A DNA stretch of 39,426 nt from Verrucomicrobiaceae bacterium (GTDB taxonomy: Bacteria; Verrucomicrobiota; Verrucomicrobiia; Verrucomicrobiales; Verrucomicrobiaceae), in the NCBI GenBank assembly GCA_027486585.1, contig JAIXOU010000046.1, positions 1-39,426 of the forward strand. The letters are read 5' to 3'. A program made the translations under genes and the position numbers. Below are positions 1 through 39,426 of this stretch, in pieces (within the stretch, counting starts at the first letter, position 1; every line of letters begins with the position of its first letter). A model generated the notes under the pieces. The model did no database searches and was not told the origin of the DNA. It worked only from the letters and a program-made list of their open reading frames with translations.

Positions 1-1321
1 AGTGGTGATAAGGGTGGCTTCCATCCATACCCTCATCAGTGGTTATGGTAATTTGTACAGTGATTTGTTCATCGAGTATTTACCATACCCAGTTATTCAT
101 TTCATGCGTTTGCCCTGGTTTTAGAATAGTTGTCTTGAAAACGTTTGTCAAAAAAATAGATTCGTTTGCCTGCTACAAAATTGCTCTTGAGGTAACCGGG
201 CTGGAATAACGCAGGAGCTCGGGTGCATGCCGGTGGGCTCGGTTAAGCCTCGGGAGAGTCACCAACCACATCGAAAAAAATCGTACCCCATGGCCGATTG
301 TCTGTAAACCTCTTTGGCTTCCCCCATTTTCACGCGCCGTGCCTCATTCAACGAGAAAGCCTGGGCGGGACCGGCAGGGCAGGATCCAGTCGATGCCTCA
401 CCAACGGCCCCCCTGGCCAATGGAGCCATGTTTGATGAAAGCAAGCCTTGAGGACTCCCCCTGCGTCATGCTTGGGTGATCTGCCCGCTGCAGGGAAAGA
501 CTGGAGCGCAGAGACGACGCGGTGCCACCGATGCCCGAGGGCAGCCCCGCATGTATGGCTGCGAGGGCGTCCCCGGCTGTGCGCTGAGAGCCCGGGCATG
601 CCCCCCCCCGGAACCCTCGAGATCAATGCTGTCGCCCTGAGTGGCGGTTCGATGCGCGGAGCCATCGCCCGGGCGCTCGACGCCACTGGCATTCCGACCA
701 TCGCACCGAGTTCTTCGACGCACATTTCATCACGCCCTTCAAAGCCGACGAAACGATGACTGAGCTGGCGCCGAGCACACCCGTATCGCAAGAACGATCC
801 TGCGCATCTCGAGCCGAAACACTGCACGCCTGTGCGCCTGCTGTCGGGTGACGACCGCTTGGGCCTCATGATCTTGTCGAGCCGCTTGTTGAGATTCGCT
901 TCGGCGTCTTCTTTGAATGAAGCGTCACGAACGTTCAGTTTGCGCAACGACCGACTTTGGAATAGTGTCAGCTCTGTCTGGATGCGTCCCCAATCGGGGT
1001 ATGCAAAAAGCTGATGAAGCCTCTGTCCTTTTTTTCCTCGGTTGCGATCAGGTCCGATGGCTGTCTTTGGGCTACTTGCATTGCATTCATGGACATTGGC
1101 GAGTGGTTTGGTTAGGGGTCGGAAATTTAGCGAAAAACCCCTCAATTTTTCGTTTTACCCCAATTGACGGTAACTCCATTCATCATCGCAGCACCAGATT
1201 TTGACTGAATGAGGCCCAAGAATGGCGGTTGTGTCCATTTTCCGGACAGCCGCCCACCCGTCTGGAATGGTAAAACCAGTTGTCAGGCAGTCTGCTGCTG
1301 CTAACGCTGACGAATCCAACT
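1..1321. other. Long stretch with no confident gene; possibly decayed DNA
   Basis: No reading frame here has a recognisable product. Several overlapping frames stay open between about 260 and 1200 on both strands, but their translations are rich in Arg, Pro, Cys and Ser and show no motif, which is what GC-rich non-coding or decayed DNA gives. The middle (roughly 350-870) looks clearly richer in G and C than both flanks and holds a run of nine C at 601-609, while 1-200 and 1100-1200 are AT-rich. No tRNA, terminal inverted repeat or transposase motif was seen. The last part must contain the fabV promoter; TTGACG (1164) and TTGACT (1201) are -35-like, but neither has a convincing -10 box at the right distance. 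Confidence 0.5.
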
Positions 1322-2512
1322 ATGATCATCGCCCCCAAAATTCGTGGATTCATTTGTACTACGGCTCACCCAGAAGGTTGCGCCAAACATGTCGCCCAGC
1401 AGATTGCTGTTGTGAAAGGTCGCGGCCTTGTGGCCAATGGCCCGAAAAAGGTGTTAGTGATCGGTTCCTCTACAGGTTACGGATTGTCTTCACGCATTGC
1501 CGCAGCATTCGGCAGCCATGCCGCCACCTTGGGGGTTTTCTTTGAGCGTCCAGGTGAAGCGGACCGCTGCGCTACCGCAGGCTGGTACAATACGGCCGCT
1601 TTTGAAAATGAAGCCAAAGCCGCAGGGCTGTATGCACGCTCCATTAATGGCGATGCCTATTCCTCTGCCATCAAAGCGGAAACCATTGCTGCCATCAAAG
1701 CGGATCTTGGTCAGGTGGATTGCGTCATTTACAGCCTTGCTTCCCCTCGCCGCACGCATCCGATCACGGGTGAAGTTTACAAGTCTGTGCTGAAGCCGAT
1801 CGGTGAAGTTTACACCAATAAAAATCTCAATACTGGGACCGGTGTCGTCAACGAAGTGTCCATCGAGCCCGCTGAAGGGGATGACATTGCTCAAACGGTG
1901 GCCGTCATGGGGGGCGAAGACTGGGAAATGTGGATTGACGAGCTACAAGCCGCTGGTGTCTTGGCGGAGGGCGTTCAGACGGTGTCGTATTCCTACATTG
2001 GGCCTGAAGTCACATGGCCAATCTACAAGAACGGCACGATTGGCCGTGCCAAAGAGGACCTGGAGCGCGTGCAAAAGGTCTTGGATGCCAAGCTGGCAGG
2101 AATCAAAGGCAAGGCCTGGGTTTCTGTGAACAAGGCGCTCGTCACGCAGGCTAGCTCAGCGATTCCTGTTGTGCCTTTATACATCTCCCTGCTATATAAA
2201 GTCATGAAGGCCGATGGCTCCCACGAAGATTGCATCGAGCAGATGGACCGCCTTTTCCGCGACCGTCTTTACAGCGGAAATCCTCAGCCAGATGAAGTCG
2301 GACGCATTCGTGTCGATGACTGGGAAATGACCCCAGCCGTTCAGGCCCTCGTCGGTCAGCGCTGGATCGAAGTGAATACCGAGAACTTTACTCAACTCGG
2401 CGATTTCGAAGGTTATCAATCCAGTTTCCTTCGTCTCTTTGGTTTTGGCCTTGAAGGCGTCGATTACGCTGCTGAGACCAATCCTGATGTGAAGATTCCT
2501 TCGATTCTTTAA
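1322..2512 (+). CDS. fabV: Trans-2-enoyl-ACP/CoA reductase FabV, NADH-dependent
   Basis: This is a FabV-type enoyl reductase of 396 residues, the usual family length. It performs the last reductive step of the fatty acid elongation cycle in the cytoplasm, using NADH. The N-terminus (MIIAPKIRGFICTTAHP) matches the family start, so the ATG at 1322 is preferred over an in-frame start 14 codons upstream. A Rossmann-like nucleotide site lies at residues about 44-64 (VLVIGSSTGYG), followed by GVFFERP with Glu75, linked in this family to NADH preference. The catalytic Y-x8-K pair is intact at Tyr235 and Lys244. The gene stands alone, with a hairpin terminator behind it and no other fatty acid gene nearby. 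FabV enzymes are known to be poorly inhibited by triclosan; whether that holds here is inference. No clear Shine-Dalgarno is seen. Confidence 0.96.
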   Translation: MIIAPKIRGFICTTAHPEGCAKHVAQQIAVVKGRGLVANGPKKVLVIGSSTGYGLSSRIAAAFGSHAATLGVFFERPGEADRCATAGWYNTAAFENEAKAAGLYARSINGDAYSSAIKAETIAAIKADLGQVDCVIYSLASPRRTHPITGEVYKSVLKPIGEVYTNKNLNTGTGVVNEVSIEPAEGDDIAQTVAVMGGEDWEMWIDELQAAGVLAEGVQTVSYSYIGPEVTWPIYKNGTIGRAKEDLERVQKVLDAKLAGIKGKAWVSVNKALVTQASSAIPVVPLYISLLYKVMKADGSHEDCIEQMDRLFRDRLYSGNPQPDEVGRIRVDDWEMTPAVQALVGQRWIEVNTENFTQLGDFEGYQSSFLRLFGFGLEGVDYAAETNPDVKIPSIL

Positions 2513-2530
2513 TCGCAGGGCATTTGTTTC

Positions 2531-2578
2531 AAGAGCGTGAATAGAGTGTTGTTTCACTTTGTTCACGCTCTTTGCTTT
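2531..2578 (+). terminator. Hairpin terminator after fabV
   Basis: A perfect 11-bp stem (AAGAGCGTGAA at 2531-2541 pairing with TTCACGCTCTT at 2562-2572) encloses a loop that can itself pair (AGTG/CACT). It is followed by TGCTTT. It sits between the convergent fabV and DUF423 genes, 18 bases past the fabV stop, and could stop transcripts from both sides, though the T-rich tail favours the plus strand. Confidence 0.7.
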
Positions 2579-2588
2579 AAGCCATAGC

Positions 2589-2969
2589 TCATTCACGCTG
2601 CCATTTCACAAAGGCTAGCTGTAGCCAGCCTATCATGAGAAAGAGGCCTCCGAGCGGCGTGACTGGGCCTAGCCATTTCCATCCAAAGTAGGCAAGTAGA
2701 TAGATCGAGCCACTGAAGAGTAACAGGCCAGTGAACAGGCTGAGCCAAGCTAGGGTGAGCTTTTTCCCGCCTGATCGGCTAAACATGGCCAAGCCATACA
2801 GAAGCATGGCGTGGGGCAGGTGATAGCGCACGCCTACTTCCCAGGACTCCAGTTTGCCGTTGGCGACAAGCGTATCATGCACCGCACCATGAGCCCCTAA
2901 GGCTCCAAGAATGACCGCCAAAAGACCTGTGACCGCAGCGATGATGATGAATTTGGAATGGGGATTCAT
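2589..2969 (-). CDS. DUF423 family inner-membrane protein
   Basis: A 126-residue, very hydrophobic protein with about four predicted membrane segments (roughly residues 7-27, 49-65, 71-91 and 98-118). The N-terminal stretch with ILGALGAHG and the following LESWEVGVRYHLPHAMLLYGLA pattern are typical of the DUF423 family (YgdD/YwdK-like). The molecular function of this family is not established. The gene is alone on its strand, convergent with fabV and divergent from the L,D-transpeptidase gene; no operon partner hints at a role. The start ATG at 2969 gives the family-typical length. Confidence 0.85.
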   Translation of the reverse strand: MNPHSKFIIIAAVTGLLAVILGALGAHGAVHDTLVANGKLESWEVGVRYHLPHAMLLYGLAMFSRSGGKKLTLAWLSLFTGLLLFSGSIYLLAYFGWKWLGPVTPLGGLFLMIGWLQLAFVKWQRE

Positions 2970-3151
2970 GATAGGAGTATGGGATCGTGGGTGGTTGTTT
3001 TGTCAATCCTGGCAGTGATTCGTTTTTCAAGATGCCAGAAGCTGTGATGAAGATGACAAAGTTGGCCGATTTTCCGCTTATTTTCAGAGCTAAATTTGAT
3101 TGCTCCGACGAGTCGTCCTATCTGCACTTGGTTTCTCTGCTAAATTCTCCC

Positions 3152-4228
3152 ATGAAACGTTTGGTTTATCTTACCCTCTTTTTGCTGGTCACGATCTCTG
3201 CTTTGGCTGCGATCCCAGATCCGTTGCCGCCTGCACCAGAGCCGATTGAGGACATCTTGAAGCTGCAAATCTTCCTGGATACACAGCTCTTTGGTCCAGG
3301 AAAAGTGGATGGCCGTCCGGGCGAGTTCACGACAAAAGCGCTGAAGCGTTATCAACGGGCGAAAGGGCTGCCCGAAACGGAGATAGATGTTCACTCGCTG
3401 GATCTATCCAGTGTGGTTCAAACATATGCGAGCTACACGATCAGGCAGGAGGACCTTGCCTTTGTGGGAGAACTGCCCAGTCAACCTTCTGCTCAGAGCA
3501 AAAAGAAGTATCTGCCCTATGACTCGTTATTGGAGTTTTTAACGGAACGTTTTCACTGCTCGCCGGAGTTTCTCAGTCATATCAATCTTCCTGTGAAAAT
3601 GAGTGGGCTCAAAGTCGGTGATGCGGTGAAGGTGCCAAGTGTGCAGCCTTTTCTCATCGAAGAACTTGCGCCGGCCATTTTGCCCGAAGTGCCCGAGTTT
3701 TTGACGCGTGTGATCAAGATCGATACCCGTGAAAAGTTACTCGGTTTGTGGGAAGGTGAAACGTTGCTTGCGAGTCTGCCGATTACGCCTGGAAGCGGTC
3801 ATTTGGCCACGCCTCCTGGGACTTGGAAGATCCTGGGAATCGCCCAGATGCCGACCTTTCGCTGGGATAAAAGTGTGTTGGAATACGGAGTGCGCAGCAG
3901 CAACTTTTATGAATTGCCTATCGGCCCCAATAACCCTGTGGGTGTCATGTGGATCGGGCTGAGTCGTCCGGGCATTGGCATTCACGGCACCAATCAACCA
4001 CAGACCATTGGGCGCAGTGCCAGCCACGGCTGCATGAGGACGGCTAACTGGGACGTGATCCGACTTTCCAAGATGATCAGCAAAGGTATGACTGTTATCA
4101 TTGAGGGGCCTGCCCCTGAGCCTCGTGCGGTGGTGGTTAAGGCAAGTCCTCCCAAAATGACGGTGCGTCCCGCTGTTCCCGTAGCTCCCGAACCGAAAAG
4201 GAAACTTCGGTGGTTCTGGCAGAAATGA
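3152..4228 (+). CDS. Secreted L,D-transpeptidase (YkuD domain) with peptidoglycan-binding module
   Basis: Predicted exported cell-wall enzyme of 358 residues. The frame is open from 2987, but a clear signal peptide (MKRLVYLTLFLLVTISALAA) begins at the ATG at 3152, so that start is chosen. After it comes a PG_binding_1-like helix region (about residues 30-75), a LysM-like stretch (about 125-170, ending KVGDAVKVPS), and a C-terminal YkuD catalytic domain with the motif HGT...SHGCMR; the nucleophile is Cys294. Such enzymes form 3-3 cross-links in peptidoglycan or attach proteins to it. The last 40 residues are proline- and lysine-rich. The stop overlaps the start of the next gene in an ATGA arrangement, so the two are probably translated together. 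Substrate and exact linkage cannot be told from sequence. Confidence 0.93.
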   Translation: MKRLVYLTLFLLVTISALAAIPDPLPPAPEPIEDILKLQIFLDTQLFGPGKVDGRPGEFTTKALKRYQRAKGLPETEIDVHSLDLSSVVQTYASYTIRQEDLAFVGELPSQPSAQSKKKYLPYDSLLEFLTERFHCSPEFLSHINLPVKMSGLKVGDAVKVPSVQPFLIEELAPAILPEVPEFLTRVIKIDTREKLLGLWEGETLLASLPITPGSGHLATPPGTWKILGIAQMPTFRWDKSVLEYGVRSSNFYELPIGPNNPVGVMWIGLSRPGIGIHGTNQPQTIGRSASHGCMRTANWDVIRLSKMISKGMTVIIEGPAPEPRAVVVKASPPKMTVRPAVPVAPEPKRKLRWFWQK

Positions 4229-4434
4229 AGTTGCTTATCAGCATGAGATTCCTTTTCAGTCTTTCGGCGCTGACCTTCTGCTGCCTTTTTTCTAGCTGCG
4301 CTGACGTTCAGGAGAAGCTGAACTCTGGCTGGCGCGTGGTCGATCCAGCAGGACATCACCGCTATCATCGAGATCGCTACTACAAACACGAGCGCAAGGT
4401 CGGCATTTCCATTCCAGGTGAGGCTGGACGATGA
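4225..4434 (+). CDS. Small putative lipoprotein coupled to the L,D-transpeptidase
   Basis: A 69-residue protein that I do not recognise. It starts with a hydrophobic signal sequence (MKLLISMRFLFSLSALTF) leading to a lipobox-like LFSSC; the cysteine would be lipidated, although Phe at position -3 is not the classic residue. The mature part is short, basic and rich in His, Arg and Tyr (HHRYHRDRYYKHERK), ending in GEAGR. Its ATG overlaps the TGA of the transpeptidase gene (ATGA at 4225-4228), which supports translation and a shared envelope role. An alternative start is the Met at 4243. A terminator hairpin follows within 15 bases of the stop. The size, signal peptide and coupling make it a likely real gene despite having no known family. 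Confidence 0.7.
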   Translation: MKLLISMRFLFSLSALTFCCLFSSCADVQEKLNSGWRVVDPAGHHRYHRDRYYKHERKVGISIPGEAGR

Positions 4435-4448
4435 AGATTGAAACCAAA

Positions 4449-4474
4449 AGAGGCAGGCCTTTCGACCTGCCTCT
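4449..4474. terminator. Bidirectional hairpin terminator between convergent genes
   Basis: A perfect 9-bp stem (AGAGGCAGG at 4449-4457 with CCTGCCTCT at 4466-4474) has an 8-base loop. Read on the minus strand it is followed by TTTTGGTTTC, a good T-rich tail that would end the xylA transcript; on the plus strand the tail is weaker (AATTGAATT) but it also lies just behind the small lipoprotein gene. Confidence 0.75.
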
Positions 4475-4504
4475 AATTGAATTGAAGGGTTGATCCTGTC
4501 CGAC

Positions 4505-5815
4505 TTAAATGAAGTCGTTGATCAGGTTTTCCAGCATTTCCTGACGGCCCGAGCCGATGAGTGGCTCGCCATTTTCCAGGGTGTAGGCTTCCAATTCCTC
4601 AAAGCTGGTCTTGCCAGATTCGATCTTGGCGCCGATGCCAGTGTCAAAGGTGCTGTAGCGGGCTTTCTTGAAGGCGTCCAGACGACCGTCTTCAATGATG
4701 GCTGCAGCGATTTTAAGGCCGCGTGCAAAGGCATCCATGCCACCAATGTGGGCGTGGAAGAGATCGACCGGTTCAAAGGACTCACGGCGCACTTTGGCGT
4801 CGAAGTTCAGGCCACCAGTGGTCAGGCCACCGCTTTTCAGAATGACCAGCATCATCTGCGTGGTGAGGTAGATGTCGGTCGGGAACTGATCTGTATCCCA
4901 GCCGATGAGTTCGTCACCGGTATTGGCATCGACAGAGCCAAGGGCATTTGCTGCAACAGCCACTTCCATCTCATGCCACATGCTGTGACCTGCGAGGGTG
5001 GCGTGATTGGTTTCAAGATTGAGTTTGAAATGCTCCATCAGGCCGTGCTCACGGAGGAAGTTTAAGCAGGCTGCGGCATCACTGTCATACTGATGCGTGG
5101 AAGGCTCACGTGGCTTGGGTTCGATGTAGAAGGGGCCTTTGAAGCCGATCTTCTTTTTATAGTCCACCGCCATGTGGAGGAAGGCAGCCAAGTGATCGAC
5201 CTCGCGCTTCATGTTGGTGTTCCAAAGAGAAGCGTAACCTTCACGGCCACCCCAGAAGGTGTAGCCTTCGCCGCCCAGGCGATGCGTTACATCCATGGCC
5301 TTTTTTACCTGTGCTGCAGCATAGGCAAAGACGTTGGCATTTGGGCTGGTCGATGCACCTTGATTGTAGCGTGGGTGGACAAAGAGGCAAGCCGTGCCCC
5401 AAAGCAACTTCTTGCCAGTCTGGTTCTGAGCTTTTTCTAACTCATCAGCGACGGCATCAAACATTTTGTTGCTGTCAGCTAGTGTCTTACCTTCTGGTGC
5501 GACGTCACGGTCATGGAAGCAGTAGTAGTCCACACCCAACTTATCCATGAATTCAAAGCAGGCCCAAACGCGGCGTTGAGCATTGGCAACTGAATCTGTG
5601 CCGTCGTCCCAAGGGCGGACCGCGGTGCCTGCACCAAATGGATCAGCCAAGCTGTTACGCATGGCATGCCAGTAAGCCACGCCAAAACGGAGATGGTCAC
5701 GCATCTTCTTACCTGCCACGATTTCATCAGCATTGTAGTGCTTGAAAGACAGAGGGTTTTTGGATTTAGGACCCTCAAATTGGATCTTCTGAATGTCTGG
5801 GAAGGCTTCGTTCAT
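4505..5815 (-). CDS. xylA: Xylose isomerase
   Basis: Xylose (glucose) isomerase of 436 residues, converting D-xylose to D-xylulose. With the Met at 5815 as start, all catalytic and metal-binding residues fall at the same numbers as in the E. coli enzyme: His101 and Asp104 ([10 protein letters not shown]), Glu232 and Lys234 (YIEPKPREP), Glu268 and His271 ([13 protein letters not shown]), Asp296, Asp307, Asp309 and Asp339. This agreement is why the start was put here and not at the in-frame upstream positions (5836 or 5863). The enzyme is cytoplasmic and a tetramer in the family. No xylulokinase, transporter or XylR-type regulator lies next to it, so it is an isolated gene, ended by a strong hairpin. 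Confidence 0.97.
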
Positions 5816-5944
5816 AGTTAATGGTAGGGCGGTCATTGGAGCCGTTTGGTTGCGATTCGTCAAGCCTCTTCATTTCTGCGGATCATTCCAAATGGATGAC
5901 TGATTTCAGCAAATTCAGAAAGTGTTGATTCTTAAACACACAGC

Positions 5945-5979
5945 GGCCCGGTAGAACCCAACCAAAATTCTACCGGGCC
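5945..5979 (-). terminator. Strong 12-bp hairpin between thrH and xylA
   Basis: GGCCCGGTAGAA (5945-5956) pairs perfectly with TTCTACCGGGCC (5968-5979) around an 11-base loop. On the minus strand it follows thrH by about 120 bases and is followed by a GTGTGTTTAAG tail; it is probably the terminator of the thrH-containing transcript. It lies 130 bases before the xylA start, so a role in the xylA leader is possible. The rest of the 286-base gap holds a short hairpin TGAAGC/GCTTCA (6032-6047), a tandem GGCCAACTT repeat (6070 and 6080) and a T9 run at 6095-6103, but no gene. Confidence 0.55.
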
Positions 5980-6101
5980 TAAGGTGACCGGACTGTCCCC
6001 AACCATGAAGTGACAGCTCAGCTCGTTGTTGTGAAGCTCGCGCTTCAATAGTGGTTTAAGCAGGTTGCAGGCCAACTTCGGCCAACTTTAAGCATTTTTT
6101 T

Positions 6102-6707
6102 TTACAGTTCGGCTTTCATGGCCACGAGTAAATCCTCGTAACGATCAAAGGCTTGGAAATGAGGAAATTGGGCGCGGATGCTTGCTGGAGCATGAAAGAA
6201 GAAGCCTTTATCTGCCTCGCCCAACATGGTGGTGTCATTGAAGGAATCTCCGGCTGCGATGACTTTATAGTTAAGCGATTTGAAGGCTGAGACCGCTTTT
6301 TGCTTTTGGTTGGGCTGCCGCAGTTTGTAATTCACGATGCGGCCGGAGCTGTCGCATTCGAGGTGATGGCAAAAGATCGTCGGCCAGCCGAGTTGGCGCA
6401 TGAGTGGTTGGGCGAATTCGCCAAAGGTATCGCTCAGAATGATGACCTGAGTCAGTGAGCGAAGTTCATCGAGAAAAGCCTTGGCTCCTTCCATCGGGGA
6501 GAGCGTGGCGATGACCTCCTGGATGTCTGGCAGCTTTAAGCCATGCTGATCGAGGATGGCTAGCCGACCTTGCATGAGCACATCGTAGTCCGGTTCTTCA
6601 CGGGTCGTGCGGCGCAGTTCTGTGATGCCGGTTTTTTCAGCAAAGGCAATCCAGATTTCTGGAACAAGGACGCCTTCGAGGTCGAGTGTGATGATGGATT
6701 GCTGCAT
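6102..6707 (-). CDS. thrH: ThrH: bifunctional phosphoserine phosphatase / phosphoserine:homoserine phosphotransferase
   Basis: A HAD-superfamily protein of 201 residues closely resembling Pseudomonas ThrH along its whole length. The HAD motif I nucleophile is in LDLEGVLVPEIW (DxE variant typical of ThrH); other matching blocks are YDVLMQGRL, HGLKLPDIQEVIATL, ILSDTFGEFAQPLMRQLG and VIAAGDSFNDTTML (motifs II-IV). The family dephosphorylates phosphoserine in serine synthesis and can pass the phosphate to homoserine. The Met at 6707 matches the family start; a longer frame would begin with TTG at 6752, overlapping the permease stop. It is the last gene of a minus-strand run that starts with a sigma factor, directly behind an amino-acid permease. 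Confidence 0.93.
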   Translation of the reverse strand: MQQSIITLDLEGVLVPEIWIAFAEKTGITELRRTTREEPDYDVLMQGRLAILDQHGLKLPDIQEVIATLSPMEGAKAFLDELRSLTQVIILSDTFGEFAQPLMRQLGWPTIFCHHLECDSSGRIVNYKLRQPNQKQKAVSAFKSLNYKVIAAGDSFNDTTMLGEADKGFFFHAPASIRAQFPHFQAFDRYEDLLVAMKAEL

Positions 6708-6748
6708 GGCTGGCACTCTCGTAGCAAAGAGCAGCTCAGATGCAACTA

Positions 6749-8074
6749 TCAACCCTCGACAGAATCGGGGGCGTTCTTTGGAGAGAGCCAGTAGATCAAG
6801 ACGCCGACGAGAATGGTGACGAGGCCAGCTAAGGACTCTCGGGTCTGATTGAGCAGTTGCCAGACCATCATCCAGAGGCTTATGGCGAGAAACACGATTG
6901 GTGTGAAAGGATATCCCCAGCAGCGCACGGGGCGTGGAAGTTCGGGATGAGTGCGGCGCAGGCGCATCAGTCCGACGACGGTTAAGAAGGAGCAGAATTG
7001 AATGCTGAACTGGACATAGCTGAGCACTTTTTCAAAGGTGGCGGTGAGCAGTAAAAGTACGACGATGAGCAGTTGTGCCAGCAGGGCTGCCCAAGGAACG
7101 CCACTCTTCGTAGAAGCTGCCAAGGGTGCCAGGAGTCGCAGATCCTGGCCAAGGGCCTGAGTCACTCGCGGGCCGACCCAGGTCATGGCGCTGATGCTAG
7201 AGACTAAGCCCAGACAGATGAGGCCTGACATGATGCGTCCCCCGGTCGGGCCAAAGATGTAATCCGCCGCGACATGGGCCACATCCACCTGACCTGCGAG
7301 GGCTGAGATGGGCGCCACATGCAGAAAAACAGCGTTCAGGGCGATGTAGAGCAGGCTGACGACAAAGGTGCCGATGCCGATCGCTAGCGGGACATTTCTT
7401 TGCGGATCGCGGATTTCTCCGACGATGTAAGTCGCCGCATTCCAGCCCGCGTAAGCATACATAACAAAAACAAGGCTGATGGCAAAGGCGGGGCTGGTGA
7501 TGAGCTTCACATCTGAGGCTGATGGCAGAAAATTCACGGGCTGACCGGGACTGACACAGAAGCCGGCAATGATGAAGACAAGAATGAGTAGCACCTTCAG
7601 CCAAGTGGCCACGTTTTGAAAACGCGCGCCGATTTGAATGCCGCCAAAATGCACACAGGTCACCAGGGTGACCACCATCAGAGAGAGCGTCAGTGGCGAG
7701 ATGACACTGCTGATGCCACTGAAGTATTTGCCTAAAGCCATGGCGGCCAAGGCAATAGGAGCGGCAAAACCAACCGTCGCCGACAGCCAGCCTGCCACAA
7801 AGCCCACACAGGGATGAAAGGTGCGAGAGAGAAACTGATATTCACCGCCTGATTTCGGCATCGTCGCCGCCAGCTCTCCATAAGCTAAGGCACCACAAAA
7901 GGCGCAAACTCCTCCAAGAGCCCAAAGTGCCATGAGGGTGAATCCTGAAGGTAGATCGGTGACCTGATAGCCGAGACTGGTGAAGATGCCTGTGCCCACC
8001 ATGTTGGCGATGACAATGGCAGTGGCCGTTAGCAGGGAAATGCCCTTTGGCGGATCAGCGGGGAGGCTTGGCAT
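6749..8074 (-). CDS. APC-superfamily amino acid permease
   Basis: Integral membrane transporter of 441 residues with about 12 hydrophobic segments and the APC hallmark in helix 1 (ANMVGTGIFTSLG), followed by a GALAYGELAATMPKSGGEYQFL block of the LAT/APC type. Such proteins move amino acids by proton symport or exchange; the substrate cannot be read from the sequence. The gene ends where the long thrH frame begins and starts 40 bases after the membrane-fusion-protein gene, so it is probably co-transcribed with both. Pairing with ThrH suggests, as an inference only, a link to serine, threonine or a related amino acid. Confidence 0.9.
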   Translation of the reverse strand: MPSLPADPPKGISLLTATAIVIANMVGTGIFTSLGYQVTDLPSGFTLMALWALGGVCAFCGALAYGELAATMPKSGGEYQFLSRTFHPCVGFVAGWLSATVGFAAPIALAAMALGKYFSGISSVISPLTLSLMVVTLVTCVHFGGIQIGARFQNVATWLKVLLILVFIIAGFCVSPGQPVNFLPSASDVKLITSPAFAISLVFVMYAYAGWNAATYIVGEIRDPQRNVPLAIGIGTFVVSLLYIALNAVFLHVAPISALAGQVDVAHVAADYIFGPTGGRIMSGLICLGLVSSISAMTWVGPRVTQALGQDLRLLAPLAASTKSGVPWAALLAQLLIVVLLLLTATFEKVLSYVQFSIQFCSFLTVVGLMRLRRTHPELPRPVRCWGYPFTPIVFLAISLWMMVWQLLNQTRESLAGLVTILVGVLIYWLSPKNAPDSVEG

Positions 8075-8114
8075 AACAAGAGGATCTGAATGATCAACAG
8101 CCTATGAGCAACAA

Positions 8115-9371
8115 CTAGGCCGCCTTTTGACTGACGACGGGTGGTTTCTTTTCCTTGTCTTTCTTGGCCGGTGGAGGCTCAGCACTTCCATCGATGGTGG
8201 GCAGCACGCGGGCTCCGTCTGCGGGGAAGGGGATGGGTGTCAAACAAAGCACGTCTCCTTCTTTCGGGGCGTTGGTGGCCTTGGCCGAGATGACGATGTG
8301 TTTCTCAGTGCTGACCAGTGGCTCCACAGTCAGGCGACGCAGGGTGTTTTGAGGTCGATCGATGAGGATGATCTCATTCCCTGCGCGGACCGCATTCCGA
8401 GGGATGACGTAGACGCCCTGCAGCGGATCGCCTGCGATTTCTGCCTCGACAAAGGCTCCAATTGTTAATGGCGGGGCACCATCGCTGCGGCGTGCATAGG
8501 GATCGGTCACTTGAGCAATGGCCATGGTCTGGCGTGTCTGCTCATCCAGGCTACTTTCGACCCGCACGATCTTGCCCTGCCAAAGGACGGTTTTTCCATG
8601 CAAGTTGGCCTTTAAAGCGACCATCGCATTTTGTGGCGCAGACTCATCTTGAAAGGGTTGTGGCAGGGACAGGAACTGACTTTCCAGCTCTGGCAGGGGC
8701 AGTCGGATCTCCACGTAATCCACAGCAAAGATGCGCCCGAGAGTGCTGCCTTGATTGACGAATTGGCCTACGTCCGCCGCCTGCTCCAGGACCTGCCCAG
8801 CGTAGGGCGCACGAATGACGGTCCGCTCTAGGTCGCGCTCGGCTTTCGTCACTCTTGCCTTGGCCGAGGCCACGTCTGCTTCGGCTTTGGCCAGTTGCGG
8901 GACACGCAGCACAAAGGCCGATGCCGCCCCACTGCGGCCCATTGCCTTCCAGTTTTCATTGGCCTGTTCGGCACGTGCTTTTTCTTCCGCCAGCATGACT
9001 AGTGACTGCGCTTCATCTGCCTTGGCGACGATGATGGCAGTCTCGTAGTCGATCGTGTCTAGCTTCATCAGAACCTCATCTTTAGCAAAGAACCCACCTG
9101 GGCGGAAGGACGGGCTCATCTCGATGATCTTGCCACTGACTTCAGGCAGCAAGGTGCTGCGGGTGCGCGGCTGCACGGTGCCTTGGGATTTCACCTTCAG
9201 ATCGTAAGTCTGGGCATGCAGGGCAGTGCCTTCTACTCGGACCAGTATCGGCGGGACCTCCATGGTCTCCTGCACTGGCGGATTGCTGATCAGCCACCAT
9301 GCACCATAGACGCAGGCCCCTAGAATACCGAGGGGGATGAGGAGACGGAGGATGTTTTGGAGCAAACGCAT
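8115..9371 (-). CDS. Orphan HlyD/RND-type periplasmic adaptor (membrane fusion protein)
   Basis: A 418-residue membrane fusion protein: N-terminal membrane anchor (about residues 9-27), first half of the lipoyl-like barrel-sandwich (about 72-113, with PEVSGKIIEMSPSFRPGGFF), an alpha-helical hairpin (about 115-185, rich in Ala, Glu, Lys), the second lipoyl half (188-228, TVIRAPYAGQV...VNQGSTLGRI), a beta-barrel region and a membrane-proximal domain. The tail is Pro/Lys-rich (PPPAKKDKEKKPP). Adaptors of this kind normally connect an inner-membrane RND or ABC pump with an outer-membrane channel, but no pump or TolC gene is adjacent. Instead the gene lies between a sigma factor and an amino-acid permease. 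It may serve a pump encoded elsewhere. Confidence 0.88.
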   Translation of the reverse strand: MRLLQNILRLLIPLGILGACVYGAWWLISNPPVQETMEVPPILVRVEGTALHAQTYDLKVKSQGTVQPRTRSTLLPEVSGKIIEMSPSFRPGGFFAKDEVLMKLDTIDYETAIIVAKADEAQSLVMLAEEKARAEQANENWKAMGRSGAASAFVLRVPQLAKAEADVASAKARVTKAERDLERTVIRAPYAGQVLEQAADVGQFVNQGSTLGRIFAVDYVEIRLPLPELESQFLSLPQPFQDESAPQNAMVALKANLHGKTVLWQGKIVRVESSLDEQTRQTMAIAQVTDPYARRSDGAPPLTIGAFVEAEIAGDPLQGVYVIPRNAVRAGNEIILIDRPQNTLRRLTVEPLVSTEKHIVISAKATNAPKEGDVLCLTPIPFPADGARVLPTIDGSAEPPPAKKDKEKKPPVVSQKAA

Positions 9372-9451
9372 CAGAGGACAGTCACTGGAACGCCTGTCAG
9401 TCGCTCATGATTCGAACTTTGTCGAATGATGGCGAAAAAGTTCGCAGTCGA

Positions 9452-10117
9452 TCAGAGCATGGTGTGTTCTAGCGCTTGGACTTCTTTTTTGACCAAAGCC
9501 CCTACACGATGCTTGGCCAGATAGACTTGGGCAGCATTGATTCCAAGGGCCTCACTGGTCTTTTTGACACCCCAGCCTTTCATGACATAACAATCAAAAA
9601 TTTGGAACTGGCGTGGCGATACTTTTGATTTCACCCGCTCCAGCGCGGCTGAGGTGATGTTGTCCCGCCACTCCTTATCCCAGATGCTTTCGAGTAAATT
9701 GTCCTTCTCGCTGGAAAGGTTGTCCAGGGCCAGATTCGAAGTGTCCTCGCTGTCTGCGTTACCCAGATCAGCAAGGGACGGTTGACGTTTGCGCGCACGG
9801 AAAACATCCAGGACGCGCCAGCGGGTCATTTGCAGCAGCCAGGCTTTGAAGGACCCCGCTCTTGGATCGTATTGTCCCTTTTGCACCTGTCGGGCGATGG
9901 CGATGGTGGTCTCCTGAATCACATCAAAAGCCTCATCGCGAGTCAGCCCAGCCTTTGTTGCCACGCTGTAGATGAGCCGCCAGTAAGTCTGATAAAACTC
10001 ATTCCAGGTCTTTTGGTCTTCCCAATTGTTGAGACGTTCGATCAGGCTCTTGCGGGTTTTTTCCCACAGGCCTTTCTCTTTTTTGATCTCATCAGGGATG
10101 TCTGGTAGTTCCTCCAT
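9452..10117 (-). CDS. ECF-like RNA polymerase sigma factor (sigma-70 family)
   Basis: A 221-residue (or 227 with a GTG start at 10135) extracytoplasmic-function-type sigma factor. Region 2 spans about residues 35-110 with WRLIYSVATKAGLTRDEAFDVIQET and the DNA-melting helix FKAWLLQMTRWRVLDVFRARKR; region 4 is at the C-terminus (SPRQFQIFDCYVMKGWGVKKTSEALG...VYLAKHRV), a helix-turn-helix for the -35 element. The linker is long and acidic. This style, with WNEFYQTYWRLIY near the start, is common in Planctomycetes and Verrucomicrobia. No anti-sigma factor lies next to it. It heads a minus-strand run with an adaptor protein, a permease and thrH, which may be its targets or simply co-transcribed. 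ATG at 10117 was chosen over GTG at 10135; neither has a clear ribosome binding site. Confidence 0.88.
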   Translation of the reverse strand: MEELPDIPDEIKKEKGLWEKTRKSLIERLNNWEDQKTWNEFYQTYWRLIYSVATKAGLTRDEAFDVIQETTIAIARQVQKGQYDPRAGSFKAWLLQMTRWRVLDVFRARKRQPSLADLGNADSEDTSNLALDNLSSEKDNLLESIWDKEWRDNITSAALERVKSKVSPRQFQIFDCYVMKGWGVKKTSEALGINAAQVYLAKHRVGALVKKEVQALEHTML

Positions 10118-10373
10118 TGTGCGTTGATTGTCCACTTTACGCCGTCTCTGTCAAACTGCGACTCATGGCTCAGGGGGGGGCGTTTGGAAAAAGGTTTTCT
10201 ATCGGAGATTTTGGTTGGGTGGATTCAGGAGCAATTTCAGTCCTCGACACAGCTTTTCGTTTGGCGTTTTGATGCAGCTGAATTAGCCCCTTTTTTGCCT
10301 GGATGAACGGCATGTCTGGCGAATGATCGGCTTCTGGGATGGAAAAGGATCTGCCATCAAAAACTCTGTGATA

Positions 10374-11126
10374 TCAGTGTTCTTGGTTTTTTGGGAAGCG
10401 TCTCATTTCGTGTCCCAAAATGGCCAGCGTCGTGATGGCGGCTGTCTCGGCCCGAAGAATGAGCGGTCCCAAGGTGACTGGCTGAAAGCCATGTTTTTCT
10501 GCCAAAGCTTCTTCTTCGGAGGTGAAGTCACCTTCAGGTCCGATGAGTGCAAATACACAGTTTTTCCCAGCAAAGGAAAGGTCATGTAGCCCGCAGGTGT
10601 GCTCCGTCAGCGCTGGCATCACTTTGATGGCATCCGCTGGTAGAGAGGGTAAAACACTCTTTAAATCCGCGGGTCGCTCCAATTGGGGGACCCAGGGCGT
10701 GTGACATTGCTTGGCTGACTCGATCATATGTCGTTGCCATTTGAGCCACTTTTTCTCCAACTGATCGCCACTTAGCTGCACGACGCTACGCTGAGTCATC
10801 ACCGGACGCACGCTGCTAGCTCCCAGCTCGGTGGCCTTTTCCAAAAGCCACTCAAATGGCTCCGCCTTGATCATCGCTGGCAGAAGGTGCACTTCAGCCG
10901 AGCGCATCTCATGCTGCACGATGGACTCGATGTCTGCCTGGACACTGTTTTTAGACAGGGCGGTGATCTTCGCTGCTGCGACTCGTCCATCGCCATCAAA
11001 GACCTCAATCCGGTCGCCGATCTGCCGCCGCAGAACTCGAGAACAATGCGCAGCCTCGTCTCCAGAAAAGACCAGGTTTTCCGGCTGCCAAAGCGCCGAC
11101 GCTAAATAAAAACGACTGAGAGACAT
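10374..11126 (-). CDS. rsmE: 16S rRNA (uracil-1498-N3)-methyltransferase RsmE
   Basis: RsmE of 250 residues, methylating N3 of U1498 in 16S rRNA with S-adenosylmethionine. It has the N-terminal PUA-like domain (MSLSRFYLAS ... HCSRVLRRQIGDRIEVFDGDGR) and the C-terminal SPOUT knot with LIGPEGDFTSEEE and LGPLILRAETAAITTLAIL, the trefoil-knot cofactor site. AKQCHTPWVPQ before the knot also fits. The Met at 11126 matches the family start; upstream in-frame starts add residues that do not look conserved. It lies 84 bases behind the PEP-hydrolase-family gene on the same strand. The 250-base gap after it (10118-10373, up to the sigma factor start) contains a G8 run at 10173-10180 but no supported gene. 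Confidence 0.95.
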   Translation of the reverse strand: MSLSRFYLASALWQPENLVFSGDEAAHCSRVLRRQIGDRIEVFDGDGRVAAAKITALSKNSVQADIESIVQHEMRSAEVHLLPAMIKAEPFEWLLEKATELGASSVRPVMTQRSVVQLSGDQLEKKWLKWQRHMIESAKQCHTPWVPQLERPADLKSVLPSLPADAIKVMPALTEHTCGLHDLSFAGKNCVFALIGPEGDFTSEEEALAEKHGFQPVTLGPLILRAETAAITTLAILGHEMRRFPKNQEH

Positions 11127-11210
11127 GAGGGTGACAATAAATCCGAGAACACGACCAGTAGTGGCCATGTCCTCAGGCTTTTGCAACTCAAGGCTAGCAA
11201 ACGATGCCGA

Positions 11211-12071
11211 CTACGGTTTCGGCACTTTTTTGAATTCGCGGGTCAGAGTCGTCAGAGAATCCTCCACGCCCATGCGCTCTAGGCTGCTAGCGCCCACGAA
11301 CCCATCTGCTGAGGTCTTGCTCAGGATAAACTCCACATCTTTGGGCGTATTGATGGGGCCACCGTGAGTCAGAGTGAAAATGTCCTTCTTCACGCTGCGG
11401 GCGGCATCAATGATGTCCTGAGTGACCTTCACGGTGTGATCCCAACTGACCACGGCATTGGTCACGCCGATGCTGCCACCGACCGTGGTGCCGACGTGGG
11501 CAATGATGGCATCGGCTCCATTCTTGGCCATCTCGATGGCCTCCTCAGGAGTGGCGACATAAACGATGCTGAAGAGGTCCATCTTTGTGGCTAGGCCGAT
11601 CATCTCAAATTCCTTGTGCACGCCCATGCCGGTCTCTTCCAGCACGCCACGGAAATGACCATCGACGATCGTGTGAGTGGGGAAATTGTTCACACCAGAG
11701 AAACCCATCTCCTTCACACGTCCCAGCCAATGCCACATGCGGCGGCGTGGGTCGGTTGCATGAACACCACAAATCACTGGGATTTCTTTGACCACTGGTA
11801 GCACTTCATATTCCCCAATTTCCATGGCGATGGCATTGGCATCACCATAGGCCATGAGACCGCACGTACTGCCATGTCCCATCATGCGGAAGCGGCCGCT
11901 GTTATAAATGATGATCAGATCGGCACCGCCCTTTTCGATGAATTTAGCACTGATCCCCGTGCCTGCACCAGCAGCGATGATCGGCTCACCTTTGGCGAGG
12001 GTGGCCTTGAGACGATCTACGACTTCTTGTTTCGTGTAGGGATTTCCGATTCCGGTCCAGATGTTTGCCAT
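11211..12071 (-). CDS. PEP-hydrolase family TIM-barrel protein
   Basis: A 286-residue protein of the phosphoenolpyruvate hydrolase-like / TIM-barrel family (Pfam PEP_hydrolase). Recognisable blocks are GEPIIAAGAGTGISAKFIEKGGADLIIIYNSGRFRM, PVICGVHATDPRR, GFSGVNNFPTHTIVDGHFR, ADAIIAHVGTTVGGSIG and THGGPINTPKDVEFIL, all placed as expected for a (beta/alpha)8 barrel related to the isocitrate lyase/PEP mutase superfamily. The biological substrate of most members is not established; in other organisms a Tm-1-like ATP-binding protein often accompanies it, but none is present here. It is transcribed away from an AraC regulator across a 110-base region with repeated half-sites, so AraC control is likely. 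rsmE follows on the same strand. Confidence 0.85.
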   Translation of the reverse strand: MANIWTGIGNPYTKQEVVDRLKATLAKGEPIIAAGAGTGISAKFIEKGGADLIIIYNSGRFRMMGHGSTCGLMAYGDANAIAMEIGEYEVLPVVKEIPVICGVHATDPRRRMWHWLGRVKEMGFSGVNNFPTHTIVDGHFRGVLEETGMGVHKEFEMIGLATKMDLFSIVYVATPEEAIEMAKNGADAIIAHVGTTVGGSIGVTNAVVSWDHTVKVTQDIIDAARSVKKDIFTLTHGGPINTPKDVEFILSKTSADGFVGASSLERMGVEDSLTTLTREFKKVPKP

Positions 12072-12090
12072 GGCTGTGAGTGAAGTTGAC

Positions 12091-12173
12091 GGTTGTTTAC
12101 GATAGCTAAGGGTGGATGACAGAGGTTAGGATCAATCGTAAACCACCATCAACCATTCTAAACAACCGTAAAC
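12091..12173. promoter_or_regulatory. Divergent control region with three AraC-like half-sites
   Basis: GGTTGTTTACGAT (12091-12103) and ATCGTAAACCACC (12135-12147) form an inverted repeat with 12 of 13 matching positions. A third related copy, AAACAACCGTAAAC (12160-12173), follows in the same orientation as the second. They lie between the divergent PEP-hydrolase-family and AraC genes, which is where an AraC-family activator would bind as tandem or looped half-sites. Binding is inferred, not shown. Confidence 0.6.
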
Positions 12174-12181
12174 TTTTGCAC

Positions 12182-13069
12182 ATGCACGGCTCTTCTTCCA
12201 TCCTTGAACTATCCGAAACGCACACCCTGGGCGAAAAGACAGAGTTTAAAGTCGTGCAGGCCAGCGATTCAGATAAGCGCCCATGGCTGCGCGGAGCCCC
12301 AGTCTGTGGAACTCTGAAATCACACCGCATCTCCCACGCTGGCATTATGACTGCACGTGCCCCATACCGCATCGTGCGCATGCATCAGGGCGGTCTTTAC
12401 TTTTTAGCATGCCTCAGTGGTGAGGGCCGAGTGCTCGTGGATGGTCGATGGCAGAAATGCAGCGCCGGCATGGCGGTGGCCCTGCCCGCCTTCATGGTGA
12501 ATGCCTTTGAAGCCGTAAAGGGAAAAGATTGGCGCTGCTGCTGGGTGCGTTATGAACAGCAACCGGAGCAGAAACCTATCCTCAATAGCAGCTCACCGCA
12601 GATGGCCACTTTTCAGGGACAGCCCCTATGGAATGCTATCGAAGGGCTCATCTCCGAGTCTGCTCAGGAGTCTAAGCCCGCCGCCATGTTTCATTGGGTC
12701 GAGCTGATCCACAGCTATGTCGAGCGCTTTGCCCAACCTTGGCAGCAAGACGACCGTCTCTGGCGTCTTTGGGAAATGGTTGCGGCTGATGTGGGGCGTG
12801 ATTGGACGCTCGATGAGCTAGCCCACCGTGCCCATGTCAGTGCCGAGCATCTGCGTCGGCTCTGCCGTCGTGCCCTCGGCCGCACACCCATGCATCACGT
12901 TACGTGGCTGCGCATGAGAAAGGCCTGTGAGCTGCTCTCCACCACCAATCTTAAAGTCGAAACAGTCTCCAATACCGTCGGCTACCAGAACCCATTCGTT
13001 TTTAGCAATACCTTCAAAAAATGGATCGGCTGGCGGCCGAGCGAACACAGATCAAAGATGGGGGCTTAA
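12182..13069 (+). CDS. AraC-family transcriptional regulator
   Basis: A 295-residue regulator with an N-terminal cupin-like sensing domain (about residues 30-130, YRIVRMHQGGLYFLACLSGEGRVLVDGRW) and a C-terminal double helix-turn-helix AraC domain (about 205-290) with LDELAHRAHVSAEHLRRLCRRALG and the conserved second-helix pattern VETVSNTVGYQNPFVFSNTFKKWIGWRPSEHR. Small carbohydrate-like effectors are usual in this class but the ligand is unknown. The frame is open from the ATG at 12116, but that start would run through the putative operator; the Met at 12182 is preferred and leaves the control region free. It probably regulates itself and the divergent TIM-barrel gene. Confidence 0.9.
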   Translation: MHGSSSILELSETHTLGEKTEFKVVQASDSDKRPWLRGAPVCGTLKSHRISHAGIMTARAPYRIVRMHQGGLYFLACLSGEGRVLVDGRWQKCSAGMAVALPAFMVNAFEAVKGKDWRCCWVRYEQQPEQKPILNSSSPQMATFQGQPLWNAIEGLISESAQESKPAAMFHWVELIHSYVERFAQPWQQDDRLWRLWEMVAADVGRDWTLDELAHRAHVSAEHLRRLCRRALGRTPMHHVTWLRMRKACELLSTTNLKVETVSNTVGYQNPFVFSNTFKKWIGWRPSEHRSKMGA

Positions 13070-13152
13070 TCGGTCAATGGCCGTCGGATCTCGGATCAAT
13101 CTAGCTTAAAATTTCTGCGTGTTTTAGTCGAGCTACGTCGTTTTGATCATCC

Positions 13153-14325
13153 ATGAATCGCCGATCTTTTATCGCAGTCTTGCCTGCTTCACTGGCCACT
13201 CTTCAAGCAAACGATGCTAAGAAACTGCGCGTCGCCATCATCGGCCACACGGGACGTGGCAACTATGGGCATGGGCTAGACACTTTGTGGTCTAAGATAC
13301 CCGAAACAGAGATTGTAGCTGTCGCAGATGCTGACCCCAAAGGATTAGCCGCAGCCCAAAAGAAACTCTCGTTACAGCGCGGTTTTGCGGATTACCGTCA
13401 GATGCTCACCGAGGTCAAACCAGACATTGTTGCTGTTGGTCCACGTCACGTCGATCAGCATCGAGACATGATTTTAGCCTCCATTCAGGCTGGGGCTCGC
13501 GGCATTTATGTGGAAAAGCCTTTTTGCCGAAGCTTGGAGGAGGTCGATGAGATCATCCTCGCCTGTGAAAAAGCAGGCACTAAACTGGCAATCGCTCACA
13601 GAAACCGCCAACACCCCGTTTTGCCTATCGTCGCCAAGCTAATCCAAGACGGCCTCCTTGGTCGGATGCTTGAAATGCGCGGTCGAGGCAAAGAAGATGC
13701 ACGCGGTGGATCACTGGATCTTTGGGTGCTCGGATCACACATCGTCAACTTGGGCTGTTATTTCGGTGGTGATCCCATCGCCTGCAGTGCGGTCGTCAAA
13801 CAGGACGGTCATCTCATCACCAAAGCCGATCTTAAACAGGGAGATGAAGGGATCGGCTTACTCGCAGGCAATGAAGTGCATGCCCGCTACGAATTGGCCA
13901 CTGGCATCACTTTATACTTCGATTCGATCCAAAATGCGGGTGTTAAAGAAGCTGGCTTTGGCCTGCAAATCATTGGCACTAAAGGTATCATCGACTTCCG
14001 CATTGATCAGGAACCGTTGGCTCACTTTTTGCCGGGCAACCCGTTTCAGCCATCCTCACCAGCCCGCGCTTGGATTCCCATCACGACAGCCGGTTTAGGT
14101 AAGCCTGAACCTATCGCGAATCTCGGTCAAAAAGTTTCCAGCCACGAGGTGGCTGGTCGGGATCTGATTGCAGCAATCCAAGAAAATCGCACCCCGCTGT
14201 GTGATGCGCAGCAAGGTCGTCAAACCATTGAAATGATCAGCGCCGTCTTTGAGTCTCATCGGCTCGGCGGAAATCGAGTGAACATTCCTTTAGTGACCAA
14301 GGTCAATCCGTTGACCCTGTTATGA
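13153..14325 (+). CDS. Gfo/Idh/MocA-family oxidoreductase with twin-arginine signal
   Basis: A 390-residue NAD(P)-dependent oxidoreductase. The N-terminus (MNRRSFIAVLPASLA) has a twin-arginine motif followed by a short hydrophobic stretch, so export by the Tat pathway with bound cofactor is likely. The Rossmann site is atypical but visible (VAIIGHTGRGNYGHG, about residues 27-41), and the family EKP motif is present (YVEKPFCRS), with a catalytic-type His in SHIVNLGC. Such secreted members are abundant in Planctomycetes and Verrucomicrobia and act on sugars or polyols; the substrate is unknown. The stop overlaps the ATG of the DUF1287 gene (ATGA at 14322-14325), showing translational coupling. 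Confidence 0.9.
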   Translation: MNRRSFIAVLPASLATLQANDAKKLRVAIIGHTGRGNYGHGLDTLWSKIPETEIVAVADADPKGLAAAQKKLSLQRGFADYRQMLTEVKPDIVAVGPRHVDQHRDMILASIQAGARGIYVEKPFCRSLEEVDEIILACEKAGTKLAIAHRNRQHPVLPIVAKLIQDGLLGRMLEMRGRGKEDARGGSLDLWVLGSHIVNLGCYFGGDPIACSAVVKQDGHLITKADLKQGDEGIGLLAGNEVHARYELATGITLYFDSIQNAGVKEAGFGLQIIGTKGIIDFRIDQEPLAHFLPGNPFQPSSPARAWIPITTAGLGKPEPIANLGQKVSSHEVAGRDLIAAIQENRTPLCDAQQGRQTIEMISAVFESHRLGGNRVNIPLVTKVNPLTLL

Positions 14326-14975
14326 AACGACACTCACGATGCCTCCAGCTCTCTGTCCTCGCTTGCTTGAACCTGATCGCCGCGAGCTGCCATGCCCAGG
14401 ATACCACGAAGGCAGCGGAAGCTGCACGGAAACAGGTGCCAAAGGATGAAAGCTTTGCCACGAAGTTGACTCATGCAGCCCTGGACCGCACCCAGCAGCG
14501 CGTTCGCTATGATCCTGCCTATGTTTCCCTGAGTTATCCTGGAGGCGATGTCCCCTCTGACACTGGCGTCTGCACCGATGAAGTCATCCGCTCTTACCGG
14601 GCGCTCGGGATCGATTTGCAAAAGCTCGTGCATGAAGACATGAAGCGGGCTTTTTCAGTTTATCCCAAAAACTGGGGACTCAGTTCCACTGACAAGAACA
14701 TCGACCACCGCCGCGTGCCGAATTTGCAAACATTCTTCAAACGGCGCAGAGCTTCTCTCCCCGTGACTCAAATAGCCGCGGACTACAAACCAGGCGACCT
14801 CATCACCTGCACCGTGGCTGGAAAACTGCCACACATCGCCCTTGTCGTGCCCTCACCAACCGGCACCGGCAACCCCTGGATCGTCCATAACATCGGACAA
14901 GGCCCGCAGTGTGAGGATCGTCTGTTTGAATTCCCACTAACAGGTCACTATCGATTTCATCCCAGAGAACCCTGA
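14322..14975 (+). CDS. Exported DUF1287 protein (YijF-like, NlpC/P60-type fold)
   Basis: A 217-residue DUF1287 protein. A signal sequence (about residues 1-25) ends in IAASCHAQ, where either lipidation of Cys23 or signal peptidase I cleavage after Ala25 is possible. The family core is clear: GDVPSDTGVCTDEVIRSYRALGIDLQ with Cys84 as probable nucleophile, DHRRVPNLQTFFKRR, YKPGDLITC, and LPHIALVV with His171, then IVHNIGQGP. This Cys-His arrangement suggests a papain-like hydrolase or amidase in the envelope, but the family's activity is not known. It is coupled to the upstream oxidoreductase gene by a 4-base overlap, and its stop codon touches the stop codon of the convergent channel gene with no base between. 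Confidence 0.88.
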   Translation: MKRHSRCLQLSVLACLNLIAASCHAQDTTKAAEAARKQVPKDESFATKLTHAALDRTQQRVRYDPAYVSLSYPGGDVPSDTGVCTDEVIRSYRALGIDLQKLVHEDMKRAFSVYPKNWGLSSTDKNIDHRRVPNLQTFFKRRRASLPVTQIAADYKPGDLITCTVAGKLPHIALVVPSPTGTGNPWIVHNIGQGPQCEDRLFEFPLTGHYRFHPREP

Positions 14976-15530
14976 TCAGTCGCCCTGTTTTTTCTCGGCT
15001 CGGATCGAGTCCTTTAAGCTGATGAAATCTGACAGCAGAAAAATGACCGTGAAGAAAGCCAGAATGACCTCCATCATCGTCACGACTTTGGCCGGAATCG
15101 TCTGCGGAGTGACATCGCCAAAGCCAAAGAAGGAGAAGTTCAGTACGCTGAAAAAGAAACACTCGAAGATAACTTCGCCTTGGTTCCAAGTTTCTTGAAA
15201 GCCACTGAAGCTGCCGAGATTGGCTGTCTCAAGACACCAGTAATCCAAGGCAAAGGAAAGGGTGATCTGCGCCATGTTCACGCCCATCAGACCAAGAAAA
15301 CGATGGTAAGGAATGTTGTGGGAAGTTGCCAACAGGATGTGCTGAAGATTCTCGATAAAAAAGAACACCGTTTTCGCCAGTGCCCAGACCATGATCAGCA
15401 GACAGATCCCATTCATCGGCATCCATTGCTTCTGAATGCCCAACTCGATTCCCAACGCCACCAAGACAATCAGCACCACTTCCATCGTCTGACGAAACAT
15501 CTGCTGGGGAAAAGAAGGCTCCGAGTTCAT
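14976..15530 (-). CDS. Small potassium-channel-like (Ion_trans_2) membrane protein
   Basis: A 184-residue membrane protein with about four hydrophobic segments: roughly residues 16-34, 41-60, 78-98 and 145-170, plus a pore-helix region at 118-134. The stretch FSFFGFGDVTP (132-142) aligns with the potassium selectivity filter and its flank, but the usual TVGYGD is FFGFGD, so the Thr that forms the innermost ion site is Phe. This argues for an Ion_trans_2-like fold with changed or lost selectivity. No cytoplasmic RCK/TrkA domain follows. The gene is convergent with the DUF1287 gene (stop codons abut). A short CTGGGC/GCCCAG hairpin lies just upstream of the start at 15543-15557. Confidence 0.75.
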   Translation of the reverse strand: MNSEPSFPQQMFRQTMEVVLIVLVALGIELGIQKQWMPMNGICLLIMVWALAKTVFFFIENLQHILLATSHNIPYHRFLGLMGVNMAQITLSFALDYWCLETANLGSFSGFQETWNQGEVIFECFFFSVLNFSFFGFGDVTPQTIPAKVVTMMEVILAFFTVIFLLSDFISLKDSIRAEKKQGD

Positions 15531-15587
15531 CCGCGTGAATAGACTGGGCTATGCCCAGGAACAAGCTCCAACCAGCACAAAAACAAA

Positions 15588-15613
15588 CAGGGCGGACCAC
15601 TCGGTCCGCCCTG
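15588..15613 (-). terminator. Hairpin terminator after the PP2C phosphatase gene
   Basis: CAGGGCGGACC (15588-15598) pairs perfectly with GGTCCGCCCTG (15603-15613) around a 4-base loop. On the minus strand the stem is followed by TTTGTTTTTGTG, a good terminator tail. It lies 178 bases behind the phosphatase gene and separates it from the channel gene. The rest of 15614-15790 shows no gene. Confidence 0.78.
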
Positions 15614-15790
15614 AAGTTTTCGAAGGATGCCAACAGCCAGAAGAACAACCCACTATTTGAAATTTTCGGTTGGAAGCCGCGCTTCCCTCACCTGCAAACA
15701 TTGTCTCACCTTTTGAAACCGATGTGTCAGCCGTCGGTAAATGGCTTGTAAGTCGTTTGTGAAATGTCGATGAAAGAATGAGTCCTGGGC

Positions 15791-16627
15791 TTAAACCAGT
15801 TCCACGACAATGGCGGTGCAGTTGTCACGCCCGGATTCTGAGACAGCTAGTTCAACGATCTTGGTTGCCTTTGGCCGATCAGGGGAAGGGTTCGTGGCAT
15901 GCTCAAGCAAGCGGGCATCCCAGAGTCCATCAATGACGCCGTCTGAGCAGATGAGAAAGCGATCACCGGCATAGCAACTGACAGAACCGAGATGAGGCCG
16001 CAGCGTTTGCTGGCCTGCTCCCAGCGCCTGATTGAGCACATTCTTGGCCGGGTGAGTGCGGGCTTCACGCTCATTGAGCTTTCCATTCCGCCGCAGCCAG
16101 CCGACATGACTATGATCATGGGTCAGTTGAGTCATGCCGCCTGAAGCAGGAAGATAATAGATTCGGCTATCCCCCACATGCACGAAATGCATCCAGCCAG
16201 GTGAAAAGCAGGCCAGACTCAGCGTTGCTCCCATGCCTGCGCATTCGGCATAACTACGCCCTAGCTTCAGTAGGTCAGCGTGCACTTGATGGCAGAGTTC
16301 ATTGAGTACTTCGTCAAAGCCTGCACCCAATCCCTGAGCTGCCAGTTTGTAGGCCCGGGGCATCAGTCGGGTGATTTTTTCCACAGTGATTTTGCTGGCA
16401 AACTCGCCCGACTTGGCTCCTCCCATGCCATCACTCACCGCAAAGACAAAATCTCCCGTTGAGAAATCTCCGTGGCCTGTCTTTCCCAGATAACGCGCTT
16501 CACAGGCATCGTAGGTTAAGGCTAGAAACACATCTTCATTGTTTTTCCTGAACCGCCCCACGTGAGTCATGCCCGACCAATGCAGGGTTGATGGGGCAGT
16601 TGAAATCGGAGTTTCGGGGTCAGACAT
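15791..16627 (-). CDS. PP2C-family serine/threonine phosphatase
   Basis: A soluble 278-residue PP2C (PPM) phosphatase with all metal-binding motifs: RKNNED (27-32), SDGMGG with Asp66, GDSRIY (152-157), CSDG with Asp229 and RDNCTA with Asp268. It removes phosphate from Ser/Thr of proteins in a Mn/Mg-dependent way. In many bacteria such an enzyme is paired with an Hanks-type kinase or FHA protein, but none is next to it. It is a single-gene unit: divergent from the DUF1080 gene across 139 bases and followed by a strong hairpin. Confidence 0.95.
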   Translation of the reverse strand: MSDPETPISTAPSTLHWSGMTHVGRFRKNNEDVFLALTYDACEARYLGKTGHGDFSTGDFVFAVSDGMGGAKSGEFASKITVEKITRLMPRAYKLAAQGLGAGFDEVLNELCHQVHADLLKLGRSYAECAGMGATLSLACFSPGWMHFVHVGDSRIYYLPASGGMTQLTHDHSHVGWLRRNGKLNEREARTHPAKNVLNQALGAGQQTLRPHLGSVSCYAGDRFLICSDGVIDGLWDARLLEHATNPSPDRPKATKIVELAVSESGRDNCTAIVVELV

Positions 16628-16766
16628 TCGGGAGAGATCCAGACTGACACAAAAACTTCTCTTTTGGCAAGCACGGATGAGATGGATTCATGGATTGAAA
16701 CTGTCCCAAGAAACTCGTTGGCCATGAAAGATCTGAGGAAGGCAAGACGACTCTTCATCCTCCACC

Positions 16767-18221
16767 ATGAAGTTGTCATCCTCCTATCTATTCCTAGCCT
16801 CACTCGCCGCATTTACGGGACTGGTTTCTGCTGAAAACAATGTGCCGCCTCAGGGCTTTCAGGCGCTCTTTAACGGCACCGACCTATCAGGCTGGTATGG
16901 ATGGAGCACGAAAGATCCAACGGAACTGTGGAAGATGACGCCAGAGCAATTGGCCGATTACAAAAAGAAATCAGTCGAAGGCGGTTTGCCAGAAGGCAAA
17001 AACGGACCCGAAAATATCAAGGCTCATTGGAAGGTCGAAAACGGTGAACTCGTCAATGACGGTAAAGGCCTCTACCTCACCACCGACAAGGACTATGGTG
17101 ACTTTGAATTCATGGTTGAATACAAAGCCTTACCAGAAGGTGACAGTGGCATCTACTTGCGGGGTATTCCACAGGTGCAGATTTGGGATAGCACAAAGGG
17201 TGATCCACGGGGCCTCGGCCAGGACAAAGGCTCTGGCGGGCTCTGGAACAACAGCAAAGGCGCTCCTGGCAAGGATCCAAGCAAGCTTATGGATAAGCCC
17301 TTTGGTGAATGGAATAGCTTCAAGGTACGCATGATCGGTGAGCGAGTCACGGTGATCTTTAATGGTGAAAAGGTCGTGGATAATGCCGTTTTAGAGAACT
17401 TCTTCGCCAACAAAAAGGCGGGTTACATCGCCTATGCAAAGCCAGCAATGACTGACGCTAAAAAGAAAGAGGAAAAGGCTCCTGAAAAGTTGGCCAATGG
17501 TTGGATCAAAGATCCTGCTTTTGCCAAAGGCCCGATCCAATTGCAAACCCACGGAAGTGAGATTCGCTGGCGCAATGTGTTTATTCGTGAAATTAGCTCA
17601 GAAGAAGCAATGACTGAGCTAGCTTCCAAGGACGCTGATGGTTTTGTCGAATACGTCAATGGCAAGGATCTGACGGGCTGGCAGGGTGCCGTAGATAACT
17701 ATGAAGTCGTGGACGGTGCCATTACCTGCAAGACTGGCAAAGGCGGCGATCTACTGACTAAGGATGAATTCGAAAATGGCATCATTCGTGTTGAGTTCAA
17801 GCTGCCGCCTGCAGGCAATAATGGTATCGCTCTGCGCACACCCCTGGGTGGACATTCGGCCTCTGATGGTCTTGAACTGCAAGTCATCGATAGCGATGGT
17901 TACAATGCCAAGATGGCAGCTGCGGGTAAAAAAGGCCTGGAGCCTTATCAGTATCATGGCAGCATTTACCACTGCGTTGGTGCTAAGCATGGTTACCTGC
18001 GCCCAGTCGGTGAGTGGAACTTCCAAGAGATCGAAGTGCAAGGTCAGAGGATCAAAGTCACACTGAATGGCACCAAAATCCTGGATGCTGACATCAGCAC
18101 CTTTGACCGCAGTCAAATCCCGCATCCGCCGAAAGGACTCGATCACACGAAGGGCTTCATCGGTTTTGCGGGTCACAGTGATCCTGTGCAGTTCCGCAGC
18201 TTTAAAGTGAAGAAGCTCTAG
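16767..18221 (+). CDS. Secreted protein with two tandem DUF1080 domains
   Basis: A 484-residue exported protein. The signal peptide runs to about VSA (residue 22). Two DUF1080 (3-keto-disaccharide hydrolase-type, jelly-roll) domains follow: residues about 28-276 (GFQALFNGTDLSGW ... GPIQLQTHGSEIRWRNVFIRE) and about 290-484 (FVEYVNGKDLTGW ... IGFAGHSDPVQFRSFKVKKL). Each begins with the N-G-x-D-L-x-G-W pattern and has the NG.a.R/SGIYLR-type strand. The domains have diverged from each other, so the duplication is old. The family is greatly expanded in Verrucomicrobia and Planctomycetes and is linked to breakdown of glycans. A Lys/Glu-rich linker insertion (DAKKKEEKAPEKL) sits in domain 1. It is a single gene convergent with the ABC ATPase. 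Confidence 0.93.
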   Translation: MKLSSSYLFLASLAAFTGLVSAENNVPPQGFQALFNGTDLSGWYGWSTKDPTELWKMTPEQLADYKKKSVEGGLPEGKNGPENIKAHWKVENGELVNDGKGLYLTTDKDYGDFEFMVEYKALPEGDSGIYLRGIPQVQIWDSTKGDPRGLGQDKGSGGLWNNSKGAPGKDPSKLMDKPFGEWNSFKVRMIGERVTVIFNGEKVVDNAVLENFFANKKAGYIAYAKPAMTDAKKKEEKAPEKLANGWIKDPAFAKGPIQLQTHGSEIRWRNVFIREISSEEAMTELASKDADGFVEYVNGKDLTGWQGAVDNYEVVDGAITCKTGKGGDLLTKDEFENGIIRVEFKLPPAGNNGIALRTPLGGHSASDGLELQVIDSDGYNAKMAAAGKKGLEPYQYHGSIYHCVGAKHGYLRPVGEWNFQEIEVQGQRIKVTLNGTKILDADISTFDRSQIPHPPKGLDHTKGFIGFAGHSDPVQFRSFKVKKL

Positions 18222-18227
18222 TCAAAT

Positions 18228-18989
18228 CTATGCGTGAAACCCATGCCGTAGAATTTCTGGCAGCGGGTGGGTTTCATCCATATCATGCAACTCAAGGATG
18301 CGGCCATCATCCATGGCGGCAATGCGGTCTGCATGAGTGAAGATACGATTGTCATGGGTGACGATCAAAACGGCGCGATCAGGGCTGCGAGCTATGTTGG
18401 CAAAAAGCTCCATGACGAGCGTACCGTTTTTAGCATCCAGCGCGGCTGTTGGTTCATCACAGATGATGAGTCGTGGATCATGCACCAAAGCGCGGGCAAT
18501 GGCTACACGCTGCTGCTGGCCACCCGAGAGTTGACTTGGGCGATGGTTCATCCTTTCGCCCATACCGACTTGCTCCAGCACTTCGCGGGCCTTCTTTTCA
18601 GCATAACGAGTGCTCTTTCCCTGAATGAGTAAAGGAACGCTGACATTCTCAACACAAGTAAGTGTCGGGATCAGATTGAAGGATTGAAAAATAAAACCAA
18701 TGTTGGTCGAGCGAAATTTCGTCGTGGCTCCAGTGCTCATTTTGAGAAGGTCTTGATCAAAGATCAAAACCTCACCAGAGCCAGCATCCACCTTCAGAGT
18801 GCCTGCGATGATACTAATCAATGTCGTTTTTCCACAACCGGAAGGTCCGACAAGCATCGTGATGTCACCACAGCGGACGTCCAGATTGATCTCCTTCAAC
18901 ACTTGCAATCGAGAGCCGCCATCTCCAAACGACTTGTTCACGTTTCGTAAACGCGCCGCGAGTAGTGGAGTGGATTTCACAGAATGCAT
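18228..18989 (-). CDS. ABC transporter ATP-binding protein, LolD/MacB/DevA-like
   Basis: A 253-residue ATPase with Walker A GPSGCGKTT (48-56), Q-loop Gln102 (FQSFNLIPTL), signature LSGGQQQR (154-161), Walker B LIICDEPTAALD with Asp178/Glu179, and switch His211. The NLIPTLTCVENV block and Walker B style place it in the LolD/MacB/DevA group that serves FtsX-type permeases in lipoprotein release or efflux. No permease gene is next to it: it is the last gene of the minus-strand arginine run, 73 bases after argF. It may work with a permease encoded elsewhere, perhaps together with an adaptor such as the one at 8115-9371; that link is only a guess. Confidence 0.9.
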   Translation of the reverse strand: MHSVKSTPLLAARLRNVNKSFGDGGSRLQVLKEINLDVRCGDITMLVGPSGCGKTTLISIIAGTLKVDAGSGEVLIFDQDLLKMSTGATTKFRSTNIGFIFQSFNLIPTLTCVENVSVPLLIQGKSTRYAEKKAREVLEQVGMGERMNHRPSQLSGGQQQRVAIARALVHDPRLIICDEPTAALDAKNGTLVMELFANIARSPDRAVLIVTHDNRIFTHADRIAAMDDGRILELHDMDETHPLPEILRHGFHA

Positions 18990-19062
18990 GACAGAAGAAA
19001 AGGCTTCAACTCCAACTTACGAGCTACATCCGTATCGTGGCTGTACCAATCAGCCGATCAAG

Positions 19063-19962
19063 TTAACCACGAACAAGCGAGACGATCACGGCTTTCTGAG
19101 CATGCAGACGGTTTTCAGCTTGATCAAAAATGATGGGGGCCTGCTGTTCTAATACTTCCTCGGTGATCTCTTTACCGCGATAAGCTGGCAAGCAATGCAT
19201 GACGATGGCGCTGGATTTGGCGTGCTTCATCAGTTCTGCATTGATTTGCCACGGTCTGAGCGTTTCGATTCGACCTGCGGCCTCGTCTTCTTTACCCATA
19301 CTGACCCAGACATCCGTATAGATGGCATCGATACCTTCGACGGCCGCTTTGGGATCATCGGTAACGGTGACAGTATGGCCCGGCACTTTAGCCATGAAGT
19401 CAGCGGCGGGTTGGAACTCTTTGGGGGCACCAATGACCAATTCAAATCCTAAGCGAGCGCTGGCCCAAATCCATGAGCGAGCAACATTGCAGTCCCCATC
19501 GCCAAGAAAGGCAACGCGTTTACCTTTCCAGCTGCCGAGGCGTTCATTGATAGTCTGAAGATCGGCTAGGATCTGACAGGGATGCTCATCATCGGTAAGA
19601 GCATTGATGGTGGGAATGCCACTGTATTCGGCAAACTCCACCACATCCTGCTGGGCAAAGGTGCGGATGATCGCGCCATGAATCATGCGACCCATGACAC
19701 GAGCTGTGTCTTTGATCGGTTCACCACGTCCGAGCTGGATATCGGCACCAGAAAGAAACATGACCTGCCCGCCCAACTCACGAACACCGACTTCAAAACT
19801 GACGCGCGTGCGAGTCGAAGATTTGGTAAAGATCAGCGCCCACTGCTGACCAGTCAGAACCTGGGGAGAGGCTTTGCGGTCCTTTTTCAACACGTAGGCG
19901 AGCGCGAGTATCTTTTCGATCTCGTCAGCGTTGAGTTGTTCGATGGAAAGAAGGTGCTTCAT
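19063..19962 (-). CDS. argF: Ornithine carbamoyltransferase
   Basis: Ornithine carbamoyltransferase of 299 residues, forming citrulline from ornithine and carbamoyl phosphate. The carbamoyl-phosphate loop SSTRTR (48-53), HPCQ (127-130), the ornithine loop with SMG (221-223) and the HCLP motif with Cys257 are all present; HCLPAYRG has Tyr where His is most usual. The SMG loop supports ornithine and not N-acetylornithine as substrate. It lies 22 bases behind argD, so argB-argD-argF form one transcript. No argC, argJ, argG or argH is in the window. Confidence 0.96.
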   Translation of the reverse strand: MKHLLSIEQLNADEIEKILALAYVLKKDRKASPQVLTGQQWALIFTKSSTRTRVSFEVGVRELGGQVMFLSGADIQLGRGEPIKDTARVMGRMIHGAIIRTFAQQDVVEFAEYSGIPTINALTDDEHPCQILADLQTINERLGSWKGKRVAFLGDGDCNVARSWIWASARLGFELVIGAPKEFQPAADFMAKVPGHTVTVTDDPKAAVEGIDAIYTDVWVSMGKEDEAAGRIETLRPWQINAELMKHAKSSAIVMHCLPAYRGKEITEEVLEQQAPIIFDQAENRLHAQKAVIVSLVRG

Positions 19963-19984
19963 AGGACAGACGAAAACGGTTTGT

Positions 19985-21286
19985 TCAGAGGGATATGGCT
20001 AACTGATCGAGAGTGGCTTTAAAAAGTTCCAGGCCTTCAGCCGCTTGCGCGTCAGTCAGATTCATCGGAGGCAGCCAACGAACGACTTTGGGCCCAGCTG
20101 GCACCACCATCATGCCTGCATCTAGCAAGGCCTTGGCCACGAAGATAGAAACGATTTTGCCAGATGCTTTCACAGCAGGCATGGCGGCAATCTTTTCCTC
20201 ATCGAGCTCAAATCCAATCATCATGCCAAAAGCGCGCACTTCACGGATGAGCGGCTGATTCCAAGCTAAGACCTCGCAGGCGATGTGCTTGCCGAGTTTG
20301 GCCGATTTTTCGGTCAGTCCATCACGCAAAATGACATTCAGGGTGGCCATGGCGACGGTGCAGGCAAGTGGGCTACCGCCATAAGTGGTGCCATGCGTGC
20401 CAGGTCCCAAGAGGTCGCAGAGCTTGGTTTCGATCCCATCACCCAAAGCGCGGTCACGAATCCAGAAAGATCCGAGCGGATAACCGCTGCCGATGGATTT
20501 TGCCCAACTCACGGAATCTGGGACGATCTCTTCACCCGGAATGATGCTGCGCCAGCCACAGAGCTCTCCTGTGCGTCCGAGTCCGCACTGAACTTCATCC
20601 AAGAGCATGAGCAGATCATGATTGCGGCACAGGGATTGCACCGCGCGCAGGAAATCAGGTGTCATGGGATTGACACCACTTTCACCTTGAACAGGTTCGA
20701 CCAAGATAGCGACGGTTGTGTCTGTGATCGCAGACTTCAGGGCTTCGATGTCATTAAACGGAACATAGACAAAGCCAGGGACGATGGGGCCAAAGCCACC
20801 ATGGATCTTCTCCTGTGCCGTTGCGCTCATGGCTCCAAAGGTGCGTCCATGGAAGCTGCCCGTGAAGGTGATGATCTCGTAGCGTGGGCTGCCATCTGAC
20901 TTCGGCTTGGTGACGCCGTATTTTCGGGCCAGCTTGATCATGCCTTCATTGGCTTCCGCGCCACTGTTGGAGAAGAAGCATTTACCGTGAATTTTCATCA
21001 CATCTTCTACCAGCACCTTGGCCAGTTCTGCCTGCTGACGAATGCAGTACCAGTTGGACACATGGATCAGGGTGTGAGCCTGGCGCGAGATAGCATCAGC
21101 CACCTCAGGATGCGCATGTCCCAACGGACAAACAGCAACGCCGCCAGCAAAGTCGAGATACTTTTTGCCATCGCGATCCCAGACATAAGGACCCTCGCCT
21201 TTCTCCGGCCAGACTTGGAAGCGTCCATAGTTAGGCATGACATACTTTTCCAGCCAAGCTGGATCGAAATCTTGAGTCTTTTCCAT
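19985..21286 (-). CDS. argD: Acetylornithine aminotransferase (PLP class III)
   Basis: Class III aminotransferase of 433 residues, converting N-acetylglutamate semialdehyde to N-acetylornithine. PLP-site features: SGAEANEGMIKLAR (108-121), FHGRTFGAMSATAQEK, VEPVQGESGV, Asp230/Gln233 in LLDEVQCGLGRTGE, and the Schiff-base lysine Lys263 (SWAKSIGSGYPLG). It is about 30 residues longer than many ArgD proteins, partly because of extra residues before the lysine (WRSIIPGEEIVPD). The position between argB and argF fixes the arginine role, though dual use in lysine synthesis cannot be excluded. Gaps are 48 bases to argB and 22 to argF. Confidence 0.94.
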   Translation of the reverse strand: MEKTQDFDPAWLEKYVMPNYGRFQVWPEKGEGPYVWDRDGKKYLDFAGGVAVCPLGHAHPEVADAISRQAHTLIHVSNWYCIRQQAELAKVLVEDVMKIHGKCFFSNSGAEANEGMIKLARKYGVTKPKSDGSPRYEIITFTGSFHGRTFGAMSATAQEKIHGGFGPIVPGFVYVPFNDIEALKSAITDTTVAILVEPVQGESGVNPMTPDFLRAVQSLCRNHDLLMLLDEVQCGLGRTGELCGWRSIIPGEEIVPDSVSWAKSIGSGYPLGSFWIRDRALGDGIETKLCDLLGPGTHGTTYGGSPLACTVAMATLNVILRDGLTEKSAKLGKHIACEVLAWNQPLIREVRAFGMMIGFELDEEKIAAMPAVKASGKIVSIFVAKALLDAGMMVVPAGPKVVRWLPPMNLTDAQAAEGLELFKATLDQLAISL

Positions 21287-21334
21287 TCCTTTGAATCCTA
21301 AATTTTGTTTATTCCCTAACTGAAGACTTCCTCT

Positions 21335-22192
21335 TCATAAATGAATCTCTGTCCCGATCCCCACATCCGTGAAGATTTCTAAAATGAGGGCGTGGGGAAT
21401 GCGTCCGTCGATGAGATGAACTTTCCCCACTCCACCTCGGAGAGATTCGAGGGATGAATCCACTTTCGGAATCATGCCGCCACTGATGATGCCATCTTTT
21501 TTTAGTTGATCGATAGCTGCTGGGTCGAGGCTGGGAATCAATGTCGATTCATCCTTCGGATCACGCATGACACCGCGCACGTCACTGAGGAAAATAAGCT
21601 TGGTTGCCTGCAAACGAGTCGCCAATGCGCAGGCGGCTAGATCGGCATTAACATTGAGTGTCTTGCCGCTGGCGTTTTCGCGCGCAACAGGTGAAACCAC
21701 TGGTACAAACTCACCAGATACCGCAGCCTGGATGAGGCCAAGCTTGCATCCTGTGACTTCTCCTACCCAGCCGAGTTCAGCTTTCATTTTCTCGCCTGTA
21801 AAGACTTCCGTGCCGGGAACGCCGACCGCTTTGCCTCCAAAGGCATTGATCTTATCGACGATTTCTGGATTGATCACACGCGCTAAGGTTTGCTCAACGA
21901 TTTTGATCGTTTCCTCATCGGTGACGCGCATGCCGTTGATGAACTTGGCTTCGAGGCCACTTTCCTGCATGGCTTTAGAAATCGCCTTGCCGCCACCATG
22001 AACGATGACCGGATTAATGCCGACGGCTTCAAGGAAGACGACATCCTTTAAAAAGGTGTTTACCACGGCAGGATCTTCCATGGCGCTACCGCCGACTTTG
22101 ATCAAAAAGGTGCAGCCTCGGAAGCCCTGCATGTAAGGCAGGGCTTCGAGCAGCACATCGGCTTTGCGGGTCTGGGATTGCAGGTCAGTCAT
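21335..22192 (-). CDS. argB: Acetylglutamate kinase
   Basis: N-acetylglutamate kinase, 285 residues, the second step of arginine synthesis. The phosphate site LIKVGGSAM (Lys32), HGGGKAISKAM, FINGMRVTDEETI, LNVNADLAA, LSDVRGV and GGMIPKVDSSLE are all in place. A helix of about 24 residues precedes the core (ADVLLEALPYMQGFRG), which in this family marks the hexameric, arginine-inhibited type, so feedback control by arginine is likely. The Met at 22192 starts exactly at that helix; the frame extends upstream to 22240. It is the first arg gene, 118 bases after nuoN; no terminator is seen between, so read-through from nuo is possible. Confidence 0.95.
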   Translation of the reverse strand: MTDLQSQTRKADVLLEALPYMQGFRGCTFLIKVGGSAMEDPAVVNTFLKDVVFLEAVGINPVIVHGGGKAISKAMQESGLEAKFINGMRVTDEETIKIVEQTLARVINPEIVDKINAFGGKAVGVPGTEVFTGEKMKAELGWVGEVTGCKLGLIQAAVSGEFVPVVSPVARENASGKTLNVNADLAACALATRLQATKLIFLSDVRGVMRDPKDESTLIPSLDPAAIDQLKKDGIISGGMIPKVDSSLESLRGGVGKVHLIDGRIPHALILEIFTDVGIGTEIHL

Positions 22193-22310
22193 CGGCAGGA
22201 GGGGAAAGGTGGAAGGAAAGGCATCCACACGGATCGTCAAGCCCAGTGAAGGGAAAGTTCACCTTTTAAACGATCCTTTGAGGCGAAAAACAGCCAATTA
22301 ATCCGAGAAC

Positions 22311-23792
22311 TCAATGAGCTGCTGCACTCGCAGTTGCTGGCGACTCCATCAGCATGCTCTGCAGTGGTCGTGGATACACACCTAGAACCACGATGCTAAT
22401 CGCCAATGCGACAGCGCCTGCTTTTGTCCAGAGATTGAGAGGAATAGGCTGAGACGAGGATGACGAGTCTGAGGTGTACATCGCCAAAATGGTCTTGAAG
22501 TAATAGTAGAAACCGGCGGCAGCGCCAACCACGGCAGCAGCTAGGGCACCCCAGGCGGTTTGATCAACAAGACCTAGAAACACAAAGAGTTTGCCCATGA
22601 AACCAGCCGTCAATGGCAGACCAGCCAAGGAAGCTAAAGCTACCGTCATAACAAAGGCCAAGAGAGGTGAACGTTTAGCTAAGCCTCGGAAATCGGTAAC
22701 ATCTTCACCGCCGCCATTGATTCGGAGAATGGCCAGAACGAGGAATCCCAGAACGGTCATCGGCAAATAAGTCGCCAGATAAAAAGCCACAACACCACCA
22801 GCACTCAGATCGAGACGAGTGGAACCGTGGGCTGAAAGAGCGAGTAATAGATAGCCTGCATGACTGATGCTTGAGTAAGCAAGCAGACGCTTGACGCTGG
22901 TCTGGAAAATAGCAGGCAGGCTTCCCAGAAGAACCGTGAGAGCACCACCGATGAGTAATAAGCCGTGCACTTCAGAGGCGATGAGGGAGCCTTGAATGAA
23001 GAAAGTGTCGATGACACGCGTCAGAATGACGAAACCAGCGGCTTTTGAGCCAACCGAGAGAAACGTGGTGACAGGAATGGGGGCACCCTGGTAAACGTCA
23101 GGCACCCACATTTGGAAAGGAGCTGCAGCCACTTTGAAGCCAAGACCAGCGAGCAACAAGGCCGCCCCTAGAAGTACTGGCAATTTCACAGTCTCAGGAT
23201 TGGCTAGCGCTTTTGCAATGCCTTCGAAGGTCAATGAACCCGTTGCGCCATAGACCCAAGCAATGCCGTAAACAAGAATGCCTGTGCTTAGCGCACCGAG
23301 GATCAGATATTTCACTCCAGCTTCCAAAGCGAGGGCGCTTTTGCGGGCAAAGGCAACGAGCACATAGAAGCTAACGGTCACAAGCTCCAAGGACACAAAC
23401 ACGGTGACCAAATCTTTGGCACCAGCCATCCACATCATGCCAGCGCAGACAATGAGTGGCAGGCTGAACATTTCAGACAAACGACCATCGACGGTGTATT
23501 TGCTGAGGTAACCTGCGCATTGACTTGTTAACCAGAGCACTAAGAAAGTGATCAACAATGAAAAGCCTTTGTAGAAAATAGCCAGGGTATCCAGCTGTTG
23601 GTAGGCTTGCAGAAACTCAGGCATCTGGGTCGCTGACTTATTGACCAACAAGAATAATAGGAATGCTAAAGCCACCCCACCCATGCTGATGGCAGCAAGC
23701 GTGCGACGCGTGATGGCTGGCATGAACGCCTCAAGCGCGAGGAGAAAGAGCCCGAGGATGGCTAAACCGACTTCAATGGAAAACACAGACAT
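22311..23792 (-). CDS. nuoN: NADH-quinone oxidoreductase subunit N
   Basis: Complex I membrane subunit N, 493 residues, about 14 membrane helices, one of the three antiporter-like proton-pumping subunits. The family blocks are visible: DLVTVFVSLELVTVSFYVLVAF with the conserved Glu, AAAPFQMWVPDVYQGAPIPVTTFLS with the Lys region before it, and LLAYSSISHAGY. A poly-Ser stretch (DSSSSSQP) separates the last two helices. It is the last nuo gene of the run and starts 13 bases after nuoM. Confidence 0.95.
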   Translation of the reverse strand: MSVFSIEVGLAILGLFLLALEAFMPAITRRTLAAISMGGVALAFLLFLLVNKSATQMPEFLQAYQQLDTLAIFYKGFSLLITFLVLWLTSQCAGYLSKYTVDGRLSEMFSLPLIVCAGMMWMAGAKDLVTVFVSLELVTVSFYVLVAFARKSALALEAGVKYLILGALSTGILVYGIAWVYGATGSLTFEGIAKALANPETVKLPVLLGAALLLAGLGFKVAAAPFQMWVPDVYQGAPIPVTTFLSVGSKAAGFVILTRVIDTFFIQGSLIASEVHGLLLIGGALTVLLGSLPAIFQTSVKRLLAYSSISHAGYLLLALSAHGSTRLDLSAGGVVAFYLATYLPMTVLGFLVLAILRINGGGEDVTDFRGLAKRSPLLAFVMTVALASLAGLPLTAGFMGKLFVFLGLVDQTAWGALAAAVVGAAAGFYYYFKTILAMYTSDSSSSSQPIPLNLWTKAGAVALAISIVVLGVYPRPLQSMLMESPATASAAAH

Positions 23793-23805
23793 GGATCAAA
23801 AAGGT

Positions 23806-25299
23806 TCAAGGGGCCACCACGGCAGCGAGGTCAGACTTGATAAGGTTTAAGAGCAGCCAAGGGCAGCATCCGACAATAAGTAAAACAGCGGCCAGCAGAA
23901 TGAGCGGCAAGCGCTGGCTGAAGGATGGGTCCCTCATGAATAAGCCAGACATGGCTGAACCATGAAACAGACTGCGATAAGCACGAAGCATATAAACCGC
24001 TGACATCACCACGCCCCAAAGGGAAACAATGACAGCCCATTGCAGAGGACCGAAGGAAGTTGATCCATAATTCATGAAGCTCCCGACAAAAACCATGAGT
24101 TCGCCGGCGAAGTTCGCCAGACCAGGCAGACCGATAGAAGCAAAGGCGCCAAAGGCAAAGAGAACCGTGAAAGCTGGGGCGTGCTCACCCAAACCGCCGA
24201 GCTTGCTGAATTCTAGCGTGCCGAGTTGATTCCGCATCCGTCCTGCCAATGCAAAGAGGAGGGCGATGCTGATGCCGTGGGCAAACATCAAGAGAACTGC
24301 CCCACGAAGCGCAATCTCGGTGCCAGCTGCAAGACCGAGGAAGATGTAGCCCATGTGCATGACCGAGGAATTGGCCAACACATCATCCAGACGCTTCTGA
24401 TTGATCGTCACTAGCCCCATCACAAGGATGTTGCCTAGCAGCATGAACAAGAGAGCCTCCTGAACCCAAGCAACCTGAGCGCCTTGTGGCAGTAGTGGTA
24501 GGGCGATACGCAGCAGACCATAGAGCCCGAATTTTTTCAAGACGCCGGAATGCAGCATGGCGACTGGCGTCGGAGCCGTAGCATAGGCTGGGGCAGCCCA
24601 ACTGTGCAGCGGGAAAAGACTCACCAAGGTGCCAAAACCCAAGAGGAGTACGAAGAAAATCTGAGCCTGTTTTTCAATTGGCAAGGGAGTCAATGCAGCC
24701 TGCGCACGCAGAGCTTGGAGATCAAAGGTCAACTTGCCGCCACCACTAAATTCTAGAACCAACCAAACGAGTCCAGCCAACAGGATCAAGCTTCCAGCTC
24801 CAAGATAGATGGTGGTTTTCCAAGCAACGGCCTTGCGATGTTCAGGCTCGCCATGGCCATAAAGACCAATCATGAGGAAGGTCGGGATCAGCGCTAGCTC
24901 ATGGAAGGCATAGAGGAAGAAGACATCCGTCGAAAGGAAGGCTCCCAACGCACCTGCGGCAATCAGTAAGGAGGCGATGTGATAGATCGCAGGCTTGTCG
25001 TCTCCGATCTGCCAAACGGCAGCAAAAGTCACCAAAGCGGTGAGCAAAGTCAGGATCAAAGCTACACCATCAGCACCGACACCAAAAGTGATCGCTGGAT
25101 TATCCAGAACAATCCGAGCGCTTTCAAAGGCAAAGCCAGCTTTTCCAGCAGAGGCTGCCTTGAAGCTGAAGACTAGCCCCAGGGTGATGACAAGATTCAC
25201 AACAGCGGCACCGACCGATGTCGCGCGGGCAGGTGCCCCGAGCCAGATGGCTAGGGCAGCAAGCAAAGGGAGAAGGATAACGATTTCTAGCGGACTCAT
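23806..25299 (-). CDS. nuoM: NADH-quinone oxidoreductase subunit M
   Basis: Complex I antiporter-like subunit M, 497 residues with about 14 membrane helices. Recognisable blocks: FFLYAFHELALIPTFLMIGLYG with the conserved Glu of helix 5, FPLHSWAAPAYATAPTPVAMLHSGVLKKFGLYGLLR with the key Lys, and ANSSVMHMGYIFLG. The Met at 25299 lies 13 bases behind nuoL and matches the usual start; the longer frame (to 25338) would overlap nuoL. Spacing of exactly 13 bases on both sides shows a tightly packed operon. Confidence 0.95.
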   Translation of the reverse strand: MSPLEIVILLPLLAALAIWLGAPARATSVGAAVVNLVITLGLVFSFKAASAGKAGFAFESARIVLDNPAITFGVGADGVALILTLLTALVTFAAVWQIGDDKPAIYHIASLLIAAGALGAFLSTDVFFLYAFHELALIPTFLMIGLYGHGEPEHRKAVAWKTTIYLGAGSLILLAGLVWLVLEFSGGGKLTFDLQALRAQAALTPLPIEKQAQIFFVLLLGFGTLVSLFPLHSWAAPAYATAPTPVAMLHSGVLKKFGLYGLLRIALPLLPQGAQVAWVQEALLFMLLGNILVMGLVTINQKRLDDVLANSSVMHMGYIFLGLAAGTEIALRGAVLLMFAHGISIALLFALAGRMRNQLGTLEFSKLGGLGEHAPAFTVLFAFGAFASIGLPGLANFAGELMVFVGSFMNYGSTSFGPLQWAVIVSLWGVVMSAVYMLRAYRSLFHGSAMSGLFMRDPSFSQRLPLILLAAVLLIVGCCPWLLLNLIKSDLAAVVAP

Positions 25300-25312
25300 T
25301 TCAATTTTATGA

Positions 25313-27208
25313 TCAATGGCCCAACTGGGGCAGCACAAATACGACGAGATAAATGACCATCAGCACACCCGCGCCGAGTAGGAAAGTGTAGGCCTGCAAA
25401 TGACCACCCGTGAGGATGCGCGCAGCAGAACCAATACGCATGGCGATGAACGCCGGAAGACGCGCCACGATGCCATCCACAAACATGCGCTCAAGGCCAT
25501 TCACAATCCAAGCCAGTTGATCCTGAAGCACCTTCACAATCACGGCATAGATTTCATCAAAGTAGAACTTATTAGCGAAAAGCTTGATGTTAAGCGGATC
25601 GCTGTTTTTGCCTCTGTAAAGTAAGAAACCAACACTCGAACCGATGATCAAGGCTGCAATAGAAGCAATCATAACGGTCGGATGATCTTCGGCATGATTG
25701 GGAATCATCGCTGCCAGCAAGCGATTAAAGGACTCAAATGTCGAAAGCACCGTTAAAGCTGCTAAGACGACCAATGGCAAAACCATGATGATGGGTGCCT
25801 CTATGGCGTGATGAGCACTCTCGGTCCTAGGCTTACCCAGGAAAGTAATGACAAACATGCGAGTCATGTAAAAGGCAGTTAACATGGCTGTTGCTACGCC
25901 TATCCAGAAGAGTGGACGGCAGGCTTCAAAACCGACACCCAGAATGGACTCTTTACTCCAAAAGCCGCTGGTGATGAAAGGAACACCCATCAAGGAAGCC
26001 GTGCCGATGGCAAAGGTAACGAAAGTCACTGGCATGTGCTTCATGAGTCCACCCATTTTCCAAATGTCTTGCTCGTGATGGCAGGCATAAATGATGGCGC
26101 CAGAACCTAGGAAGAGCATGGCTTTAAAGAAGGCATGAGTATAAAGGTGGAACATGGCTGGATGGCCTGGACCTGCCTCATGGTGATTGACGCTGACTTG
26201 AATGGCTAACAACCCAACGGCCATCACCATGTAACCTAACTGAGAAAGCGTGGAATAGGCCAGTACACGTTTGATGTCATTTTGCTGAGTTGCCATCAAG
26301 GCGGCCATGAGTGCCGTGAGACCGCCGATCCACGCAATGATCGTGGCTGCATCAGGCGATGCTTCGATGACGAAACTACAACGAACGAGCATGAACACAC
26401 CGGCTGCCACCATGGTGGCGGCGTGAATCAGAGCAGACACTGGTGTTGGGCCTTCCATGGCGTCTGGCAGCCAGACGTGCAGAGGAAACTGAGCGCTTTT
26501 GCCCACGGCTCCCATGAAGATGCCAAGAGCAGCCAAGGTCATGAACAGGGTGTGGGTTTGGGTCATCTCATGCAGGGGGCCTTCGGCAAAGCCGCCCTTC
26601 AGACCGCTAAAACTCACGTCGCCGTGATTGGCCATGAATAGCATCAGAATGCCAATCATGAATCCGAAGTCGCCGATGCGATTGGTTAGGAAAGCTTTTT
26701 TGCAGGCCTCCGCGGCGGATGGCTTCTCAAACCAGTGACCAATCAGAAGATAAGAACTCAAGCCGACTAGTTCCCAGAAAATGAACATCATGAACAAGTT
26801 GCCAGCCAGAACAATGCCGGTCATGGAGAACATGAAGAGCGAGAGGGAGCCAAAGAAGCGCACCTTGCCCTCGTCCTCTTTCATGTAACCTAGAGAGAAA
26901 AGATGCACAAGCAGACCAATGGAAGTGACGATAAACATCATGCCTCGGCTTTGCTGATCGATCATCGCATCCAGACCAATACGGAATTTGCCAATCTCGA
27001 TGAAAGGCAACAACATGGGAGCTGAATCACGTGCATCGAGCAGCATGAGGCTGATGACAAAACAAATGGCGGCTGAAGCAATGGAAAGCACAACACTGGC
27101 TCCTTTGAGCAGTTTGTGACCCAGCAAGATGGATAGCGCCGTTAAAAACGGCAGCATGAGTAGCAGTGTCGGAAGGGATGCAGTTGTGTCCTGAGCAGGG
27201 GGCGTCAT
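25313..27208 (-). CDS. nuoL: NADH-quinone oxidoreductase subunit L
   Basis: Complex I subunit L, 631 residues, with about 16 membrane helices and the long lateral helix near the C-terminus. Blocks seen are FMMFIFWELVGLSSYLLIGHWFEKPSAAEACKKAFLTNRIGD, AQFPLHVWLPDAMEGPTPVSALIHAATMVAAGVFMLVR, DIKRVLAYSTLSQLGYM and HAFFKAMLFLGSGAIIYACHHEQDI, all typical of NuoL/ND5. A 13-base gap separates it from nuoK. Confidence 0.96.
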   Translation of the reverse strand: MTPPAQDTTASLPTLLLMLPFLTALSILLGHKLLKGASVVLSIASAAICFVISLMLLDARDSAPMLLPFIEIGKFRIGLDAMIDQQSRGMMFIVTSIGLLVHLFSLGYMKEDEGKVRFFGSLSLFMFSMTGIVLAGNLFMMFIFWELVGLSSYLLIGHWFEKPSAAEACKKAFLTNRIGDFGFMIGILMLFMANHGDVSFSGLKGGFAEGPLHEMTQTHTLFMTLAALGIFMGAVGKSAQFPLHVWLPDAMEGPTPVSALIHAATMVAAGVFMLVRCSFVIEASPDAATIIAWIGGLTALMAALMATQQNDIKRVLAYSTLSQLGYMVMAVGLLAIQVSVNHHEAGPGHPAMFHLYTHAFFKAMLFLGSGAIIYACHHEQDIWKMGGLMKHMPVTFVTFAIGTASLMGVPFITSGFWSKESILGVGFEACRPLFWIGVATAMLTAFYMTRMFVITFLGKPRTESAHHAIEAPIIMVLPLVVLAALTVLSTFESFNRLLAAMIPNHAEDHPTVMIASIAALIIGSSVGFLLYRGKNSDPLNIKLFANKFYFDEIYAVIVKVLQDQLAWIVNGLERMFVDGIVARLPAFIAMRIGSAARILTGGHLQAYTFLLGAGVLMVIYLVVFVLPQLGH

Positions 27209-27221
27209 GAGGAAAAAAGGG

Positions 27222-27539
27222 TTAGCCTTGAAGCTTGGTCACAGATTCGACTTCGACGCTCTGTTTCGAGCGATAGAGTGCCACGATGATTGCCAAACCT
27301 ACAGCCACTTCGGCCGCAGCTACGGTGATGGTGAAGAAAACCAGAGCCTGGGCCGAGTAATCAGGCAGACCAGCCAAGACATGGAAACGTGAGAACGCCA
27401 CCAAGGTCAGATTAGCTGCGCTGAGCATCATTTCCAAACACATGTAAATGATGATGATGTTTCGGCGTGCCACAACACCGGCTAGGCCAAGTGCAAAGAG
27501 GATTCCGCTTACTACGAGGTAATGACTGAGTGTGATCAT
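27222..27539 (-). CDS. nuoK: NADH-quinone oxidoreductase subunit K
   Basis: Small complex I subunit K, 105 residues with three membrane helices. The two membrane glutamates of the proton path are present: Glu36 (YMCLEMMLSAANL) and Glu77 (VAAAEVAVGLAI). Its ATG overlaps the nuoJ stop (ATGA at 27536-27539), so J and K are translationally coupled. Confidence 0.95.
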   Translation of the reverse strand: MITLSHYLVVSGILFALGLAGVVARRNIIIIYMCLEMMLSAANLTLVAFSRFHVLAGLPDYSAQALVFFTITVAAAEVAVGLAIIVALYRSKQSVEVESVTKLQG

Positions 27540-28123
27540 CGTGCCACCTCCTTATCGCGTTTGGAAAGAACGACCACACCGACAGTGCCGACCATGAGAA
27601 GCAAACCCATGACTTGCAGATGAAAACCGTATTGTTTGAACAAGGCCAATCCCATGAGCTTTGTATCAGGCAGGATACCTGCTTTGAGATCCTTCGAGAT
27701 GGTTGGAAGATCTTTATCGGTCGCCGCCATTTGATTGCCAGCAGCCACGAGATTTAAAGCTGCCTCATTCAAGGTCAGGTCACTCTGATGATGCGCCGCA
27801 CTCACGGTTGCAATTTGAACTGCCAATACTGAGCCCAGCACGATCGCACCGACAATGGCGGCCACGTTTGTCTTCCGATCCGACTCAGCCTTGATGTCTA
27901 AAAGCATTATGATGAACAGGAAAAGCACCATCACTGCACCTGCGTAAACAAGGATCTGAATCGTCCCGATGAAGAAAGCGTCCAGACTAATGAACAGAGC
28001 AGCTAATCCTACGAAGCTCATGGCCAGCGATAAGGCGCTTGTGACCGGGTTGCGCGCCAGAACCACCATGAGGCCAAAGCCCAAGGTAATGAGTGCGAAA
28101 AGATAAAAGAGGAGTGAGGGCAT
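27536..28123 (-). CDS. nuoJ: NADH-quinone oxidoreductase subunit J
   Basis: Complex I subunit J, 195 residues with five membrane helices. ARNPVTSALSLAMSFVGLAALFISLDAFFIGTIQILVYAGAVMVLFLFIIMLLD is the conserved core with the pi-bulge helix 3. A polar loop of about 60 residues (about 105-165) lies between helices 4 and 5, somewhat longer than in E. coli. It starts 5 bases after nuoI and overlaps nuoK. Confidence 0.94.
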   Translation of the reverse strand: MPSLLFYLFALITLGFGLMVVLARNPVTSALSLAMSFVGLAALFISLDAFFIGTIQILVYAGAVMVLFLFIIMLLDIKAESDRKTNVAAIVGAIVLGSVLAVQIATVSAAHHQSDLTLNEAALNLVAAGNQMAATDKDLPTISKDLKAGILPDTKLMGLALFKQYGFHLQVMGLLLMVGTVGVVVLSKRDKEVAR

Positions 28124-28128
28124 TTAGA

Positions 28129-28674
28129 CTATTTCAATTCATTCCATTTATTCACCAGACCAATACGCTTGCCACCGATTTGGTACAGCTTGGCCTTGTC
28201 ATGCATGAGTTCTGCGCGGGATTCACCGGTAATGGCGTAATCTTTGCGCAAATAAATGGCCTGCTCAGGGCAAACTTCCTCGCACATGCCACAGTAGATG
28301 CATCGAGTCATGTCGATATCGAATTCTTTCGGACGCTTTTCCACTTTGGCCCATGGATCGTCGCTTGGGATTTCTCCTGGAGTGATTCGGATCGCTTTTG
28401 GCGGGCAGATGAATTCGCAAAGCTGGCAGCTAACACAGCGCTCACGGTCCTGCTCGTCTGTTACTAGGGCTGGTGCACCACGATAATATTCTGGAAGATT
28501 TTCATCCCACTTCTGTTCGGGATACTCCATGGTCACTTTTTCTTTCTTTCCGGTAATTTCCAGGAAAGTCTTCAAGGCATGACCAAGAGTGATTTTCAGG
28601 CCTTTGGCAAAAGTGGAAATGAACCAACTTTCATGCCAGGCGAGTTTAGGGCGTTTTACAAAGATCGTTGCCAT
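28129..28674 (-). CDS. nuoI: NADH-quinone oxidoreductase subunit I, two [4Fe-4S] clusters
   Basis: Complex I iron-sulfur subunit I, 181 residues, joining the hydrophilic and membrane arms (clusters N6a and N6b). The eight ligands are Cys80/83/86/90 (CVSCQLCEFIC) and Cys125/128/131/135 (CIYCGMCEEVC). An amphipathic N-terminal helix (WFISTFAKGLKITLGHALKTFL) anchors it to the membrane. The Met at 28674 gives the family start and lies 11 bases after nuoH; the longer frame (to 28707) overlaps nuoH. Confidence 0.95.
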   Translation of the reverse strand: MATIFVKRPKLAWHESWFISTFAKGLKITLGHALKTFLEITGKKEKVTMEYPEQKWDENLPEYYRGAPALVTDEQDRERCVSCQLCEFICPPKAIRITPGEIPSDDPWAKVEKRPKEFDIDMTRCIYCGMCEEVCPEQAIYLRKDYAITGESRAELMHDKAKLYQIGGKRIGLVNKWNELK

Positions 28675-28685
28675 AAATAGGGGGA

Positions 28686-29921
28686 TTATTTCAACGGAAC
28701 CAACCACATGAGGAAAGCCGTTAGCACAACATTAAACAGGGCTAATTCAAACATGACCATCCAGCCGAGTTTCATTAACTGGTCGAACCGGAAGCGGGGC
28801 AAGGTCCAGCGAATGAGAATGAAGAAAAGGATAAAGAAGACAATTTTACCCAGGAAAACACCAATGTGGAGTAGTCCAAGCCACAGCGGTGTATCACCTG
28901 CGGAATACCCCAGACCAATAAGTGGCCCGAAAGGAATGCTCCAACCGCCCAGGAAGAGGGTCACGGCCAAACCGGAACCGATGATCATCGCTGCGTATTC
29001 ACCCAGGAAGAAGAGGGCGAATTTCATTGAGCTGTACTCCGTATGATAACCAGCCACCAACTCCGTTTCACACTCTGCCATGTCGAATGGTAGGCGATTC
29101 GTCTCAGCGAACATCGCCACAACAAAGATACAGAAGGAGAGCCCCATCGGAATCCAGAGCACCCAGCGGGCCAAGCTTAGCCCTTCACCCCAGAGGGGGA
29201 GGAGCAGCCAGCCATTGGCATCTTGGTAGATCGACATCTTGGTCAGATTCAGCTCACCAAAGACCATCAGTACCGGAATGATCGAAAGCCCGAGTGACAG
29301 TTCATAGCTGATCATTTGGGCTGAAGCACGCACGCCGCCCAGGAAAGGATATTTGGAGTTTGAGGCCCAGCCAGCGATCACAATCCCATAAACACCGAGA
29401 GATGCGATGGCGAAGGTGTAAAGTGGACCGACACTCAGATCGGCAATCACTGAGGGAACCGGCACCGACGAGAAAACAGGAAGATCAGCCATGCCAATCA
29501 CGCCATACACCCAGCTCAATAGTCCGTTCAGATCTGACAAACGCAGCTCGGAACCAAAAGGCAGAACCACGCAGGTCATGAGTGCGGGCACCATGGTCAG
29601 GCAGGGAGCCAGCCAATAATAGAAGGCATTCACCGACTTTGGCGTGAAGTCTTCCTTCAGGAGAAACTTGATGCCATCTGCCATTGGCTGGGTCAGGCCC
29701 CCGATCCCGAGGATCTGGATGTCTTTTTTGAAACCGAATAAGGTCAGCGGGATCCCCGTCCGATTCGGCCCCACGCGATCCTGAATCACAGCCGAGAATC
29801 TGCGTTCAGCATAGACGCTGTACGCCACCATGGGCAGAATGACCAAAAAGGTCAGAAAAACGATCTTCACCACCGAAGCGATGAGGAAGGTAAGGTCAAT
29901 GTTAGCAAGTAGGTGTCCCAT
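28686..29921 (-). CDS. nuoH: NADH-quinone oxidoreductase subunit H
   Basis: Complex I subunit H, 411 residues with about eight or nine membrane helices, forming the quinone chamber. Conserved pieces are QDRVGPNRTG (with the ERR near it), GGLTQPMADGIKFLLKEDFTP, ETNRLPFDMAECETELVAGYHTEYSSMKFALFFLGEYA and the C-terminal RWTLPRFRFDQLMKLGW. It is slightly longer than in E. coli. It is the first gene of the nuoHIJKLMN run: nothing from nuoA-G lies upstream, where lspA is transcribed the other way. The start ATG at 29921 agrees with the family. A CRP-like palindrome lies 47 bases upstream. Confidence 0.95.
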   Translation of the reverse strand: MGHLLANIDLTFLIASVVKIVFLTFLVILPMVAYSVYAERRFSAVIQDRVGPNRTGIPLTLFGFKKDIQILGIGGLTQPMADGIKFLLKEDFTPKSVNAFYYWLAPCLTMVPALMTCVVLPFGSELRLSDLNGLLSWVYGVIGMADLPVFSSVPVPSVIADLSVGPLYTFAIASLGVYGIVIAGWASNSKYPFLGGVRASAQMISYELSLGLSIIPVLMVFGELNLTKMSIYQDANGWLLLPLWGEGLSLARWVLWIPMGLSFCIFVVAMFAETNRLPFDMAECETELVAGYHTEYSSMKFALFFLGEYAAMIIGSGLAVTLFLGGWSIPFGPLIGLGYSAGDTPLWLGLLHIGVFLGKIVFFILFFILIRWTLPRFRFDQLMKLGWMVMFELALFNVVLTAFLMWLVPLK

Positions 29922-29967
29922 GAGGCCGCAGCATTATCAGGAAGGCTTTACGAGCGGCAACTCGTAT

Positions 29968-29985
29968 TTGTGAAAAATTTCACAA
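29968..29985. promoter_or_regulatory. CRP/FNR-family-type palindrome upstream of nuoH
   Basis: TTGTGAAAAATTTCACAA is a perfect 18-bp inverted repeat (8-bp arms, 2-bp centre) and contains TGTGA-N6-TCACA, the exact half-site spacing of a CRP operator. It is centred about 55 bases before the nuoH ATG and 150 bases before lspA. A second hairpin, TACGAG/CTCGTA (29949-29966), lies between it and nuoH. No regulator gene of this family is in the window. Confidence 0.5.
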
Positions 29986-30117
29986 GCTCCCTTTTTTAAA
30001 GGTCATTTTTTCCGTTTTTCAGGGGTTTTGAGGCCTTGACAGGGGTTTTGCTGCACTTCGGGTGGAGAATCAGACCTGACTGCGCACTCCTAGCCGCTTT
30101 CAGATTGCCAGAGACTC

Positions 30118-30148
30118 AGGAGGATGCATGAATGCGCCCCGCTCATGA
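30118..30148 (+). promoter_or_regulatory. Shine-Dalgarno and 6-codon leader ORF before lspA
   Basis: AGGAGG (30118-30123), one of the few clear ribosome binding sites in the window, lies 4 bases before an ATG at 30128 that opens a six-codon frame (Met-Asn-Ala-Pro-Arg-Ser, TGA at 30146-30148). That stop overlaps the lspA ATG (30145) as ATGA. The ATG at 30124 that would start a longer LspA touches the ribosome site with no spacing and is therefore unlikely. Leader-coupled translation of lspA is inferred. A TTGACA at 30036-30041 is -35-like but no good -10 follows. Confidence 0.35.
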
Positions 30149-30678
30149 CCAAGCTACTTCTTTGCCTTTCTTTGCCTCTTTACCTTCTCGATCAATGGTC
30201 GAAAAACTGGATCGTTGGCAAGTACGGCCTGCACACGGATGAGGAAGCCGTCATTCCTGGTATCTTTTGGCTGCATCATACGGCCAACACCGGCGTGGCT
30301 TTTGGCATGTTCAATGGAACGCAGTATGCCAACTATGCCTTTGCTTGCATCTCCCTGAGTGCCCTGGGCTTCATCATCTGGATGTATCGACAGAATGCTT
30401 TTCCAGGTTGGATGAGCCGCACCGCTGTCGCTTTACTCATCTCTGGTATTTTTGGTAACCTTACCGATCGCGTCTTTCGCCGCCATGACGACGGCGTCCT
30501 TTTTGGCGGCGGTTTCCTCGACGGTTACGTGGTCGATTTCCTCCGCTTCGACTTTGGCTTCCCGCCCTTCAATCCCTGGCCCTCCTTCAATGTTGCCGAC
30601 TCGTGCGTCGTCACCGCAGCCATCCTGCTTGCTATCGCGTCCTTCATCGAAAAACCAACGTCGAAGGTATCCAAATGA
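30145..30678 (+). CDS. lspA: Lipoprotein signal peptidase (signal peptidase II)
   Basis: Inner-membrane aspartyl protease LspA, 177 residues with four membrane helices, cutting signal peptides from prolipoproteins at the lipidated Cys. Helix 1 contains LYLLDQWSKNWI; HHTANTGVAFGMF and GNLTDRVFR carry conserved Asn and catalytic Asp108; the second Asp152 is in PSFNVADSCV; GYVVDFLRF is also typical. The Met at 30145 is chosen because the leader ORF couples into it. The gene overlaps its own terminator. Several lipoproteins in this window (4225-4434, 33628-34623, perhaps 14322-14975) would be its clients. Confidence 0.95.
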   Translation: MTKLLLCLSLPLYLLDQWSKNWIVGKYGLHTDEEAVIPGIFWLHHTANTGVAFGMFNGTQYANYAFACISLSALGFIIWMYRQNAFPGWMSRTAVALLISGIFGNLTDRVFRRHDDGVLFGGGFLDGYVVDFLRFDFGFPPFNPWPSFNVADSCVVTAAILLAIASFIEKPTSKVSK

Positions 30679-30704
30679 TGGATCCTTCTTCGTTGGTTGT
30701 TTTT
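30653..30704. terminator. Long hairpin terminator overlapping the end of lspA
   Basis: AACCAACG (30653-30660) pairs with CGTTGGTT (30691-30698), with an inner stem of GAAGGTATCC against GGATCCTTC with one bulge. The tail on the plus strand is GTTTTTGATT. The lspA stop (30676-30678) lies inside the hairpin. Facing the dxs end from the other side, it may also stop minus-strand transcripts (tail TTTTCGAT). Confidence 0.7.
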
Positions 30705-30747
30705 GATTGGTGCAGAAAAACCGCAGGCTGTCCGATGCGTCCCTGCC

Positions 30748-32652
30748 TTATTTAGCCTGGGCAAGCTGAGCCAGCACCTTTTCCACCGTAGCTTCGGCAG
30801 TAAGCCCGTGCTTTTTCCGGAGGATAGCAGGTGTGCCATGCTCGACAAAGGCATCTGGCCAGCCGACACGAACGACCGGAGTCGTGATGCCTGCGGTGCT
30901 GAGATGCTCGATCACTCCACAACCAAAGCCGTTCATGAGGATGTGATCTTCGAGGGTGCAGACGACCTTCACCTTTTTAGCGATGTCCTCAATCAGTGAG
31001 GCATCTAGGGGTTTGATCCAGCGTGGATTAATCAGGGCTACGGAGAGACCTTTGGCCTCCAGCAGCTTCTTGGCTGCCTCGGCTGTCGTGAACATGTCGC
31101 CCAGGCCGATGAGTGCCACGTCGGTGCCATCTGAAATAAGTTCGCCTTTGCCGATCTCTAAAAGTCTCGGATTGGCTTTGGGTGTTACTCCGGGGCCATT
31201 GCCACGAGGGTAACGGATAGCTATTGGGCCTTTTTCATAGTTGGCCATGGTCCAAAGCATATCGACAAATTCATCTTCATCTTTTGGCTGCATATGGACG
31301 AGTCCAGGAATGCCGCGTAGGTAGGCGATGTCAAAAAGACCATGATGGGTCGGGCCGTCATCACCACTGAGACCACCGCGGTCCATGCAAAGACGCACAG
31401 GCAGATGCTGAATGGCCATGTCGTGGATGATCATATCGATCGCTCTCTGCATGAAGGTCGAATAAATCGTCAAGAAAGGACGCAGGCCCTGCACAGCGAG
31501 ACCGCAGGCAAAGAGAGCTGCATGTTCCTCTGCAATTCCGACATCAAAGTAACGCTCAGGAATTTCTTTCTTAAAGCACATCAAGCCAGTGCCGCCGGGC
31601 ATGGCCGCCGTGATTGCGACGATCTTTTTATCTTCTTTGGCAAAGTCCGTGACTGTGCGCGCAAAGACCTGGCTGTAGGTCGGCTTATCCGTGGACTGAG
31701 TTTCACCAGTCTCAATGTTGTATTTTCCAAGCCCGTGGAACTTGCTTGGATCTTCCAGCGCAGGTTTGTAGCCACGTCCTTTTTCGGTAAGGATGTGTAA
31801 GATAACAGGCTCATTTTGAGTCTTCAAAAACTCAAAGGTCTGGATGAGCAAAGGCAAATCATGCCCATCAATAGGCCCATAGTAACGGATGCCAAACTCC
31901 TCGAAAAGTGTGCTGCGATTATGCGGCCCTTCACTTTGTGGTAGGAGCAGGCCTTTGGCACTGTTTTCCACGCGTTCAGCCAGCTTCCGCGCACCGTCGC
32001 CGAGCATGAACTCGACAAATTTGGACGCTTTTTCATGTAGATTGGCAAAGCCGGGGTGAGTTGCGATGCTGTTGAAATACTTTGCGATCGCTCCGACGTT
32101 TTTGTCAATGCTCCACTCGTTGTCATTCAGCACGGTGATCAATCGCTTCGTGTGCGCAGCGATGTTATTCAATGCTTCAAAAACAGGGCCGCAAGTGAAA
32201 GCCGCATCACCTGAAACACAGACGACATGGTCATCTGTGCCTTTTAAATCACGCGCAGTTGCCATGCCCAGAGCAGCGCTCAGAGCGGTACCTGCATGAC
32301 CAGCGCCATAGCAGTCATGCTCACTTTCACTGCGCAGTAGGAAACCATTGAGACCTTCGTATTGGCGGATGGTGTGGATTTTATCCCAGCGGCCTGTCAG
32401 CATTTTGTGAACATAGCCCTGATGCGCGACATCAAAGACAAATTTGTCATTCGGCGTGTCAAACACGCGATGCATGGCGATGGTCAACTCCACAACCCCA
32501 AGGTTGGGTCCGAGATGTCCTCCGGTCTCACTTAAGGTTTCGATGAGGGTGGCACGGATCTTTTCTGCAAGTGCAGGCAGTTGCTCTAAAGGCAGAGCTT
32601 TGAGATCAGTCGGGCTGGTGATGGTAGGCAGGGTAGTGTCCACGAGGTTCAA
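30748..32652 (-). CDS. dxs: 1-deoxy-D-xylulose-5-phosphate synthase
   Basis: Dxs of about 634 residues, condensing pyruvate and glyceraldehyde 3-phosphate with thiamine diphosphate, first step of the MEP isoprenoid pathway. Motifs: TGGHLGPNLGVVELT (first His), DVAHQGYVHKMLTGR, GAGHAGTALSAALG, NDNEWSIDKNVGA, GIAEEHAALFACGLA with catalytic Glu, and DRGGLSGDDGPTHHG. Two residues differ from textbook Dxs: GDA in place of GDG in the thiamine-diphosphate motif (VSGDAAFTCGPVFEALNN), and a small residue in GAGHAGT. No ATG lies near the start: the frame begins with TTG at 32652, overlapping the xseB stop as TTGA; GTG at 32643 is an alternative. xseB and dxs are coupled. Confidence 0.94.
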   Translation of the reverse strand: MNLVDTTLPTITSPTDLKALPLEQLPALAEKIRATLIETLSETGGHLGPNLGVVELTIAMHRVFDTPNDKFVFDVAHQGYVHKMLTGRWDKIHTIRQYEGLNGFLLRSESEHDCYGAGHAGTALSAALGMATARDLKGTDDHVVCVSGDAAFTCGPVFEALNNIAAHTKRLITVLNDNEWSIDKNVGAIAKYFNSIATHPGFANLHEKASKFVEFMLGDGARKLAERVENSAKGLLLPQSEGPHNRSTLFEEFGIRYYGPIDGHDLPLLIQTFEFLKTQNEPVILHILTEKGRGYKPALEDPSKFHGLGKYNIETGETQSTDKPTYSQVFARTVTDFAKEDKKIVAITAAMPGGTGLMCFKKEIPERYFDVGIAEEHAALFACGLAVQGLRPFLTIYSTFMQRAIDMIIHDMAIQHLPVRLCMDRGGLSGDDGPTHHGLFDIAYLRGIPGLVHMQPKDEDEFVDMLWTMANYEKGPIAIRYPRGNGPGVTPKANPRLLEIGKGELISDGTDVALIGLGDMFTTAEAAKKLLEAKGLSVALINPRWIKPLDASLIEDIAKKVKVVCTLEDHILMNGFGCGVIEHLSTAGITTPVVRVGWPDAFVEHGTPAILRKKHGLTAEATVEKVLAQLAQAK

Positions 32653-32996
32653 AAAAGTCGGATGTCGTCGCTGGCTTCCTCAGCGTCAGGCTTTGCCGTG
32701 CGTCGGCGTGTGGTGGCTGCAGGCTTTGCTGTATTTTCCACAGAAGTCTCTGCTGCGCGGGTTGGGTCAAAGGCGGCCAGTTCAGCTTTACCATCAGCCC
32801 CGAGGCTGATCGTCTCGATCCGCTGTCTGGCAGTATCGATCCTACGGCGACAAAGTTGCAGCAGTTTCATGCCCTCTTCGTAGCTGGTAACCATCTCATC
32901 CAGAGGCATTCGGTCGGATTCCATCGCAGCCACGATTTCCTCTAGGCGGTCCATGGCCTGCTCAAAGGATGTTTCGGTGGGAGTGGAAGAATTCAT
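32649..32996 (-). CDS. xseB: Exodeoxyribonuclease VII small subunit
   Basis: XseB, 115 residues, small subunit of the exonuclease VII that degrades single-stranded DNA together with XseA. The core (residues about 8-70) is the typical coiled-coil hairpin: SFEQAMDRLEEIVAAMESDRMPLDEMVTSYEEGMKLLQLCRRRIDTARQRIE. A tail of about 40 residues is added (AAETSVENTAKPAATTRRRTAKPDAEEASDDIRLF), rich in Ala, Thr, Arg, which most XseB proteins lack. The xseA gene is not in the window. The stop overlaps the dxs TTG start. It is divergent from rsfS. Confidence 0.92.
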   Translation of the reverse strand: MNSSTPTETSFEQAMDRLEEIVAAMESDRMPLDEMVTSYEEGMKLLQLCRRRIDTARQRIETISLGADGKAELAAFDPTRAAETSVENTAKPAATTRRRTAKPDAEEASDDIRLF

Positions 32997-33123
32997 GGTT
33001 AAATCGGGCGTGCATTATCAGGACACTGGATGCGTAGGCAAGCGAGAAAAGCAGACGATTCGGATGGAAGCTTGCTTTATCTTCAAAAATGGGTTTCAAG
33101 TTAGCTCAGACATTAATACAACC

Positions 33124-33600
33124 ATGGAAGCTATCGAGACCGCCCGCCTTTGTGCCAATTATGCTGATGACAAGAAGGCCGAGTCCATTGTGGTGCTCGA
33201 CTTGCGCGGGCTATCCCCCGTCAGCGACTTCTTCGTCATCTGCACCGCCAACTCCAACCCGCAGCTCCGCGCCGTGCGGGATGAGGTCGTGGAACAAATG
33301 CGCATCAAGCACAATTTGAAGCCGCTTTTCAGTGATGGCACCTACGAGAGCCAATGGCTGATCATTAATTTTCCGAACGTTTTGGTTCACATCCTTTCCC
33401 CTGAGAAACGCGAATTTTACGCCTTAGAAGAACTTTGGGGTGATGCCCCCGAGATCACTTGGGAGCCTGTGATCGAAGTGCAAGCACCGGTCAAAAAGCC
33501 AGCTGCCGCCAAAAAAGCAGCTGCTAAAAAGGTGACCACAAAGAAAGTCGCGGCTAAAAAAGCGGTGGTAAAAAAAAGCCCCCGCAAAGAAGGCAGCTAA
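33124..33600 (+). CDS. rsfS: Ribosomal silencing factor RsfS with a basic Lys/Ala-rich tail
   Basis: RsfS (Iojap/DUF143), 158 residues. The core (residues 1-114; LCANYADDKKAESIVVLDLRGLSPVSDFFVICTANSNPQLRAVRDEV ... DGTYESQWLIINFPNVLVHILSPEKREFYALEELWGDAP) binds ribosomal protein uL14 and blocks subunit joining. The start at 33124 matches the family. Unlike usual RsfS proteins of about 110-120 residues, residues 122-158 form a K/A repeat resembling histone H1 tails (AAKKAAAKK, VAAKKAVVKK). At an A8 run (33570-33577) the frame ends SPRKEGS; a one-base shift would read KKAPAKKAAKK and stop at 33607. The tail is probably a nucleic-acid-binding extension; frame choice is uncertain. Confidence 0.93.
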   Translation: MEAIETARLCANYADDKKAESIVVLDLRGLSPVSDFFVICTANSNPQLRAVRDEVVEQMRIKHNLKPLFSDGTYESQWLIINFPNVLVHILSPEKREFYALEELWGDAPEITWEPVIEVQAPVKKPAAAKKAAAKKVTTKKVAAKKAVVKKSPRKEGS

Positions 33601-33614
33601 GAAATAAATCACTA

Positions 33615-33647
33615 CACCTCTGCCAGCTCAGAGAGTTGGCAGAGGTG
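33615..33647. terminator. Bidirectional hairpin terminator between rsfS and the binding-protein gene
   Basis: CACCTCTGCCA (33615-33625) pairs with TGGCAGAGGTG (33637-33647); the loop can extend pairing (CTC/GAG). It lies just after rsfS, and the stop codon of the facing minus-strand gene (33628-33630) is inside it. The minus-strand tail is T-rich (TAGTGATTTATTTC). Confidence 0.72.
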
Positions 33648-34623
33648 GTGGACCCTCGCGCAGCATTTGATCGGCATTGCTCGCTGTAATTGCCGTGGGT
33701 GCCACACGATAGGAGGCCTGCGGGATGAAGCTTGGCTCATCCATCTTTTTCGTGATGAAGTTCCAGGCTAAATCGACCAGGATCGGCAGAAACACCGTCG
33801 CATCTAGGTCACCCTTATTGACCAGGGAAAGCCCACCGTCCACGCCGACGTAGCCACCTGTGCCGATGACCATCATGTTTGCACGAGTTTCACCCAGCCC
33901 GATAACAGCACCAAGGGCCATGGCATCATTCTGGGCATAAACCACATCAAAAGTCGTCTGTAGCCGCAGGGCATCCATAGCTCGTGATTTACCGCCGTCC
34001 TTGGTCCAGGCACCTGGAGCATCATGAACTAAAATTACCCCAGGTGCCGTTTTGAGGGACTCCATGAAACCTTCGTGCATCACCTGACTTGTCGCGTTCT
34101 CGTCCTCTCCACGGATTTCTACCACTCGACCGACGACATCGACGCGACCTTCGGCCAAAGCTTTTCTTTTGAGCGCCTTCACTGTTAGATCGCCAGCCAG
34201 CCGCCCAGCCTCACGCAGATCCGTCGCTACTGCTGTCGTGCAGGGCAGGGACATCGCCGACTCTCCAATTCCGACGACCACCACGCCCATTTGCACAGCA
34301 GCTGCCACCTGATCAGAAATTCGCGATGCATCCACCGGACTGATCGCAAGGGCGAATGGCTTTTCTGCCATGGCTAAACCAAACTGTTCAGCCTGTAGAG
34401 ATGCATCACCTTTAGCGTCATGATGGATAAAATTGACCTTGTCTCGGAATCCGACCATGCGCTGAAAGTTCTGCACCTGAGTTAGCTCATAAGGCCTGGC
34501 CATATCAGCGGAAAGAAAAACCACGGTGCGAATGGAGGTCCTTGGATCTGCCTCAGGACGTTTACAGCCCGTAAACAGCGCAAGGAGCGAAAGCGCAAAA
34601 AGAATCTGTGAAAAGCGAATCAT
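33628..34623 (-). CDS. Periplasmic sugar-type substrate-binding lipoprotein, orphan
   Basis: A 331-residue solute-binding protein of the Peripla_BP_4/LacI-like type. The Met at 34623 opens a signal sequence with a clear lipobox LFTGC (Cys20), so it is a lipoprotein; the frame upstream lacks a signal. Two Rossmann-like lobes are visible: VVFLSADMARPYEL...ALAISPVDASRISDQVAAAVQMGVVVVGIG, and VVEIRGEDENATSQVMHEGFMESLKTAPGVILVHDAPGAWTKDGGKSRAMDALR...VVYAQNDAMALGAVIGLGE. Sugars or small autoinducers are usual ligands. No permease or ATPase of a sugar ABC transporter is adjacent, so it may serve a transporter elsewhere or a sensor kinase. It ends in a proline-rich tail and overlaps its terminator. 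Confidence 0.88.
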   Translation of the reverse strand: MIRFSQILFALSLLALFTGCKRPEADPRTSIRTVVFLSADMARPYELTQVQNFQRMVGFRDKVNFIHHDAKGDASLQAEQFGLAMAEKPFALAISPVDASRISDQVAAAVQMGVVVVGIGESAMSLPCTTAVATDLREAGRLAGDLTVKALKRKALAEGRVDVVGRVVEIRGEDENATSQVMHEGFMESLKTAPGVILVHDAPGAWTKDGGKSRAMDALRLQTTFDVVYAQNDAMALGAVIGLGETRANMMVIGTGGYVGVDGGLSLVNKGDLDATVFLPILVDLAWNFITKKMDEPSFIPQASYRVAPTAITASNADQMLREGPPPLPTL

Positions 34624-34771
34624 GGTCAGGCGAGATGAAGCCATGAAACCAGCGTTATCACAAGCTTCCAATTGCATCTTCTTGTGAAGAATCTGCCATT
34701 ACTTTGATGAGTTCTGGATGTCTGAGCCTTGCACACCGCCCATCCTGCGCCAGAATGCGCGCCCTATTCCC

Positions 34772-36730
34772 ATGTCCACCGAACGCAAAACTCTCGATCA
34801 ACGCGCCCAGATGTCAGACATCGAGCGCCTGCGCCACTCCTGTGCTCACATCATGGCCACCGCCATCCTGCGTCTCTGGCCTGATGCCCAGTTTGCCTAC
34901 GGTCCGCCGATTGAAAACGGTTTCTATTATGATTTCCAGATGCAGCACCGCATCACTCCAGACGACTTTGAAAAAATCGAAGCCGAGATGAAAAAGATCT
35001 CGAAAGAGAACCAGAAGTTCGAGTGGAAAGGCATCTCTCGTGAGGAAGCCAAGGCCATGGCAGAGAGCGGACGTCTCGGTGGTCTTAGTGAGCGCCCAGG
35101 AAACCCCAGCATCTTCAAATTGGATCTGATCGATAAAATTCCTGAAGGCGAACAAATCTCCTGTTTCCAGAATGGCGACTTCATTGACCTCTGCGCAGGC
35201 CCACACGTCGGATACAGCGGCAAATGTAAACACGTCAAGCTCACTTCCGTCTCTGCTTCCTTTTACATGGGTGACGAGACCAAAGCCTCTCTGCAACGCG
35301 TTTACGGCACTGCCTTTGAATCCAAAGAAGAGCTGGAAGCCCACTTCGTTAGACTCGAAGAAGCCAAGAAGCGTGATCACCGCAAACTCGGGAAAGAACT
35401 CAAGCTCTTCCACATCGACGAAGACGTGGGCCAGGGCCTTATCCTCTGGACGCCGAACGGTGCTATCCTGCGCCAGGAGTTGCAGAATTTCATCAGTGAA
35501 GAACTGCGTAAGCAAGGCTACAGCCAAGTCTTCACGCCACACATTGGCAAACTAGCCCTGTATAAAACCAGCGGTCATTTCCCCTATTATAAAGACAGCC
35601 AGTTCGCTGCCATCGTCGAAAATGATGACCTCGCTAAAGTCATCCATGAAGGCTGCGGCTGTGGTGAAGTCATGGCCCGCCTCGGCGGCATCTCTGCCAA
35701 ACTACGCCAGCAGCTCAATGACCGCGCAGGCAAAGAAGTCGTCTCTGAAGAAAACGTCCTGCCTGACGATCAGCTCCTCGACGGCTTCATGCTGAAGCCG
35801 ATGAACTGCCCTCATCACATCAAAATTTTCGACAGCCAACCCCGCAGCTATCGTGAATTGCCAGTCCGCCTTGCCGAATTTGGCACCGTCTATCGCTGGG
35901 AACAGAGCGGTGAGCTCAATGGACTTACCCGCGTCCGTGGCTTCACTCAGGACGATGCCCACCTTTTCTGCACCGAAGACCAAGTCGCTGCTGAAGTTCT
36001 CGGCTGTCTTTCCCTCGTGAAGATCGTTTTAAATACCCTCGGCATGACAGACTACCGCGTCCGTGTCGGCCTGCGTGACCCAGACAGCAGCAAGTTCACT
36101 GGTAATCCTGAGCAATGGGATAAAGCCGAAGACGCCTGCCGTGCCGCCGCCGCCACACTCGGTGTTCCTTTCACCGAAGAGCCAGGCGAAGCCGCTTTCT
36201 ACGGACCCAAGATCGACTTTGTCATCAAAGACGTCATCGGTCGTGAATGGCAGCTCGGCACTGTGCAGGTCGATTATGTGCTGCCCGTCCGCTTTGATCT
36301 CAGCTACATTGGTTCTGACAACAAATCTCACCGCCCAGTCATGATCCATCGTGCGCCCTTCGGCAGCATGGAACGCTTCTGCGGTGTTCTGATCGAGCAC
36401 TTCGCCGGTCACTTCCCGACCTGGCTGGCCCCAGAGCAGGTCCGCATTCTCACCATCAGTGAAAAAGTGGACACCTTTGCCGATGAAATCTTCGCCCAAC
36501 TCAAAGCCGCCGGCCTGCGTGTCACACTGAATCAAGACGCAGACAAAATAGGAGCCAAGATCCGCAACGCTCAGCTCGACAAAGTCCCCTACATGCTCGT
36601 GCTCGGCGAGAAAGAAGCCGCGGCAGGCGGAGTTTCCGTCCGCCACGCCAAACGCGGCGACCTCGGCGTCCGCTCCATTGCCGAATTCCTGGCTGACGTC
36701 ACTGCCGAAGTCCGGGAAAGGAAGATGTAA
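34772..36730 (+). CDS. thrS: Threonine--tRNA ligase lacking the TGS domain, with an extra insertion
   Basis: Threonyl-tRNA synthetase of 652 residues (from ATG 34772; the frame begins at 34718). The editing domain starts almost at once (H22-x3-H26 in LRHSCAHIM; Cys141 and His145 in DLCAGPH), so the N-terminal TGS domain of about 60 residues found in E. coli ThrS is missing. In the catalytic core the Zn ligands are Cys346 (KPMNCPHH), His397 (DDAHLF) and His526 (MIHRAPFGSMERF); the anticodon-binding domain follows. Between YKDSQF and LKPMNCP lie 62 residues where E. coli has 10, including HEGCGCGE, so an insertion of about 52 residues sits next to the active site. All essential residues remain, so charging of tRNA-Thr is expected. 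Confidence 0.96.
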   Translation: MSTERKTLDQRAQMSDIERLRHSCAHIMATAILRLWPDAQFAYGPPIENGFYYDFQMQHRITPDDFEKIEAEMKKISKENQKFEWKGISREEAKAMAESGRLGGLSERPGNPSIFKLDLIDKIPEGEQISCFQNGDFIDLCAGPHVGYSGKCKHVKLTSVSASFYMGDETKASLQRVYGTAFESKEELEAHFVRLEEAKKRDHRKLGKELKLFHIDEDVGQGLILWTPNGAILRQELQNFISEELRKQGYSQVFTPHIGKLALYKTSGHFPYYKDSQFAAIVENDDLAKVIHEGCGCGEVMARLGGISAKLRQQLNDRAGKEVVSEENVLPDDQLLDGFMLKPMNCPHHIKIFDSQPRSYRELPVRLAEFGTVYRWEQSGELNGLTRVRGFTQDDAHLFCTEDQVAAEVLGCLSLVKIVLNTLGMTDYRVRVGLRDPDSSKFTGNPEQWDKAEDACRAAAATLGVPFTEEPGEAAFYGPKIDFVIKDVIGREWQLGTVQVDYVLPVRFDLSYIGSDNKSHRPVMIHRAPFGSMERFCGVLIEHFAGHFPTWLAPEQVRILTISEKVDTFADEIFAQLKAAGLRVTLNQDADKIGAKIRNAQLDKVPYMLVLGEKEAAAGGVSVRHAKRGDLGVRSIAEFLADVTAEVRERKM

Positions 36731-36867
36731 TTCAGCGAATCAAATCACGATACAGCACACAGGCAAACGCGAAGAAGAAGTCTGATCCACAGGTTGCTTT
36801 GGAACGGATTCTTTGATTGCATGAGCCTGAGGTTGGTCTTGGATAGCAAATAGAACTTTTCTATCCA

Positions 36868-37185
36868 ATGGCCTTAGACATGCAGCGCCATCCCAGCGGC
36901 TTTATCTTCACGCAGCAGTTTGCCGATTTTCTTCGGGACAAGTATCATGCCGAAGAGGATCGCCATACGGGTGAGGTGCTGTTTTTAGAATATGTAAGCT
37001 GTGTCGAGGGTGAAAAAGCAGGCATGTCTTGGTGGAAACTGGCTTGGATTTCTCTGTTTTCTGCCCCCTCTGAGAACCAACTTAAAATCGGTGAGACCTC
37101 TGTGTTTATTCCTCGCCAAAGTCGTAGAGGGCTGAAAAATCGTCTTTTGCACTATGCTGACGGTCAGGTCGTGGTCAGGAAATGA
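36868..37185 (+). CDS. Small protein of unknown function
   Basis: A 105-residue protein I do not recognise. It is soluble, with an aromatic patch (MSWWKLAWISLFSAP, residues 53-67) and a basic C-terminal region (FIPRQSRRGLKNRLLHYADGQVVVRK). The compositional balance and the open frame between thrS and the TPR-like gene make it a plausible gene. No signal peptide, membrane helix or metal motif is seen. Directly before the ATG lies ATAGAA-CTT-TTCTAT (36850-36864), a perfect palindrome that could act as operator or hide the start in a hairpin; a second pairing GGATAG/CTATCC (36841-36866) competes with it. The 137 bases before it (36731-36867) contain no other recognisable element and no clear thrS terminator. 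Confidence 0.55.
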   Translation: MALDMQRHPSGFIFTQQFADFLRDKYHAEEDRHTGEVLFLEYVSCVEGEKAGMSWWKLAWISLFSAPSENQLKIGETSVFIPRQSRRGLKNRLLHYADGQVVVRK

Positions 37186-37216
37186 GCTGCATTAAGTTTG
37201 AACATTGAACAGCCAT

Positions 37217-37235
37217 GTCTAGAATACGTCTAGAC
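37217..37235. promoter_or_regulatory. Operator-like palindrome before the TPR-like gene
   Basis: GTCTAGA-ATACG-TCTAGAC is a perfect 7-bp inverted repeat with a 5-bp spacer, 30 bases before the GTG start at 37265. The size and position suit a repressor operator. No regulator is linked to it, so this is inferred. Confidence 0.4.
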
Positions 37236-37264
37236 TCTTCAACCCACAACCATCCCGCGACTTA

Positions 37265-39097
37265 GTGCTCACCAATCAAACGATTGATCCAAATCAAGAC
37301 GGACAGCCCAAGCCCTTTATTTTGCTTCGGCCATTCATCACGGCTTGGCAATGGATGGTGCCGCCGACGCAGGCGCATCGGGATAGGCAATCCAAAACGG
37401 CGCGCTGGGTGGCTATTAGTACGCTGGTTTTTTCCTGTCTGGGAATGGTTTTACTGGGCTTTTTGTATGCAAGGCCACTGCACGACCGATATCAGGATTG
37501 GCAGGCGGAGGGTCTTTATCAAGAAGCTAAGAGTTTGGCAAACGATGGGCAGTATCCGACCGCGTTTGCCAAGATTCAGGAGGCGGTGATCAAGTCACCA
37601 GACAATATCAATGTTCTGCGAATGAATGCCGAGTTTCTGACGATGGCCAAACGGCCTGAGTCTTTGTTTTTCCTGGATCAACTCGAGAAACGCGGTGTCA
37701 CCAATGATTCAGATCGTCAAATGAGAGTCCGTGCATTGGTCAACCTTCAGCGGCCGAAAGAAGCCTCGGAATTACTGGAAAAGCTACTGACTGATCAGAA
37801 GCCGAATCAGAACATCATGAAGCTGGCGGAAGATGTCTGGGGTAAAAGTCAAAAGGACGAAATGCTTAAAAAGGCCTTTAAAAACTTCAGTGAAAAGCAT
37901 CCCGAAGATCGTCAGCACATGCTGCGATTGGCTTCTGTTTTGGTGAAGTCTGATAAAATGAGTGAGGTGGCAGATGGGATTCGCCAAGCTTGGATCGTTG
38001 CCAAAGACAATGACGATATTGGCTTGCAGGCGATTGAGCTGTTGAATGGGATGGAAAATCTGCCTCCAGAAGAATCCAAAAGATTGATCGAGCGTCTGAG
38101 AGGACATCCTAAATCAACAGGCTGGCACCTTGTAGCCGCGTTGACGCGGCAGTTGGCCTTGGAGCCGCTTCGCAAAAATGCTTTGATCGAGGAGGCCGCA
38201 CTGACGGCTAAATCTCGCAAAAGAGAAGATTTGGTGCCATTGGTTCGATGGCTGATTCAACCTCCGCAAAATGAATACTACATGGTTTTAGCTCTGGTTT
38301 CAGAGGCTGAGGCCAAGGCCTATCAGCCGCTTTTAGAAAACTATCTGACCGCTTTAACGATGCTTCGTCGGCATGATGATCTTGAACGCTTGGTCAAGGA
38401 CCCCAAAGTGAATTCAATTCTGTCCCATAGTGTGAGTACTTTTTTCCGGGCGCACTTAGCCTATGTGCTAAATAAATCGGTCGAAGAGACTCGTTCCGCA
38501 TTGATCGTCGCCAAGCAAGCGGCTGATACGGAACATCAATCGAATCTGTTGGAGAAGATCGCCAAATATTCAGAAGATCGGGGTCATAACGACATCGCCG
38601 AGGATGCCTACCGAAGCGTGGCACTGAATCCTCAAACGGAACGGGTAGGTTTTCAGGGGCTTTTGCGCACAACGGAATGGAACGGTAATACGGAGGCGCT
38701 GATTGCTGCCTCGAGTGAAGCGGTGAGACGTTGGCCTGACGATGGCAATTATCTGGAACATTATCTTTATGCCACTCTTCTTGCTGGGCGGAAGGTTGAG
38801 TTGGGGCTCTCTCAGGTCGAGGAACTTTTGCAAAAGCAGCCTAATGATCAATTGCGCAGACTCTTGGTTGCTCTGGCTTACTGGCGGTTGCAGGATTTTG
38901 ACAAAGCGGTGTCTCTTCTCGATGGGATGGACTTGAGGTATCTCACGCCAGGTCAGCAGGCTGTTTTTGCTGCCATTGCCCGCGATAGTCGTGTCGATAA
39001 TGCCAAAAGTGCAGCGCATGAAGTCGTGATCAACATTGATCCTAAGGCGCGAATGCTGCCTGAAGAGAGGTCCTGTTTCACCAAAGCAATGCGTTAG
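37265..39097 (+). CDS. Membrane-anchored TPR-like repeat protein
   Basis: A 610-residue protein with a short N-terminal part, one membrane helix (about residues 48-68, ISTLVFSCLGMVLLGFLYA) and a long helical region built of TPR-like repeats: for example GLYQEAKSLANDGQYPTAFAKIQEAVIKSPDNINVLRMNAEFL and QNPQTERVGFQGLLRTTEW...LEHYLYATLLAGRKVELGLSQVEELLQKQPNDQLRRLLVALAYWRLQDFDKAVSLLDGM. The N-terminus is probably inside the cell and the repeats outside, in the periplasm, but the topology is inferred. Such proteins serve as assembly scaffolds; no enzyme domain is seen. The start is GTG at 37265; the first in-frame ATG (37355) would still keep the membrane helix. It precedes the GYP-repeat gene by 84 bases. 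Confidence 0.82.
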   Translation: MLTNQTIDPNQDGQPKPFILLRPFITAWQWMVPPTQAHRDRQSKTARWVAISTLVFSCLGMVLLGFLYARPLHDRYQDWQAEGLYQEAKSLANDGQYPTAFAKIQEAVIKSPDNINVLRMNAEFLTMAKRPESLFFLDQLEKRGVTNDSDRQMRVRALVNLQRPKEASELLEKLLTDQKPNQNIMKLAEDVWGKSQKDEMLKKAFKNFSEKHPEDRQHMLRLASVLVKSDKMSEVADGIRQAWIVAKDNDDIGLQAIELLNGMENLPPEESKRLIERLRGHPKSTGWHLVAALTRQLALEPLRKNALIEEAALTAKSRKREDLVPLVRWLIQPPQNEYYMVLALVSEAEAKAYQPLLENYLTALTMLRRHDDLERLVKDPKVNSILSHSVSTFFRAHLAYVLNKSVEETRSALIVAKQAADTEHQSNLLEKIAKYSEDRGHNDIAEDAYRSVALNPQTERVGFQGLLRTTEWNGNTEALIAASSEAVRRWPDDGNYLEHYLYATLLAGRKVELGLSQVEELLQKQPNDQLRRLLVALAYWRLQDFDKAVSLLDGMDLRYLTPGQQAVFAAIARDSRVDNAKSAAHEVVINIDPKARMLPEERSCFTKAMR

Positions 39098-39125
39098 TCT
39101 TCCTGAGAAAAAGGCAATTCCGCGC

Positions 39126-39157
39126 TTGCAGTGTTCTGTGCTTTTTATCTAAGATAA
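39126..39157 (+). promoter_or_regulatory. Possible promoter with palindrome before the repeat-protein gene
   Basis: TTGCAG (39126-39131) and TAAGAT (39150-39155), 18 bases apart, resemble -35 and -10 boxes. The -10 overlaps the palindrome TTATCT-A-AGATAA (39145-39157). The downstream ATG is at 39182. The match is moderate. Confidence 0.3.
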
Positions 39158-39181
39158 TTCAAATCAGTTTTTTCAATAACC

Positions 39182-39426
39182 ATGGATCCTCAATCGCCTT
39201 CTTCCACACATCCAGAACCCAATCCCGCGACATTGCCTGAGGGAGCTGTGACCCAGCCGATTGCTTTTCCATCGGGATATCCAATGCAGCCTGGGATGCC
39301 AATGCCACAAGGTTATCCGCAGGGCTATCCGCAGCCCATGGGTTATCCTGGGCAACCGCCAATGGGCTATCCTCCAGGGTATCCAATGCAACCCGGAATG
39401 CCAATGCCGCAGGGGTATCCACAAGG
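39182..39426 (+). CDS. Pro/Gly/Tyr/Met-rich repeat protein, N-terminal part, cut by window end
   Basis: An open frame from ATG 39182 to the window edge (81 full codons, no stop). The first 31 residues are Ser/Thr/Pro-rich without a signal peptide. From residue 32 on it is GYP repeats: the block GYPMQPGMPMPQGYPQG begins at 39275 and again at 39377, giving a 34-residue (102-base) unit, cut in its second copy. In the 16 codons shared by the copies, nine differ and all nine changes are silent, so the protein sequence seems to be kept by selection. GYP-type low-complexity N-termini often precede membrane domains or act as flexible, adhesive tails in other bacteria. What follows is outside the window, so no function is assigned. 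Confidence 0.75.
   Translation, partial: MDPQSPSSTHPEPNPATLPEGAVTQPIAFPSGYPMQPGMPMPQGYPQGYPQPMGYPGQPPMGYPPGYPMQPGMPMPQGYPQ

Follow-up and report, generated by a model that had tools for sequence, protein, structure and literature searches.

Does the run of eight adenines (A8) near the 3' end of rsfS in the window, that is, the whole stretch of 39,426 nucleotides analysed here, serve to make two protein tails, or does it mark a frame shifted by one base, either in the organism or in the assembly? The gene encodes a ribosome silencing factor that ends in a tail rich in lysine and alanine (K/A), and it is within this tail that the run divides the K/A pattern between two reading frames. We looked at the gene itself, at its counterparts in the genus, family and phylum, and at the other indels and homopolymers of the same genome.

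The rsfS gene and its two reading frames

The coding sequence was read from ATG 33124, since this start was picked by homology; the upstream start of the mechanically called open reading frame (ORF), ATG 32953, falls within an ORF of the opposite strand (32649-32996). The encoded protein matches TIGR00090 with 101 bits (cut-off 56.9; profile positions 3-99 of 99) and PF02410 with 97.1 bits (cut-off 21.6; profile positions 3-98 of 98). Over both curated cut-offs, its core is, on the evidence of these profiles, a sound ribosome silencing factor domain, and it has the whole core domain in common with the RsfS / iojap / YbeB proteins. According to PMC7125091, RsfS from Staphylococcus aureus binds uL14 and blocks subunit joining, and its docking cavity is formed by uL14, bL19 and helix 95 of the 23S rRNA.

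Translation from ATG 33124 (frame 0) yields ...AAKKAVVKKSPRKEGS, followed by the stop TAA 33598-33600, with the A8 run read in the codons GTA AAA AAA AGC and the protein terminating in SPRKEGS. Frame +1 reads KKAPAKKAAKK and maintains the K/A pattern up to TAA 33605-33607. An earlier, sequence-only reading of this DNA had placed the run at 33570-33577 and had given these same two ends, SPRKEGS and KKAPAKKAAKK, all of which is borne out. The features are collected in Table 1.

Table 1. Features of the rsfS locus, in positions of the window.
Feature	Position	Strand	Remarks
rsfS coding sequence as present	33124..33600	+	158 aa; ATG 33124 picked by homology
RsfS domain	33151..33438	+	PF02410 positions 3-98
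K/A-rich C-terminal tail	33445..33597	+	51 aa in frame 0, net charge +10
A8 run	33570..33577	+	One A longer than in the nearest relative compared (G040, A7)
Out-of-pattern end SPRKEGS, stop TAA 33598-33600	33577..33600	+	Frame 0
APAKKAAKK, stop TAA 33605-33607	33578..33607	+	Frame +1, ancestral by comparison; stop equals that of the relative

Beyond the gene, an inverted repeat, CCTCTGCCA / TGGCAGAGG (33617-33625 and 33637-33645, letters verified), sits where rsfS and ORF 33628-34677 converge. Read by eye, it is possibly a terminator shared by the two.

The K/A frame is that of the relatives

A genus search covering 48 genomes matched rsfS in 45, with three drafts (G033, G038 and G050) giving no match. 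The nearest genome compared, G040, encodes an RsfS core protein identical to that of the window, and its alignment with the window, 38,184 columns long, has 97.0% identity and contains 15 indels. The tail of G040 has A7 and reads ...VVKKAPAKKAAKE, with the in-frame end KKAPAKKAAKE and a TAA stop that corresponds to TAA 33605-33607 of frame +1 in the window. The K/A match of frame +1 is thus not due to chance, because this relative reads KKAPAKKAAKE there in frame; and, since A7 goes together with an intact in-frame tail in G040, the A8 of the window has one added base with respect to its nearest relative. The insertion point is nine sense codons upstream of the ancestral stop, and the window protein has 158 residues versus 160.

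All 45 RsfS proteins of the genus have K/A-rich tails and, by eye, only that of the window leaves the pattern, the other 44 being K-rich in frame to a few residues before the stop, with last residues that vary from tail to tail (e.g. KKKAD, RRKDG, KKSV). One further genome, G015, whose core is 97% identical, likewise has A8, but in frame (AAA AAA ACT, read as KKT). Alignment of related rsfS genes had been proposed in the sequence-only reading as the way to find the conserved C-terminus, and the one common to relatives proves to be the K/A frame and not SPRKEGS; among the options put forward there, that of a single-base change that recently shifted the frame is the best supported, the nearest relative having A7 and an intact tail. 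As judged from these alignments, the A8 of the window is a one-base insertion in a single genome, or a lone assembly error.

The explanation that we consider likely is that of an ordinary RsfS with a lineage-specific, low-complexity K/A tail, in which replication slippage in A7 added one A that is tolerated. In such a scenario, an A7 run like that of G040 would have gained the additional base through slippage at DNA replication, and the resulting shift, with nine sense codons left to the ancestral stop, would have produced the SPRKEGS end and a protein two residues shorter.

Genuine indel or assembly error

The main alternative is that the eighth A arose by error, whether in assembly, in sequencing or through a mixture of strains, and that the true gene has A7 and an intact K/A tail. 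We regard this as rather unlikely, albeit by no means negligible, since the difference consists of one homopolymer base, the genome is a draft in 147 contigs, and G040 has A7. To weigh it, we surveyed the indels between the window genome and G040 in three pairs of contigs, which align over 136,786 bases at 94-97% identity, using ORFs of at least 100 amino acids called mechanically from the earliest possible start, some of which are perhaps not genes. Within the long ORFs of either genome, 14 indels are not a multiple of three, with the following distribution. First, four of them are two neighbouring pairs by which the frame is restored. Second, eight are no more than about 140 bases away from the start of an ORF as called mechanically. 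Third, two are close to the 3' end, namely, the rsfS A8, 31 bases before its ORF ends, and C51:17623, at a distance of 6 bases. Deep within long ORFs, the 136,786 bases aligned to G040 showed no frame-changing indel without a partner, which is as expected of real, tolerated changes and speaks against error.

The homopolymers point in the same direction, with one exception. Only three of the 419 runs of at least five bases in long ORFs differ from G040 in length alone, while 59 differ by substitution, and the three comprise, besides the rsfS run at window 33570, one at window 28680, which is 28 bases from an ORF start, and one at C51:75974, which lies within a stop codon. Outside ORFs, length differs in seven of 62 homopolymers. 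The exception concerns the longest runs: two of the 14 with at least seven bases in long ORFs differ in length from G040, namely, the rsfS A8 and the one in a stop codon, and this favours the error reading. Given the few differences in homopolymer length and the lack of deep unpaired indels, the assembly is therefore not riddled with homopolymer errors, and the comparison with G040 makes an error-ridden assembly unlikely. The rsfS indel, nine codons before the stop, is by the same comparison located where real indels survive.

Slippage on the A run

The sequence-only reading had also proposed that the run slips in transcription or translation and so makes two tails. That RNA polymerase slippage, or a ribosomal -1 shift on A AAA AAA, yields two C-termini that are both used seems to us very improbable, even though A runs are prone to slip and PMC1088944 describes eight As as suggested to be productive in IS elements of Deinococcus and Nostoc, as well as a human gene that contains a run of eight As and in which about a tenth of the product is restored. 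As in the A-run slippage genes covered by that report (Thermus dnaX with A9, IS elements), the run of the window is in the 3' part of the gene. Moreover, the -1 frame of G040 gives SPSKEGS, nearly the SPRKEGS of frame 0 in the window, and that of G015 ends nearby, in SSKEDC. These similar ends are due to shared codons, although they leave a small door for slippage.

Against this, and unlike the slippage genes of PMC1088944, neither the length and position of the run nor a second product, whose conservation would mark programmed transcriptional slippage, is conserved among the 45 tails of the genus. Runs of at least seven As are present in only 13 of the 45, in varied codons and phases, and alternative frames outside the nearest three genomes lead to varied, unrelated ends. 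Nor are the runs enriched: when synonymous codons were shuffled within each tail, 15 runs of at least seven As were observed versus 19.1 expected (sd 3.6), and two of at least eight versus 6.0 (sd 2.3), which is, if anything, low. In the window, a ribosomal -1 shift would lead to PPQRRQLRN... and not to the K/A frame, which requires the net loss of one A or the gain of two. With regard to transcription in E. coli, PMC5574713 reports that less than 1% of deletions began in uninterrupted homopolymers, and that single insertions cluster in homopolymer runs and increase with run length. As far as PMC1088944 goes, selection becomes evident at nine nucleotides in a large proportion of genomes, a threshold that refers to selection against A/T runs. 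Programmed slippage was rejected on three grounds: how the run is conserved, how it compares with shuffles of synonymous codons, and where the alternative frames end. An even slimmer chance attaches to a reversible switch, in which A7 and A8 alleles would both slip on A AAA AAA to give K/A and SPxKEGS C-termini that tune the hold of RsfS on ribosome or RNA, a scheme open for the small clade because the -1 end of G040 is nearly identical to the frame-0 end of the window.

Distribution of the tail

Returning to the preferred reading, an ordinary RsfS whose tail is proper to its lineage, we determined how far such tails extend. In the genus, the 45 tails are 40-82 residues long (median 53), with mean fractions of 0.32 for K+R and 0.29 for A, and it is by this addition that the genus differs from typical RsfS / iojap / YbeB proteins. 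Beyond it, rsfS was present in 64 of 68 genomes in a family search and in 141 of 144 in a phylum sample, from which tails were read in 70 of the 141 rsfS genomes, plus G000 and G012. By the simple criterion of a tail of at least 24 residues with at least 25% K+R and at least 13% A, 68 of 132 RsfS counted have one: the family of the window contributes 53 of its 63, another family of the same class (f5) 12 of 14, and family f19 three of four, the latter being basic extensions of 30 residues and of a different kind. The same rule found none in all remaining families counted (0 of 51). Except in one further family of the class, most of the RsfS proteins sampled from other parts of the phylum have no K/A tail.

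A quickly built RsfS tree with 128 rows, weak in that it rests on about 100 residues, requires at least seven changes of the tail trait. Family distribution and repeated changes together indicate that it is lineage-specific and has been gained or lost repeatedly. The K/A tail, which the sequence-only reading had noted as an addition to the usual length of RsfS, is by these comparisons real, but it is not peculiar to the window genome, and its uniqueness is rejected, as it is found in all genus RsfS recovered and also beyond the genus. Among the literature matches listed for RsfS/YbeB/iojap, lysine-rich tails and Prosthecobacter, none describes a K/A tail on RsfS.

Two tails of other make-up were also seen. 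The RsfS tail of L024 (G044) is a near-perfect KAKAAP repeat, the pattern of its relatives being AAKK, and that of L145 (G145, phylum family f30) consists of 138 residues and is strongly acidic, D/E-rich.

Charge, composition and possible function of the tail

Throughout the genus the tails keep their positive charge while their sequence varies: the net charge is +10 in the window and +11 in G040, within a genus range of +7 to +21, and the last 20 residues carry +7 in both, at the low end of the genus (7-11). The charge of the last 20 residues agrees with tolerance of the frameshift, without being a test of it. Since the net charge of the tail changes by one only, the frameshift is probably near-neutral; it would have been tolerated if, as it seems, the tail is kept for bulk positive charge rather than for its exact sequence.

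The comparison with histone H1 made in the sequence-only reading holds for composition and fails for family membership, which we reject, as the tail scores 18.4 bits with HC2 (cut-off 40) and 21 bits with NF038053 (cut-off 80), far under both cut-offs. Degenerate lysine-rich repeats on a protein that acts on nucleic acids are also found in the C-terminal domain of actinobacterial TopA and in mycobacterial HupB, and those of Streptomyces TopA are reported to stabilise the enzyme on DNA (PMC7398561). The RsfS tail differs from the repeats covered there in being appended to a ribosome factor, and the likeness is one of composition without membership.

In line with its charge, the tail may be a disordered, electrostatic anchor for rRNA binding: flexible and of about +10, it could touch rRNA near the site of RsfS on the large subunit and so raise affinity. 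The frameshift itself, probably a neutral indel, is of little consequence, and a K/A-tailed RsfS is of modest interest, in that the factor which, following the account for S. aureus in PMC7125091, docks at uL14, bL19 and helix 95 bears, in two families of the phylum, a tail that is strongly basic and changes fast. Should this tail bind rRNA or DNA, the strength or the place of ribosome silencing could alter.

Other proteins of the same genome have parts of similar composition. A presumed Rho protein, located in L075 between about 1450 and the end of that locus (around 50400-52000 of G000 contig C1), starts with a long K/A-rich stretch, KKAAAKKAPAKKASPTKK..., of the same type as the RsfS tail. 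Two further short open frames of the window's genome, L179 and L181, have K/A-rich C-terminal parts.
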